Below are positions 1 through 64,000 of a stretch of 64,000 nt of DNA, piece by piece (the first letter of the stretch is position 1; every line of letters begins with the position of its first letter). A program made the position numbers and the translations under genes. The notes under the pieces are model-generated. The model was given only the letters and a program-made list of their open reading frames with translations. It ran no database searches and was not told where the DNA came from. Origin of the DNA: an uncultured Alphaproteobacteria bacterium (lineage in GTDB: Bacteria > Pseudomonadota > Alphaproteobacteria > Bin95); the NCBI GenBank assembly GCA_937891825.1, contig CALAHN010000089.1:118488-182487 (forward strand). The letters run 5' to 3'.

Positions 1-119
1 GTGTTGACGCTGGTCGACGACAGCACCATGGCGATCATGCCGATCAGGCCGGAGCCTGTCATCAGCCAGCGCTCAGTCTCCGTGTAGTGCTGATAGCTTT
101 GGCCGGCGGCAATCGCCAT
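1..119 (-). CDS. DHA2-type MFS efflux transporter (EmrB-like), N-terminal fragment cut by window edge
   Basis: Minus-strand translation from ATG at 119 gives MAIAAGQSYQHYTETERWLMTGSGLIGMIAMVLSSTSVNT, typical of DHA2 MFS N-termini; directly downstream of the HlyD-type adaptor. Confidence 0.75.
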   Translation of the reverse strand, partial: MAIAAGQSYQHYTETERWLMTGSGLIGMIAMVLSSTSVN

Positions 120-125
120 TGCAGC

Positions 126-1289
126 TTACAAGGCTTCGGCGACGTTGATATCGACCTCGACCATCATGCCTGGCGCAAGCTGGCGGGGCTGCTCGACGAA
201 CACGATCTTGACCGGAATGCGTTGGGTCACCTTGGTGAAATTCCCGCTTGGATTTGGCGTTGGCAGAAGGGCGAAACGCGAGGTCGCCGCCGTGCCGATC
301 CGTGCGACCCGACCGACAAACTTGTCGTCGGGGAAGGCGTCGACCGTCACTTCGACCCGCTGGCCGACCTTGAGGCGCCTGACCTGAGTTTCCTTGATGT
401 TCGCTTCGATCCAGACATCCTCCGGGTCGTGCATCATCAGCAGGCGCCGGCCTTCGCCGACGAATTCCCCTTGCTCGATGAAGACGCGGTCGATGATGCC
501 CGCCTTGGGCGCCCTGACGGCGCGTTGCTCGATCAGGGCTTCGTGACGGGCGATCTGCGCGCCCAATTGCGCCTCCCGAAAGGCCAGGCTGGCAAGCTCG
601 CGCTCGATTACGGTGAGTTCGCCTTTGTCCGCTTCCGCTTCCGCCGCCTCGCCGCGAGACGAGGCGATCTCGGCGTCCGCGCGCCGCACTTCGCTCAGCA
701 GGCGGGACACATCCGCTTGCGCCCGGTCCAGCCGCGCCTTGGCGATGACGCGCCGCTCAAACAGATTTTGGAACCGCGCAAGTTCCTGCTTCGCCAGCGT
801 CAGGTCGGCTGACAGCGAATCGCGCCTGGCCTGTTGGGCGCGGACGCTGGTCAAGCGGGTTTGATAGCGGCTGTCGGTCTGACGGGTGACCATATCGGTC
901 TTGGCGGCATATTGCCCGCGTTCGGTGCGGATGGCGGCAAGCTCGGCGCGGAGCGCTTCAAGTTCGTAGATCTGAATCTTGTCGTCGATCTGCGCCAGAA
1001 GTTCGCCAGCTGCGACCGTCTGTCCGGCATCGACGATCAGTGTCTTCAGCATGCCGTCAACCCGGCTGCCGACAGTGACATGATCGGTCACGACACGGGC
1101 GTCATATTCATAGACATGGGTCATGCGCAGCATGACTTCCCGGGCGGCGAAGCCGATAGCGATAAGGGCCACGAGCCCGATGACCGCATTCCTGAGGAGT
1201 TTCGAGCTTTGCCGAAAGCGGCCGCGGCGCGCAGTGGGCGGCGGCGCGATCTGGGCAGGTTCTTCGGGCTTCGTGGGCGCTTCCGCCAT
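126..1289 (-). CDS. HlyD/EmrA-family efflux periplasmic adaptor
   Basis: 387 aa; N-terminal TM, biotinyl-lipoyl-like domain (VTVGSRVDGMLKTLIVDAGQTVAAGELLAQID), coiled coil, C-terminal VEVTVDAFP. Confidence 0.9.
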   Translation of the reverse strand: MAEAPTKPEEPAQIAPPPTARRGRFRQSSKLLRNAVIGLVALIAIGFAAREVMLRMTHVYEYDARVVTDHVTVGSRVDGMLKTLIVDAGQTVAAGELLAQIDDKIQIYELEALRAELAAIRTERGQYAAKTDMVTRQTDSRYQTRLTSVRAQQARRDSLSADLTLAKQELARFQNLFERRVIAKARLDRAQADVSRLLSEVRRADAEIASSRGEAAEAEADKGELTVIERELASLAFREAQLGAQIARHEALIEQRAVRAPKAGIIDRVFIEQGEFVGEGRRLLMMHDPEDVWIEANIKETQVRRLKVGQRVEVTVDAFPDDKFVGRVARIGTAATSRFALLPTPNPSGNFTKVTQRIPVKIVFVEQPRQLAPGMMVEVDINVAEAL

Positions 1290-1290
1290 T

Positions 1291-1779
1291 TCAGGCTATC
1301 TCCTCTGCCGGCGCTTTCGCCAGCGTTTCAAACCGCGCGATCAGGCGCCGCGTCAAAGCGTCGGCGGCTTGCAGCTCGGCGGCGTCCGCGTCGCTCAGGA
1401 CCTCCTGGCGCAACGACGTCGCGATCTCATCGACGACATGGAACTTGGCTTCCCCCAGCGCCGTCAATCGCACCCGCTTGACCCGCCGGTCCTGTTGGTC
1501 CTCCCGGCGGTTGACCAGCCCCGCTTTCTCAAGCTGGTCGATCTGGCGGACAAGCGTCGGCCCGGTGACGCCGGCGCGTTCCGCCAGGTCCAGCTGCGCC
1601 ATGCCGTCCTCCGGCGCCTCGTGCAGATGCACGAGCAGCAGCCAGCGAGCCTGCGACAGCCCTAATGGCCGCAGTCGATTATCGAGCTCGGTTCGCCAGA
1701 GACGGGCGAGATGCCCAACCTGTCGGCCGAAAGAAGGCGGATACGCCATGCCGTCCATATCCACTTTACGGGGACGCAC
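1291..1779 (-). CDS. MarR-family transcriptional regulator
   Basis: 162 aa with winged HTH (MAQLDLAERAGVTGPTLVRQIDQLEKAGLVNRREDQQDRRVKRVRLT); adjacent to emrAB-like genes. Confidence 0.9.
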   Translation of the reverse strand: MRPRKVDMDGMAYPPSFGRQVGHLARLWRTELDNRLRPLGLSQARWLLLVHLHEAPEDGMAQLDLAERAGVTGPTLVRQIDQLEKAGLVNRREDQQDRRVKRVRLTALGEAKFHVVDEIATSLRQEVLSDADAAELQAADALTRRLIARFETLAKAPAEEIA

Positions 1780-1928
1780 ATAATTGCGACGCTATATATT
1801 AGCATCCTAACTAAAAAGATGTGAAGCAGGTTCGTTCAGCGTTGCAAGCTGAGGCCGATCTTCAGTCTGGGCGGCATGAGGTCGACGGGGCTACGGCTCG
1901 CACGGTCGCCCCTTGGCGTCAGCGTGTT

Positions 1929-4655
1929 TCAGACCTTGCCGTGGCAGTGCTTGTATTTCTTACCGGAGCCGCAAGGGCAGGGCTCATTCCGGGGGACGCG
2001 GCCCCATGTGGCCGGATCGTTCTGATCGACCGCCGCATTGTGGACCGTGCGCGACTGGCGCGGCTCCTGCAGCGACCGGCGCGGCGGTTCAGCCCCGTCG
2101 CCGCTCAACATCGGCTCGGCCTCGGGATGCTCTTCGCGCATGGGGCCCGGCTGGGTCATCGGCCCGGGCTCCGGCACGGGCGCCTGGATCTGGAGATGCA
2201 GCAAAGAGGCCGTCACGATGCTGCGCAGGCGCCCAAGCATGGTTTCAAACAGCTCGAAGGCTTCATGCTTGTATTCGTTCAAGGGATCGCGTTGGGCGTA
2301 GGCCCGAAGGCCGATGCCCTGTCGGAGATGATCCAGCGCTAGCAGATGTTCCTTCCAGACCTGATCGAGCAATTGCAGGAGCACGCTCTTCTCGGCGAAC
2401 CGCATCATGTCAGGGCCGAAATTCGCGGCCTTCTCGGCGAGCCGACGATCAATGTCGCCCAGAATGCGATCCCGGATTTCCTCATCCGCGATGCCTTCTT
2501 CCTGAGCCCATTCCGGGACCGAGTATTCCAGGCCGAGATTGGCGAGCAGCGCCGCCTGCAGGCCGATCGCATCCCATTGGTCCGGCAAGGCGTTCGGCGG
2601 AATGTGGGACGCGACAAGGTCTTCGACGACCTGCCGGCGCATGTCCTCGACATCATCGCGGACGTCGTCGGCATCCATGATTTCGCGGCGTTGTTCGTAG
2701 ACGACCTTCCGTTGATCGTTCATCACATCGTCGAAGCGCAGCAGGTTCTTGCGGATTTCGAAATTGCGCGCCTCGACCTTGCCTTGCGCCTTTTCGAGCG
2801 CCCGGTTGATCCAGGGGTGCACGATCGCTTCGTCGTCCTTGAGGCCGAGCCGGCGCAGCACGCTGTCCATGCGCTCCGAGCCGAAGATGCGCATCAGATC
2901 GTCTTCGAGGCTGATATAGAATTTCGAGGCGCCCGGGTCGCCCTGGCGGCCCGACCGGCCGCGAAGCTGGTTGTCGATGCGCCGGCTCTCGTGGCGTTCT
3001 GTCGCAAGCACGAAGAGCCCGCCGGCGGCGAGGGCGATTTTCTTGTCGGCCGCGATCTCCGTGTCGATCGCTTCGATGATGCGTTCGCGTTCGGCTTCGT
3101 CCGTGACGTCCGCCAATTGGGCTTCGCGCATCATGTCGCGATTGCCGCCAAGCTGAATGTCCGTGCCGCGTCCGGCCATGTTGGTCGCGATCGTGACCGC
3201 GCCGGGCTTGCCGGCCAGCGCGATGATCTTGGCCTCTTGCTCGTGATAGCGCGCGTTCAGGACCTGATGCGGGATGCCGGCCTTATCGAGATGCCCGGAG
3301 AGCCCCTCGGATTTTTCGATGGATACCGTGCCGACGAGGATCGGCTGGCGGTTGGTATGGCGTTCCTGGATTTCCTTGACGATCGCCCGGTTCTTTTCGG
3401 CCATGGACCGATAAACCTCGTCGTCAAAATCCTTCCGCATCACGTTGACATTGGTCGGAATTTCGACGACGCGCAGCTTGTAGATTTCCTCGAACTCGCC
3501 CGCTTCGGTCATGGCCGTGCCGGTCATGCCGGCGAGCTTCGGGTAGAGCCGGAAGTAATTCTGGAACGTGATCGACGCGAGCGTCTGGTTCTCGACCTGG
3601 ACCTCGACGCCTTCCTTGGCTTCAAGGGCTTGATGCAGACCCTCGGAATAGCGGCGGCCTTCCATGGCGCGGCCGGTAAATTCGTCGATGATGACGACCT
3701 TGCCGTCCCGGACCATGTAGTCGGTATCGCGCTCGAACAGGGTCTGCGCCCGGAGCGCCTGATTGACGTGGTGCACGATGGAGACGTTGACGATGTCGTA
3801 GAGCCCGCCTTCCTTCAGGATGCCAGCTTCCTTCAGCGCGGCTTCGATTTTTTCCGTGCCGACGTCGGTCATGCCGACCGCGCGCGCTTTCTCATCCTTT
3901 TCATAGTCTTCGGGCGTGACATGGCGGACCACGTCATTGACCAGACGATATAGTTCGGACGACTGCTCAGCGGCGCCGGAGATGATCAGCGGCGTTCTGG
4001 CCTCATCGATCAGGATCGAATCAACTTCATCGACGATGGCGAAATTGAACGGCCGCTGCACCATGTCGTCCAGGCGGAACTTCATGTTGTCGCGGAGATA
4101 GTCGAAGCCGAACTCGTTGTTCGTGCCATAGGTGACGTCGCAGGCGTATTCCCGGCGGCGTTCGTCGTCCATCAGGCCATGGACAATGCACCCGACCGAG
4201 AGACCGAGGAAGTTGTAGACGGCGCTCATCCATCCGGCGTCGCGTTTCGCCAGATAGTCATTCACCGTAATGACATGCACGCCTTTTTGCTGAATGGCGT
4301 TCAGGTAGACCGCCAGCGTCGCGACCAGAGTCTTGCCTTCGCCGGTCTTCATTTCCGCGATCATGCCGTTGTGCAGCACGAGGCCGCCCATCAACTGCAC
4401 ATCGAAATGGCGCTGGCCCAGCGCGCGCTTGGCGGCTTCGCGGACGGCCGCGAACGCCTCGGGCACGAGCGCGTCGAGCTTTTCGCCGCCGTCGAGCCGC
4501 GCCCGGAACTTCGCCGTCAGCCAGCGAATCTCGTCGTCCGAGAGCGCCTCGTAGTCCGATTCGAGCGCATTGACGGCGGTGACGACGCTGCGCAGCGTCT
4601 TAACGTATCGGTCGTTGGCCGAACCAAAAACGCGCTTAACGATTGCGCCAATCAT
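1929..4655 (-). CDS. secA: Preprotein translocase subunit SecA
   Basis: [19 protein letters not shown]..., [27 protein letters not shown]-terminal SEC-C zinc motif [18 protein letters not shown]; start trimmed from ORF start 4766. Confidence 0.98.
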
Positions 4656-4823
4656 GAATGCCTCGATTTCCTGGAGCCGTGGGGCCGGAACCCTGTCTAT
4701 GCAATCTTTAAAAATCGCCTGGATCGCGTAGGGTTGACAGATAAGTGCGCCCTGCGGCCCTGTCAACGAAGCGGCTGCCGGTCGCGGTCATGCATCACGT
4801 GGAATTCAATTGAGGAGACGCCC

Positions 4824-5693
4824 ATGCGCGGCGGATTTATTGTGGTCGGCGCGGCCATTCTGTTCGGGATGGCGTCGCCCGCCGCCGCACAGCAGCCTGG
4901 AATACCCGCCCCGGCGGCTATGCCGGGCGACGGCGCCACCGTCGTCGCGCGGATCAATGGCGAGGCGATTACCATGGACCGGCTGAAGCGCGCGCTTGCG
5001 ACCTATAACCGCGATCTCGGCCAGCTTGCCCCGGAAGCCTATTACGTAACCGTGCTCGACCGGGTGATCGATCAGGAACTGGCGTCCCGGGCCGCATTGC
5101 AGCTTGGCCTGGAGCAGCAGCCGGAAATTCAGGCCCGGCTCGCGGAAGCGCGGGCGAATGTTCTGGCAGGCGCCTTCCTCGGCAAAGTCGCGGCCGACGC
5201 TTCCGACGAGGTCACGCTCCGCCGACGCTATGAAGCGATGGCGCAAGCGGGTATCAGCCAGGTCAGCGCCCGGCATATTCTGGTCAAGACCGAGGCTGAA
5301 GCCGCCGCCCTGATTGTAGAGCTGCAGCGCGGCGCGGATTTCGCGACGCTGGCGCAGCAGCATTCCGTCGGACCCAGCGGCAAGAGCGGCGGCGATCTCG
5401 GCTTCTTCATGCACAAGCAGATGGTCAAGCCGTTCGCGGACGCGGCGTTCGCCCTGGCGAAGGGCGCATTCACCGATAAGCCGGTCGAGACCCGTTTCGG
5501 CTGGCATGTCATCAAGGTAGAAGATACCCGCGCCGGGCCGCCGCCCGCGTACTACGAGGTCCGCGACGAACTTGAGGAGCAATTGCGCACCGAGGCGATG
5601 ATCAGCGCGCTCCAGGGCCTGCGCCAGAACGCCGTCGTCGAGCGGTTCGGGCCGAATGGCGCGCCCTTGCCGAATACCGATTGCGACCGCTAA
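4824..5693 (+). CDS. Parvulin-type peptidylprolyl isomerase, periplasmic
   Basis: Signal peptide MRGGFIVVGAAILFGMASPAAAQ; rotamase core SARHILVKTEAEAAALIVELQRGADFATLAQQHSVGPSGKSGGDLGFF. Confidence 0.92.
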   Translation: MRGGFIVVGAAILFGMASPAAAQQPGIPAPAAMPGDGATVVARINGEAITMDRLKRALATYNRDLGQLAPEAYYVTVLDRVIDQELASRAALQLGLEQQPEIQARLAEARANVLAGAFLGKVAADASDEVTLRRRYEAMAQAGISQVSARHILVKTEAEAAALIVELQRGADFATLAQQHSVGPSGKSGGDLGFFMHKQMVKPFADAAFALAKGAFTDKPVETRFGWHVIKVEDTRAGPPPAYYEVRDELEEQLRTEAMISALQGLRQNAVVERFGPNGAPLPNTDCDR

Positions 5694-5741
5694 TCCGATC
5701 CGTCCTGTGCGATCGATAGCTCGATAGAGAGAAAGACTGCC

Positions 5742-6974
5742 ATGTTGAAGACATCTCCGCTGGCGCCCGCCAGCCAGCCGAAACTGCCGCCGATCGACGG
5801 CGTGAAGATCGCCGCGATGAATAGCGGCATCCGCTACAAGGGCCGGGACGACGTCATGCTGATGACGTTCGATCCTGGCTCCGTCATGGCGGGCGTGGTG
5901 ACCAGGTCCAAGACCCGCTCGGCCCCGGTCGAGCAGTGTGTCGACGCGCTCAAGGCCGGGGGCCGGGCGCGCGCGGTCGTGGTCAATGCCGGCAACGCCA
6001 ACGCCTTCACTGGGCGCGCCGGCGATATGACGGTCATGCAGACGGTGGAAGCAGCGGCGCGGGCGCTGCAATGCCAGGCCGACGAGGTGTATGTCTCGTC
6101 GACCGGCGTGATCGGTCAGGTGGTGCCTGTCGGCGCCATTCCGAAATGCGTCGAGGCTTTGCCGGCAAAGTTGAGCGCCGATGGCTGGGCCGCCGGCGCG
6201 GCTGCGATCATGACGACGGATACCTTCGTCAAGGTCGCGACCCGGCAGGCGAAGATCGGCGGCGCGGCCGTGACCTTGAACGGCATGGTCAAGGGATCGG
6301 GCATGATCGCGCCGGACATGGCGACGATGCTGGGCTACATGGCGACCGACGCGGCGATCCCGCAGCCCATTCTGCAAGCCTTGCTGTCCCGTGCGGTCGA
6401 GAAGACCTTCAATTGCATCACGGTCGATAGCGATACCTCGACCTCCGACACGGTGCTGCTGGCGGCGACGGGCAAGGCGGGCAATGCCGTGCCGCAGTCG
6501 GCCGGCGATCCGGCGCTCAAGGACTTCAAGCGCGCGCTGCAGGAGATTTGCCTCGATCTCGCCCAACAGGTCGTTCGGGACGGGGAGGGCGCATCGAAGT
6601 TCATCGAAATCCGCGTGTCGGGCGCCACGTCGGCGGGGGCCGCGAAAACCATCGGGCTCGCGATCGCGAATTCGCCGCTCGTCAAGACCTCCATCGCGGG
6701 CGAGGACCCGAACTGGGGTCGGATCGTCATGGCGGTCGGCAAGTCCGGCGCCAAGGCCGAACGCGACAAGCTCAAGATCGCAATCGGCGGCGTCGAGATC
6801 ACGGCGAGCGGCATGGTGGTCGAGGGGTTTGACGAAGGCCCAGTCGCCGCGCATATGCGCGGCAAGGAGATCGCAATCGATGTCGATATCGGGCTTGGCC
6901 GCGGCCGCGCCACGGTCTGGACTTGCGATCTGACCCACGGCTATATCGAAATCAACGGAGATTACCGCAGTTGA
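5742..6974 (+). CDS. argJ: Bifunctional glutamate N-acetyltransferase/amino-acid acetyltransferase
   Basis: ArgJ core incl. autocleavage region NGMVKGSGMIAPDMATMLGYMATDA and GEDPNWGRIVMAVGKSGA. Confidence 0.97.
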   Translation: MLKTSPLAPASQPKLPPIDGVKIAAMNSGIRYKGRDDVMLMTFDPGSVMAGVVTRSKTRSAPVEQCVDALKAGGRARAVVVNAGNANAFTGRAGDMTVMQTVEAAARALQCQADEVYVSSTGVIGQVVPVGAIPKCVEALPAKLSADGWAAGAAAIMTTDTFVKVATRQAKIGGAAVTLNGMVKGSGMIAPDMATMLGYMATDAAIPQPILQALLSRAVEKTFNCITVDSDTSTSDTVLLAATGKAGNAVPQSAGDPALKDFKRALQEICLDLAQQVVRDGEGASKFIEIRVSGATSAGAAKTIGLAIANSPLVKTSIAGEDPNWGRIVMAVGKSGAKAERDKLKIAIGGVEITASGMVVEGFDEGPVAAHMRGKEIAIDVDIGLGRGRATVWTCDLTHGYIEINGDYRS

Positions 6975-7384
6975 TGGAGGGCGGCATTCCGACCCTGCTC
7001 GTCGTCGCGGTCGCCTTGATCGACCGCGACGGCCGCACGCTCCTGGCGCAGCGCCCGCCGGGCAAGCAGATGGCCGGGCTCTGGGAATTCCCGGGCGGCA
7101 AGGTCGATCCTGGCGAGACGCCGGAAACGGCGCTGATCCGCGAGTTGAAGGAGGAGCTCGGCATCGACGCCGAAGCCTCTTGCCTGTCGCCGTTCACCTT
7201 CGCGAGCCACACTTACGAGACGTTTCATCTGTTGATGCCGCTTTATGTTTGCCGGGTCTGGCAGGGCCGCCCTTCGGGCCAGGAAGGCCAGCGCCTGGCC
7301 TGGGCTTTGCCTGAGGAAATGCAGGATTATCCGATGCCGCCCGCCGACAAGCCCCTGGTCGCCATGCTGCGCGACCTGCTGTGA
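6974..7384 (+). CDS. mutT: MutT/NUDIX 8-oxo-dGTP diphosphatase
   Basis: Nudix box GGKVDPGETPETALIRELKEELGI; ATG overlaps argJ stop (TGATG). Confidence 0.92.
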   Translation: MEGGIPTLLVVAVALIDRDGRTLLAQRPPGKQMAGLWEFPGGKVDPGETPETALIRELKEELGIDAEASCLSPFTFASHTYETFHLLMPLYVCRVWQGRPSGQEGQRLAWALPEEMQDYPMPPADKPLVAMLRDLL

Positions 7385-8115
7385 GCGATCCGATCGGCGT
7401 TATCCGTATCGGCGCATTCTTCCAGGGTCCGACCGATCAGGGACAAGGCGGATGGACGGCCTCGAAGCTCGCCGCATGCGCCGATGGTCCGGTGACGATC
7501 CGCTTGCTGCGCCCCATTCCGCTGGAGACCGATCTCGCCGTGGTTCGTGATGGCGTCGATCTTTGGCGCTTGTGCGATCCTCGCCAGGACGACGGCGGCG
7601 CGATCATGGAAGCGGCCCGATGGACGCCAGCGTTTCAGGACACGGCGTCGGTGCGGGTGGAGGATGCCGCGGCGGCGCGGAGGACGTTCGTTTATGCGCG
7701 CCGGACCCATCCCGTGCCCCACTGCTTTTCCTGCGGATTACGCAGCGGGTCGATGGGCGTTCATGTCGGCCGGCTGAGCGACGGCCGCTATGGCTGCGAC
7801 TGGTCGCCGCCCAGTTGGGCGATTGATCGGGCGGGCGTTGTCGATCCGGGAGTGATCTGGGCGGCGCTCGATTGCGCGGCTGGCTGCTATGTCAGCGCGG
7901 ATGGGGCGGTTCCGCTGGCTTACACGGCGCAGTACGCTGTCGAAATCGTCCGGCCGATCGAGCCGGGAGCAGCCTATGCGATCGTCGCATGGGCCGGCGA
8001 CGGTCCCGCAGAGTGGCAGGGCCGCAAGCGCCAGGCTGCTTCAGCAGCCTTTGACCGGGACGGGCGTATCGTCGCGCGCTCGACCTCGCTCTGGGTCGCC
8101 CCGCGAGCAGCTTGA
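7381..8115 (+). CDS. Thioesterase/hotdog-like protein of unknown function
   Basis: 244 aa; FFQGPTDQGQGGWTASKLAACADGPVTIRLLRPIPLETDL; central HCFSCG motif; GTG start overlaps mutT stop. Confidence 0.6.
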   Translation: MSDPIGVIRIGAFFQGPTDQGQGGWTASKLAACADGPVTIRLLRPIPLETDLAVVRDGVDLWRLCDPRQDDGGAIMEAARWTPAFQDTASVRVEDAAAARRTFVYARRTHPVPHCFSCGLRSGSMGVHVGRLSDGRYGCDWSPPSWAIDRAGVVDPGVIWAALDCAAGCYVSADGAVPLAYTAQYAVEIVRPIEPGAAYAIVAWAGDGPAEWQGRKRQAASAAFDRDGRIVARSTSLWVAPRAA

Positions 8116-8120
8116 AAGTG

Positions 8121-8234
8121 CTAGAGTAGCGCAGCCGCGATCGCCATGCTGCCTACAGCGCCCAGCGTCAGCCCAAACGCCAGTCCGCATAAACCGGCAG
8201 CCCACCGGCTGACCCGAACAGATAGTCCATTCAC
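8121..8234 (-). CDS. Possible 37-aa single-TM microprotein
   Basis: GTG-started minus-strand frame (V/M)NGLSVRVSRWAAGLCGLAFGLTLGAVGSMAIAAALL*, G-rich sequence upstream; not in supplied ORF track. Confidence 0.3.
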   Translation of the reverse strand: MNGLSVRVSRWAAGLCGLAFGLTLGAVGSMAIAAALL

Positions 8235-8355
8235 AACGAAAGCCCCCTTGACCCGTGCAAGAAGCATTTCGGCCAAAAATGCTTAACGAACGGTTGACGC
8301 CGAAGCCGCTGCGGCCGCAGTGCGCTTGATCGGGGTGTGGATAACTTTGCCGCTT

Positions 8356-9261
8356 CTAGATTCGTGCTGCTGGCGGCTCGACGGCTTTCGCGACCCGCTC
8401 GCGGCGAAGCGCATATAGGCCGCTGGCGATGACGATCGCGCCGCCGACGAAGGTCCAGACGTCCGGAACATCGCCAAATGCGAGCCAGCCCATGAATACC
8501 GCCCAGACTGGCATGGTGTAACCGAATGGCTGCAGCGTCGACGCCGGCGCCAGTTTATATGCGGCCGGCAGCAGGAAATGGCCGACCGATCCGAGGATGC
8601 CGATCGCGACCAGCCAGAGCCATGCATCGGGCGTGGGCGACCGCCAGACGAACGGCGCGATGCTGGAAAAGCAGATCAAGCCGACGGCGGCCGTGAACAG
8701 CGTGGTCGTTTCGGCAGAATCATGGGCGGCGACTGCGCGCAGCAGGACCTGATAGACCGCCCAGCCGCCCGCTGCGGCAAGCGCGATCAGGGAAACCGGA
8801 TCGAAGACGCCGAGACCGGGGCGAATGATGATCAACACGCCGACAAACCCAAGGCCGACGGCGAAGCAGCGCCGGGGGCCGATCCGCTCGCCGAGAAAGA
8901 GCGCAGCCAATGCCATCACCAGCAGGGGCGATACCGCGGCGATCGCATGGACGTCGGCAAGCGGCATTCGGCTGAAGGCGAAGATGAAAGCCGACATCTC
9001 GACGACGAGGATGAAGGCGCGAACGAGCTGCATCCGCGGCCGGGCCGAGCGCGCGGTGCGTCTGAACCCGGCGCGGCCCGCCAGCACGGAGGCGAAGGTC
9101 AGAAAGATCCAGAACCGGACCGCCAGGATCTGCGGGATGGCCAAGCTCTCGGTCAAATGCTTCGAAATGGCGTCCATGGATGAAAGCAGGAAGAGCGCGA
9201 GCACCATCAAGGCGATCCCGAGCGCCGGCTTGTCCTGATCTGGGGGCATGGGATCAGGCAT
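8356..9261 (-). CDS. DMT-family (EamA) transporter
   Basis: 301 aa, about 10 TM, PLLVMALAALFLGERIGPRRCFAVGLGFVGVLIIIRPG. Confidence 0.9.
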   Translation of the reverse strand: MPDPMPPDQDKPALGIALMVLALFLLSSMDAISKHLTESLAIPQILAVRFWIFLTFASVLAGRAGFRRTARSARPRMQLVRAFILVVEMSAFIFAFSRMPLADVHAIAAVSPLLVMALAALFLGERIGPRRCFAVGLGFVGVLIIIRPGLGVFDPVSLIALAAAGGWAVYQVLLRAVAAHDSAETTTLFTAAVGLICFSSIAPFVWRSPTPDAWLWLVAIGILGSVGHFLLPAAYKLAPASTLQPFGYTMPVWAVFMGWLAFGDVPDVWTFVGGAIVIASGLYALRRERVAKAVEPPAARI

Positions 9262-9459
9262 CGAATGCGATCATCATGGGAGAGAAGCGCCCTTGCGGCT
9301 GCGGTCAGGCGGCGGCGAAATTAAATGCAACCGGCCTAGCGCCGACGGCGCGCTTTGGCGATACTCCGGGGCGGAGAACGAGTCCAGCGGCGCGACGGAA
9401 GCGTGTGCTGGAACGGGGCGGATGCGCCCGAGTGGGGATGAGGAAGCAGGGGGAAGACT

Positions 9460-9807
9460 ATGGAACTCGTTGAACGACGCGAGGGGTCCGTCGTGGTGCT
9501 CGCTGCGTCTGGGCGGATCGATCATCAAACCGCCGAGGCTTTTCAGAAGGCGCTGGAGCCGCATCTTGCAGGCTGTTCGGAAGGCGGCGATAGCATCGTC
9601 GTTGAGCTTTCGGGCGTGAACTATGTCTCGAGCGTCGGCTTGCGGGCTTTGCGGCTCGCCTCAAAGAAGGTGAAGGCCCAGAAAGGCCGTATTGCCGTCG
9701 CCGCCATGCAGCCGACTGTTGCGGAGGTGTTTCGGATCAGCCGGTTCGACAGCATTCTGCCGGCCTTCGAAACGCTCGATGCAGCCGTCGGCGAATTGCA
9801 GGCTTAG
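9460..9807 (+). CDS. STAS-domain anti-sigma-factor antagonist
   Basis: 115 aa; VVELSGVNYVSSVGLRALRLASKKVKAQKGRIAVAAMQPTVAEVFRISRFDSILPAFET. Confidence 0.93.
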   Translation: MELVERREGSVVVLAASGRIDHQTAEAFQKALEPHLAGCSEGGDSIVVELSGVNYVSSVGLRALRLASKKVKAQKGRIAVAAMQPTVAEVFRISRFDSILPAFETLDAAVGELQA

Positions 9808-9821
9808 AGGGGAAACCTGAC

Positions 9822-10790
9822 ATGGAGGTCACGTTCTGGGGCACGCGCGGGTCGCTGCCGACGCCGATGCAGAGCTCGCACATTCGCCAGAAGGCCCGAG
9901 CCTTGTTGCGGGCGGCGTCCGGAAAAGTTTTCAAGGATGAAGCCGCGATCGACGCCTTCCTCGACGCGCAGCCATTCTGGACGGCGAATACCTATGGCGG
10001 CGATTCGCCCTGCCTGCAGGTCGGTCTGGCGAGCAAGGAACATTTGCTCTGCGATTTCGGATCCGGCGCCCGGCGGCTCGGCGGGGCGATGCTCGGCAAG
10101 TTCGGACCAGGCGCGGGCCAGACCTACCATGTGCTGATGTCCCATCTGCACTGGGACCATCTCATGGGCTTTCCGTTCTTTCCGCCAGCTTTCATTCCAG
10201 GCAACAGGATCATCATTTACGGCTGCCATGACGATATTGAAGCATCCTTCCGGCGCCAGAATCAGGCGCCGAATTTCCCCGTCGATTTTTCATTCCTCGG
10301 CGCGAAGATCGAATTCCGCAAACTGACGGCAGGCGAGACAGTCGAAATCGCCGGCGCCGCGGTGACCCCGAAGCTGCAATTGCATGCGGGAGATTCCTAT
10401 GGCTACCGGATCCAGGCGGAGGACGCGGTTTTCGTCTATTCCAGCGATTCCGAACACCGGATCGAGGATGAGGCGGCAGGGCAAGGCTTCGTCGATTTCT
10501 TCGACAAGGCCGACCTCGTGGTTTTCGACGCCATGTATTCGCTTGCGGACGCGGTCTCCCTGAAGGAGGATTGGGGGCATTCCTCCAATATCGTCGGCGT
10601 CGAGCTTTGCCAGCGGGCGGGCGTCAAACGGCTGGCGCTATTTCATCACGAGCCGGTTTATGACGACCAGCGGATCGACCAAATCCTGTCTGATACCCGG
10701 CGCTACGAAGAGATTCGAAGGGACGCCTATCCGGGGCACCCGGTTCTTGAGGTATTGGCCGCTTATGACGGTCTGACCGTCGCGCTTTAG
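9822..10790 (+). CDS. MBL-fold metallo-hydrolase
   Basis: MEVTFWGTRGSLPTP, metal-binding HLHWDHLMGFPFF, YSSDSEH, HSSN. Confidence 0.9.
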   Translation: MEVTFWGTRGSLPTPMQSSHIRQKARALLRAASGKVFKDEAAIDAFLDAQPFWTANTYGGDSPCLQVGLASKEHLLCDFGSGARRLGGAMLGKFGPGAGQTYHVLMSHLHWDHLMGFPFFPPAFIPGNRIIIYGCHDDIEASFRRQNQAPNFPVDFSFLGAKIEFRKLTAGETVEIAGAAVTPKLQLHAGDSYGYRIQAEDAVFVYSSDSEHRIEDEAAGQGFVDFFDKADLVVFDAMYSLADAVSLKEDWGHSSNIVGVELCQRAGVKRLALFHHEPVYDDQRIDQILSDTRRYEEIRRDAYPGHPVLEVLAAYDGLTVAL

Positions 10791-10793
10791 CCC

Positions 10794-12908
10794 ATGACAT
10801 GGGCTGCTTCGATCGCGCGGGTCACGCTGGATTGCCTTCTGGCCTGGCGCGGTTTTGGCCTGTGCGCGGCGGGCGCGCTTATCGGCCTGTTTTCCTTGAG
10901 CTTTCAGCCAGGGGTGTTCGCCAATCTCGGGCCCAACTGGTTCGATGCGCTCAATCAGGTTTGGCCACGGCAGCGGATTTCTGAACCGGTGGTCATTGTG
11001 GCGATCGATGAGGCGAGCGTCGCCGAGTTCGGGACGTGGCCCTGGCCGCGGGCGCAAACGGCCCGCCTATTCGAACGGATCGCCGCCGCCGGACCCGCGG
11101 CGGTCGGCGTCGATATCATTTTTTCCGAAGCCGCCAGCGGGTCTGCCGCCGCGATAGCGCTGCAGCCCGACGTGCCGCTCGACGTGAAGGCGTGGCTCGA
11201 AGCGCAGCCGAGCGGCGACGATGCGCTGGCGGCGGCGATCGCGACCGGCCCATTCGTGCTCGCCGTCGGCGACCGTGGCGCCAAGGTTACCGGACCGCCC
11301 GACGGAATGCCGCCCGGCATCCTCTACCAGGGACCGGACCCGGCGCCGGCGCTGACCCGGTGGCAGGTCCCATTCACGCCGCTCCGGTCCTTGGCGAACT
11401 TCACGGACGCGGCGTCGGGGGAGGGCGTCATTATTCAGGACCCTGGCGTCGATGGCGTGGTGCGCCAGATCGGACAGATATTTCAGGTCGGCGGCGGCCA
11501 CCTGGCGCCGGGCCTTGCCCTGGAGATGATGCGGGTCGCGAGCGGCGCCAATCGGATCGGGCTGGTGACTGATGCGCGCGGCGTCGACCTTGTCGTGCTG
11601 GTTGCTGGCAATGATCCGGTGCTCACGTTGCAAACGGAGCCGGACGGCACGGTGCGGCCCTGGCTTGGCGCGCGCGATGTCTCCCGTGAGGTCTCCGCGC
11701 TTGGACTGCTCAACGATGACGCCGAACTTGCAAGGCTCACCGGCAAGCTGGTGCTTGTCGGGTATACGGCCGCGGGCGGCGTCGACAAGCGCGTATCGGC
11801 GCTCGGGGAATTGCTGCCGGGCGTCGACATGCATCGCCAGACGCTTGAAGCGATCTTCGATCAGCGGCTGCTGCATCGGCCGACCTGGGCCTTGCGGGCG
11901 GAAACGCTTTTCGCGATCGTTCTGATCCTGGCCGCGGCATTTCTGCCGATCCGGTTCCGGATCGGTCCGGGCATGCTGGTCGGCGCTGCCGTCATCCTTG
12001 CCCCGCTGGCGATTTCCGCGACGGCCTATCGGGCCAACCTGCTCTTGCTGGACGGCGCCACGCCGGCGCTCGCGGCCTTCGTCGGCTCGCTGACGGGCTT
12101 GATGGCCCACCTGATCCTGACCGAGCGGGATCGACGGCGGGCTCAGGCCGTACAGGCGCGCTTCGACGGCGAAATGGCCGCGGCCAAACGCATCCAGATG
12201 GGAATTCTTCCCAATGCGGCCGAATTGTTCGCGGGCGAGAGCCGCTTCTCGATCGCGGCGACGAGCGAGCCGGCGCGAACCGTCGGCGGCGACCTCTTCG
12301 ATTTTTTCCTGCTGGACGATCGCCGCCTGTTTTTCCTCGTCGGCGACGTCGCAGGCAAGGGCCCCGAAGCGAGCTTATTCATGGCGATCTCGAAGTCCTT
12401 GTGCAAATCGACCGCGCTCCGCGGCGGCATGGATATCGGGCAAATCCTGACCCAGGCGAATACGGAGATCGCGCGGGACAATCCCGCGACCATGTTTGTC
12501 ACTGCCTTTGCCGGCATCCTTGATGTCGAATCCGGGGTGCTGGACTATTGCTGCGCGGGCCACGAGCCGCCCTGGCGCGTGCCGCCCGACGGTCCAGCCG
12601 TGCGGCTGGAGGGCGTGGGCGGCGGACCGCCGCTCTGCCTGCTCGATGAATTCGACTATGAAACCGACCGGACGACGCTCGCGCCCGGGGAAATGGTCGT
12701 CGTCGTCACCGACGGCGTCACCGAGGCTGCCAACCGCGCGGGGGAATTGTTCGGCGTCGAGCGGACCGATGCCGTCATCGCCGATATGCCCGGCGCCCCT
12801 GACGCAGCCGCGGCCCTCGATCTCTTGACCCGGCCAGTGCATGACTTCGCAGACGGAGAAGAACCTGCAGACGATCTCACCGCGCTTGTGGTGATCTGGC
12901 GCGGCTAG
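10794..12908 (+). CDS. CHASE2 sensor domain plus PP2C/SpoIIE-type serine phosphatase
   Basis: N-terminal CHASE2 ([21 protein letters not shown]), TM block, C-terminal [35 protein letters not shown]. Confidence 0.93.
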
Positions 12909-13021
12909 ATTTCGCTGGAATAGTGAGGGTTCCCCTTGCGCTGCAGCGCAGATTGTCGTGGTATGGGAAAAATAAAAATGCAGGGGTGCAACGCTCCTCG
13001 TTGAACGAACAGGAGAGCGTG

Positions 13022-13762
13022 ATGGCGGAAGATATTGCGATACAAATGCGCAACGTCAACAAATGGTTCGGCAAGTTTCACGTTCTGAAGGATATCAATC
13101 TTCAGATTGGACGCGGCGAGCGGATCGTGGTTTGCGGCCCATCGGGTTCCGGCAAGTCGACTTTGGTGCGCTGCATCAATCGCCTGGAGGAACATCAGGA
13201 GGGCGATATTGTCGTCGATGGCGTCGAATTGACAAACGATCTGAAGAATATCGATCAGGTTCGTTCGGAAGTTGGCATGGTCTTCCAAAGCTTCAATCTG
13301 TTTCCGCATCTGAGCGTGCTTGAGAATTGCACGCTGGCGCCGATCTGGGTGCGCAAGCAGCCGAAGGCGGAAGCCGAAGCGGCGGCTATGAAATATCTGG
13401 AACGGGTGAAGATCCCGGAGCAGGCGATGAAATATCCTGGCCAGTTGTCTGGCGGCCAGCAGCAGCGCGTCGCGATCGCGCGCGCGCTTTGCATGAACCC
13501 CCGGATCATGCTGTTCGATGAACCGACAAGCGCCCTTGACCCGGAGATGATCAAGGAAGTGCTGGATGTGATGGTCGATCTTGCGGAAAGCGGCATGACC
13601 ATGGTGTGCGTGACCCATGAAATGGGCTTCGCCCGCCAGGTCGCGAACCGTGTGATCTTCATGGACGGCGGTCAGATCGTCGAAGAAAACGAGCCCGTCG
13701 CCTTCTTTGAAAACCCCCGCAACGAGCGGACGCAACTTTTCCTCTCGCAGATATTGCACTAG
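13022..13762 (+). CDS. Polar amino-acid ABC transporter ATP-binding protein (GlnQ/AapP-like)
   Basis: Walker [10 protein letters not shown], signature [15 protein letters not shown], Walker [15 protein letters not shown]; start trimmed to MAEDIAIQM. Confidence 0.95.
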
Positions 13763-13798
13763 ATCAAACCAGTCTTGGGCGGTGTCGCCTAAGACCGG
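13760..13798. repeat. Partial copy of composite palindromic element (hairpin A only)
   Basis: TAGATCAAACCAGTCTTGGGCGgtgtCGCCTAAGACCGG; 13-position stem 13769-13781/13786-13798 with one mismatch; begins on the ATPase stop codon. Confidence 0.7.
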
Positions 13799-13831
13799 AG
13801 AATTTATTCGTCCTCAAGAAAATGAGATTGA

Positions 13832-13861
13832 CCGCCCTTTGGCGGAAGCGCCAAAGGGCGG
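13832..13861. repeat. 13-bp perfect hairpin
   Basis: CCGCCCTTTGGCG-gaag-CGCCAAAGGGCGG, no following T-run on either strand. Confidence 0.7.
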
Positions 13862-13944
13862 ATCGGGAGCAATTGGCTGCGGGCGCGAATTCCCGGTCGC
13901 GCGCTGGCGCTGGCTGTGGCATGGTCGCTTGGCGCGAACAGGAT

Positions 13945-14282
13945 GCGGACGTGGCGAAATCGGTAGACGCAGCAGACTTTAATTGGAGTGCCCGCAGGGA
14001 AATCTGCTGGGTAGAACCGCTCAAATTCGGGGAACGCTAAAGGCCCTGGAGCGCGGGCGGGCTCAGACGAGCACGCCGTTCTCCAGGATCCCAGGCCAAT
14101 CCCGAACCAAGCCCCAAGCGCGGGGAAGGTGTAGAGACTGGACGGGCGGCGCCTAAGGCGAAAGCTAGGGCGAAGGGACAGTCCAGACCACGAACGCCCA
14201 TTCGGGCGGCGGCGAAAGTCGAAGTGGTACGAAAATCTGTTTCTCTATGAGAGTGCGGGTTCGAGTCCCGCCGTCCGCACCA
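13945..14282 (+). tRNA. tRNA-Leu(UAA), split by a group I intron: exons 13945..13979 and 14232..14282 (86 nt spliced incl. encoded CCA)
   Basis: Acceptor GCGGACG/CGTCCGC (7 bp) + A + CCA; D arm GCG..CGC; anticodon stem GCAGA/TCTGT with loop C-T-T|A-A-A-A = UAA; class II variable arm TCTC/GAGA; T arm GCGGG-TTCGAGT-CCCGC. Confidence 0.95.
13980..14231 (+). ncRNA. Group I intron (252 nt, no ORF) inserted between U34 and A35 of tRNA-Leu(UAA)
   Basis: 5' splice after U (CUU^UAAUUG-GAG, U.G in P1), P4 TTCGGG 14026-14031/CCCGAA 14101-14106, P5-region CTGGAG/CTCCAG, P7 GACTG 14136-14140/CAGTC 14179-14183, CCAC/GTGG near 3' end, terminal G. Confidence 0.92.
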
Positions 14283-14297
14283 ATTTTCGCTTCCCGT

Positions 14298-16808
14298 CTA
14301 CAGCACCGGCGCCGGCGAATAAGTTGCGATCCGTTCGGCCGCGGCCGCGCGGATAATCGACTCGATCGCCGGGTCGCGGGCCGACAGCTTCTGAAACGCC
14401 CGGCGGCGCAGCGCCAGAAGGCGGCAGAAGCCGAGCGAGGTGACATCGGCCGAACGCCTGCGGTGCGGATAGAGGAACGCCAACTCGCCGAAGAAGTCGC
14501 CGGTGCCGTAACTCACCGTCGTGTCGCCGACCACGGTCTCGAGTGCGCCCGATGCGACGAAATACATCGTGCCGCCACGCTCGCCCGCTTTCACGACCTG
14601 CTCGCCCGGCGTCGAAAATTCGGTGCGGAGGGCTTTGGCCAGGGACCGCTTCTGTTGCGGCGAGAGGGCGGCGAAGACCGGCACGCGATCCAGCAGCGCC
14701 GTCGGCGTCATGGTCAGGTCAAGCTTCGGCGGCTGGGCCGCCCGGCGCTCGCGCGCCTCGAGGCCGGCGATAAGGTCGTCATACAATTCCTGGCCGATGA
14801 CGCCGTCGCTCAACAGGCGGGCATATTGCTGCCGTTCGCGGCGGATGGCGGTGCGCGCGACAAGCGCCGTTTCGACCGACAGGGAATATTTCGGGTATTG
14901 GGTCGCAATCGCCTCGATCTCGCCATTGATCGCAACATGACGGTGCTGCATGACCTGCTTCAGGTTGTCGGCGGCATCCGTCCCGATCATCGGTTCGATG
15001 GAGCGGCCGACGAAGTCGACCAGGTCGCGAACGAACCGCTCGCTTTCCAGAAGCGTCGTGAAATGCAGCTCGATCGTCGCCCGAAGCGGCCAGTCGAGCC
15101 AGAGATAGCGCCGAAGCAGCACCGCGGCGCGAAACGGCTTCGACGGCCGGAGCGCCGTCATCGTCGCCGCGGCATAGCCTTCGCGGCCGTCCATGCGCGC
15201 AGCGTCGGCGATGCGGTCGGCGTTCAGGCGGAGCACGGCGGCGGCGCGGCGGCCGATGGCGCCGTCTTCCAGCGCGCGCCGGATCAAGCGGGCTTCCTGG
15301 CCGGCGGCGATTGCGAGACCGAGGCGCAGACGCTCGCCGAAGGGGATCCGTTCGCCGGCGGCCTGGGCTTCGGCCTCAGCCTCAACGGCCAGCTTCTGCT
15401 CGCCGAGCGCGGCTTCGACGGCGGCGAGGGCCTCCGGCTCCAGGTGTCGTTCCCGGGCAATGTTGCCGACGACGGTGCGGACACGCTCCAGCGAGCCGGC
15501 GATGATCTTTTCCCGGAGCGCCATGTCGGTCGCGGACAAGCTGTTCAACTTGAGCTTCCGGGTCAGCCAGGCCAGCGTCGACGCGTTCAGGAAAATCGTG
15601 AGCAGCGTATAGGTCGCGGCGATCGCGGCCAGCATGCGAGCGTCGCTGCCGAGCGCCGAAAGGTCCGCGATCGAGAGCGCCAGGACGAGCGTCACCGAAC
15701 CCCGGACGCCGCCCCAAAGCACCAGATAGCTTTGCTGGCGGGTCAGGGGCGCCGTCAGGCGGATGCGGGCGAGGGCGGGCGTGACGCCCAGCAGGATCAC
15801 CGCCCGCGCCGCCATGGCCGCCAGGTAGACCACCAATGTCGCCGGTACGATCATCCAATCCAGCGCGCCGATCAGGCCTGGCACGAGGCTCGTCGCGATG
15901 ATCATGATCAAGGCGTTCGCCCAGAACCCGATCTGGGTCCAGACCGTGCGGACCGTCTGCCAGTTTCCGGGGCCCATGCGCATGAAGCCGGTCCAGCCTG
16001 TCATCATGCCGGCGAACACGACTGCGACGACGCCGGAGCCGCCGAAGACCTGCTCAGCCGCGATGAAGGAGCCGTAAGCGACGATGACGGTGACCGAGGC
16101 CTCGGCGGCGCTTGAGCGCGACAGCAGCGGATAGATCTGGCCCGCGACCGCCGCGATCAACAGGCCGACGCCGGCGCCTGTGCCGAAGCTGTAAAGAAAA
16201 TCGTACAAAATCCGCAGGAAGGATGGCGTTATTTCATGGCGCATGACGCCCAGGAGCAATCCGAAAATTGCGATCGCCGCCGCGTCGTTCAGCAAGCTTT
16301 CGCCTTCCAGGATGACCAGAAGCCGGCGCGGGGCGCCCAGTTCGCGGAATGTCGAGATGACCGCGCCAGGGTCGGTCGTCGCGACGGCGCTGCCAAGCAA
16401 CAGGCAGGCTACGAAGGCGATCGGCGTCGCCGCCCAAAGCGCCACGCCGACCAACGCGGTCGCGGTCGCAACCGCCAGCACCGCCATCACCACGACAAGC
16501 GCCGTATCCTCCGCCAGCCGCCGGACATTGACCGATAACGTCATCTCGAACAGGAGCGGCGGGAGGAAGAGGTACAGCATCGACTGCGAGTTCAGCGCCA
16601 GTTGCTGCACGAACCATTGGTCATAGCTGTCGAGGACTCCGGAATGCACCTCTCCGCCCAGCACCGATGTGACTAAGCCGTAAGTCAGGCCAAGCGCGGC
16701 GAACAGCACGGCGACCGGCTGATGCAGCCAGCGCGCCAGGGGCACGGCCAGGGCGGCCACGCCCAAAAGCGCCAGCAGCAGCAGCAAGCCGACAATGACG
16801 ATGCTCAT
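14298..16808 (-). CDS. CPA1-type Na+(K+)/H+ antiporter with C-terminal cyclic-nucleotide-binding domain
   Basis: 836 aa; TM antiporter core (ESLLNDAAAIAIFGLLLG, LVLWGGVRGSVTLVLALS) and cNMP domain (VKAGERGGTMYFVASGALETVVGD...FFGELAFLYPHRRRSADVTS). Confidence 0.93.
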   Translation of the reverse strand: MSIVIVGLLLLLALLGVAALAVPLARWLHQPVAVLFAALGLTYGLVTSVLGGEVHSGVLDSYDQWFVQQLALNSQSMLYLFLPPLLFEMTLSVNVRRLAEDTALVVVMAVLAVATATALVGVALWAATPIAFVACLLLGSAVATTDPGAVISTFRELGAPRRLLVILEGESLLNDAAAIAIFGLLLGVMRHEITPSFLRILYDFLYSFGTGAGVGLLIAAVAGQIYPLLSRSSAAEASVTVIVAYGSFIAAEQVFGGSGVVAVVFAGMMTGWTGFMRMGPGNWQTVRTVWTQIGFWANALIMIIATSLVPGLIGALDWMIVPATLVVYLAAMAARAVILLGVTPALARIRLTAPLTRQQSYLVLWGGVRGSVTLVLALSIADLSALGSDARMLAAIAATYTLLTIFLNASTLAWLTRKLKLNSLSATDMALREKIIAGSLERVRTVVGNIARERHLEPEALAAVEAALGEQKLAVEAEAEAQAAGERIPFGERLRLGLAIAAGQEARLIRRALEDGAIGRRAAAVLRLNADRIADAARMDGREGYAAATMTALRPSKPFRAAVLLRRYLWLDWPLRATIELHFTTLLESERFVRDLVDFVGRSIEPMIGTDAADNLKQVMQHRHVAINGEIEAIATQYPKYSLSVETALVARTAIRRERQQYARLLSDGVIGQELYDDLIAGLEARERRAAQPPKLDLTMTPTALLDRVPVFAALSPQQKRSLAKALRTEFSTPGEQVVKAGERGGTMYFVASGALETVVGDTTVSYGTGDFFGELAFLYPHRRRSADVTSLGFCRLLALRRRAFQKLSARDPAIESIIRAAAAERIATYSPAPVL

Positions 16809-17096
16809 GACAGGCGTGCGGGCGCGCGCTGCGGCCTGGCCGGGCCATCGGGCAAATCCGGGTGCTGATGCTCAGCCATCGAAGCGCCAATTTCTCGCGG
16901 GGGCTTGCCCCGCGCGTCAGGAAGACGTCGCCGCACGCCCGAAGCGCGCGCCCTTCGGCGAAGGCCGGATGGGCATGCCATAAAGGTCGTGGCAGTGTAC
17001 CATAGCTGCGATCGGCCTTTAATCGGTTGATCGTCCAATAGAAAGATTTTTGAAGGCTCAGGCCTCTCTGACGCCTGCGTTGAAGGATGGACTGTT

Positions 17097-18110
17097 ATGC
17101 GGCTCTACCGACTGCCAACGACCAACGGCATCGACGATCTGACCTTGCTGGAGGAAGCGCCGCCGGTTCCGGGGCGGGGTCAGGTGCTGGTGCGGATGCG
17201 CGCCGCCGCCCTGAACTATCGCGATCTCATGGTCGCGACGGGGCGCTTCTCGCAAGGCGCCGCGCCGACCGCGCTCATTCCGATGTCCGACGGCGCGGGC
17301 GAGGTCGCGGCGATCGGCGATGGTGTCGACCGGGTAGCGGTCGGCGACCGTGTCGCGCCGACCTTCATGCAAGCCTGGCTCGGCGGCCCGTTGCAGGCCC
17401 GGTACAACGTCACCGCGCTCGGCGGCAATCTGGACGGCGTGCTGGCCGAATATCGCGTGCTGGATCAGGATGGCGTGGTCCATATTCCGGCCGCCCTGTC
17501 CTTCGAGGAAGCGGCGACCTTGCCATGCGCTGCGCTGACCGCCTGGAATGCGTTGTTCGGCGACCGCGTATTGAAGCCCGGCGAAACCGTTCTGGCTTTG
17601 GGGACCGGCGGCGTCTCGATCTTCGCCATCCAGTTCGCGCGGATGGCTGGCGCCAAAGCGATCGTGACCTCATCCAGCGACGCGAAGTTGGAGCGAGCAA
17701 TGGCGCTTGGCGCGACGGCTGGCGTCAACTACGCCCGACATCCGGAATGGCAGGACGAAGTCCTGGCTCTGACCGGGGGCGAGGGCGTCGATTTCGTCGT
17801 CGAGGTCGGGGGCGCCGGGACCCTGCAGCGCGCGGCGCAGGCGGCAAGGTTCGGCGGCATGATCGGCATGATCGGCTCCTCATTTGCGGCCGGATTGGTT
17901 GATCCGGCGCCGATCATGCGGAAGGGACTTGCATTGCGCGGCATCCGGATCGGCAGCAGAGACATGTTCGAAGCGATGAACCGCGCCGTCGCCGTACACG
18001 GGCTCCGCCCGGTCATCGACACGGTCTTCCCCTTTACGGAGGCGAAGGCGGCCTATCGCCATCTGGAGAGCCAGAAGCATCTGGGAAAGGTCGTCATCGC
18101 AATCGACTGA
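17097..18110 (+). CDS. Zinc-type alcohol dehydrogenase/quinone oxidoreductase (MDR family)
   Basis: 337 aa; GDRVAPTF, VLALGTGGVSIFAIQFARMAGA. Confidence 0.92.
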   Translation: MRLYRLPTTNGIDDLTLLEEAPPVPGRGQVLVRMRAAALNYRDLMVATGRFSQGAAPTALIPMSDGAGEVAAIGDGVDRVAVGDRVAPTFMQAWLGGPLQARYNVTALGGNLDGVLAEYRVLDQDGVVHIPAALSFEEAATLPCAALTAWNALFGDRVLKPGETVLALGTGGVSIFAIQFARMAGAKAIVTSSSDAKLERAMALGATAGVNYARHPEWQDEVLALTGGEGVDFVVEVGGAGTLQRAAQAARFGGMIGMIGSSFAAGLVDPAPIMRKGLALRGIRIGSRDMFEAMNRAVAVHGLRPVIDTVFPFTEAKAAYRHLESQKHLGKVVIAID

Positions 18111-18217
18111 CGGAGACGCCCGACAGGGCGCGTCGCCCGCATTGCCGTTCTCCGGCAAAGGCGACAGACTTCCAGCTTGCAGCAGTCTCCGCAATCGAAA
18201 GGAATACAATCCTCGTC

Positions 18218-18865
18218 ATGGTTTCGCTCAGCGAAGAAACACGTATCCCGGCGCCATTGAGCGCCGTCTGGCCATTGTTGCGCGACCCGGAAGTGGTGGC
18301 CTCGTGCATTCCAGGGGCGGAATTGGCGCCCAGTTCGGGCGATGGCCTGTGGCGCGGATCCATTCGCGTGAAGTTCGGCCCGACTGTCGCGGCGTTTCGC
18401 GGCGAGGCCTCGCTGAACTTCGACGATGACGCCAAGACCTGTACCATCGAAGGCCGCGGCATCGACCAGCGCGGCGCCTCGCGCGCCCTTGCGTCGGGCA
18501 CGGTCCTGGCGGACGGCGACGCGACTGCGACCACGCTCAAGATCGACGGCGAATTCAACGTGACCGGGCCGCTCGAAACCTTCGCGAACGCTGGCGGCGT
18601 CCATGTAGCTCGGGCGTTGCTGGCAGAGTTTTCGGCCAATCTCGCTGCCCTGGCGCAGGACAAAACGCAACCGGCCGCAGGGGCGACGCCCGAGGCCGCG
18701 GCGTCCGGCGATGCGATGGCAGCCGGCGCGACGCCGCAGCCGAATTCGCCGCCGGAGATAGCGCCACAGCCGCAGCGGCCGCCCGCGGCGCTCAACGGCT
18801 TCAGCTTGCTTTGGAAAATCATCAAGTCCGCGCTTGGCGGACTGATCGGCAAAAAGGGAAACTAG
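18218..18865 (+). CDS. CoxG/SRPBCC-family protein (CO dehydrogenase subunit G-like)
   Basis: IPAPLSAVWPLLRDPEVVASCIPGAEL; C-terminal Pro/Ala-rich linker. Confidence 0.88.
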   Translation: MVSLSEETRIPAPLSAVWPLLRDPEVVASCIPGAELAPSSGDGLWRGSIRVKFGPTVAAFRGEASLNFDDDAKTCTIEGRGIDQRGASRALASGTVLADGDATATTLKIDGEFNVTGPLETFANAGGVHVARALLAEFSANLAALAQDKTQPAAGATPEAAASGDAMAAGATPQPNSPPEIAPQPQRPPAALNGFSLLWKIIKSALGGLIGKKGN

Positions 18866-18867
18866 TC

Positions 18868-20532
18868 TTGCAGAAATTGAAGGTCACGGACGTTCTTGCG
18901 GAAGCGTTCAAGGCGGAAGGCGTCGATACGATGTTCGCCCTGATGGGCGATGCGAACATGTACTGGGCCGCCAAGATGGCGGACGTTTATGGCGTCCGCG
19001 TCATTCATGCCCGGCATGAGCATTGCGCCTGCGCCATGGCGGACGGCTATGCGCGCGCGACCGGCAAGGTCGGCGTCGCGACGACGACCTGCGGTCCCGG
19101 CTTCACGCAGATCATGACAGCGCTCACTATCGCCGCACGCGGCAATGTGCCGATGGTCGTCTTCGCCGGCGATTCGCCGATCGGCGCGGCCTGGTATCTG
19201 CAGCAGATCGACATGGCGCCGCTGACGCTTGCGACCGGCGCGCATTTCGTTGCGGTGAAATCGATCGACCGCCTGCTGGATAACGTCCGCGAAGCATTTC
19301 AGGTGGCGCAAGTCGAACGCCGTCCCGTCGTGCTGTCGGTGCCGATGGACCTGCAGGCGCAGGACTATCCCTATATGGCCGATTACACGCCCTCCGCCGA
19401 TATCGTGCCGGCCGCGCAACGGCCATTGCCCGATCCCGTGATCGTCGACCGGTTGATAGACATGATCGAAACGGCGGAGCGGCCGATCATCCTCGCCGGG
19501 CGGGGCGCCGTGCGGTCCGGCGCCAAGGCCGTGCTGGAGGACCTGGCCGAGAGGTCGGGCGCATTGCTGGCGACATCGCTGTTTGGCAAGGGGCTGTTCG
19601 ACGGCAATCCGTTCGCGCTCGATATCGCGGGCGCGTTCGCCAGCGATTTCGCCCGCGAGCGCTTCGCCGAAGCCGACCTGGTGATCGGCGTCGGCGCGGG
19701 CCTTGGCCATTACACGACCGAAGGCGGATATCTCTACCCGACGGCGCAGGTCGTGCAGATCGACGTCAATCCGCGCGGCCTCTGGCAGGGGCTCCGGACG
19801 GCCGACCTCCACATGCGCGCCGATGCGCGCTCGGCAGGCGAGGCGATCCTGAAGCGCATGGCGGAGCGCGGCGTTTCCCGCTCGGGCTTTCGTACCGCCG
19901 ACATGGCGGCGGCGATCGCGGCCGACAGCCCGGACGCGAAAGAATTTCCGGTGCAGCCGAATTCCGTCGATCCCCGCAAGATCATGCTGGAGCTCGACCG
20001 GACGATCCCGAAGGACTGGGACATCGTCGTCGGCGGCGGCCACTATTTCTCCATGGCGATGACCCACTTCAAGGGGCGCGCGGCCGAGCGCTATCACGTC
20101 GTCAACGATTTCGGCGCGATCGGTTCCGGCTTGCCGGCGGCGATCGGCATCGCGGCTTCCAGGGGCGACGGCAAGGTCGCGCTGATCGAGGGCGACGGCA
20201 GTCTCCTGATGCATGTCCAGGAGTTGGAGACCATCCAGCGCCACGGCATCAAGATGCTCATCAACGTGATCAACGATGGCGGCTACGGCGCTGAATTTCA
20301 TAAATTCCGCGCCCGCAATATCGAGGCCGGACAAGCGATTCACGGGCGCGGCGACCTCGCGGCCCTGGCGACCGGGTTCGGCATGCGCAGCGCCACGGTT
20401 AACAGCATGGGCGCGACGGCGGGCCTGTTCAGCGAGCATGAACGGGCGAATATCTCGACGCTTTGGGACGTGCATACTGACGACAAGATCCCGTCGCGCG
20501 CCTATCGCCGGGTGCATTACGGCGAAGCTTGA
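18868..20532 (+). CDS. Thiamine-pyrophosphate-dependent enzyme (acetolactate-synthase-like)
   Basis: TTG start immediately after coxG stop; FALMGDANMYWAAKMADVYG, ARHEHCACAMADGYARATGKVGV, GDGSLLMHVQELETIQRHGIKMLINVINDGGYG. Confidence 0.9.
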   Translation: MQKLKVTDVLAEAFKAEGVDTMFALMGDANMYWAAKMADVYGVRVIHARHEHCACAMADGYARATGKVGVATTTCGPGFTQIMTALTIAARGNVPMVVFAGDSPIGAAWYLQQIDMAPLTLATGAHFVAVKSIDRLLDNVREAFQVAQVERRPVVLSVPMDLQAQDYPYMADYTPSADIVPAAQRPLPDPVIVDRLIDMIETAERPIILAGRGAVRSGAKAVLEDLAERSGALLATSLFGKGLFDGNPFALDIAGAFASDFARERFAEADLVIGVGAGLGHYTTEGGYLYPTAQVVQIDVNPRGLWQGLRTADLHMRADARSAGEAILKRMAERGVSRSGFRTADMAAAIAADSPDAKEFPVQPNSVDPRKIMLELDRTIPKDWDIVVGGGHYFSMAMTHFKGRAAERYHVVNDFGAIGSGLPAAIGIAASRGDGKVALIEGDGSLLMHVQELETIQRHGIKMLINVINDGGYGAEFHKFRARNIEAGQAIHGRGDLAALATGFGMRSATVNSMGATAGLFSEHERANISTLWDVHTDDKIPSRAYRRVHYGEA

Positions 20533-20549
20533 ACCTGGATCAAACAGTT

Positions 20550-20583
20550 GGCGCATGGCGCGCATCGGAGCGCGCCATGCGCC
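20550..20583. repeat. 14-bp perfect inverted repeat
   Basis: GGCGCATGGCGCGC-atcgga-GCGCGCCATGCGCC between TPP enzyme and cupin genes. Confidence 0.8.
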
Positions 20584-20601
20584 AGGGAGGACTTCAAGAT
20601 C

Positions 20602-21006
20602 ATGGGACTGAAAATTCATCGGGCGAACGACCGGCCGACTAAACGCGCGCCGGACGCCATGTTCACAGGCGACGTCTTCCAGGACGAAGTTCTGGTCGGG
20701 CAGGCGCCGTCGCGCATGCGGGCGACGAATGTCACCTTCAGTCCAGGCGCGCGGACGGCCTGGCACCGTCATCCGGTCGGACAGACGCTGTGGGCGGTCG
20801 CCGGCGTCGGCCGCGTGCAGGTTGAGGGCGAGGCCGTGCAGGAACTGCGGCCAGGGGATACGGCGATCATTCCCCCCAACGCGCGCCATTGGCACGGCGC
20901 CGCGCCCGACCGCATCTTCACCCATCTCGCAATGTCAGAGACCGACGACAAGGGCGGCGGCACCGAATGGTTCGAGAAGGTGTCGGACGCCGACTACGGC
21001 GCCTGA
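20602..21006 (+). CDS. Cupin-domain protein
   Basis: FSPGARTAWHRHPVGQTLWAVAGVGRVQVEGEAVQELRPGDTAIIPPNARHWHGA; SD AGGGAGG upstream. Confidence 0.9.
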   Translation: MGLKIHRANDRPTKRAPDAMFTGDVFQDEVLVGQAPSRMRATNVTFSPGARTAWHRHPVGQTLWAVAGVGRVQVEGEAVQELRPGDTAIIPPNARHWHGAAPDRIFTHLAMSETDDKGGGTEWFEKVSDADYGA

Positions 21007-21022
21007 TTTATCGTCCTGAAGA

Positions 21023-21394
21023 TCATGGCGTCTTGGTCGATTGCCAGGCGACCATCTGCCAGCCGCCGCCGCGCTTGGCGTAGACGTCAGTGAAGCGGAC
21101 CCGGAAGGCCAGGGCGGCGCCGTTCGACGTCACCTTGATGTCGGCGATGCCGGTCAGCACCACCGCGTCGCCAAGATCCTGGGCCTGAACATCGGAGGGC
21201 GTCACGGCGGAATAGACGGTCGCGCCGGATTTCATTGCGCCGATCAGGCTGGCCTTGGTGTCCAGTCTGGCGGACGAATGAGTATAGATCAGATCGTCGC
21301 CGAGCAGCGTTTCAAGCTTGGCGATATCCTTGTCGGCCATGGCCTGCATGCGCGCCTTGTCGAGCGCGATGACGGTCTGTGCATTCTGGGTCAT
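21023..21394 (-). CDS. NTF2-like/SnoaL (DUF4440-type) protein
   Basis: 123 aa; DKDIAKLETLLGDDLIYTHSSARLDTKASLIGAM. Confidence 0.85.
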   Translation of the reverse strand: MTQNAQTVIALDKARMQAMADKDIAKLETLLGDDLIYTHSSARLDTKASLIGAMKSGATVYSAVTPSDVQAQDLGDAVVLTGIADIKVTSNGAALAFRVRFTDVYAKRGGGWQMVAWQSTKTP

Positions 21395-21411
21395 CGATCG
21401 TCTCCTTCGGA

Positions 21412-22395
21412 TCAGCCGGGGTAGAGGCCGCGAATGCGGCCTTTGAGTTTTGTCAGCGCGAGCAGCGCATCGACCGTTGGCGTCGGGACGCCTGAAATCT
21501 CCGACATGACGGCGACCGAATCCGCCAGGACGTCGATTTCAATCGGCCGATTGCGTTGCAGGTCCTGCAGCATCGACATGGTGTGTCCGGTCGCCTGGAT
21601 GGTCAGGTCGATGCGCCGCTCCATGGGCGCGGGGATCGTCGCGCCAAGCGCGGTCGCGACGGCTTCCATTTCGGTCATCATGGCGCGAATGACATCGACG
21701 GCGTTCGGCGCGTTCTGGAAGGCGCTGTTCGGGGCTTCGGTCAGAAAGGCCGCCTGGTTCCAGCAGAGGCTGTTGATCATCTTGATCCAGATTTGGCCGC
21801 GGATGTCGCGCTGGACCGGGGCTGAAAGGCCGCCAGCCGTCATGGCCTCCGCCAGGCGGATCAAGCGCGGGCTGGAGGAGCCGTCGGGCTCGCCGATGGG
21901 ATATGCGGCGCGCGCGCCGTCCTGGTGGATGACGCCGGGGGCGGTGACTTCCGCGGCCGTCCAAAAGGCGCAGCCGATCACACGTTCCGGCCCGATCGTC
22001 GCGCGCTGGCGCCCGCCTGCATCCAGCGCCGGCAGCGCGCGGTCGCGGTGGGGTCCGTCCAGGCCGTGGAAATACCACCAGGGAATGCCGGTGGTCGGGG
22101 GCACGACGGCGGTCTCGGGTCCAAGCAGCGGCCGGAGGGCGGGGAGCGCGCCATCCACCTGATGGGACTTGAGGGTCAGGAAGACGTAATCCTGGACGCC
22201 CAAGTCACGGGCGTCGTCGGTCGCTTTCACTTGCGCCGTGAACGTTTCCTTGGGCGTCACGACGGTCACGCCATTCCGGCGCAGAGCTTCCAGTTGCGGG
22301 CCGCGCGCGACGACGCTGACATCCGCGCCGCCGCGCGCCAGATGGCCCGCGATATGCCCGCCGATCGCGCCGGCCCCGTAGATGCAGACTTTCAT
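21412..22395 (-). CDS. 2-dehydropantoate 2-reductase family protein
   Basis: MKVCIYGAGAIGGHIAGHLARGGADVSVVARG; ketopantoate reductase C-terminal domain. Confidence 0.9.
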   Translation of the reverse strand: MKVCIYGAGAIGGHIAGHLARGGADVSVVARGPQLEALRRNGVTVVTPKETFTAQVKATDDARDLGVQDYVFLTLKSHQVDGALPALRPLLGPETAVVPPTTGIPWWYFHGLDGPHRDRALPALDAGGRQRATIGPERVIGCAFWTAAEVTAPGVIHQDGARAAYPIGEPDGSSSPRLIRLAEAMTAGGLSAPVQRDIRGQIWIKMINSLCWNQAAFLTEAPNSAFQNAPNAVDVIRAMMTEMEAVATALGATIPAPMERRIDLTIQATGHTMSMLQDLQRNRPIEIDVLADSVAVMSEISGVPTPTVDALLALTKLKGRIRGLYPG

Positions 22396-22413
22396 GGGGC
22401 CGGATGCGAGCCG

Positions 22414-23172
22414 TCAGCTCGCAAGGTAGCCGCCATCGACATGCAACTCGGAGCCGGTGATATAGCTTGCGTCGTCGCTTGCGAGGAACAGGCAGGCTTT
22501 CGCCACTTCATCGGCCCGGCCGTTTCGACGCATGGGCACCCGCGCCAGCATCTTTTGGCGGACGACAGGGTCCGCCGTCGCGCCGGATGTCCGCATCGGC
22601 GGCATCAGGCCCGGATGGACGGAATTCACGCGAATGCCCTGGCGGGCATGGCGCACGGCGGCGGATTTGGTGATGGTCCGGACCGCGCCCTTCGAAGCGT
22701 TGTAGCCGTGGTGGATATTATTCTGCCCGGTATTGCCCGAAATCGACGAGAGATTGACGATGCTGCCGCCGCCGTTCTCCGCCATGATCGGCACAACATG
22801 CTTCATGCCATAGAAGACGCCGTCGACATTGATGCTCATCAAGGTTCGCCAGCCGGTTTCGTCGAACGGGTCTTCGTACTTGCTGCCGGAAACGCCGGCA
22901 TTATTGACCAGGATATCGATCCGCCCGAAGGCCTTGACGACCTCCGCCGTCACCGCCGCCCATGCCGCGTCGTCTGTGACGTCCAGCCGCCAGAAGCGCG
23001 CGACGCCCCCTGCGCTTTCGATTTCCTGAACCCGCTTCGGGCCTTCATCGTCCAATATATCGACGATGGCGACCTTTGCGCCCTCGGCCGCGAAGATGCG
23101 GGCGGTTTCCGCGCCCATGCCGAACGCGCCGCCTGTGATCAGCGCGACCTTGTCCTTGATCCGTCCTGTCAT
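22414..23172 (-). CDS. SDR-family oxidoreductase
   Basis: TGGAFGMGAETARIFA, NNAG, YNASKGAV; C-term GSELHVDGGYLAS. Confidence 0.93.
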   Translation of the reverse strand: MTGRIKDKVALITGGAFGMGAETARIFAAEGAKVAIVDILDDEGPKRVQEIESAGGVARFWRLDVTDDAAWAAVTAEVVKAFGRIDILVNNAGVSGSKYEDPFDETGWRTLMSINVDGVFYGMKHVVPIMAENGGGSIVNLSSISGNTGQNNIHHGYNASKGAVRTITKSAAVRHARQGIRVNSVHPGLMPPMRTSGATADPVVRQKMLARVPMRRNGRADEVAKACLFLASDDASYITGSELHVDGGYLAS

Positions 23173-23182
23173 GGCTCTCTCC

Positions 23183-23971
23183 TTACCGCGCCTTGAGGGG
23201 CGAGCCAGCGAGATGCCCGCCGCCGTCCGCCATCAGGAATTCGCCAGTGATATGGCTTCCGGCTTCGAGGAACATCAGGATAGCTTCCGCCATGTGCTCC
23301 GGCCCGCCGGCGCGACGCAACGGCGTCGTCGCCTCTAACGCCGCCTTGGTGGCGTCATAGCGCTCCGCCCCCATGCCCTGGCGTAGCCAGTCGCCCTGAA
23401 CGAAGCCGGGGCAGACGGTGTTGACCCGGATTTCCGGCCCGAGCGCGCGGGCGAGGGAGAGCGTCATGGTGTTCAGCGCGCCCTTGGAGGCCGCATAGGC
23501 GATCGAAGAGCCAGTGCCCATGACGCCGGCTATCGACGAAACGTTCACGACGCTGCCGTCGCCCGAAGCCTTCAGCAAGGGCCGCGCCGCCCGGATCATC
23601 ATGTAAGCGGCGACGACGTTGATCTTGTAGATGTCGAGGAAATCCTGCGGCGCGAGGCCGTCGAGATCGTCATGGGCGACGAACTTGGTCGTGCCGGCAT
23701 TGTTAACCAGCGCATCGAGCCGGCCCCATCGATCCTTGGCTGCGGCGACGAGACGGAGGCATTCCGCTTCCTCGCCGACATTCGCCTTGACTGCGATCGC
23801 TTCGACGCCTTTGGCGCGACACTCCTCCGCGACCGTTTCGGCCGGGGTCTGGCTCCGGGAATAGTTGATGACGACGTTACAGCCCCGGTCCGCGAGTTGG
23901 CGGACCGTCGCGGCGCCGATGCCGCTGGAGGAGCCGGTGACGATGGCGACTTTGCCTTCAAGCTTGCTCAT
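23183..23971 (-). CDS. SDR-family oxidoreductase
   Basis: VTGSSSGIGAATVRQLADRG, NNAGTTK, YAASKGAL. Confidence 0.93.
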   Translation of the reverse strand: MSKLEGKVAIVTGSSSGIGAATVRQLADRGCNVVINYSRSQTPAETVAEECRAKGVEAIAVKANVGEEAECLRLVAAAKDRWGRLDALVNNAGTTKFVAHDDLDGLAPQDFLDIYKINVVAAYMMIRAARPLLKASGDGSVVNVSSIAGVMGTGSSIAYAASKGALNTMTLSLARALGPEIRVNTVCPGFVQGDWLRQGMGAERYDATKAALEATTPLRRAGGPEHMAEAILMFLEAGSHITGEFLMADGGGHLAGSPLKAR

Positions 23972-23980
23972 CGTTTTCCC

Positions 23981-24616
23981 CTATTTCAGCGGCGAATGGG
24001 GGGCGGGCAGCATGACGGTCGACCACATTTCCTCAATCAGCGGGCCGCCCTTCTTGAGGAACGCCTGCCAACCGGCGTCGCCCATGGCCCCGCCGCGCGC
24101 GGCGGCGCGGGCGTTCAGGTCCGGATAGGACCAGATGTGGCAGACCTCGTTCGGCTGGCCGGAATCGGTCGACCAGAGGCCGACGATCTTCGAATACTTC
24201 TCGCGGACCGGCAGGGCGTCGACGAAGTGGCCGCACCAGGTTTTCATGGCGCCGGGGCGGAGGCGATAATTCCGCAGTTCGTAGATATTGCCTTCGCTCG
24301 CCGGCTTGTTTGGCCCGACGACGGGGTTGAGGATGCGAATATCCTGACGGATGAGATATTCCCGGATCAGCGGCAGGTACTCGCTGCCCCAGCGGCTGTT
24401 CTCGCCGAGCGCGGCGCGCAGCTTCGCACGTTCGTTCAGATCGCTATAGGACCAGAGATGCATCACCTGATTGAGGGGGCCGATCTCAGTCAGCCAATAG
24501 CCTTCCAGCTTGCCGTAATTGTCGCCGCGGATATCGCGGGCGATCGTGCCCGCGTTCTTCGCCACAATCGGCGCCGTGCCCGGCTTGAGCGTATAGGTGC
24601 GGAGTTCGAAGATCAT
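23981..24616 (-). CDS. NIPSNAP-family protein (tandem domain)
   Basis: MIFELRTYTLKPGT... and second repeat IYELRNYRLRPGAM. Confidence 0.9.
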   Translation of the reverse strand: MIFELRTYTLKPGTAPIVAKNAGTIARDIRGDNYGKLEGYWLTEIGPLNQVMHLWSYSDLNERAKLRAALGENSRWGSEYLPLIREYLIRQDIRILNPVVGPNKPASEGNIYELRNYRLRPGAMKTWCGHFVDALPVREKYSKIVGLWSTDSGQPNEVCHIWSYPDLNARAAARGGAMGDAGWQAFLKKGGPLIEEMWSTVMLPAPHSPLK

Positions 24617-24663
24617 GGCGCATTCCCTGAAACTGTTTTTGTTCCCGGGAAGCTTAGCGCTGG

Positions 24664-25155
24664 TTAGAGCTTCTCGAAAGCCTGGGCAAATCCGTTTGCC
24701 GAGATTGGAAGCACCAGGGTGTCCCCGGTCGGTCCGCGGACTGTGACAGACGTCGCATCGCCGCGCTTCAGCGCATTCAGCATCAGGTCATCGACCGTGA
24801 CAAGCGCGCGGCATCCGGTAACAAGGCATTGTTCGAATTCGGCTTTTTTGGCCGCGCCGGCGGTTGAGACTTCAAGTCCGGTCGGAATATGCATGCCGAG
24901 CGGCACATCGATCATCAAGGCGACGCGATCGCGCTTCGGCGAGTAGGCGACGATGACGACCATGACCGGCTTCTTGTCGGCGCCGCCGGCCGCCGCCTGC
25001 ACGGTCTGCACCAGATAGCAGCGCTCGCGCCCGTCGGGCGTCGGCTCGCATTGCTTCTGCCAGTCGCCGAACGTCGTCGCGTCCTGCGCCAAAACGAGCG
25101 CAGGGGCGAGGGCCGCCATGCCGGACATGGCGATGATCTTGAATATGCTTCTCAT
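24664..25155 (-). CDS. Invasion-associated locus B (IalB) family periplasmic protein
   Basis: Signal peptide MRSIFKIIAMSGMAALAPALVLAQ; TFGDWQKQCEP...CYLVQ; start trimmed from ORF start 25617. Confidence 0.85.
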   Translation of the reverse strand: MRSIFKIIAMSGMAALAPALVLAQDATTFGDWQKQCEPTPDGRERCYLVQTVQAAAGGADKKPVMVVIVAYSPKRDRVALMIDVPLGMHIPTGLEVSTAGAAKKAEFEQCLVTGCRALVTVDDLMLNALKRGDATSVTVRGPTGDTLVLPISANGFAQAFEKL

Positions 25156-25174
25156 CTTGGGGAGATCATTTAGC

Positions 25175-26797
25175 ATGGCCCGAGACAGAAGGAAATTCGG
25201 AAAGCAGGAGGCTGTTACGCAAAGCCGCATCGGGAGCCGGCGCGACGATGGCGACGAGAGCGTTGAGGGCCTGATCCGACGCTTCGGTCCGGCATATCGG
25301 TGGTTGGTTACAGCGACCGGTCTCTTCGGCGCTTTCGCCATGGTTCTGTCCGCGACCATCGTCAATGTCGCGGTTCCGGAAGTGCGCGGCGCGTTCGGCG
25401 TCGGCCAGGACGAAGCGCAATGGATGGCGACCGCCTTCCTTGCGACGATGACCGCGAGCCAACTCCTGAACGCCTGGATGATCGCCGCATTCGGCAAACG
25501 CGGCGCATTTCTGTGGACGCTGTGCATTTTCACGGTCGGCGCGTTCATCTGCGCGACCGCGACGGGCATGCCGACCCTGATAGTCGGGCGCGTCATGCAA
25601 GGCGCCGCCGCCGGCATTATTCAGCCCTTGGTCATGGTGACTATCGTCGAAGCGTTTCCGCCGGACCGTCGCGGCACGGCGATGGGGATTTTCGGGTCAG
25701 GCGTCGTCCTGGCGCCGGCGGTCGGCCCTGCATTCGGCGGCATCGCGATCGATGAGTTTTCCTGGCGGCTGATGTTTCTGATGCCGCTTCCCGCGGTCTT
25801 CATCGCTTTCATCGCGGGGTTGGTGTTCATGCCGGCGAAGAGCGACGACCGGCCGCGGCCGCCGTTCGACTGGGCGGGGTTCGCCTTGCTGCTGGCCGCC
25901 TTGGCGCTGCTGATGAGTTCGATCGCCGGCGGGCCGCGCTATGGCTGGTCGTCGGACCGAATTTCCGGGCAACTGGCGGCGGCTTTGTTGCTGGCGGGCG
26001 GGTTCCTTTATTGGCAGACCCGGAGCCGGGCGCCGATCCTGGCGCTCGATCTTTTTCGCAATCCCGGTTTTGCCGCCGCCGTCGCGGTGGCCTTCGTGTT
26101 CGGCGCCGGCAACTTCGCCTCAAGCTATATCATCCCTGTGTTCGTGCAGGATGTGCAGGGCTATACCGCGACCCGGGCCGGCATGCTGCTGATGCCGGCC
26201 GGACTACTGCTGGTCGTGTCGTTGCCGCTGACCGGGCGTCTGTCCGACCGGATCAAGGGCCATTTGATGGTCGCCATGGGCCTGTTCTTCTTCGCGATCG
26301 GGGCGCTCTCGATGAGTTTGGGCGATGTGGACACCCCGTTCTGGCTGTTCGCGGGCTATGCGGCGCTCAGCCGGTTCGGGCTGGCGTTTATCCTGCCGTC
26401 CTTATCGGCCACGGCGTTCAAGGCCCTCGATCCGTCGGAGTTCGCGCGCGGATCGGGCAACATGAATTTCATCCGGCAATTGGGCGGCGCGAGCGGCACC
26501 AACCTGATCGTCGTCATGCTGCAATCCCGGCATTCGGCGCACGCGCAATCCATCAATCTCACCCAGGTTCCGGACAATCCGGCCACACAGGACCTGATGA
26601 ACCAGCTGAACGCCACTCTGGGCAGCGCTGGCCTGGGCGACCTTGGCGCGACCGCGCTGGCGAACGATTTTCTGGCCAGGGTGATCGATGCGCAAGCATT
26701 GTCGCTGGCGTTTCAGGATTGCTTTCTGGCGCTCGGCGTCGTGTTCTTTCTGGCGATCGGCCCGGCATTTCTGCTTGGGCGCTTCGCAAATCGATGA
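25175..26797 (+). CDS. DHA2-family MFS drug transporter (EmrB/QacA-like)
   Basis: 14-TM MFS; LVTATGLFGAFAMVLSATIVNVAVPEV, MGIFGSGVVLAPAVGPAFGG. Confidence 0.93.
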   Translation: MARDRRKFGKQEAVTQSRIGSRRDDGDESVEGLIRRFGPAYRWLVTATGLFGAFAMVLSATIVNVAVPEVRGAFGVGQDEAQWMATAFLATMTASQLLNAWMIAAFGKRGAFLWTLCIFTVGAFICATATGMPTLIVGRVMQGAAAGIIQPLVMVTIVEAFPPDRRGTAMGIFGSGVVLAPAVGPAFGGIAIDEFSWRLMFLMPLPAVFIAFIAGLVFMPAKSDDRPRPPFDWAGFALLLAALALLMSSIAGGPRYGWSSDRISGQLAAALLLAGGFLYWQTRSRAPILALDLFRNPGFAAAVAVAFVFGAGNFASSYIIPVFVQDVQGYTATRAGMLLMPAGLLLVVSLPLTGRLSDRIKGHLMVAMGLFFFAIGALSMSLGDVDTPFWLFAGYAALSRFGLAFILPSLSATAFKALDPSEFARGSGNMNFIRQLGGASGTNLIVVMLQSRHSAHAQSINLTQVPDNPATQDLMNQLNATLGSAGLGDLGATALANDFLARVIDAQALSLAFQDCFLALGVVFFLAIGPAFLLGRFANR

Positions 26798-26817
26798 CGG
26801 GATCCGGGGAGAGCTAG

Positions 26818-28005
26818 ATGGGCGCGTTGGATGGGCTGAAGGTCGTGGATCTCAGCCGGGTATTGGCCGGGCCGTTCTGCGGCCAGCTTTTCGCCGACAA
26901 TGGCGCGGAAGTAATCAAGGTCGAAGCGCCGGGCGGCGACCTCAACCGGGCGTTTCCGCTCGTTCTGGCGGACGGCGACAGCACGAACTACCAATCGGTC
27001 AATCGCGGCAAGCGCAATATCTCGCTGAACCTGAAATCGCCCGAGGCGCGCGCCGTGCTCGACCGGTTGATCGCCCGCGCCGATGTCCTGATTCAGAGCT
27101 TCCTGCCGCGCGTCGCTCGCTCCCTCGGCGTCGATTGGGAGCGCGTCCACGCCCTGAACCCGGATCTGATCTATATTTCGATATCGGGGTATGGCGCGGT
27201 CGGCCCGCTCGCAGAAAAGCCCGGCTACGATACGATGGTCGCCGCATATTCTGGGGTGATGTCCCTGACCGGCGAGCCGGACCGCCCCCCGGTCCGCCCC
27301 GGCGTCACAACCATCGACCTTTCGACCGGCATGCTCGCCTATAGCGGCGCCGTGACGGCGCTCCTGGCGCGGGCCCAGGGCAAGGCGCGGGGCCAGCGGG
27401 TCAATGTCTCACTGCTGGAGACCGGCGTCACCCTCTTGGGCTTTCACGGCGTTTCCTGGCTCCAGGCCGGGCATCTCGACCAACGGGAAGGGGCGGGATA
27501 CACGACCCTGGCGCCCTATGAGGCCTATTGCGCCGCCGACGGCGACGTGCTGATCGGCGCGCCGACCGAGGCGATGTGGGCGAAGACCTGCGCCGTGCTG
27601 AACGCGCCGGAATTCCTGTCCGATCCGCGGTTCCTGACCAACCGGGAGCGCTGCGCCAATCGGCCGGCGCTGCGGACGGCGATCGAGGCTAAACTTGCGA
27701 GCGGCACGGTCGAGGAATGGTCGGAACGCCTGGAGGCGGCGGGCGTCGCGATGGCGCCGATCAACACCGTCGACAAGGTGCTGGCCGATCCCCAGGTCAT
27801 CGCCAACGACATGATCGTCGAATGCGTCGAGGATACCGGCAAGACGCGGAAGCTCCTCGGCCTGCCGTTCAAACTGACGGCGACGCCCGGCGCCCCCGGC
27901 GCCGCGCCGCCGCGCGCTGGTCAACACAATCGTCAGATACTTGGCGATATGCTGGGCATGACCGCGGCGGAGATCGACGCCTTGGAAGCGAGCGGCGCGC
28001 TTTAA
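26818..28005 (+). CDS. CaiB/BaiF-family (class III) CoA-transferase
   Basis: GLKVVDLSRVLAGPFCGQLFADNGAEVIKVEAPGGD; GYDTMVAAYSG. Confidence 0.95.
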   Translation: MGALDGLKVVDLSRVLAGPFCGQLFADNGAEVIKVEAPGGDLNRAFPLVLADGDSTNYQSVNRGKRNISLNLKSPEARAVLDRLIARADVLIQSFLPRVARSLGVDWERVHALNPDLIYISISGYGAVGPLAEKPGYDTMVAAYSGVMSLTGEPDRPPVRPGVTTIDLSTGMLAYSGAVTALLARAQGKARGQRVNVSLLETGVTLLGFHGVSWLQAGHLDQREGAGYTTLAPYEAYCAADGDVLIGAPTEAMWAKTCAVLNAPEFLSDPRFLTNRERCANRPALRTAIEAKLASGTVEEWSERLEAAGVAMAPINTVDKVLADPQVIANDMIVECVEDTGKTRKLLGLPFKLTATPGAPGAAPPRAGQHNRQILGDMLGMTAAEIDALEASGAL

Positions 28006-28045
28006 CCCGCGAGACGTGCTTGATTGAAGCTGGGAGACAACGGGC

Positions 28046-29566
28046 ATGGCGAACCTGACGGAGTTTCTGGGCTACCATGCCGGCCGCACGCCGGACCGCA
28101 CGGCCCTGATCTATCAGGACCGGGAGTTCTCCTATGGGGAGATGGATGCGCGCGCGAAGGCCGCTTGCCGGTGGCTGGAGAGCAAGGGCGTGCGCACGGG
28201 CGATGTCGTGGCGCTCTGGATGAAGAACAGCCCCGCATTCCTTGATCTTGTGTTCGCAGCGAGCCATCGAGGCGCCGTGATCCTGCCCTTGAACTATCGG
28301 CTGGCCCCAGCCGAGATCGCCTATATCACGACCGACGCTGGCGCGAAGCTGCTGATCGTGGATGAGGAGTACGCGGACCTCGCCCTGCCGCTCGCGGGGC
28401 AGACAGTGCATGAGGTCGTGATCCTGTCGCCGGGGGCGTCCGTCGAGATAAGGCAACTGGTCGGCGACCGGCTTGGACCGGCCCAAGCGATCCCCAGCGC
28501 GCCCGGCGACCTGATGCGGCTCGTCTATACCTCCGGCACCACCAGCCGCCCCAAGGGCGTGATGCATGCCTATGACCAGTTCTACTGGAAGCATCTCTCG
28601 ATGATTGGGCCCCTGGATCTGAGCGCCCAGACCCGTCTTTTGACTGTCGGGCCGCTCTATCATGTAGGCGGGCTTGAATTGCCGGGCCTCTCGGTCCTGG
28701 CGCTCGGCGGCGTCATGGCGCTGGAGCGCGAGTTCGATCCGGAACGGGCGCTCGCGGTCATCGCGCGCTGGAATTTGAACGCCGCCTGGTTCGCGCCCAC
28801 CATGACCAACCGGATCCTCGCGCTGCCGCCGGCGCGTTGGGCAGCTGGACGCGGCCTCGATTGGGTCGTCGGCGGCGGCGAGCGCACGCCCGAGCAACGC
28901 ATCCGCAGTTTCGCCGAAGCTTTCCCCGAGACCCGCTACATCGACGCTTATGGTCTGACCGAGACCAATAGCGGCGATACGTTCATGGAGCCTGGGCAGG
29001 AGTTGGCGAAGATCGGCTCCGTCGGACGCCCGGCTCCGCATCTGGCGGTCGAAATCCGGGATGATGCAGGCGTCGCGGTCGGCGCTGGGGAGACCGGCGA
29101 GATCTGCCTGAAGGGCCGGAAGATCACGGCAGGCTACTGGAACGACGCGAAGCGGACGGCGGAAGCGTTCTGGCCCGGCGGCTGGTTTCGAAGCGGCGAT
29201 GTCGGGCTCCTGGACGCCGAGGGTTTCCTCTATCTGACCGACCGCAAGAAGGACATGATCCTGTCGGGCGGGGAGAATATCGCGTCGAGCGAGGTGGAGC
29301 GCGTGCTCTACGAAATGCCAGATGTGCTGGAGGCGGCCGTCGTAGGGTTGGCGGATCGGACCTGGGGCGAGATTCCGGTCGCGGTCATCGCGCCCAAGGC
29401 GGGCGCCACGATCACGTTGGAGGCCTTGCAGGCGCATTGCCGAAGCACGCTGGCGGGGTATAAGACGCCGAAAAGGCTCGTGCTGCGGGAAGCGCTGCCG
29501 CGCAATCCCTCCGGCAAGGTCTTGAAGCGGGTGCTGCGCGACGAGATCGCCAAGGAGTTGTCATGA
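28046..29566 (+). CDS. AMP-binding acyl-CoA synthetase
   Basis: VYTSGTTSRPKGVMHAY, DAYGLTETNSGD, LYLTDRKKDMILSGGENI, PRNPSGKVLKRVLR. Confidence 0.95.
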   Translation: MANLTEFLGYHAGRTPDRTALIYQDREFSYGEMDARAKAACRWLESKGVRTGDVVALWMKNSPAFLDLVFAASHRGAVILPLNYRLAPAEIAYITTDAGAKLLIVDEEYADLALPLAGQTVHEVVILSPGASVEIRQLVGDRLGPAQAIPSAPGDLMRLVYTSGTTSRPKGVMHAYDQFYWKHLSMIGPLDLSAQTRLLTVGPLYHVGGLELPGLSVLALGGVMALEREFDPERALAVIARWNLNAAWFAPTMTNRILALPPARWAAGRGLDWVVGGGERTPEQRIRSFAEAFPETRYIDAYGLTETNSGDTFMEPGQELAKIGSVGRPAPHLAVEIRDDAGVAVGAGETGEICLKGRKITAGYWNDAKRTAEAFWPGGWFRSGDVGLLDAEGFLYLTDRKKDMILSGGENIASSEVERVLYEMPDVLEAAVVGLADRTWGEIPVAVIAPKAGATITLEALQAHCRSTLAGYKTPKRLVLREALPRNPSGKVLKRVLRDEIAKELS

Positions 29567-30060
29567 TCCAGAGTAGCCGTTGGCTGCGCCGCCTCGCTGT
29601 CGCCGCGCTGATTATCGCGGCTCCCGCCGCTACTGGCCCTGCCGCTGCGGATGATCGGCATGCCGGATATTATTATCCGCATCCGCAATCCTCGGAAATC
29701 TACTATGCCAGGGCGACTGTGCTGCCGGAGGCCAATCGGGCGCGGCGACTGGGCTTCGTGACCGGCATCGCCGCCGGCCAGAAGCAAGCCCCATATCCTT
29801 TGCAGTACGTCATTTTCGCCAAGGGCGAACAGGCGGAGAAGTTGATCGTCGTGGCGCTGCGCGACGGCTATATGGACACGATTTTTCGGGCGCGGGCATT
29901 TCTGGCGGCGATGACGTCGCAGGCGCGCGCAACCCCGATCTTCGCCGATATGGACGCGGACGGCGACTTCACCTTCTTCGATATGGCTGTGCTCTTGGGG
30001 TTCAAGCAGATCACGATCTCGGACGGCAATACCTTCGCCCATCAGATCGAGTTGAAGTAG
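29563..30060 (+). CDS. Conserved hypothetical periplasmic protein
   Basis: 165 aa, signal peptide; ATGA overlap with upstream ligase. Confidence 0.75.
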   Translation: MIQSSRWLRRLAVAALIIAAPAATGPAAADDRHAGYYYPHPQSSEIYYARATVLPEANRARRLGFVTGIAAGQKQAPYPLQYVIFAKGEQAEKLIVVALRDGYMDTIFRARAFLAAMTSQARATPIFADMDADGDFTFFDMAVLLGFKQITISDGNTFAHQIELK

Positions 30061-30067
30061 TCCCAGG

Positions 30068-30613
30068 TCAGAGCATGCCGGCGCCGGCGGCAGCGTCGGT
30101 CATGCTCGGATAGCGGCGGGGATTGAAGAGCTGATAATGCCACCATTCCTTCAGGTAGCAGTCCCATCCGGCGGCAGTCATGAGGCCGAGCAGCAGGTGG
30201 CGATTGCGCTGTTGGTCAGGCGTCACGGGCGCGTCATGCCAGGCGTTCGGCGTCAGATCGTCGAACGGGCCGCCCATATCGAGCGGGCGCCCGGCCGCGT
30301 CCAATAGGGTCAGGTCGATCGCGATCCCCCTGGTATGGGGGCCGCCGCGCCTGGGGTCTGCGACATAGTCGCTGCCGGGGGCAAAGCGCCAGAGCGCCCA
30401 TTGGGCTTCGGTCGGGCGAAACGCGTCATAGACACGGAAACGATAGCCCAATCGGCCCGCAAGACCGATGGCGCGCTTGAAGGCTTCTGCTGCGTCGGGG
30501 TGCAGCAAGGCTCGCGGGCGCTTGTAGATGACGGCGCCCGTGAAATTGTTAGGTGTCCCGTAGGCGATTTCGATGTCGATATCGAACGCGGGATTATTCA
30601 GATCAATCAGCAT
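30068..30613 (-). CDS. D-alanyl-D-alanine dipeptidase (VanX/DdpX-like)
   Basis: RVYDAFRPTEAQWALW, HTRGIAIDLTLLD, EWWHYQLF; start trimmed to MLIDLNNPAFD. Confidence 0.9.
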   Translation of the reverse strand: MLIDLNNPAFDIDIEIAYGTPNNFTGAVIYKRPRALLHPDAAEAFKRAIGLAGRLGYRFRVYDAFRPTEAQWALWRFAPGSDYVADPRRGGPHTRGIAIDLTLLDAAGRPLDMGGPFDDLTPNAWHDAPVTPDQQRNRHLLLGLMTAAGWDCYLKEWWHYQLFNPRRYPSMTDAAAGAGML

Positions 30614-30669
30614 TGGCGCGCACCGGCGGTGGATGGTCAGAAGGCTCACGGTGGTTATAGACTGTCGCC

Positions 30670-31308
30670 ATGCTAGGGACCTTTGCAAAATTTGGGGGAA
30701 GTTTCATGTCAGGGGTCGAACCGCTTCGCGATTTCATCCGGGAGATGACCATGCTGGTCGATCGCGCCGGATTAGATGAAACCGCCATCTTCGATGCGGG
30801 CATGCCGCTTCTGGCGCATCTGGTTTCGAAGGATGACTGGCTGCCCGAAGCTTTCGCCGAATCGGGCGCGACCGGTTACCGGCAGTATCTGCTGCATTGC
30901 GATCCGCTCGAGCGATTTTCCGTCGTGAGTTTCGTGTGGGGACCGGGCGCTGCGACGCCGATCCACGATCATACAGTCTGGGGCATGATTGGCATGTTGC
31001 GGGGCGCCGAAACCGCCCTGTCCTTCGACAGAGACACTGCGACCGGCAAGCTGAAGCCCGGCGATAAAAGCCGGCTCAACCCTGGGATGGTCGAACGGGT
31101 ATCGCCCAGGATTGGCGACATCCATGTCGTTCAGAATGTCTATTCGGACCGGCCATCGATCAGCATTCACGTCTATGGCGCGAACATCGGCGCGGTGCGA
31201 CGCCATGTCTTCGATCCCAAGACCGGCGCGGCGTCGTTGTTCGTCAGCGGCTATTCCAGCGGCCAGTGCCCGAACCTTTGGGACCGGACGCAGGAGCAAG
31301 TGGTTTGA
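30670..31308 (+). CDS. Cysteine-dioxygenase-like cupin protein
   Basis: FVWGPGAATPIHDHTVWGMIGMLRGAE; ISIHVYGANIG. Confidence 0.85.
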   Translation: MLGTFAKFGGSFMSGVEPLRDFIREMTMLVDRAGLDETAIFDAGMPLLAHLVSKDDWLPEAFAESGATGYRQYLLHCDPLERFSVVSFVWGPGAATPIHDHTVWGMIGMLRGAETALSFDRDTATGKLKPGDKSRLNPGMVERVSPRIGDIHVVQNVYSDRPSISIHVYGANIGAVRRHVFDPKTGAASLFVSGYSSGQCPNLWDRTQEQVV

Positions 31309-32042
31309 GCGAGACTGGCGTAACGGTCCAGGACCGGGACAGCGTTCGCACGCTGACCTTGGACCGCGCCGAGAAGGCGAACGCCCTTTCGGCGGCAATG
31401 TCCGAAGCGATCCGCGAAGGCGTTCTATCGGCGCCGGTGGCGGGCGTGCGGGCGATCGTGCTGCGGGGCGCCGGCCGGCATTTTTGCGCCGGCTTCGATT
31501 TCGGAGACTTCGAGAGCTTGAGCGACGGCGACCTGGCGCTGCGCTTCCTCCAGGTCGAGGAGATGCTGCAGGCGGTATTCTATTCGCCTGTGCCCGTTCT
31601 GGCGCTCGTCCATGGCCGGGCGGTCGGGGCAGGGGCCGACTTGGCCGCGGCTGCGATGCGGGTCGTCGCCGCGCCTGGCGCGCAGTTCCAGATGCCGGGC
31701 CCGCGCTTCGGGGTCATCCTTGGGACTCGGCGGTTGCGCTACCGTGTCGGCGGGGTCAAAGCCCGGCAGATCCAGATCGAGAATCGCCCGGTTTTGAGCG
31801 ATGAAGCGCTCGCAATCGGCCTCGTGGACGTGCTTGAGCCGCAAGAGACATGGGATGCGGTTGCTGCGTCGTTCGGGGCGGATTATACGGGTCTATCGGC
31901 CGCGACGGTCGCGGCCCTGGCCGGCGTTACGACCGACGATACGCGCGACGCCGATATGGCCGCCCTGGCGCGGTCCGTCGCCGCGCCGGGCCTCAAGGCG
32001 CGGATCGCGGCTTTCCGGGCGGCGGGCGCCAAGCCGCGCTAG
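31305..32042 (+). CDS. Enoyl-CoA hydratase/isomerase
   Basis: VLRGAGRHFCAGFDFGDF, HGRAVGAGADLAAA; likely TTG start overlapping the upstream stop (ORF track start 31266). Confidence 0.88.
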   Translation: MSETGVTVQDRDSVRTLTLDRAEKANALSAAMSEAIREGVLSAPVAGVRAIVLRGAGRHFCAGFDFGDFESLSDGDLALRFLQVEEMLQAVFYSPVPVLALVHGRAVGAGADLAAAAMRVVAAPGAQFQMPGPRFGVILGTRRLRYRVGGVKARQIQIENRPVLSDEALAIGLVDVLEPQETWDAVAASFGADYTGLSAATVAALAGVTTDDTRDADMAALARSVAAPGLKARIAAFRAAGAKPR

Positions 32043-32144
32043 AGCATGACGCGCTCAAATGAGCGCGTGGTCCATGCTCTACCTTATTAATATCGATCAA
32101 ATTATCCAGTCTTAGGCGTTTCCGCCTAAGACTGGTTTGATCTA
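32040..32144 (-). repeat. 105-bp composite palindromic element, full copy 1 (hairpin B then hairpin A on +)
   Basis: TAGAGCATG-ACGCGCTC-AAAT-GAGCGCGT-GGTC-CATGCTCTA ... CCAGTCTTAGGCG-TTTC-CGCCTAAGACTGG-TTTGATCTA; aligns by hand at 92/105 to the reverse complement of copy 2. Confidence 0.9.
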
Positions 32145-32160
32145 AGGCCATCGACCGAGG

Positions 32161-33975
32161 TCAGCGGGAAGAAAGCGCGCGGTTCGCGATCGCGTGACGG
32201 GTTGGTTGCTGCAGCAGGCGGGGCGTCGGCAAGGCAATCGCGTTGCGGTCGAGTTCCGGCCGACCGTAGAGATAGCCCTGCATGAATGTGACTTCTTCCT
32301 TGCGCAGGATGGCGGCTTCGGCTTCCGTCTCGACGCATTCCGCAACCGTATCCAAGCCAAAGCCCTTGGCGAGCCCAAGCAGGGTGCGGATGAACAACTG
32401 ATTGTCCGGCCGGTTCGCCAGATCCTTGATGAACGCGCCGTCGATCTTGACCATGTCGACCGCGAGCGCCTGCAGATTTCGGAACGAGGTGTAACCAGCG
32501 CCGAAATCGTCAAGCGCCACGCCGCAGCCAAGGTCGCGCACAGCGGCGACGAAGCGGGCCGATTCGTCCAGGTCCTGCAGGACGACCGTTTCGGTGATCT
32601 CGATCATCAACCGGGTCGCGATCTCCGGCTGCCCGCGCAACAGCCCGACCAGCTTGCGCAGCCATGCCTGATCGCTCGCCGTCATGCCCGAGATATTCAG
32701 CGTCAGGCGGACATTCAGGTCGCGGTGCAACTCCTCTACTGCAAGGTCGAGCGTGCAGCGATCGATCTGGCGCATCAGCCCAAGTTGTTCGACAACCGGC
32801 ACGAAGGCGCCGGCCGGCAGGATCAGGCCATCGGGGCGGCGCATGCGCAGCAGGCATTCGTAATATTTCGGCTCAAGCGTATGGGTGTCGATGATCGGCT
32901 GGTAGGCCAGCACGAGGCGATTGTCGAGCAGCGCTTCCTGGACCTGCTTGGCGATGCCCATGTCCTGCCGGAGATTGTGGCGCTGCATCTCCGTCAATTG
33001 GTAGGCGACGTGATGGTTGCGGCCTTCCTTCTTAGCCTGGCGCAACGCCATCTCGGCGCGGGACATGACGTCGAATGAGGTCTGGGCCGATGTCGGGAAA
33101 ACGATCCCGCCGACGGAGACGGTGATCGCAACTTCGCCCATGACGGTCTGAATCGCGGATTCGCGGACGCCGACAATGATGCGTTCCGCCATTTCCTCCG
33201 CCATCGCCTCATTGCAGTGATCGAGCAACAGGCCGAAGCAATCGCCCTCAACCCGGCCGATAATGTCGCTGGAACCTGTCAGCTGGTCCAGGCGTTCCGC
33301 GAGGCCGGAAAGCACAGCGTCGCCGATTTCATAGCCGAAGGCGTCGTTGATCATCGCGATATTGTCGATGTCGACCGTCAGGAATGCGCCGGTGCGCCCG
33401 AAGCGACGGCAGGCGGTCAGCGCGAAATCGATGGCCTGGCGTAAGCGGAACCGGTTGAAGTGCCCGGTCAGCTCGTCGTAGTTCGCAAGATATTCCAGGC
33501 GCTGTTCGGCGCGTTTCCTGCTGGTGATGGCGCGCATCACGCCGCGCATGACCAGCGGCCGTCCGTCTGGCAGGAAGTCGGCCTGACCGCGCTCATGCAC
33601 CCAGATGAACTCGCTGTCGCCGCCGCGAAGGCGATACTCGCAATCGAAGCGCGCGCCGGTCGCGAAATGCCGGGACAGGCGTTTCAACCGCTCTTTCAGA
33701 TCTTCGGAATTGATCCGTCCATGAAACAGATCGCCGGTATCGACCGGCGCCAGGCTCTCCAGACCGAAAAATTCTCCGGCCGGGCCAGTCCACTTCAAGG
33801 TATCGCGCGCGACATCCCACTCATAGACAACGTCGCCGGAAGCCGACAACGCAGCCATGAGGTCGGTCTGTACGGTCGTTGCTTGGCCCGCCATGAAGTC
33901 GCACCCTGACTCACGTGCCGGCCGCCGCGCGATCTTCCTGATCGGTTGGCGAACCGGCGCTAAACTTGAGCGCAA
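32161..33975 (-). CDS. PAS-GGDEF-EAL protein with degenerate GGDEF
   Basis: PAS/PAC N-term, GRVEGDCFGLLL in place of GGDEF, EAL domain ECLLRM, DDFGAGYTSF, VDMVKIDGAF. Confidence 0.92.
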   Translation of the reverse strand: MRSSLAPVRQPIRKIARRPARESGCDFMAGQATTVQTDLMAALSASGDVVYEWDVARDTLKWTGPAGEFFGLESLAPVDTGDLFHGRINSEDLKERLKRLSRHFATGARFDCEYRLRGGDSEFIWVHERGQADFLPDGRPLVMRGVMRAITSRKRAEQRLEYLANYDELTGHFNRFRLRQAIDFALTACRRFGRTGAFLTVDIDNIAMINDAFGYEIGDAVLSGLAERLDQLTGSSDIIGRVEGDCFGLLLDHCNEAMAEEMAERIIVGVRESAIQTVMGEVAITVSVGGIVFPTSAQTSFDVMSRAEMALRQAKKEGRNHHVAYQLTEMQRHNLRQDMGIAKQVQEALLDNRLVLAYQPIIDTHTLEPKYYECLLRMRRPDGLILPAGAFVPVVEQLGLMRQIDRCTLDLAVEELHRDLNVRLTLNISGMTASDQAWLRKLVGLLRGQPEIATRLMIEITETVVLQDLDESARFVAAVRDLGCGVALDDFGAGYTSFRNLQALAVDMVKIDGAFIKDLANRPDNQLFIRTLLGLAKGFGLDTVAECVETEAEAAILRKEEVTFMQGYLYGRPELDRNAIALPTPRLLQQPTRHAIANRALSSR

Positions 33976-34027
33976 ACTCTACGGGCGGACCGCTTAAGGA
34001 GAGGTTAGGGCAGGGTGAACCCCGGCT

Positions 34028-35365
34028 TTAAGAAACCGTTGCGATGGCCTTCTTGAGGATGGCCGCCATCTGCTCCATTTCGCTTTCAGTAACGATCAGC
34101 GGCGGCGACATCGCAAGGGAATCGCCGGCCGAGCGGAGGTACAGTCCCTGCGCGAAGCACTCCAGGAAAACATCGAAGCCCCGCTTGCCAGGCTCGCCAG
34201 GCCTTGCCGACAATTCAACGGCGCCCATCAGGCCGACATTCCGGACGTCAATGACATTCGGCGCGTCCGCCATGTCATGCATCAGGGCTTCGAACTTCGG
34301 CGTCAGGCTGGCCGAGCGCTCGAACAGGTTTTCGTCGCGGTAGATGTCGAGCGTCGCCAGTCCGGCCGCGACGGCGAGCGGATGGGCTGAATAGGTATAG
34401 CCGTGGGCCAGTTCGATGGCCCATTCCGGCCCGGTCATGAAGGCGTCATAGATGCCTCTGCCCATGACGATGCCCGATGCGGGCACGGCGCCGTTGGTCA
34501 GGCCCTTCGCAATCGTCATCATGTCCGGCGTTACGCCGAACGCCTCGGACGCAAATGCGGCGCCGACACGGCCAAACCCGGTAATAACCTCATCGAAAAT
34601 CAACAGGATGCCATGCTTGGTGCAGATGTCGCGCAGGCGTTGCAGGTAGCCCTTGGGCGGCGGCAGCACGCCGGTTGAGCCGGGCACCGGCTCCACGATG
34701 ACGGCGGCGATCGTCGAGGGATCGTGCAGTTCGCAAATCGCCTCCAACCGGTCGGCGAATTCTACGCCATGATCCGGCAGGCCGCGGGCGAAGGCGTTGC
34801 GGGCCAGGTCATGGGTGTGCGGCAAATGGTCGACGCCCGGCAGCATGGTCCCGAACATCTTCCGGTTGGCCTTGATGCCGCCGACCGACATGCCGCCGAA
34901 GCCGATGCCGTGGTAGCCGCGCTCGCGGCCGATGAAACGAACACGCTCGGCCTGGCCGCGGGCGCGGTGATAGGCGAGGGCGATCTTCAGCGCCGTATCG
35001 ACAGCTTCGGAGCCGGAATTCGCGAAGAACACCGTATCCAGACCCTTCGGCGCGATGCCGGCGACGCGGGAGGCCAGTTCAAAGGCGGCTGGATGGCCCA
35101 TCTGGAAGCTCGGAGCGTAGTCCATCTGATCGGCCTGGGCCTTGATGGCTTCCGAGATTTCCTTCCGGCCATGGCCGGCATTGACGCACCACAGCCCAGC
35201 CGATCCGTCCAGGATGCGGCGGCCGTCGCGGGCGATGTAATGCACGCCCTCGGCGCCGACCAGCAGACGCGGCTCCTTCTTGAATTGGCGCTGCGCCGTA
35301 AACGGCATGAACAAACTCTCGAGATTATTGATATCGGCGTGGGCGAGAGAAGCTGCGGTCGTCAT
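34028..35365 (-). CDS. Class III aminotransferase (omega-amino acid--pyruvate aminotransferase-like)
   Basis: PLP motif LLIFDEVITGFGRVGAAFASEAFGVTPDMMTIAKGLTNGAVP. Confidence 0.93.
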   Translation of the reverse strand: MTTAASLAHADINNLESLFMPFTAQRQFKKEPRLLVGAEGVHYIARDGRRILDGSAGLWCVNAGHGRKEISEAIKAQADQMDYAPSFQMGHPAAFELASRVAGIAPKGLDTVFFANSGSEAVDTALKIALAYHRARGQAERVRFIGRERGYHGIGFGGMSVGGIKANRKMFGTMLPGVDHLPHTHDLARNAFARGLPDHGVEFADRLEAICELHDPSTIAAVIVEPVPGSTGVLPPPKGYLQRLRDICTKHGILLIFDEVITGFGRVGAAFASEAFGVTPDMMTIAKGLTNGAVPASGIVMGRGIYDAFMTGPEWAIELAHGYTYSAHPLAVAAGLATLDIYRDENLFERSASLTPKFEALMHDMADAPNVIDVRNVGLMGAVELSARPGEPGKRGFDVFLECFAQGLYLRSAGDSLAMSPPLIVTESEMEQMAAILKKAIATVS

Positions 35366-35728
35366 GTCGAGCGCCTTTCCGTCAGTGTCGGTGCGGGATT
35401 ATTGCGCCGGAAAGGTATCACGGCCGGATCGTTTCGCCCAATCAGTAATTCCAGGCGGGCGCTGCCGATCCGGACGGCCGAGAGCGCAAGGCTCGACCGT
35501 GCAGCCGCGCTCTCCTGGTCGATGGGGGCTTAACCGGATCGTCTACATGGATCCGAACTGCCGACGCGATCGTTGCAAGCTGATGTACAGCGCAAATGTT
35601 TTTGACTTTTGTTAACTAACTCAATTAACGTGTTGTTCCATAATTCAGTTTAATCCATCGTGTTGCTTGTAATATGTCGAAAATGCCGTATATATTTGTT
35701 CGATCAAGCAGGAGCATAGGGTAGGACC

Positions 35729-36094
35729 GTGAACGGCCTGAGCCGCATTTTTGAAGACGTCGGCCGTAGCCTCGCGCCCATCAGGGCCGTTGGGCAAGGC
35801 GCGGAGCGTTTTTCATCGGCCAAGACCGACGCACGCCGATTGGACAATGCGGTCAGTCCGGATCGCGCCGCGATCGATTTTTCCGATGATATCGAACTGC
35901 TTGGACGCGGCGGCGGTCGGGGCCGGCCGGTCGTCTCGGTTCCCTCCAGCGCGTTCTTCGCCCAACATATCGGCCAGCATCCGGAAGCACGGAACGAGCG
36001 GCTTGAAAGCATGGCGGCAGACGCTGCCTATCGCGACGCCGCCGATCTCGGCGTATTCCTGCATCGCGCGGAACCGCTGTCGCTCGCGATCTAG
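35729..36094 (+). CDS. Hypothetical protein
   Basis: 121 aa GTG-start ORF MNGLSRIFEDVGRSLAPIRAVGQG..., long AT-rich upstream region. Confidence 0.6.
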   Translation: MNGLSRIFEDVGRSLAPIRAVGQGAERFSSAKTDARRLDNAVSPDRAAIDFSDDIELLGRGGGRGRPVVSVPSSAFFAQHIGQHPEARNERLESMAADAAYRDAADLGVFLHRAEPLSLAI

Positions 36095-36194
36095 TTCAGC
36101 CTGCGTTCTGGCAGACAGCGCCGCAACCCGCGCTGCATCTGGCAGCTTGCGTCGGCGGATCGGTTTGCTTTCATTGCCTTGAGAAGGATGTTTC

Positions 36195-36923
36195 ATGCAA
36201 TTGCACCGGATGACCTGGCCCGAGGTCGAAGTCTACCTGAAGACCAAGACGGGACTGATCGTCCCGATCGGCTCGACCGAGCAGCATGGTCCGAATGGCC
36301 CGATCGGCACCGATGTCATCTGCCCGGAGCATGTCGCGATCAAGGTCGGCGCAGCCGACCAGGTGATCGTCGCGCCGACCATCGCGTTCGGTATGGCCCA
36401 GCACCATCTGGCGTTTCCCGGCACCATGAGCTTGAAACCGGCGACGCTGCTGCTGGTCCTCAAGGACCTGATCCAGTCGCTCGCGGGACATGGGTTCGAC
36501 CGGATTTACTTCCTGAACGGTCACGGCGGGAATATTGCGACCGTCACCGCGGCATTTTCCGAGATCTACGCGGACATGGGGGAATCTGCGCCGAAGCTGA
36601 AGCTGCACAACTGGTTCATGGGGCCGAGAACGCGCAAGCTATGCAAGGAGCTTTACGGCGACGCCGAAGGAAGCCATGCGACGCCTTCCGAAGTCGCGTT
36701 GGCGTGGCATGCCTGGCCGGAAACCGAGAAGCACATGCCGATCGAGCCCAGGATCGCGCCGCGCGGCGTCATTCGCGGCGCCGCGGATTACCGCCGCCAG
36801 TTCCCGGATGGGCGCATCGGCTCCGATCCCAGCCTTGCGACCATCGCTGACGGCGGCCGTATTCTTGAAGCGGCGGTCGCGGATGTTCGGGAGAATTTCG
36901 CCGCCTTTGCCCGGGAAAGCTGA
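36195..36923 (+). CDS. Creatininase-family amidohydrolase
   Basis: LIVPIGSTEQHGPNGPIGTD, FLNGHGGN. Confidence 0.93.
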   Translation: MQLHRMTWPEVEVYLKTKTGLIVPIGSTEQHGPNGPIGTDVICPEHVAIKVGAADQVIVAPTIAFGMAQHHLAFPGTMSLKPATLLLVLKDLIQSLAGHGFDRIYFLNGHGGNIATVTAAFSEIYADMGESAPKLKLHNWFMGPRTRKLCKELYGDAEGSHATPSEVALAWHAWPETEKHMPIEPRIAPRGVIRGAADYRRQFPDGRIGSDPSLATIADGGRILEAAVADVRENFAAFARES

Positions 36924-37011
36924 GCGGAACTGCCCGCATTAACAAAATTTAGACTGTTCAGGCCTAGCCTTTTTTTCCTGTCCGTCTGGAAGAATGCCTC
37001 GGGGAGATGAA

Positions 37012-37446
37012 ATGGGCCTGGATCGCAGCAAGGTCAGAAAAATCAACGACGGCGAAGAGTCCTATCGTGGCGACGTCCAACGGCTTCTGGCGGACGCCAG
37101 GGCTGTGTTCATCGAGTGGGCTGATAACGCGCTGAAGGAGGCGTCCGGCCAGGTCGACGGCCTTGCCGGTCCTGAATTTGCGGCCGCCCGCGATGCGATC
37201 TTCGGCGTGTTCCATGATGTGAAAGGCGCCGGCGGCGGCGTCGGCCTGGACCTGATGTCCGACATTGGCGCCTCGGGCTGCGATTTTTTGCGCGAGCTCG
37301 ACGCCCCAAGCCGGAAGGCCGCCAAGGTCGTGAAAGCGCATATCGTTACCGCCCAGGGCGTTCTGGCGGCTGGCATTGATGGCGATGGCGGCGCGGCGGG
37401 GCAGGCGCTCGCGGAGAAATTGCGCGGCTATACGCTCGATTCCTGA
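37012..37446 (+). CDS. HPt (histidine phosphotransfer) domain protein
   Basis: FGVFHDVKGAGGGVGLDLMSDIGASGCDFLREL fits the HxxKG...G HPt motif; start trimmed to MGLDRSK. Confidence 0.75.
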   Translation: MGLDRSKVRKINDGEESYRGDVQRLLADARAVFIEWADNALKEASGQVDGLAGPEFAAARDAIFGVFHDVKGAGGGVGLDLMSDIGASGCDFLRELDAPSRKAAKVVKAHIVTAQGVLAAGIDGDGGAAGQALAEKLRGYTLDS

Positions 37447-37620
37447 TTGAGATCATAGGGATGGAGTTTGGATCGCGGGATCGCCTGAGCGCGCCACGCC
37501 CTATGCGGCCTGGCGCAAATCGAGTATTGCGTTGCTTTCGCACGATCTTTTTATTGGAAGGATTGAGTGACCGACCGATGGGCGCGCCCGACGCGTCCCG
37601 CAACAATGGAAGATTGCAGA

Positions 37621-37923
37621 ATGAAACCAGAAATTTTTGCCGATGGCTTCAGCGCCGTGACGTTCCGCAATGGGATGATCCGCATGGATCTGGGCAGTTT
37701 GCCGATCGGCAACCAGGGCGAATCCCAGTCGAATGACATGGATGCCCATCATCGCCTTGTGCTGACGCCTCAAGGCTTCCTTCAGGGTCTGGCGCTGATG
37801 CAGGATCTGGCGCGGCGCCTGGCAGAAGCTGGCGTCATTCGCCGCACGGAAGCTGAGCCGCCGGCGGTCTCCGCCGACGTGCAAGGCAATTCCGTCGCCG
37901 ACAAGGCCTCGGACAAGCTTTAG
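37621..37923 (+). CDS. Conserved hypothetical protein
   Basis: 100 aa MKPEIFADGFSAVTFRNGMIRMDLGSLP...RLVLTPQGFLQGLALMQDLARRLAEAGVI. Confidence 0.65.
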   Translation: MKPEIFADGFSAVTFRNGMIRMDLGSLPIGNQGESQSNDMDAHHRLVLTPQGFLQGLALMQDLARRLAEAGVIRRTEAEPPAVSADVQGNSVADKASDKL

Positions 37924-37940
37924 CGCGAGGGCAGCCCGGT

Positions 37941-38372
37941 TCAGGGCGCGCGGTTTTCCGATGCCCGGAGCAATCCGAGGACGCCGACAGCCGCTGTCCA
38001 GATCGTCGCGGCGCCCATTACCAGATATCCCAGGCCGAACAGCAGGATCAGGGGCGCGCCGATGATCGTCAGGGCCAGCCAGATCCAGAACATGCGAATG
38101 ATGGCCGAGAAATGGCTTTGCCAGAGCGGCGGGGCGTCGCTTCGCTTGACATAAGCCACCACGACGGCGGCGACGCCGCCGATGAAGGTGAACAGCCCGG
38201 CCAGCAGCAAGACCCAGGCGAGGAGCGCGAGGGTCCGGTAGTCTTCCCCGGGCTCGGTCGGCGCTCCGCCCTGCGGCGGGCCGTCCTGGCGGCCGTGGGC
38301 GGGACTGGCGTTCGCGCCTCCCGCAGGATCCCAGGTCGCATCGCTTTCCGGTCGGACCGGCGGATTTGCCAT
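37941..38372 (-). CDS. DUF4870-like small membrane protein
   Basis: 143 aa; Pro-rich N-term then three hydrophobic segments LALLAWVLLLAGLFTFIGGVAAVVVAYVKR. Confidence 0.8.
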   Translation of the reverse strand: MANPPVRPESDATWDPAGGANASPAHGRQDGPPQGGAPTEPGEDYRTLALLAWVLLLAGLFTFIGGVAAVVVAYVKRSDAPPLWQSHFSAIIRMFWIWLALTIIGAPLILLFGLGYLVMGAATIWTAAVGVLGLLRASENRAP

Positions 38373-38440
38373 TATCGCCTCCTCAAGAGTTTTCCTGACT
38401 TCGCGTCATTCCCAATATAGGGATGGCGGGGGCCGCGCGC

Positions 38441-39154
38441 TCATCTCGGCGCGGGATGCGCTAGCGCAGCGTCGATTTCATCCAGAATTGCGCATGCGGC
38501 CGCCCGTGGGTCCGTGGCATGGACGATCGGGCGGCCGACTACGAGCAAGTCCGCGCCGTCCCTGATCGCGGAAGCAGGTGTGGCGACGCGCTTCTGATCT
38601 TGCGCGTCGCTTCCGGCCGGACGAATGCCAGGCGTCACCAGGAACGCGCCGGGGGCCAGCAGCTCGCGCAGCATGCGCGCTTCTTGGGCGGATGCGACGA
38701 CGCCGTCCGCGCCGGCGGCGATCGCGGTTTGCGCGCGAGCGCGAACCAGCGCCGAAACGCCGTCGCGCCAGCCTTCCGCCTCAAGGTCGCTGGCGTCGAG
38801 CGAGGTCAGCACCGTCACGCCGACGATCTTCGTGGCGCTGCCAGCTTTCGCTGCAGCGGCAGCCCGGACCACAGGCGCGACCGCATGCACAGTCACCAGA
38901 TCGGCGCCAGCCCGAACTGCGCCCGCGACGGCATTCGCGACGGTCTGGTCGATATCGTGAAACTTGTAGTCAAGGAACACGCGCTTTCCTGCGTCCTTCA
39001 GGTCGCGCACCAGGGCTTCGCCGCCCTGGACCGCGAGCGCCAGCCCGATCTTGTGCCAAAGGACCGCATCCCCAAGTTGCTCCGCCATGCGGCGCGCAGC
39101 GTCTGCGTCGGGCAGGTCGAGGGCCGCGCAAAGGCGGGCGCGTGGATCGGACAT
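38441..39154 (-). CDS. pyrF: Orotidine-5'-phosphate decarboxylase
   Basis: [57 protein letters not shown]. Confidence 0.96.
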
Positions 39155-39247
39155 GGGGCAATCTCCGTAATTCCGGCGTTTGGCGCTTGCGCCGTCATCG
39201 CCGCCATCGAAACATGGGTCGACGAACCCATACCGGAGTCGCGCCAG

Positions 39248-40924
39248 ATGAGCCAGCCGTCAGATATCGAAATCGCCAGGGCAGTCAAAGGCGCGGCCAT
39301 TCAGGAGATTGCCGCGACCCTGGGGATTCCAGAGGCCGCATTGCTGCCCTATGGCCGGGACAAGGCGAAGATCGACCTGGCCTGGGCGGCTGAAACGGCG
39401 GCAAAGCCCAAGGGCAAGCTCATTCTCGTGACCGCCATGACGCCGACACCGGCGGGCGAGGGCAAGACCACGACATCGATCGGGCTTGGGGACGGCTTGC
39501 GAAGGATCGGCAAGCGCGCCCTCATCTGCTTGCGCGAACCAAGCCTTGGGCCGTGTTTCGGCATGAAGGGCGGCGCGGCCGGCGGCGGCTACGCACAGGT
39601 CATTCCGATGGAAGCGATTAACCTGCATTTCACCGGCGACATGCACGCGATTTCCGCCGCCCACAATCTTCTGGCGGCGATGATCGACAACCATATCTAT
39701 TGGGGCAATGCGCTTGGGATTGACGCTCGTAAGGTCGCATGGCGGCGGGCGGTCGATATGAATGACCGGGCGCTCCGTGAGATTGTCGTCAGCCTGGGCG
39801 GCGCAGCGAATGGTTTCCCGCGCGAAGGCGGCTATGACATCACGGTCGCGTCCGAGGTCATGGCGATCCTGTGTCTCGCGACGGATCTGAAGGACCTGCA
39901 GGCCCGTTTCGCGCGCATCGTCATCGGCGAGACCCGGCGCGGCGACCCGATCACGGCCGCCGACCTCAAGGCCGACGGCGCCATGACGGTGCTGATGAAG
40001 GAAGCGCTGCAGCCCAATCTGGCGCAGACCCTGGAAGGCACGCCCGCCTTCGTCCATGGCGGCCCCTTCGCCAATATCGCCCATGGCTGCAACAGCGCCA
40101 TCGCGACGCGGACCGCGCTTGGCCTTGGCGACTATGTTGTGACCGAGGCCGGGTTCGGGGCCGACCTGGGCGCGGAGAAGTTTCTGGACATCAAATGCCG
40201 CTCCGCCGGGTTGAAGCCTGACGCGATCGTCGTCGTGGCGACGGCGCGCGCCCTCAAATTTCATGGCGGCGTCGCGCGCGCCGACCTCAATGTCGAGAAC
40301 CTTGCCGCAATCGATGTTGGCCTCGCCAACCTGGCGCGGCATCTGGATAATCTCGCGAAATATGGCGTCCCGGCAGTGGTCGCCATCAACCGCTTTGTCT
40401 CCGATACGGAAGCGGAACTGAGTGCGATCCAACGTTTCTGCCTGAACCGCCGACAGCCGGTCGCGGTCTGCACCCACTGGAGCGACGGCGGGCAGGGGGG
40501 CGAAGCGCTCGCCCGGCTCGCGGCCGAGGCGGCCGATAGCGGCGCTGCGGACTTCAAGCTGCTCTATCCGGATGACCTGCCGCTCCGGGCGAAGCTTGAA
40601 ACGGTCGCGCGGGAAATCTACCGCGCCGATGGCGTCAACCTGACGCCCGCGGCGGCGGCCCGCCTCGAGGCGCTTGAAGCGAAGGGCTACGGACATCTGC
40701 CCGTCTGCATGGCGAAAACCCAATACAGCTTCTCGGCCGATCCCGCTTTGCGCGGCGCGCCGGAAGGCTATGACATTCCCATTCGGGAGATCCGGCTTTC
40801 AGCAGGCGCAGGCTTCATCGTGGCGATCTGCGGAGATGTGATGACCATGCCAGGCTTGCCCCGCACGCCGGCGGCAGAGAGCATCGGCCTGGATAGCGGT
40901 GGCGACACGGTTGGGCTGTTCTAG
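39248..40924 (+). CDS. fhs: Formate--tetrahydrofolate ligase
   Basis: [58 protein letters not shown]-term [10 protein letters not shown]; start trimmed to [10 protein letters not shown]. Confidence 0.97.
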
Positions 40925-41026
40925 ATCAAACCAATCTTAGGCGGAATCGCCTAAGATTGGATAATTTGATCGATCTCAATAAGGTAGAGCACGGACCGCG
41001 CGTCCACTTGGACGCGCCATGCTCTA
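40922..41026 (+). repeat. 105-bp composite palindromic element, full copy 2 (hairpin A then hairpin B on +)
   Basis: TAGATCAAACCAATCTTAGGCGGAATCGCCTAAGATTGGATAATTTGATCGATCTCAATAAGGTAGAGCACGGACCGCGCGTCCACTTGGACGCGCCATGCTCTA. Confidence 0.9.
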
Positions 41027-41041
41027 CGTAGAGGCGGGGCG

Positions 41042-42085
41042 TCAGGCCTGGATGGGCGGCAGTCCCAGCTTTTCGGCCAGCGCCGCTAGTCCTTCCCATG
41101 TCTTGTCCTCGATCTCGATGCCGCCGATGCGCTCCTGCTTGCGGCGATGTTCGACCTCGCCGGGGTAGAAGACCTCGTTGAAGCCGTCGGCGGTCGGGGT
41201 CGATTTCAGGTAGGCTGCGAAATCGGCGACATCCTTGCGGAAGGTTGCAAGCGGGCGGAACGCATCGACCTTGAAGCAGGCGATGAAGCAGCCGTCATTG
41301 TGTCGGCCTGTCGGCTCAACGCCGAACCCGAGGCCCGTCAGCAGGGCGGACAGGATTTCCACCATGGCGGAAAGGGCGTAGCCCTTGAAGCCGACATCGC
41401 CGCCGAGCGGCAGCAGCGCGCCGCCATTGCCCAGAACCGCCGGGTCGGTCGTCGGCGCGCCGTTCTCGTCGATCAGCCATCCTTGCGGCACATGTTCGCC
41501 CCGGGCTTGCGCCAGTTTGATCTTGCCGGCCGCCGCAGCGGCGGTCGAGAGATCGAAGAACAATGGGCCTTCGAGGTCAGATGGCACGGCGATCGAAATC
41601 GGATTGGTGCCAAGCCGCGCCTCACGGCCGCCGAAGGGCGCGACCTGTTTCGGCGCGCGGCCTGAATCGGCGGTCATCAGGCCGATCATGCCTGCCTCGG
41701 CCGCCATCAGGGGATAAGCTGCGACCCGCCCGACATGGCCCTGGCGGAATATCGTGCAAGCGGCGACATTTTGCGTCTTCGCCTTCTCGATGGTCATTTG
41801 CATGGCGCGTTCGGTCTGGACATAGCCGAAGCCCCAGTGCGCATCGACGACGGTCGTCGTCGGGCTTTCCTGGATGACTTCGAACTTGGCGCCAGGAACG
41901 ATATGGCCTTTGCCGATCCGGTCGACATAGGAAGGGATCTGGATGATGCCGTGGCTGTCGTGGCCCGCCAGATTGGCCTCGATGCAATGGCGCGCCACCG
42001 TCTCCGCTTCGTCGCGTGGCGCTCCCGCAGCTTCCAGGAGGTCCGCGGCGATCGCGCGGAGACGGTCGGGAGAATGCGACGCCAT
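41042..42085 (-). CDS. Ldh-family (malate/L-lactate/ureidoglycolate dehydrogenase-like) oxidoreductase
   Basis: HDSHGIIQIPSYVDRI, LGTNPISIAVPS. Confidence 0.92.
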   Translation of the reverse strand: MASHSPDRLRAIAADLLEAAGAPRDEAETVARHCIEANLAGHDSHGIIQIPSYVDRIGKGHIVPGAKFEVIQESPTTTVVDAHWGFGYVQTERAMQMTIEKAKTQNVAACTIFRQGHVGRVAAYPLMAAEAGMIGLMTADSGRAPKQVAPFGGREARLGTNPISIAVPSDLEGPLFFDLSTAAAAAGKIKLAQARGEHVPQGWLIDENGAPTTDPAVLGNGGALLPLGGDVGFKGYALSAMVEILSALLTGLGFGVEPTGRHNDGCFIACFKVDAFRPLATFRKDVADFAAYLKSTPTADGFNEVFYPGEVEHRRKQERIGGIEIEDKTWEGLAALAEKLGLPPIQA

Positions 42086-42086
42086 A

Positions 42087-44429
42087 TCAGGGAACCTTTG
42101 CTACAGCCTTTGGCTTCTTGGGTTTGCGGACCGGCGTATCCTTGCCGGGGAAGCGGAACTCGATGCCGGCGCCGGACTTCGCCTTGACAACTTCGACCGC
42201 GCCGCCATCGGCCAGTTTGCCGAACAGCAACTCTTCCGCCAAGGGCTTCTTGATATGCTCCTGGATGATGCGGGCGAGCGGACGCGCGCCGTATTCGGGG
42301 CTGTAGCCTTTCTCGCCAAGCCACTTCCGGGCGCCGGCCGTCAGCTCGATCGAAACGCCGCGTTCGGCCAGTTGGCCCTCCAACTCGGCGATGAACTTGT
42401 CTACGACGCGGTCGATCACTTCCGGCGGCAGCGTCTTGAATGAAATTGTCGCGTCCAGGCGATTGCGGAATTCCGGCGTGAACAGCTTGTTGATGGCGTC
42501 CTGGTCGTCGCCTTCGCGGATGCTGCGTCCGAACCCGATGGCGGGCTTCGCCAGGTCAGCAGCGCCCGCATTCGTCGTCATGATCAGGATGACGTTCCGG
42601 AAATCCACCTTCTTGCCGCTATGGTCGGTCAGCTTGCCGTGATCCATGATCTGCAGCAGCACGTTGTAGACATCCGGATGGGCTTTCTCGATTTCATCGA
42701 GCAGCAGCACGACATGGGGGTTCTGGTCGACCGCGTCGGTCAGAAGCCCGCCCTGGTCGAAGCCGACATAGCCCGGCGGCGCACCGATCAAGCGGGAGAC
42801 CGAATGGCGCTCCATGTATTCCGACATATCGAAGCGCACCAGCTCGACGCCCAGGATCTTCGCAAGCTGCTTGGCGGCTTCGGTCTTGCCGACGCCTGTC
42901 GGCCCGGCGAACAGATAGCTGCCGATGGGCTTTTCCGGCTGGCGGAGGCCAGCGCGAGCCAGCTTGACCGCGCTCGCCAGCGCTTCCATCGCCAGATCCT
43001 GGCCGAACACCGCCGCCTTGAGGTCGGTCAGCAGCGTGCCGAGCGAGACCTTGTCGTCCCGGCTGACGGATTTGGCCGGGATGCGGGCGATCTTGGAGAC
43101 GATTTCCTCGATTTCCTTGACGCCGATAGTTTTGCGCCGACGCGATTCCGGCAACAGCATCTGCGCCGCGCCGACTTCGTCGATCACGTCGATCGCCTTG
43201 TCCGGAAGCTTCCGGTCGTTGATATAGCGCGCCGAAAGCTCGACCGCGGTGCGGATCGCGTCCTTGGTGTAGCGCACCTTGTGATGCTCTTCGTAGACCG
43301 GCTTCAGGCCCATCATGATCTTGATGGCGTCATCGACGGAAGGCTCGTTGACGTCGATCTTCTGGAACCGCCGGACGAGGGCGCGGTCCTTCTCGAAATA
43401 GGACCGATATTCCTTGTATGTCGTTGATCCAATGCACCGAAGCGTCCCGGATGCGAGCGCCGGCTTCAAGAGGTTCGAGGCATCCATCGACCCGCCGGAC
43501 GTGGCGCCGGCGCCGATCACGGTATGAATTTCGTCGATGAAGAGGATCGATCCGGGCCGGTCCTCGAGTTCCTTCAGCACGGCCTTGATGCGTTCCTCGA
43601 AGTCGCCGCGATACCGGGTGCCGGCGAGGAGCGAACCCATGTCGAGGGAATAGATCACCGCGTCGCTCAGGACCTCGGGCGTTTCGCCCTCGACAATGCG
43701 CCGGGCGAGGCCCTCGGCGATCGCGGTCTTGCCGACGCCGGGATCGCCGACCAGCAGGGGATTGTTCTTGGTGCGGCGACAGAGGATTTGAATGACGCGC
43801 TCAAGCTCGTGGCTGCGGCCGATGAGCGGATCGATCTTGCCGGCCAGAGCTTTCTCATTCAGGTCGACGCAATAGGCCTCCAGGGCTTCGGCGCCGGATT
43901 TGTCCTCTTCGGCCTCTTCGTTTGGCGGGTTGTCGCCGCCGCGCCGTTCCGATTGCCCGCGCGGGCGCCGGCGTTCGGAGGGCTGGCCGCCCTTTGCGAC
44001 GCCGTGGGAGATGTATTGCACCGCATCGAGCCGCGTCATGTTCTGCTGGTGCAGAAAATAGACCGCATGGCTTTCGCGTTCGGAGAAGATCGCGACCAGA
44101 ACATTCGCGCCGGTGACTTCCTCGCGACCGGAGGACTGGACGTGGATCGCGGCGCGCTGGAGCACCCGCTGGAAGCCGGCCGTCGGTTTCGGGTCGGCGG
44201 CTTCGATCCCAAGCGGGCGGCGCATGCCGTTGAATTCTTCGTCGATATAGCCGGTCAGGTCCGCCTTGAGCTTGTCGATATCGACCGAACAGGCCCGGAG
44301 CACCGCAATGGCGTCCCGATCGTCGGTCAAGGCGATCAGGAGATGCTCAAGCGTCGCATATTCGTGCGTGCGGTCGCGGGCGACGCCAAGCGCCTTGTGC
44401 AGCGTCTCTTCAAGATTGCGGGACAACAT
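42087..44429 (-). CDS. clpA: ATP-dependent Clp protease ATP-binding subunit ClpA
   Basis: Clp N domain, two AAA modules ([32 protein letters not shown]). Confidence 0.98.
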
Positions 44430-44494
44430 GGGACTTGGTCCCTCCAGCTTCGGGGCGGCGCGGCTGCGCCAGATGGGTCGTCTCGACGGGCAGA

Positions 44495-44821
44495 TCAGTC
44501 CTTCTCAAGCGTAAGCTGGAGCGGATGCTCGTGTCGACGGGCAAACTCCACGACTTCGGTCACTTTCGTTTCGGCGACTTCATATGTGTAGACGCCGCAA
44601 ACGCCGATGCCGCGTCGATGGACGTTCAGCATGACCTGGGTCGCTTCCTCACGGCTCTTGCGGAAGAAACTTTCCAGGACATGGACGACGAACTCCATCG
44701 GCGTGTAGTCGTCGTTCAGCATTAAAACCTTGTACATCGCCGGTTTCTTGGTCCCCGGCTTTGTCCGGACGACGACGCCGGTTTCGCGGCCATCGCCTGG
44801 TTTATCGCCATCTTCGCTCAT
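44495..44821 (-). CDS. clpS: ATP-dependent Clp protease adaptor ClpS
   Basis: [57 protein letters not shown]. Confidence 0.98.
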
Positions 44822-44917
44822 TGTGCTCGTGCGCTCTTCCGTTGGCTTCGCCCTAGAGTATAGGGCAATGGGACAAGAATATGGCGGCTCCGGCGCACAA
44901 GAAAGGGCAGATGCCCC

Positions 44918-46452
44918 TTATTGGCCAGATTTTCCGAGTTTCGCCAAAGCCGCCGCTCGTTCCCGCGCGACCGCCTGCAGCGCCGCCCGGTCGATTTTAT
45001 TGGTGCTGGCGAGCGGCAGCGCATCCAGGAAAAAGATGCGCCGGGGGTGTGCGTATGCCGGGCCGTTCGCCAGGGCGAATTGCTTCAACTCCGCCTCCGT
45101 CACGGCGTCCGGGCGGGTCGGCGCCACGAAGGCGACCGGGGCCTCGCCCTTGACCCCATGGGGGACAGGCGTCACCGCCGACTGGCGGACGGCAGGGTGC
45201 TTTTCCAGCACGGCTTCAACCTCGGCCGGATAGATGTTTTCGCCGCCGCAATTGAACATGTCGTCCGCACGGCTGATGAACCAGTAGAAACCCTCGGCGT
45301 CCCGCCGCAGCATGTCGCCGGTCCTGAACCAGCCGCTGCCTGGCAGCTTGGCGGCAGTCGCTTCCGGCAGATTGTGGTAACCCAGCATCACGCCGGGGTT
45401 CCTGACCCAAAGCTCGCCTGAATGCGCGCCGCCCGGATCGGCGGGATAATCCGGGTCCGCGACCAGCATGACCTCGCCCCCTGCCAAAGGCGCGCCGCAG
45501 GAGCCAAGCGGCCGCGGCAAGCCGTCGGGATGCGCGCCGAACATGCGGGGCCAGCTTCGGTGACGCCATACTGGATCGTGATCGTCGGACCGTTGAAGGT
45601 CTCCCGCACCTGTTTCAGCAGCGACGGCGATGCGGGCGCGGAGCCCATCGACACTTCCTTGACCGATGTCAGGTCGGTTCGGGCGATCGTCTCGCGCTCC
45701 AGCAAGAGCATGGCGATCATCGCCGGGACGCCGGAGATCGTATCGGGCCGGAACCGCTCGATCGCGGCAAGATAGGTTCTGGCGTCGAAGCGCGGCATCA
45801 GGACGATGCGGGCGCCGGTGAAGAAGGCGCTCTTGGTCACCATCAGCGCGTTCTTGTGATAGAGCGGCGCCGCGACGAGATAGACCCCGTCCGGCCGCAT
45901 CCAGGCGGCCGTCGAAGGTCCCCAGAGCTGGCCGGCGTGATCCAGGAGGACGCCTTTCGGCCGGCCGGTCGAGCCGGACGTATAGGGATGCAGCGCGACG
46001 TCGCCGGGCGCTGGGACGACCGGATCGAAGGGGCCGGGGTCGAGGAAGGCCTCAAATTCCGGGCCGAATGCGACCGTGGGCAGGCCGGATGGCGTCAGGT
46101 GGGCGAAGTCCGGCTCCATGAAGGCGATCTTGGCGCCCGAATCCCGAATGACGTAGTCGTAGATTTCGCCCGAGAGCTTGATGTTGATCGGGGCGGGCGC
46201 CATGCCGGCCCGCATCGCGCCGAAAAAGATCGCAAGATACTCGATCCGGTTAAGGGCGAGCACGCCGACCCGGTCGCCCGGCACAAGCCCGCGGCGGCGG
46301 AGACCGCGGGCCACGCCGTTCGCCATGCGGTCGAGATCGTCATAGGTGAAGGCGGCGTCGCCCGATTTTGAAAGATCGACGACGGCAGTCCGATTCTGGC
46401 TGAGATGACGCGCGAAGATCATGCCGAGATTGGCGATGGCGGCGGTGGACAT
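44918..46452 (-). pseudogene. AMP-binding acyl-CoA synthetase, frameshifted (ORFs 45388..46452 and 44918..45544)
   Basis: N-terminal ORF reads HPYTSGSTGRPKGVLLDH...IQYGVTEAGPA then noise; the other frame continues MFGAHPDGLPRPLGSCGAPLAGGEVMLV...; break lies at the GGGG run 45547-45550. Confidence 0.85.
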
Positions 46453-46497
46453 CGATGCTGGCTCCGGCGGCGACAGCGGGAACAGTCGCTATGGGGC

Positions 46498-46842
46498 TTA
46501 TAGTAAACTCGGCGCCAGTTTAGGCAATTGGATACGCAAACCGTCCTGGGCCTCGGTCAGGACGATCTGGCAGCCGAGCCTGGAGGTCTCGGCGGCGCCC
46601 GGCGCCAGATCGAGGATGGAATCCTCCTCCTCGCTCGGCGGGGGCAGGACGTCGAAAGCTGCTGGCTCCAGAATGACATGGCAGGTGGAGCAAGCCATCG
46701 AGCCTTCGCAGTCGCCCTCGATCGCAGCGCCGACTCGCCATGCCAGAGCGAGCACGGATTCGCCGACACGTGCCTCCACCGGCATTTCACGGCCGTCCGC
46801 CTGGATGAACGTGACCTTGGGCACGGGGTCAGGCTGCCGCAT
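46498..46842 (-). CDS. 2Fe-2S ferredoxin (Isc/FdxB-type)
   Basis: GDCEGSMACSTCHVIL ... SRLGCQIVLTEAQDGLRIQLP; start trimmed to MRQPDPVPKVTF. Confidence 0.92.
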   Translation of the reverse strand: MRQPDPVPKVTFIQADGREMPVEARVGESVLALAWRVGAAIEGDCEGSMACSTCHVILEPAAFDVLPPPSEEEDSILDLAPGAAETSRLGCQIVLTEAQDGLRIQLPKLAPSLL

Positions 46843-48034
46843 CGGGGCGGGCCGCCTGGCCCGCCGCGGCGGCAAGCGCCTTGGCGGCGGCAACGACTTC
46901 CGCTTCCGTCGTTTGCCGCCCGAACCCGATCCGAAGCGATGTCGCGGCGACCTCTGGCGACAAACCAAGCGCGCTCAACACATAGCTCGGCTCGACCGAG
47001 GCCGAGGAACAGGCGGAGCCGGTCGCGACGGCGATATGCGGCGCGGCGGCCATGACATCCAGCGCCGGCGCGTCTTTGAAGGCGATATTGAGATTGCCGG
47101 CGAGGCGCGGCGTCAACGCGCCGTTGACCGTGAAAATGGCGCCGCTGGTCTTCAAGGTCTCGCGGAACAGCAAGCTCAAGCGCTCGAGGCGCTTGCTCTC
47201 CGCATCCAGTTCAGCCGCGGCGATCCGGGCGGCGGCGCCGAAGCCGACGATCAGCGGCGGCGGCAGCGTGCCGGAGCGCAGACCTCGTTCCTGACCGCCG
47301 CCATGGAATAGCGGCAGCAAGCGTGCGCGCGGCCGACGCCGGACAAAGAGCGCCCCCATCCCCTTCGGACCGTACATCTTGTGGCCGGAGATGCTCATTA
47401 AGTCGATGCCCAATGCGGTCGCGTCGAGCGGAAACTTGCCGACTGCCTGCGCGGCGTCGACATGGAGCAGCGCGCCGGCTGCGCGGGTCAATTGGGCAGC
47501 TTCCGCGACCGGCTGAATGACGCCGATCTCGTTGTTCGCCGCCATGAGGCAGACCAGGCTCGTAGGCGTCTTGAGCGCGGCTTCCAAAGCAGTCAGGTCG
47601 GCGAAGCCGTCCGCCGTCACGGGCAGGGTTTCGACCGTGAAGCCTTCGTCGGAGAGTGAGCGTGCGGCCTCCAGCACGCACTTGTGCTCGAAGGCGAAAA
47701 CCAGGACCCGCTTCACGCCGTCGCCCATGCGGGCGCGGAACCGGGCCGCCCCGATGATCGCCAGATTGTTGGCCTCGGTCGCGCCTGATGTAAACACGAT
47801 CTCCCGCGGGTCCGCGCCGATCAGGTCAGCGATATTGGCCCGCGCCTGCTCGACGGCGGCCTCCGCCTTCCGGCCGAAACCATGCTGGATCGAATGGGGA
47901 TTGCCGAATTCCTCCTGGAGGAAGGGCAGCATGGCGTCGAGCGCGCGGCGGTCGAGCGGGGTCGTCGCCTGATAGTCGAGGTAGATGGGGGCGTCCGTCA
48001 CGGGGGCAGCTTTCCTTGGATGGGCCAGCGTCAT
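46829..48034 (-). CDS. Cysteine desulfurase (NifS/IscS-like)
   Basis: IYLDYQATTPLDRRALDAM, SGHKMYGPKGMGALFVRR, ATGSACSSASVEPSYVLSALG. Confidence 0.93.
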   Translation of the reverse strand: MTLAHPRKAAPVTDAPIYLDYQATTPLDRRALDAMLPFLQEEFGNPHSIQHGFGRKAEAAVEQARANIADLIGADPREIVFTSGATEANNLAIIGAARFRARMGDGVKRVLVFAFEHKCVLEAARSLSDEGFTVETLPVTADGFADLTALEAALKTPTSLVCLMAANNEIGVIQPVAEAAQLTRAAGALLHVDAAQAVGKFPLDATALGIDLMSISGHKMYGPKGMGALFVRRRPRARLLPLFHGGGQERGLRSGTLPPPLIVGFGAAARIAAAELDAESKRLERLSLLFRETLKTSGAIFTVNGALTPRLAGNLNIAFKDAPALDVMAAAPHIAVATGSACSSASVEPSYVLSALGLSPEVAATSLRIGFGRQTTEAEVVAAAKALAAAAGQAARPDAAA

Positions 48035-49128
48035 TGACGTTTGCGATTATAGAGCGTCCGCCAGGCTTCGACGAACCCGGCTGTGTCAGCCGCCGTCGTC
48101 GTCAGCCCGAGGCTGATGCGGATTGTCGCCGCGACGGTCGGGCTGGGCAGCCCCATCGCCTGAAGAACATGGCTTGCCGCAACCTTGCCCGAGGAGCAGG
48201 CAGCGCCAGCGGAAACCGCATAGCCTGCAAGGTCGAACGCCATCACCTGGGTCGCCGCCTCAACGCCATGCATGGGAATGGCAGCGGTGTTGGCGAGGCG
48301 CGGCCCAGCGCCGCCGATGGCGACGGCCTCGGCGTCGATCATCAGGATCGCCCGCTCCATCCGGTCTCTGAGCTGCTTGAGGCGCGGCTGATCGGCGATG
48401 CTTGCGTCGATCTCCGAAGCCGCAGCGCCAAACCCGGCGATCCCGATCAGGTTCTCGGACCCGCCCCGAAGCCCGCGCTCCTGGCCGCCGCCGACGATCA
48501 GGCCTTGCGGGGCGACTCCGAGCCGGAAGATCGCAGCGCCGACGCCCAGGGGGCCGCCGATCTTGGCGGCCGAAACAGCGACGGCGTCCGCGCCGAGTTC
48601 ATTCAGGTCGAGCGCCAGCTTGCCATAGGCTTGGGCCGCATCGACGACAAGCGCCCCGCCGGCGCGATGGACAATCTCCGCAATTTTCCGAACGGGCTGC
48701 ACAGTCCCAGTTTCATTGTTCGCCAGCATGACAGCGACAATCGCATCGCGGGCGTCCGCGCCGAGCGCCGCTTCCAGCGCGGCCAGATCGAGAATGCCGT
48801 CGCCGTTCAGCGGCAGCAGCCGCGCGCCCGCCGGCGCCTGAAGGACGGCGGCATGTTCGCTGGCGCTCGCGAGCAACCGCGTCCGGCCGCCGATCCTGAG
48901 CGCCAGTTGGCAAGCTTCGGTTCCCGATCCTGTGAACACAACATCCGCCGGCCGGGCGCCGGCGCTCAGGGCCACTGCCGTCCGGGCGTCTTCGATCAGG
49001 CGCCGGGCGCGGCGGCCGTGGTCATGGACGGATGATGGGTTGCCGATCAAGCCCATCGCCGCCGCCACCGCCGCCGCCGCCGCAGGCCTGAGCGGGGCGG
49101 CGGCATTATGATCCAGGTAAACAGTCAT
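48031..49128 (-). CDS. Second cysteine desulfurase-family aminotransferase
   Basis: VYLDHNAAAPLRPAA, AAKIGGPLGVGAAIF, SAGAACSSGKVAASHVLQAMG. Confidence 0.92.
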   Translation of the reverse strand: MTVYLDHNAAAPLRPAAAAAVAAAMGLIGNPSSVHDHGRRARRLIEDARTAVALSAGARPADVVFTGSGTEACQLALRIGGRTRLLASASEHAAVLQAPAGARLLPLNGDGILDLAALEAALGADARDAIVAVMLANNETGTVQPVRKIAEIVHRAGGALVVDAAQAYGKLALDLNELGADAVAVSAAKIGGPLGVGAAIFRLGVAPQGLIVGGGQERGLRGGSENLIGIAGFGAAASEIDASIADQPRLKQLRDRMERAILMIDAEAVAIGGAGPRLANTAAIPMHGVEAATQVMAFDLAGYAVSAGAACSSGKVAASHVLQAMGLPSPTVAATIRISLGLTTTAADTAGFVEAWRTLYNRKRQ

Positions 49129-49255
49129 GGCTTAAAATGCGCCCTGCATGCGGAAGTTCTTGAAAATAGCGCCAGAGAAGCGCATTTCTACGCTCCCGAC
49201 CCCCATCCCGATAGCGTCGTTCGACGCCTTTCAGATTTGCTGAAGAGAGTTATGC

Positions 49256-49963
49256 ATGGCCGAAGTCATTATCGCGGGTCCTGAAGGACGGATTGAAGGT
49301 CGATATCATCACGTCGCCGAAGCGGATGCGCCACTGGCGATTATCCTGCACCCGCACCCGCAGTATGGCGGGAATATGAACAATCGGGTCGTGCAGGGCC
49401 TGGCGCATTTATACGCCAGGCGCGGCTTTTCGACATTGCGCTTCAATTTCCGCGGCGTCGGCCGCTCCCAGGGTCAGTATGGCCGTGGGGAGGGAGAATT
49501 GATGGATGCCGCCGCCGCGCTCGATTGGCTGCAGTCGATCAAGCCGGACGCTAAGACCGTCTGGGTCGCCGGGTTTTCGTTCGGGGCCTGGATCGGCATG
49601 CAATTGCTGATGCGCCGGCCGGAGATCGGCGGGTTCATTTCGGTATCGCCGCCGGCGAACATGTACGACTTCTCCTTCCTGGCGCCGTGCCCGTCCTCCG
49701 GCCTGATCATTCACGGCGACGCCGATGAGATCGTGCCCCAGGAAGCAGTGCTGCGATTGATCGACAAGCTGGCCATGCAAAAAGGCATCACGGTTGACTA
49801 CGAGAATATCGAAGGCGCGGGACATGTCTTCGGACCGCAGCTTGAATTGATGCTGTCGCGCTGCGAGGTCTATCTGGATCGACGGATGTCGGAAGATGCA
49901 GTCTTCGCGCTGCCCCCGCCTCCGGACCCCGAACTCGACGAAGAGATCGATGCGGCCGAATAA
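49256..49963 (+). CDS. Alpha/beta hydrolase
   Basis: PHPQYGGNMNNRVVQGLAHLYARRGFSTLRFNFRGVGRSQG, GFSFGAWIG, IHGDADEIVP. Confidence 0.93.
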   Translation: MAEVIIAGPEGRIEGRYHHVAEADAPLAIILHPHPQYGGNMNNRVVQGLAHLYARRGFSTLRFNFRGVGRSQGQYGRGEGELMDAAAALDWLQSIKPDAKTVWVAGFSFGAWIGMQLLMRRPEIGGFISVSPPANMYDFSFLAPCPSSGLIIHGDADEIVPQEAVLRLIDKLAMQKGITVDYENIEGAGHVFGPQLELMLSRCEVYLDRRMSEDAVFALPPPPDPELDEEIDAAE

Positions 49964-51040
49964 TCAGCGCCGGGCGCGGGCCAACCGGCCGCCGGGCATT
50001 GGCCGCGGCGCGCCGGTGGTCTCGGGGAAGCTGATCGGCAGGTTCAGGAGTTTGCGGACACCGAGATAGGCAAAGGCCTCGGCCTCGATGTCGTCGCCTT
50101 TGAAGCCTAGCGTTTCAATCGGCCCGACCGGCGCCGGGATCAGCGCGGCCAATCGCTCCATCAGCCAGGCGTTCGAGCGGCCGCCGCCCGAAATCAACCA
50201 GCGCGCTGGCGGCGCCGGAAAGAGCGCGCCGCTTGCGGCGATCGCAGCCGCCGTCAGTTCGGTCAGCGTCGCCGCGCCGTCTGCGAGCGATAGCCCTGTC
50301 GCCAGCGCGTCGGAAAAATCCAGGCGATCCAGGGACTTCGGCGGCGGCCTTTGGAAGAACGCCGCTGACAGCATCCGGTCAATTCGGCTTTGGTCCACGA
50401 CGCCGGTCCGCGCGATCCTGCCATTGGCGTCGAACGGCTGGTCCGTATGGCGCGCTATCCAGTCGTCGATCGAGCCATTGCCCGGCCCGACATCGCAGGC
50501 GATCAGCCGGGCGCTTCGATCGATCCAAGTTACATTGGCGACGCCGCCGATATTGACGAACGCCAGCGGCCTCTGGGGCGCGGCTTCTGCCAGCGCTGCG
50601 TGGTAGATCGGCGCCAGCGGCGCGCCTTGCCCGCCAGCGGCCACATCGTCGGAGCGAAAATCGAAAGCCACATCGATGCCGATGCTGTTGGCGAGCCGTT
50701 GGCCGTCGCCGATCTGCCATGTGCGGCCCTCCTGGGGACGGTGCAGGACGGTCTGGCCGTGAAATCCGACGATCCGGATGGATTTCCGGGATTGCGCCAG
50801 GCGCTCCAACAGGGTTTCGACGGCCTTGGCATGAAAGTCGGTGAGGGTGGCCTCAAGGCTGGCTGGATCGATGTCGCCGTCAAGCGCGCGTCTCAGATCC
50901 TTGCGGAATGCGGATGGATAACAGAGCGTCAGCGCGCCCATCGGCCGGACCCATCCGGCGCCGTCCGTTTCCAGCAATGCGGCGTCAACGCCGTCCAGCG
51001 ATGTCCCGCTCATCAGCCCGATCGCAAGGCAGGGGATCAT
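49964..51040 (-). CDS. anmK: Anhydro-N-acetylmuramic acid kinase
   Basis: [44 protein letters not shown]; start trimmed from 52060. Confidence 0.95.
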
Positions 51041-51124
51041 CGGGGCGCGCCTGGATTTGCCGCGAGGCCTGGGGGCATGGTAAGCGCTTGGCCCCCCGCA
51101 GCCTCGTTGAATGTCTGGCGAACC

Positions 51125-52381
51125 ATGAGCGAACCTAAATCCGAGTTTCTCCGCGCAATGACGGCGCGCGGTTTCATGCACCAGTGTACCGCGTTCGACG
51201 CGCTCGATGAAATGGCCGCCGGGCCTAAGCCCATGGCCGGCTATATCGGTTTCGACTGCACCGCCGACAGCTTGCATGTCGGCAGTCTCGTGCAGATCAT
51301 GATGCTGCGGTGGCTGCAACGGACCGGGCACAAGCCCATCGTGTTGATGGGCGGCGGCACGACAAAGATCGGCGACCCATCCGGCAAGGACGAAGCCCGG
51401 CAGTTGATTACGCCGGAGACGATTCAGAAGAACATGGCCGGCATTCGCGTGGTCTTCGAGAAGTTTCTGACGTTCGGCGACGGGCCGACCGATGCGATCA
51501 TGGTCGATAATGCCGATTGGCTCGACTCCCTCGCTTATATTCCGCTGTTGCGGGATGTCGGGCGGCATTTCTCGGTCAACCGGATGCTGACGATGGAGAG
51601 CGTCAAACTCAGGCTGGAGCGCGATCAGCCGCTGTCGTTCCTGGAATTCAATTACATGGTGCTCCAAGCCTATGATTTCGCGGAATTGGCCCGGCGCTAT
51701 GGCTGCGCGCTGCAAATGGGCGGCTCCGATCAATGGGGCAATATTGTCATGGGGGCGGACCTGGCCCGGCGCATGGACGGGGCGGAAGTCTTCGGCCTGA
51801 CGACGCCGCTGATCACGCTCGCGAGCGGCGCCAAAATGGGCAAGACCGCAGCCGGCGCGATCTGGCTGAACGAGGACCGGCTGAGCGCCTACGACTACTG
51901 GCAGTTCTGGCGCAATGTCGCCGACGGCGATGTCGGCCGCTTTCTGCGTCTCTTCACAGATCTGCCGCTTGCGGAAATCGCCCGGCTCGAAGCCCTGCCG
52001 GATGCCGAAATCAACGAAGCGAAGAAAGTGCTCGCGACCGAGGCGACCGCCATGGCGCACGGCCAGGCGGTGGCCGACCAGGCGGCTGAAACCGCGCGCC
52101 GGGCGTTTGAGTTGAACGCAAGCGACGCCGACCTCCCGTCGGTCGCGCTGCCGAAAGCCGACATGGCGGCGGGCCTGCCGGCTTATGAGGCGCTCCGCCT
52201 CGCCGGGCTGGTTGCGTCAAACGGCGAGGGCCGACGCCTGATCAAGGGCGGCGGCGCGCGGCTGAACGATCAGGTCATCAGGACCGACGACCAGATCATC
52301 GGCCTTGCCGATCTCGGGGAGAGCGGAGGCGTCAAGCTATCGGCCGGCAAGAAGCGCCATGTGCTGCTGCGTCCTGCGTGA
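51125..52381 (+). CDS. tyrS: Tyrosyl-tRNA synthetase
   Basis: [56 protein letters not shown]; start trimmed from 50390. Confidence 0.97.
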
Positions 52382-52419
52382 CAGGGCAGGTCGCCTGATT
52401 GGCCATTAGGCAGCTCGAT

Positions 52420-52899
52420 CTAACGCCGAGTTGGGGACAGGTCGATCGGGATTCCGGGCTCGCGCTTGGCTGTCCGGATAACGGGGAACGTCGTGACGCG
52501 CACCACGTCCTTGGCGCCCGTCAGGCGCTGGGTGATGGCGTTCTCGTGGGCGGTATCGTGGGCGACGATGCGGAGCAGGAAGTCGCCGCCGCCTCTGACC
52601 ATGTGGCATTCCCGGACTTCTTCCCAACTCGACGCTGTCGCTTCAAATGCCTGAAGCCGGTCGAGCGCCTGGCTTTCCAACCCGACCAGCGCGTAAAGCT
52701 CGGCTTCGTAGCCGAGCATCGTCGGATCGATGTCGGCGTGGTAGCCGCGGATGTAGCCCTCGTCCTCAAGGCTGCGAAGCCGGCGCAGGCAGGGCGGGGG
52801 CGAGATTCCCGCATTGGCGGCCAATTCGACATTCGTCATGCGTCCATTGGCCTGCAGGTCCGACAGGAGCTGTCGATTGATTCGGTCGAGTTTCGTCAT
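52420..52899 (-). CDS. Lrp/AsnC-family transcriptional regulator
   Basis: MTKLDRINRQLLSDLQANGRMTNVELAANAGISPPPCLRRLRSLEDEGYIRGYHADID. Confidence 0.93.
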   Translation of the reverse strand: MTKLDRINRQLLSDLQANGRMTNVELAANAGISPPPCLRRLRSLEDEGYIRGYHADIDPTMLGYEAELYALVGLESQALDRLQAFEATASSWEEVRECHMVRGGGDFLLRIVAHDTAHENAITQRLTGAKDVVRVTTFPVIRTAKREPGIPIDLSPTRR

Positions 52900-53062
52900 T
52901 TCAAGCCCTCCCACGCAACGCCGCGCTGATTCCGCGCGGTCTTGTGCAACAATGTTACATGAAATTGATAGTGCATGCACAGTCGGTTGGCGTAGTGGGC
53001 GAAGCGGCCTATTTCCGGCTAAGATATTTTTTCGTGCATGCCGATTCGAGAGGACCTCCGAT

Positions 53063-54031
53063 ATGACCATGGAGCACACGACCCGCGTTCTGATCATCGG
53101 GTCGGGGCCGGCAGGGTACACGGCCGCCATCTATGCGGCGCGCGCCGGTCTGGAGCCGCTGATGGCGCAGGGCCTCGCCCCGGGCGGGCAGTTGACGATC
53201 ACGACGGACGTTGAAAACTACCCCGGATTTGCAGACGTTATTCAAGGCCCGTGGCTGATGGACCAGATGCGCGAGCAGGCTGAAAAGGTCGGCGCGCGGA
53301 TGGTCTTCGATACGATCGCCTCGGTCGATTTCACGAGGCGGCCGTTTGTCTGCCTGGGCGACAGCGGCGACCGGTTCGTCGCCGACAGCGTCATCATCGC
53401 GACGGGCGCGGAAGCGCGCTGGCTCGGTCTGGAGAGCGAGCAGAAATTCCAGGGCTTCGGCGTTTCAGCCTGCGCCACCTGCGACGGGTTTTTCTTCCGC
53501 GGCAAGGACGTCGTGGTCATCGGCGGCGGCAATACCGCCGTCGAGGAAGCGCTCTACCTGACTAATCACGCGGCCAAGGTGACGGTCGTGCATCGCCGGG
53601 ATGAATTTCGGGCCGAAAAGATTCTTCAAGACCGTCTGTTCCGGCATCCCAAGATCAAGGTGATCTGGAACAGCGTGCTGCATGAGGTCAAAGGCGATTC
53701 GGACCCCCTGGGCGTCACCGGCGTCAGGCTACGCGACGTCCGGACGGAAGCATTGACCGATCTCGACGTCCACGGCGTGTTTATCGCCATCGGGCATCGC
53801 CCCAACACAGATGTCTTCAAGGGTCATATCGACCTTGATGACGAGGGCTACATCGCGCCCCTGGACGCATCGACCCGGACAAACGTGCCGGGCGTCTTCG
53901 CCGCCGGCGATGTCCGGGACAAGATTTACCGCCAGGCAGTCACGGCGGCCGGCATGGGCTGCATGGCGGCGCTCGACGCCAATCAGTGGCTCGCCGAGAT
54001 GGAGGACGTCGCCAGCGTCGCGGCTGAATGA
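53063..54031 (+). CDS. trxB: Thioredoxin-disulfide reductase
   Basis: RVLIIGSGPAGYTAAIYAARAGLEPL, SACATCDGFFFRGKDVVVIGGGNTAVEEALYL. Confidence 0.96.
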   Translation: MTMEHTTRVLIIGSGPAGYTAAIYAARAGLEPLMAQGLAPGGQLTITTDVENYPGFADVIQGPWLMDQMREQAEKVGARMVFDTIASVDFTRRPFVCLGDSGDRFVADSVIIATGAEARWLGLESEQKFQGFGVSACATCDGFFFRGKDVVVIGGGNTAVEEALYLTNHAAKVTVVHRRDEFRAEKILQDRLFRHPKIKVIWNSVLHEVKGDSDPLGVTGVRLRDVRTEALTDLDVHGVFIAIGHRPNTDVFKGHIDLDDEGYIAPLDASTRTNVPGVFAAGDVRDKIYRQAVTAAGMGCMAALDANQWLAEMEDVASVAAE

Positions 54032-54996
54032 AGTCCCGCATGGATTGGGACAAGCTCCGGGTGTTTCACGCGGTCGCGGATGCCGGCAGCTTCACCCACG
54101 CGGGCGAATCGCTCGGGCTTTCGCAGTCGGCCGTCTCGCGCCAGGTGCATGCGCTTGAGGAAAGCCTTGCGGTGATGCTGTTCCACCGCCATGCCCGCGG
54201 CCTGATCCTGACGGAGCAGGGCGACCTGCTTTATCGCAGCGTCCACGACGTGTTTCATCGCCTGTCGATGACCGAAGCGATGCTGACCGATTCGAAGGAC
54301 CGGCCGGAAGGCCCCTTGAAAATCACCACGACTGTCGCCTTTGGGTCGACTTGGCTGACCCGGGTCATCCGGCGGTTCATTGACGACTATCCTGGTATCG
54401 ACGTCAGCTTGGCGCTGGCCGATTCCGATCTCGACATCACCATGCGCGAGGCGGATTGCGCCATTCGTTTTGCAATGCCGACCCGTCCGGACCTGATCCA
54501 GCGCCATCTCCGCCAAATCCGATCCCGCCTCTATGCATCGCCCGAATATCTGCGGACGCACGGCATGCCGCAGTCCATCGAGGATATCGATGGCCACGTC
54601 ATCGTCTTTGGCGAGGATAGTCCGGCGCCGTCGCCGACGATCAACTGGGTGATGAAGCTTCGGGTTGCGGATCAGCCGCTGCGTCCGGTCCTGCGCGTGA
54701 ACAATATCTACGGGATGTATCGCGCCGCTGCCTCCGGGCTCGGCGTCGCGCCGCTGCCGAGCTATATGGCGCGCCTGAGCTCCGACCTGGTGCATGTCTT
54801 GCCCGATGTCGTTGGACCGGAAGCAGATATGTACTTCGTTTATCCCGAAGAATTGCGGGAATCGAAGCGGATCATCGTGTTTCGTGAGTTTTTAATACGC
54901 AGTCTGAACGAAGCTTGGGCATCGCCGCCAGCGCGCGAGAAGCCGGCGCGAGAGCCAGCGGCCGCGTTCGCCGTGGGCGATGTGACGGCATCGTGA
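54028..54996 (+). CDS. LysR-family transcriptional regulator
   Basis: LRVFHAVADAGSFTHAGESLGLSQSAVSRQVHALEESLAVMLFHRHARGLILTEQG; ATGA overlap with trxB. Confidence 0.95.
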   Translation: MKSRMDWDKLRVFHAVADAGSFTHAGESLGLSQSAVSRQVHALEESLAVMLFHRHARGLILTEQGDLLYRSVHDVFHRLSMTEAMLTDSKDRPEGPLKITTTVAFGSTWLTRVIRRFIDDYPGIDVSLALADSDLDITMREADCAIRFAMPTRPDLIQRHLRQIRSRLYASPEYLRTHGMPQSIEDIDGHVIVFGEDSPAPSPTINWVMKLRVADQPLRPVLRVNNIYGMYRAAASGLGVAPLPSYMARLSSDLVHVLPDVVGPEADMYFVYPEELRESKRIIVFREFLIRSLNEAWASPPAREKPAREPAAAFAVGDVTAS

Positions 54997-55050
54997 CGGA
55001 AGTTTGGTTCAGTTATGCAGTTTTTGCAGGTCTCCCAAGCTTTTAATGAA

Positions 55051-55079
55051 TTGGCGCACGGCCGGTTGTCTCCCTATCT
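55051..55079 (+). promoter_or_regulatory. Candidate sigma70-type promoter (TTGGCG-N17-CTATCT)
   Basis: -35-like 55051-55056, 17-nt spacer, -10-like 55074-55079. Confidence 0.4.
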
Positions 55080-55085
55080 TAGGGT

Positions 55086-55205
55086 CAGATTGCTTCGGCG
55101 ATTTAGGGATCGTGCTGCCGCTTTTGTGAGCAGCCTTTCCTGGACGTCTCCCAGACGTTAGCCTCCCTGTTCAGCTTCGCCGGGCTTTAAGCCCGGCTTT
55201 TTTTT
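55086..55205 (+). ncRNA. Candidate orphan sRNA (~120 nt)
   Basis: Promoter-like box upstream, internal ACGTCT-ccc-AGACGT hairpin, unpaired CCTCCCT, strong terminal rho-independent terminator. Confidence 0.4.
55179..55205 (+). terminator. Rho-independent terminator
   Basis: GCCGGGCTTTAAGCCCGGC followed by eight T. Confidence 0.85.
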
Positions 55206-55289
55206 GCCCAATCGCCAGCGGGGATTTCAACCGTCCTTAACCATGATCGCGCTATTCAGCGGCAGTGAACACGCGGCGGCGAGGCGAGG

Positions 55290-56366
55290 GTGGCAAAGAC
55301 AGCGCTGATTACGGGCATTGGCGGACAGGACGGGGCCTATCTCGCCCGCCTGCTGCTGGACAAAGGTTACCGGGTGGTTGGGTTCGCTCGCCGCTCGACG
55401 GTCGATAACCTCGTCCGGATCAAGGATCTGGTCGGCGAGCGCCACGACGAGGATGCCGCCTGCAAGATCATCTACGGCGATCTGACGGACAGTCCGTCGC
55501 TCTACCGGGTATTGCAGGATGTACGCCCCGACGAGATCTACAATCTCGCGGCGCAATCCCATGTCCATGCGAGCTTCGAAGCGCCGGAGTATACCGCCAA
55601 TGTGGATGGGCTCGGCGTCCTCAGGCTGCTTGAGGCGATGCGGACGCTCGGTCTCGACCGGACCCGTTTCTATCAGGCCTCAACCTCGGAACTGTATGGC
55701 GACGCGCCGCCGCCGCAATCCGAGACCACGCCGTTCCGGCCGCGCTCGCCCTATGCCGCGGCGAAGCTCTATGCCTATTGGACGGTTCGGACGTACCGCG
55801 AGGGCTACGGCATGCATGCGTCCAACGGCATTCTCTTCAATCATGAAAGCCCGCTTCGCGGCCAGGACTTCGTCACCCGCAAGATCACCCTGGCCGCAGC
55901 CCGTATCGCCTATGGCGACCGGACGCCATTGGCGCTCGGCAATCTGGACGCTGTCCGGGATTGGGGTCATGCCCGCGATTATGTGGAGGGCATGTGGCGC
56001 ATGCTGCAGCAGGATGCGGCTGACGACTACGTCCTCGCGACCGGCGTTGCGACGACAGTCAGGGCGTTCTGCGATGCGGCGTTTCGGGCGGCTGGCATTG
56101 TCCTGGCCTGGGAAAACGCCGGCGTCGACGAAATCGGGCGCGATATCGCGACCGGCGCGATCCTGGTCGAGGTCAATCCAGCCTATTTCCGACCGGCGGA
56201 GGTCGAACGCCTGACCGGCGATCCAAGCAAGGCGATGCGCGTCCTTGGATGGCGGCCGGCGACGGGCGTCGAGGAACTGGCGGCCGAGATGACTCAAACG
56301 GACCTGGCGGCCTATGCGCCGAAGGCCGCGCCGCGCGCGCGGCTGACCCTGGGAGCAGCGGAATGA
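55290..56366 (+). CDS. gmd: GDP-mannose 4,6-dehydratase
   Basis: [67 protein letters not shown]. Confidence 0.95.
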
Positions 56367-57334
56367 GCAAGGATATCTATACGCTGGAGGGCCAGCGGAT
56401 CTGGGTCGCGGGGCATCGCGGCATGGTCGGCGCTGCCCTGGTTCGACGTCTTGCGATGGAGGGCGCGGAAATCCTGGCGATCAGCCGCACCGGGCTCGAC
56501 CTTCGTCGCCAGAAGGATGTCGAGGGCTGGATTGCCGCCAACAAGCCAGATGTCGTTGTGCTTGCGGCGGCGACGGTCGGCGGCATCGGGGCCAATGCGG
56601 CGCGGCCGGCCGAATTTCTCTACGACAATCTGGCGATCGCCCAGAATGTGATCGATGGGTCGTGGCGCGCTGGCGTCGAACGGCTGCTGTTCCTCGGCTC
56701 CAGTTGCATCTATCCGAAATTCGCTCCGCAGCCGATCCCGGAATCGGCCCTGCTCACCGGACCGCTTGAACCGACCAACGAAGCCTATGCGATCGCGAAG
56801 ATCGCCGGCCTGAAGATGGTTGAGGCATACCGGACGCAATATGGCGCGCGCTATATCAGCGCCATGCCGACGAACCTCTATGGCCCTGGCGACAAGTTCG
56901 ACGAAGCGGCAGGCCATGTCGCGCCGTCGCTGATGCTGCGCATGGTGCGGGCGAAGCTCGCGGGCGCGCCGTCCGTCGTCGTTTGGGGATCGGGCGAGCC
57001 GCGCCGGGAGTTTCTGCATGTCCACGATCTGGCGGAGGCATGCGCCCTGATGCTGCGCCGCTATGACGAGAGCGGGCCATTGAACATCGGCGGCGGCGAC
57101 GAAGTCTCGATTCGCGGACTGGCGCGGACGATTGCGCGGGTCGTGGGCTATCAGGGCGAGATCGTGTTCGACGCTTCGAAGCCGGACGGGACGCCCCGGA
57201 AACTGCTCGATTCCTCGAGGGTCTATGCGCTCGGCTGGCGTCCGAACTATGAACTCGAGGCTGGGCTCCGGGATGCCTATTTCTGGCTCCAAAGCCAGCG
57301 CAGCGACCTGTGGGACGCTGCCTGCGTCGCGTGA
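56363..57334 (+). CDS. fcl: GDP-L-fucose synthase
   Basis: [75 protein letters not shown]; overlaps gmd stop. Confidence 0.94.
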
Positions 57335-57368
57335 CGGTCGGCTCGCTAGAAGCCTGAAGCGCAGCGCT

Positions 57369-58727
57369 TCAAGCGTCGCGCTGGTAGGGATCGTCCAGCC
57401 GCATGATATCGTCTTCCCCGAGATAAGCGCCCGATTGCACTTCGATCAACTCAACCGGGATCTTGCCGGGATTGGCGAGCCTGTGTGCGGCGCCGAGCGG
57501 CAGATAAGCCGCCTCGTTCTCCATCAGAAGCCGCGTTTCCGCGCCGACCGTAACTTCGGCGGTTCCCGCGACCACGACCCAATGCTCCGCGCGATGATGA
57601 TGCTTCTGCAAGGAGGTCGCGCCGCCCGGTTTCACGGTGATGCGCTTCACCTGATAGCGATCTCCAGCGGCCAGGCGTTTGAATTGCCCCCACGGGCGAT
57701 GCTCCATCGGATGGGCATTGGCTTCCGGGCGGTTTGTCTGCGCCAGGCGCGCACTCAGCATACGGGCCGCGCCCGGCGCTTTCATGTTCGCCACGAGGAT
57801 CGCATCGTCGGTCACGATGACCGCCAGGTCCTGAACGCCGGAGAGGGTCGTCAGGCGGTCGGGCGACCGGACATAGCAATTGGCCGATTCGAGAAGGATC
57901 GCATCGCCTTCCGCGATATTGCCGTCGGCGTCCTGGGCGTCGCGGCGGGCGGCATGCAGTTCCGGCCAGTCGCGGGCCAGAACCGGCGTGAAGTCAATCG
58001 CCTGGATGTTGAGGCCGTCCTGGGCGGCGTCCAGCAGTCGCTGAAAGTCGATTTCAGGCGCCGACGCGGTCGTGGCGGCGTCGAGCCGCAGGAAATCCAG
58101 GTCGGCCCGCGCTTGGGCGACGGCGCGGCGGGCGCATGCCCCTAGCTCGGGGCTTACGGCGTCGATCAAAGCCTGAAGCTTGCTCGCCTTGGCCAGCAGC
58201 CAGCCAGCATCGACCAGGCCATCGGCATAGGCCCGCCTGTGCTTCAGCCAGGGCCGGGCAGGGGCCGCAAAGGTGACGATGTCGCTGGCGGCCGCGAGCG
58301 GCAGCGCTGCCGAGACGGCGCGTCGGAATGCCCCGGCATCGGCTTTCCTGACGGCCTGGTCGCCCGGCGCAATTAGCACGATGGCTTCCGGTTCCACGGT
58401 TTCCTGCCACGCGAGCGCGAACGCCGTTGCGGCGAGCGCGCCTCGGCTCGCGGGCTCCAGAATAATTGCTTCGGGCGTGACGCCGATGTCCGCAAGCTGT
58501 TGCGCCGCCAGGAAGCGGTGCTGGGCCTGTGCGACGACGATTGGCGGGCCAAACAGATCGGCCGAAGCGAGAGAACGCGCGGCTTCCTGCAAGGGTGAGC
58601 GGTCGCCGAATATCGGCTGCAAGTGGCTCGGCGCCTGGCCGCGCGCCAGCGGCCAGAGGCCGCCGCCGTCTGTCCCCGATAGAATGATTGGCCGGACGCG
58701 CATGGCCCTTGCGTCATGGTGTTGCAT
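57369..58727 (-). CDS. manC: Mannose-1-phosphate guanylyltransferase/mannose-6-phosphate isomerase
   Basis: PIILSGTDGGGLWPLARGQAPSHLQPIFGDRSPLQEAARSL; C-term HRPWGQFKRLAAGDRYQVKRITVKPGGATSLQKHHHRAEHWVVVAGTAEV. Confidence 0.93.
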   Translation of the reverse strand: MQHHDARAMRVRPIILSGTDGGGLWPLARGQAPSHLQPIFGDRSPLQEAARSLASADLFGPPIVVAQAQHRFLAAQQLADIGVTPEAIILEPASRGALAATAFALAWQETVEPEAIVLIAPGDQAVRKADAGAFRRAVSAALPLAAASDIVTFAAPARPWLKHRRAYADGLVDAGWLLAKASKLQALIDAVSPELGACARRAVAQARADLDFLRLDAATTASAPEIDFQRLLDAAQDGLNIQAIDFTPVLARDWPELHAARRDAQDADGNIAEGDAILLESANCYVRSPDRLTTLSGVQDLAVIVTDDAILVANMKAPGAARMLSARLAQTNRPEANAHPMEHRPWGQFKRLAAGDRYQVKRITVKPGGATSLQKHHHRAEHWVVVAGTAEVTVGAETRLLMENEAAYLPLGAAHRLANPGKIPVELIEVQSGAYLGEDDIMRLDDPYQRDA

Positions 58728-58862
58728 GAAGCCGTTTTTACAGCGCCGTGGTTAAAAGTCCCTTTCAGGAGGACTTTCTAACTGGCGCGGACGCCTTCAT
58801 AATGGGGGCAATATGAAAAGCGTCCGCTACACGGCAGGACGCTTGAACCTAGGGAGCGTCAA

Positions 58863-60884
58863 ATGGCGAGAGCCGCCGAAGCCCAACCGTACGAACCGAT
58901 CGCGGTCGCGTCTGACGACCCGCCGGCAGGCCGCATTCGCGGTCCTGTCCGTACGATCTTGATCGTGTTCACGGCCATCGCGTTGGTCATGAATATGAAC
59001 AAGATCGGCTTGATCAATTTCATGATCGATAATTTCGGCACCGAGGGAATGTTTCTCTGGTGGACGACAAATGTTTACGAGCCGACATTGATCATTGATA
59101 CATCGTATTATTATGTAATTATCGGACTTTTGCTGTCGATCGTATTTTTGATCTACCCGCTCCGCAAGAAGGACGCTGATCACGTTCCCTTTTACGATTG
59201 GGGCCTGTTCTTCCTGACAATGGTCGCCGCGGCCTATCTGGCCTGGAATGGCGAGCGGATCATCCAGGAGGGCTGGGACCTGCGGGCTCCGCTCAGCGCG
59301 ACCATCATGGCGGCGATCATCTGCGCGATTGGCCTTGAGGGCGTGCGGCGCGCTGGCGGCGGCATCCTGTTCGGCGTCTGCCTGTTTTTCTTCTTCTATC
59401 CGATGTTTGCTGAGTATATGCCGGGCTTCCTTTGGGGGCCGCCATCGGAGGTCAGCGAATTCGTGCGCCAGCATGCCATGGGCACGGAGAGCATCATCGG
59501 CGTGCCGATGCGTGCGGTGACGAACCTCCTGATCGGCTTCCTGGTCTTCGGCTCCGCCCTGGTAGTGACCGGCGGCGGCGAGTTCTTTCTGGCGTTTGCG
59601 ACCGCGCTTCTCGGCAAGACCCGCGGCGGTCCGGCGAAGGTTGCGATCATCTCCTCCGGGTTCTTCGGCTCGCTCTCGGGCTCGGTGATCTCAAATGTCG
59701 TAACGACGGGCAAGATCACGATCCCCACGATGAAGCGGGTCGGCTATCCGCCAGCCTATGCGGGCGCGGTCGAAGCTTGCGCCTCGACGGGCGGCGCGCT
59801 GATGCCTCCGGTCATGGGCGCGGTGGCGTTCCTGATGGCTGAAAACCTCAATATGCCCTACGCCGATATCATCATCGCGGCCGCGGTTCCGGCGCTGTTG
59901 TTCTACCTGACGCTTTTGCTTCAGGTCGATAATTACGCTGCGAAGGTCGGCTTGAAGGGCCAGCCGGCCGAAGAAATCCCCGACCTTTGGAAGACCTTTG
60001 TTTCGGGCTGGCACTATCTCTTCAGCCTTGCAGCCCTGATCTACATGCTGATCGGCATGCGCATCGAGGTGTTCGCGCCGTATTTCGCGACTTTCATCCT
60101 GATCGGCGCCAGCTACATCACCAACAAGATCCGCGGCGAAAAGACCTTTAATTGGCGCGACATGATTGAGCTTCTGGTCGATGCAGGCAAAACCATCGTC
60201 AACATCGTCGGCATCCTTGTCGGGATTGGCATGATCATCGGCGCGCTCTCGTTGACCGGCGTCGGCCCGGCATTCTCCAGCGAACTGCTGCGGTTCGCCG
60301 ACGGCAACGTCTACCTGTTGCTCATTCTCGGCGCCGTGACCAGCTTCGTTCTGGGCATGGGGATGACGGTTTCGGCTTGCTACATCTTCCTGGCCGTCGT
60401 CATGGGCGGCGCGATGGTCGATGGCGGACTGAACCCGGTCGCGGGACATTTGTTCATCCTCTACTGGGGCATGATGAGCTACATCACCCCGCCAGTGGCC
60501 GTGGCGGCCGTTACGGCGGCGACGATCGCCGGCGCGCCCGCGATGGAGACGGGCTTCAAGGCGATGCGGCTGGGCGCGATCCTGTTCGTGCTGCCGTTCT
60601 TCTTCGTCCTGAACCCGACGCTCATTCTGGTCGGCGATACCTTCAGCATTCTGCATGACGTGACGACCGCCGTCGTCGCGGTCTGGATGCTGGCCTCGGC
60701 GTTGGAAGGTTGGCTCTACGGGGCTGGCCGGCTCAACATGGTGTTCCGGGCCATTCTGGCGATTGCGGCTTTGGGCGCGCTCCACCCAGACCCGGTCACC
60801 GACTTCATCGGCCTGGGCGCCTTGGCCTTCGTATATATCGCCTCCAGATTCATGAGGATCAACGGAAAGACGAAAGCGGCCTAA
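58863..60884 (+). CDS. Fused TRAP transporter permease (4TM-12TM)
   Basis: 673 aa; GGPAKVAIISSGFFGSLSGSVISNVVTTGKITIPTMKRVGYPPAYAGAVEACASTGGALMPPVMGAVAFLMAE. Confidence 0.95.
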   Translation: MARAAEAQPYEPIAVASDDPPAGRIRGPVRTILIVFTAIALVMNMNKIGLINFMIDNFGTEGMFLWWTTNVYEPTLIIDTSYYYVIIGLLLSIVFLIYPLRKKDADHVPFYDWGLFFLTMVAAAYLAWNGERIIQEGWDLRAPLSATIMAAIICAIGLEGVRRAGGGILFGVCLFFFFYPMFAEYMPGFLWGPPSEVSEFVRQHAMGTESIIGVPMRAVTNLLIGFLVFGSALVVTGGGEFFLAFATALLGKTRGGPAKVAIISSGFFGSLSGSVISNVVTTGKITIPTMKRVGYPPAYAGAVEACASTGGALMPPVMGAVAFLMAENLNMPYADIIIAAAVPALLFYLTLLLQVDNYAAKVGLKGQPAEEIPDLWKTFVSGWHYLFSLAALIYMLIGMRIEVFAPYFATFILIGASYITNKIRGEKTFNWRDMIELLVDAGKTIVNIVGILVGIGMIIGALSLTGVGPAFSSELLRFADGNVYLLLILGAVTSFVLGMGMTVSACYIFLAVVMGGAMVDGGLNPVAGHLFILYWGMMSYITPPVAVAAVTAATIAGAPAMETGFKAMRLGAILFVLPFFFVLNPTLILVGDTFSILHDVTTAVVAVWMLASALEGWLYGAGRLNMVFRAILAIAALGALHPDPVTDFIGLGALAFVYIASRFMRINGKTKAA

Positions 60885-60907
60885 CCGCCGCCTGCATGCG
60901 ATAGTCG

Positions 60908-60948
60908 GATCAACCCGCCCTTCGGAATTTCCGAAGGGCGGGTTGATC
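60908..60948. repeat. 20-bp perfect inverted repeat (1-nt centre)
   Basis: GATCAACCCGCCCTTCGGAA-T-TTCCGAAGGGCGGGTTGATC, 23 nt after TRAP stop. Confidence 0.9.
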
Positions 60949-60999
60949 TATTTGAAGCGAAGCCGTTTTTGGACGGTTCGGCGAAAACGGCGTTCGTTT

Positions 61000-61797
61000 C
61001 TATCGGCCTGGACGCGGCGGCCACATGCTGGCGGGCGTTCGGTCCTGGCGGTGCGGCCAGTCGAAGGGCAGCGCGTTTGCGGCGAGGGTCTCGACCCTTG
61101 CTGCGCGCATTGCGGGCGACGTGAGATTCTCCTGAAGGAAGGCGTCGACGGAGAGGCCTGGCGCAAATCGGTCCCTCAGCAGCGCCTGCACATCGCGCTG
61201 GTTCAAGGCCTGGAAGCGGCGCCCACGGGCAGGAACTTCCTTGAGCGCCGCCGGTTCGCCGCCAATGTTCAACGCGCCGCATCGCTGCACATAAGCGAGC
61301 GCGGACGTCCATTCCGGCCCGGCGACGAAGGCGAGGTTGATCTGCTGCAACTCAAACAATCCGTAGGCCCCGGATGACAGGCCTTCGGTTTCATGCATGC
61401 GCGCCAGTTGGGCGTCATCGAGCCACGTCGCCCAGACTTCGATTTCCGTGCCGGGCGAGGCAGTAAGGGTCGCGCCGCCGATAGAGCCATATCCCGCGAT
61501 GCTCGCGCCATAGACGACATCGAAATCCTTGAGCCAGGCACGTGCGAGAATGACCGCAGCCGGCTTCGGGAAATCATAAAATTTCCGAGCGAGCTGCTCC
61601 GGCGCCCGGTTCGAGCCTATGGCGAGGATCGGCGTCCGCTTGGCGCGCGGATCGGCCCCTGCCGCCTGCAGGGCGGCCGCGACGGCGTTGACGTCCGTCC
61701 CCTCAAGCGGGACGTGACCGTCGAGCGACCAGACGCAATCCGCATCCGGCGCCGTGTAGGGATACCCGAGCGCGCGCGCGCGTGCGTGCCAATCCAT
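61000..61797 (-). CDS. Hypothetical protein (possible gamma-glutamylcyclotransferase-like)
   Basis: MDWHARARALGYPYTAPDADCVW...PILAIGSNRAPEQLARKF...VVYGASIAGYGSIGGATL. Confidence 0.7.
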   Translation of the reverse strand: MDWHARARALGYPYTAPDADCVWSLDGHVPLEGTDVNAVAAALQAAGADPRAKRTPILAIGSNRAPEQLARKFYDFPKPAAVILARAWLKDFDVVYGASIAGYGSIGGATLTASPGTEIEVWATWLDDAQLARMHETEGLSSGAYGLFELQQINLAFVAGPEWTSALAYVQRCGALNIGGEPAALKEVPARGRRFQALNQRDVQALLRDRFAPGLSVDAFLQENLTSPAMRAARVETLAANALPFDWPHRQDRTPASMWPPRPGR

Positions 61798-61952
61798 CGC
61801 AAGATTTCCTTTGTTTCTCCGACAATAGGGAGTGACGAAGCCCCGGAGCAAGGCCGAAATTGCGGCCAAACAAAGGCGGCCGGCACATTCTTGAATTTGG
61901 AATATGCCTCACTATATCAACGGTATCGAACGATTAACAAGGAGGATTGGAG

Positions 61953-62315
61953 TTGTCCGAGGCTTATGCCGCTACGGCGCGTTGGACGCCGGCAAATATC
62001 GGCTCGGTCGTAGCAGGGTTTATTCTGTTCTGGCCAGCCGGCATCCTGATTCTGTTCTATGTCCTTTCTGGCGGCGATATGGCCAGAGCGTTTAACCGGT
62101 CAAGGGAGTGGGTTTCAAACATGTTCAACCGAGCGACGGCTACGAACGAGACAACCGGCAATTCCGCCTTCGACGCCTACCGCGAAGAGACCATGAACCG
62201 CTTGAAGGAAGAACAGCGCGCTTTCGGCGATTTCATGGAGCGTCTGCGCCGGGCTCGCGACCAGGAAGAGTTCGAGCGCTTCATGGCCGAACGCCGAAAC
62301 AGCCGGCCTTCCTGA
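61953..62315 (+). CDS. DUF2852-type membrane-anchored protein
   Basis: TTG start 7 nt after GGAGG; ATARWTPANIGSVVAGFILFWPAGILILFYVLSGGDM...YREETMNRLKEEQRAFGDFMERLRRARDQEEFERFMAERR. Confidence 0.85.
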   Translation: MSEAYAATARWTPANIGSVVAGFILFWPAGILILFYVLSGGDMARAFNRSREWVSNMFNRATATNETTGNSAFDAYREETMNRLKEEQRAFGDFMERLRRARDQEEFERFMAERRNSRPS

Positions 62316-62364
62316 CGCAGTTGAAGCCGCGCCGATAGCGGTTGATCCCGACCGATGCTATGAC

Positions 62365-62399
62365 CCCCCGTGGCGTGCCGCCTGCGCCACGGGGGTTTT
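62365..62399 (+). terminator. Rho-independent terminator hairpin overlapping putative ubiD SD
   Basis: CCCCCGTGGCG-TGCCGCCTG-CGCCACGGGGG-TTTT; GGGGG of 3' arm is 7 nt before ATG 62403. Confidence 0.75.
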
Positions 62400-62402
62400 G
62401 TT

Positions 62403-63926
62403 ATGCCGACCGCTTACCGTTCCCTGCGGGAATTCATGGATCTGCTCGAGGTCAAGGGCCTGCTGCAGCGTGTCGCCGTTCCCATCGATCCCGTACTGGA
62501 GATGACGGAAATTCAGACCCGGCTGCTTGCGACTGGCGGCCCGGCCGTCCTGTTCGAGCATGTGAAGGGTCCCGATGGCGGAACTGCGGGCATGCCGGCG
62601 CTGATCAACCTCTTCGGCACGGTCGAGCGGGTGGCGCTTGGCATGGGCCGGAAGCCAGAGGAACTGCGCGCCGTCGGCGAGACGCTCGCCTTTCTCCGCC
62701 AACCTGAGCCGCCTGGCGGCTGGCGCGATGCGCTGGCGATGCTGCCGCTCGTCCGGCAGGTGCTGGCGATGAAGCCGCGGTCGGTCGCCAAGGGGCCGGT
62801 GCAAGACATCGTGCTGACGGGCGACGATGTGGATCTCTCCCTTTTGCCAATTCAGACGTGCTGGCCCGGCGAACCGGCGCCCTTGATCACCTGGCCCCTG
62901 ATCGTCACCAAGGGGCCGGGCAAACGGAAAGAGGATGATTTCAATCTCGGCATTTACCGAATGCAGGTGCTGGGCAGGAACAAGACGATCATGCGCTGGC
63001 TGAAGCATCGCGGCGGCGCGCAGCATCATGCGCGCTGGGCGCGGGAAAAGCGCGATCCCTTGCCGGTGGCGGCGGTGATCGGCGCGGACCCGGGCGTCAT
63101 CCTGGCGGCCGTCACCCCGGTCCCCGACACGTTGTCGGAATATCAGTTCGCCGGGTTGCTGCGCGGCGCCAAGGTCGATCTGGTCGACTGCAAGACCGTT
63201 CCCTTGAAGGTGCCGGCCGAAGCCGAGATCGTGCTTGAAGGTTATGTCAGCCTGGACGAGACAGCGCCAGAAGGACCGTACGGCGACCATACTGGCTATT
63301 ACAATGCCGTCGAGCCGTTCCCAACCTTCACCGTGACGGCGATGACCATGCGCCGGAACCCGATTTACCTGACCACATTCACCGGCCGTCCGCCCGATGA
63401 GCCAAGCGTGCTTGGCGAGGCCCTGAACGAGGTCTTTATACCGCTGCTTCAGCAGCAATTCCCCGAAATCGTCGATTTCTGGCTGCCGCCGGAAGGCTGT
63501 TCCTACCGGATCGCCGTCGTTTCGATGCGCAAGGCCTATGCGGGCCATGCCAAGCGGGTCATGCTGGGCGTCTGGTCCTATCTCCGCCAATTCATGTACA
63601 CGAAATGGGTGATCGTGGTGGATGAGGATATCAACGCGCGAGACTGGAAGGACGTGATGTGGGCTGTATCGACCCGCATGGATCCAGCGCGCGACATTAC
63701 AGTCATTGAGAACACGCCCATCGACTATCTCGATTTCGCCAGCCCGGAATCGGGGCTTGGATCGAAGATCGGTCTCGATGCGACGAACAAGCTGCCGCCC
63801 GAGACCAAGCGCGAGTGGGGCAGGGAACTCGCTATGGATCCGGATGTCGTCCGGCGGGTGACGGAGCTTTGGCCCGCGCTTGGCCTTCCAGGCGGCGGCG
63901 CGCCGATCTGGCCGGACAAAGCCTGA
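62403..63926 (+). CDS. ubiD: UbiD-family decarboxylase
   Basis: [74 protein letters not shown]. Confidence 0.94.
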
Positions 63927-63966
63927 CACGAGCGCCGCCAATCCGTTAGACTCGCCCCAGGGCCAA

Positions 63967-64000
63967 AGAGCATGGCGCAGTCAAGTGAGCGCGCCAGCGA
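63967..64000 (+). repeat. Partial composite element hairpin B, truncated by window end
   Basis: AGAGCATGGCGCAGTCAAGTGAGCGCGCCAGCGA; shares AGAGCATGGCGC and AAGT loop with copy 2 (reverse complement). Confidence 0.65.

Follow-up and report, generated by a model that had tools for sequence, protein, structure and literature searches.

A tRNA-Leu(UAA) gene split by a group I intron in an alphaproteobacterial chromosome, with a homologue on resistance plasmids

The window, by which we mean the whole 64,000-nucleotide stretch of DNA analysed here, contains a tRNA-Leu(UAA) gene whose coding sequence is interrupted between U34 and A35 (Table 1). When the two exons (13945-13979 and 14232-14282) are joined, ARAGORN calls an 86-nt tRNA-Leu(taa) in which the 7-bp acceptor stem, the stem of the variable arm, the T arm, and the encoded CCA are all present. 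The initial annotation had proposed that the flanks at 13945-14282 form a complete tRNA and that a 252-nt insert begins after U34 and ends in G; sequence and coordinates are exactly as it gave them, and the observation is confirmed in every detail. The insert has no endonuclease reading frame (its longest stop-free stretch is 83 codons), and it is not a homing, endonuclease-encoding group I intron. Nor is it one of the tRNA-Arg(CCU) introns, its host being tRNA-Leu(UAA) and the genome's own tRNA-Arg(CCU) gene being intact. Scans of the locus for a promoter or a terminator found no candidate.

Table 1. Features of the split tRNA gene, of its intron, and of the loci compared with it
Feature	Position	Strand	Basis or remark
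ABC transporter ATP-binding protein gene, synteny anchor upstream of the tRNA	12923-13762	+	87% identical protein in same-genus genome G001
5' exon of tRNA-Leu(UAA), ending in U34	13945-13979	+	Spliced sequence folds as tRNA-Leu(taa)
P1, exon ACUU (13976-13979) with intron GAGU (13986-13989)	13976-13989	+	U34-G wobble at 5' splice site
Group I intron, 252 nt, terminal G	13980-14231	+	RF00028 match, conserved structure, reading frames
P2 hairpin, GGAAA-type loop	13991-14011	+	Both-side changes in 6/7 pairs
P3 (14017-14022 / 14144-14149), pseudoknotted with P7	14017-14149	+	99.5% of cells paired, 3/6 pairs covary
P4 (14027-14031 / 14101-14105) and P5 (14036-14037 / 14095-14096)	14027-14105	+	Alignment, pair counts
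P6/P6a	14107-14129	+	Pair counts over alignment
P7 (14136-14140, GACUG / 14179-14183, CAGUC), expected guanosine-binding helix	14136-14183	+	100% paired
P8, enclosed by P7	14150-14153 / 14169-14172	+	A-U/G-C exchange in 15 rows
P9.0 (14188-14189 / 14226-14227) and P9 hairpins	14188-14227	+	Consensus fold, pair counts
3' exon of tRNA-Leu(UAA), encoded CCA at 14280-14282	14232-14282	+	ARAGORN call on joined exons
Predicted exon junction of spliced tRNA-Leu(UAA)			...GACTT/AAAATCTG...
Plasmid homologue, 299 nt	pCTX-M3 NC_004464.2 61823-62121 (L113:5001-5299)		Beside tmrB and aac(3)-IId

Genes of this construction can be lost to standard tools, as the initial annotation had feared. Run plainly on the 64-kb window, ARAGORN reports no tRNA genes at all; in its intron mode the gene is detected, but with the splice site off by one base and the label tRNA-Phe, and that mode gives wrong anticodons because of the shifted splice site. 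Detection of such introns lies outside the design of tRNAscan-SE 2.0 (PMC8450103). For the relatives considered below, we therefore required a U before the intron, a G at its end, and a valid spliced tRNA; the top-scoring splice alternative was not always the right one, and the sites in tRNA-Leu(UAA) were fixed by the junction ACTT...G/AAAAT and then re-checked. The Rfam group I model called for as a check (RF00028) matches positions 13970-14206 over all 253 of its positions with an E value of 2.3e-8, though the score, 40.7 bits, falls below the curated gathering cut-off of 50 bits. It is the sole group I intron match in the 4.3-Mb assembly. A further Rfam match, P15 on the minus strand, has an E value of 0.14 and was set aside as chance.

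Further evidence for the fold comes from an alignment of 36 introns of related tRNA-Leu(UAA) genes, 35 of them distinct and used for pair counts, in all 36 of which the spliced exons are tRNA-Leu(taa). Free consensus folding recovered P1, P2, and P4-P9, and for 28 of its 59 pairs one row or more carries a compensated change. We also wrote the canonical group I structure, including the P3/P7 pseudoknot, onto the window and counted its pairs over the alignment: 98.3% of cells are paired, where shuffles give 90.5 ± 0.4% and slid structures no more than 45.1%; both sides have changed in 20 of 44 pairs (8.9 ± 1.4 in shuffles); and the covariation score is 0.238, compared with 0.096 in shuffles. The observed values were not equalled by any of 500 shuffles, whichever of these measures was taken, and a chance origin of the group I fold is excluded by the covariation. 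Three features by which group I introns are recognised are in place, namely the conserved core of P3, P4, P6, P7, and P8 with its P3/P7 pseudoknot; the U34-G wobble of P1 (columns 7/22), which is invariant in 35 of 35 distinct relatives; and the terminal G, at 14231 in the window, which is likewise invariant in the alignment. Covariation is seen in P2, P3, P5, P7, and P8, with clean exchanges such as A-U to G-C in P7, P8, P3, and P5; those in P7 are A-U/G-C and U-A/C-G. The window's own P2 includes one C-U mismatch. Its main difference from the relatives is some 40 extra nucleotides on P5, which in a minimum-energy fold form a hairpin of about that length near 14047-14084 that the relatives lack. 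The interpretation of the gene as a tRNA-Leu(UAA) with a group I intron is thus supported. By analogy, we take the window intron to be of the same small tRNA-type (IC3) architecture as the Azoarcus tRNA-Ile(CAU) intron.

Whether an intron of this sort occurs elsewhere in the lineage had been left as a question, and the answer is that it is sporadic across the class: 16 of 396 sampled genomes carry it in tRNA-Leu(UAA), RF00028 matches of any kind occur in 33 of the 396, and at least three further class genomes with the tRNA-Leu(UAA) intron, missed by Rfam, came to light in a DNA search. A search with the exact junction pattern gave 11 matches, of which 9 are real. The two removed (L022 and L029, from Plebeiobacterium and Prolixibacteraceae) are not tRNA genes; they look protein-coding and have no intron. 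The nine named genomes with a same-site homologue are assigned to Hyphomicrobiales, Beijerinckiaceae, Rhodobacteraceae, Rhodobacterales, Reyranella, Niveispirillum, Azospirillum, Allosphingosinicella, and one labelled Proteobacteria, so that Sphingomonadales and Azospirillaceae are among the groups represented. It is from such named loci that the hosts are taken to be alphaproteobacterial, and the window's own genome is assigned to the class by inference. Phylum-wide, 23 of the 24 genomes with strong matches belong to this same class. Related introns also reside in tRNA-Arg(CCU), tRNA-Lys (L099, L101, L177, L178, and L004), and tRNA-Thr (L109, L111, L179, L183, and L182), and once in tRNA-Leu(CAA) (L100), all these listed loci being in the same class. 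Two strong group I matches of 73-76 bits, L084 and L086 (G020:C438 and G208:C1), lie outside any recognisable tRNA. A scan of viral contigs with the exact intron pattern gave no match. Separately, the Gordonia phage Daredevil (NC_048021.1, approximately 41.9 kb) has a related, unannotated group I intron in a split tRNA-Lys(UUU)-like sequence (L116:2915-3146), with the integrase gene at a distance of about 0.6 kb; the intron may lie at the phage's attachment site.

Knowledge of group I introns in the tRNA genes of Alphaproteobacteria goes back to 1992 (cited in PMC4033280 and PMC7717549). The tRNA-Arg(CCU) introns of Agrobacterium and Bartonella (BbgpI; PMC7717549) come from the same bacterial class and, like the window intron, are small and unannotated; the Bartonella intron, placed by PMC7717549 in an alphaproteobacterial family of tRNA-Arg introns, both self-splices in vitro and is spliced in vivo. 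They share core sequence with the tRNA-Leu introns (84-146 bits in nhmmer with a Leu-intron profile), and differ from the window intron in their host tRNA and splice site. The Azoarcus tRNA-Ile(CAU) intron (Tanner and Cech 1996, cited in PMC4033280) sits in another tRNA of another bacterial class. The tRNA-Leu(UAA) intron of cyanobacteria and plastids has a group I fold and occupies the same U34/A35 site of the same tRNA, as checked on a plastid copy (L087); like it, the window intron would splice out of an anticodon loop. The two differ in setting, since the cyanobacterial intron is described as occurring in most cyanobacteria (Kaasalainen 2015, PMC4476775, citing earlier work), whereas the window intron belongs to an alphaproteobacterial chromosome and is sporadic. 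The plastid copy itself comes from a genome assigned to the same class (G090:C103:52536-52760); this tRNA-Leu(UAA) gene with its intron is plastid-like, is probably chloroplast contamination of the assembly, and served for comparison only.

These relationships bear on where the intron came from. It may have originated independently within the Alphaproteobacteria, transposed from a different tRNA (tRNA-Arg(CCU), for example), instead of descending from the cyanobacterial and plastid lineage, and we regard the case for this as evenly balanced. The alphaproteobacterial Leu, Lys, and Thr introns and most of the Arg introns stand together on the intron tree, apart from the single plastid intron; against this, L087 is the sole row of plastid or cyanobacterial type, it shares the insertion site, and its position is unreliable because it is a very long branch (3.03) of odd composition.

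How the intron reached the lineage of the window is a separate matter, on which the neighbourhood of the gene is informative. Among 14 genomes of the window's family, only this one has a group I intron. The same-genus genome G001 keeps the order PP2C-like gene, ABC ATPase gene, tRNA-Leu(UAA), and its tRNA gene, about 43 nt after the ABC gene and in the syntenic place, is intact. Gene order breaks directly 3' of the tRNA, where the window has an antiporter-like gene (14298-16808, minus strand; compare C121/C109 in G001) and G001 has a different gene (L129:1830-2873), an arrangement consistent with rearrangement beside the tRNA gene. The spliced tRNA of the window is 95.3% identical to one from Rhodobacteraceae and 81.6% identical to that of G001, and on the tree its intron groups with those of Rhodobacterales and Allosphingosinicella with support of 91/90; support in this tree is modest, and its bootstrap had not settled. 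The intact gene of G001 at this place suggests that the whole tRNA gene was replaced horizontally in the window lineage, which is also the simplest reading of these data. A comparable route is named for the cyanobacterial intron in the title of Rudi et al. 2002 (in Hausner et al. 2014, PMC3984707), where one means of spread is said to be that the entire tRNA locus recombines. Within this family, however, the gene varies anyway (roughly 18 of 87 positions are different between G001 and G002), and exons of the window's type are common in the class, so that the intron may instead have been retained, with many losses. Such retention would make the intron ancestral in the lineage's gene and lost from the other 13 family genomes, a course that gains from the same-site homologues in many families of the class and from the spread of the window's exon type among intact genes as well, but that we consider unlikely, since it calls for several losses, Rhodobacterales and Sphingomonadales hold the nearest introns, and the spliced tRNA is far closer to those of these two orders than to those of its congeners.

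An Rfam tRNA search of the assembly found 38 genes above the cut-off. A second, intact tRNA-Leu(UAA), named at the outset as a finding that would speak against the proposal, was looked for in the assembly and not found; the other leucine tRNAs read out as CAA, UAG, CAG, and GAG. The assembly is in 163 contigs, so that a second copy could lie in a gap, though this is unlikely at a completeness of 99.97% (the tool's figure). The window's 39 predicted genes use UUA 12 times in 16,718 codons. Since no other gene for a UAA isoacceptor was found, decoding of UUA would require splicing, and on these sequence grounds splicing of the window intron is probably essential and the gene very probably functional. 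That the intron is a dead remnant which no longer splices, UUA being read otherwise or by an unassembled tRNA copy, would accord with the Rfam score under the cut-off and the rarity of UUA in the window genes, but is highly improbable given that the core helices are all intact, the tRNA exons are perfect where mismatches would build up in a dead gene, and the assembly yields no other UAA tRNA.

The gene anatomy, the conserved fold, the uniqueness of the gene in its assembly, and its patchy distribution are best explained as a whole, with a probability that we place near 0.93, by a split tRNA-Leu(UAA) gene that would be processed by standard group I self-splicing and would owe its patchy spread to whole-gene replacement and losses. 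In the folded transcript, exon ACUU would pair with intron GAGU to form P1; a guanosine bound in P7 would attack after U34; and the freed U34 would then attack after the terminal G, joining the exons as the 86-nt tRNA and releasing the 252-nt intron. The distribution would follow if a tRNA gene with its intron had now and then been transferred horizontally as a whole, replacing the resident gene, and had later been lost again in places.

The same gene has a relative in a very different setting. Near-full-length homologues occur in 1260 plasmid records (Escherichia, Klebsiella, Salmonella, Acinetobacter, and other genera), many of which come from clinical bacteria, and 624 of the 5426 complete E. 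coli genomes have one as well; the best plasmid match is 78% identical over 99% of the whole window gene. The plasmid homologue is a complete tRNA-Leu(UAA) with a group I intron and the same exon and intron borders, and 35 of 35 bases of the window's 5' exon are the same in it and in several Rhodobacterales genes. It differs from the window gene in residing on mobile resistance plasmids (pCTX-M3 and others) and in having no extra P5 hairpin. In the plasmid records opened, it adjoins tmrB and aac(3)-IId; ISCfr1 and IS26 lie close by. It is unnamed in the annotations examined, being unannotated or, in an E. coli chromosome example, covered by a hypothetical-protein call, and the words tRNA and intron are absent from the literature examined on the aacC2-tmrB region. 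Its best chromosomal match is in a Rhodobacteraceae genome (L024; 92.4% over 301 bases). The plasmid flanks beyond the tRNA gene match none of the alphaproteobacterial loci compared, so that it is the tRNA gene alone that points to a donor; from it we infer that the resistance region probably carries a piece of Rhodobacterales-like chromosome. We give even odds to the broader proposition that the intron-bearing tRNA-Leu(UAA) moves as a unit, having replaced the native gene of the window lineage in one case and, in the other, having been captured as a Rhodobacterales copy with the aac(3)-IId/tmrB region.

Our literature search did not turn up a description of a tRNA-Leu(UAA) intron from Alphaproteobacteria; the most relevant work, Paquin 1999, lay outside its scope, and for that reason we do not claim first discovery. 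Introns of this kind are already known; what lifts the case above the routine is how the intron is distributed, together with the syntenic allele that lacks it and the homologue on plasmids. The pair of intron-plus and intron-minus loci in synteny within one genus makes gain versus loss testable. Annotation can overlook intron-split tRNA genes, and an isoacceptor may then be wrongly reported as absent. If the gene does move as a unit, approximately one complete E. coli genome in nine would harbour an extra, foreign tRNA together with a group I ribozyme that has gone unrecognised, and the presence of that tRNA may point to the lineage that donated the aac(3)-IId/tmrB resistance module. The plasmid homologue offers a possible fingerprint of origin for a widespread gentamicin-resistance region as well as a ribozyme easily studied in E. 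coli. For the class itself, the position between U34 and A35 of tRNA-Leu(UAA), the best-known site of a bacterial tRNA intron, is also occupied, sporadically, in the Alphaproteobacteria.
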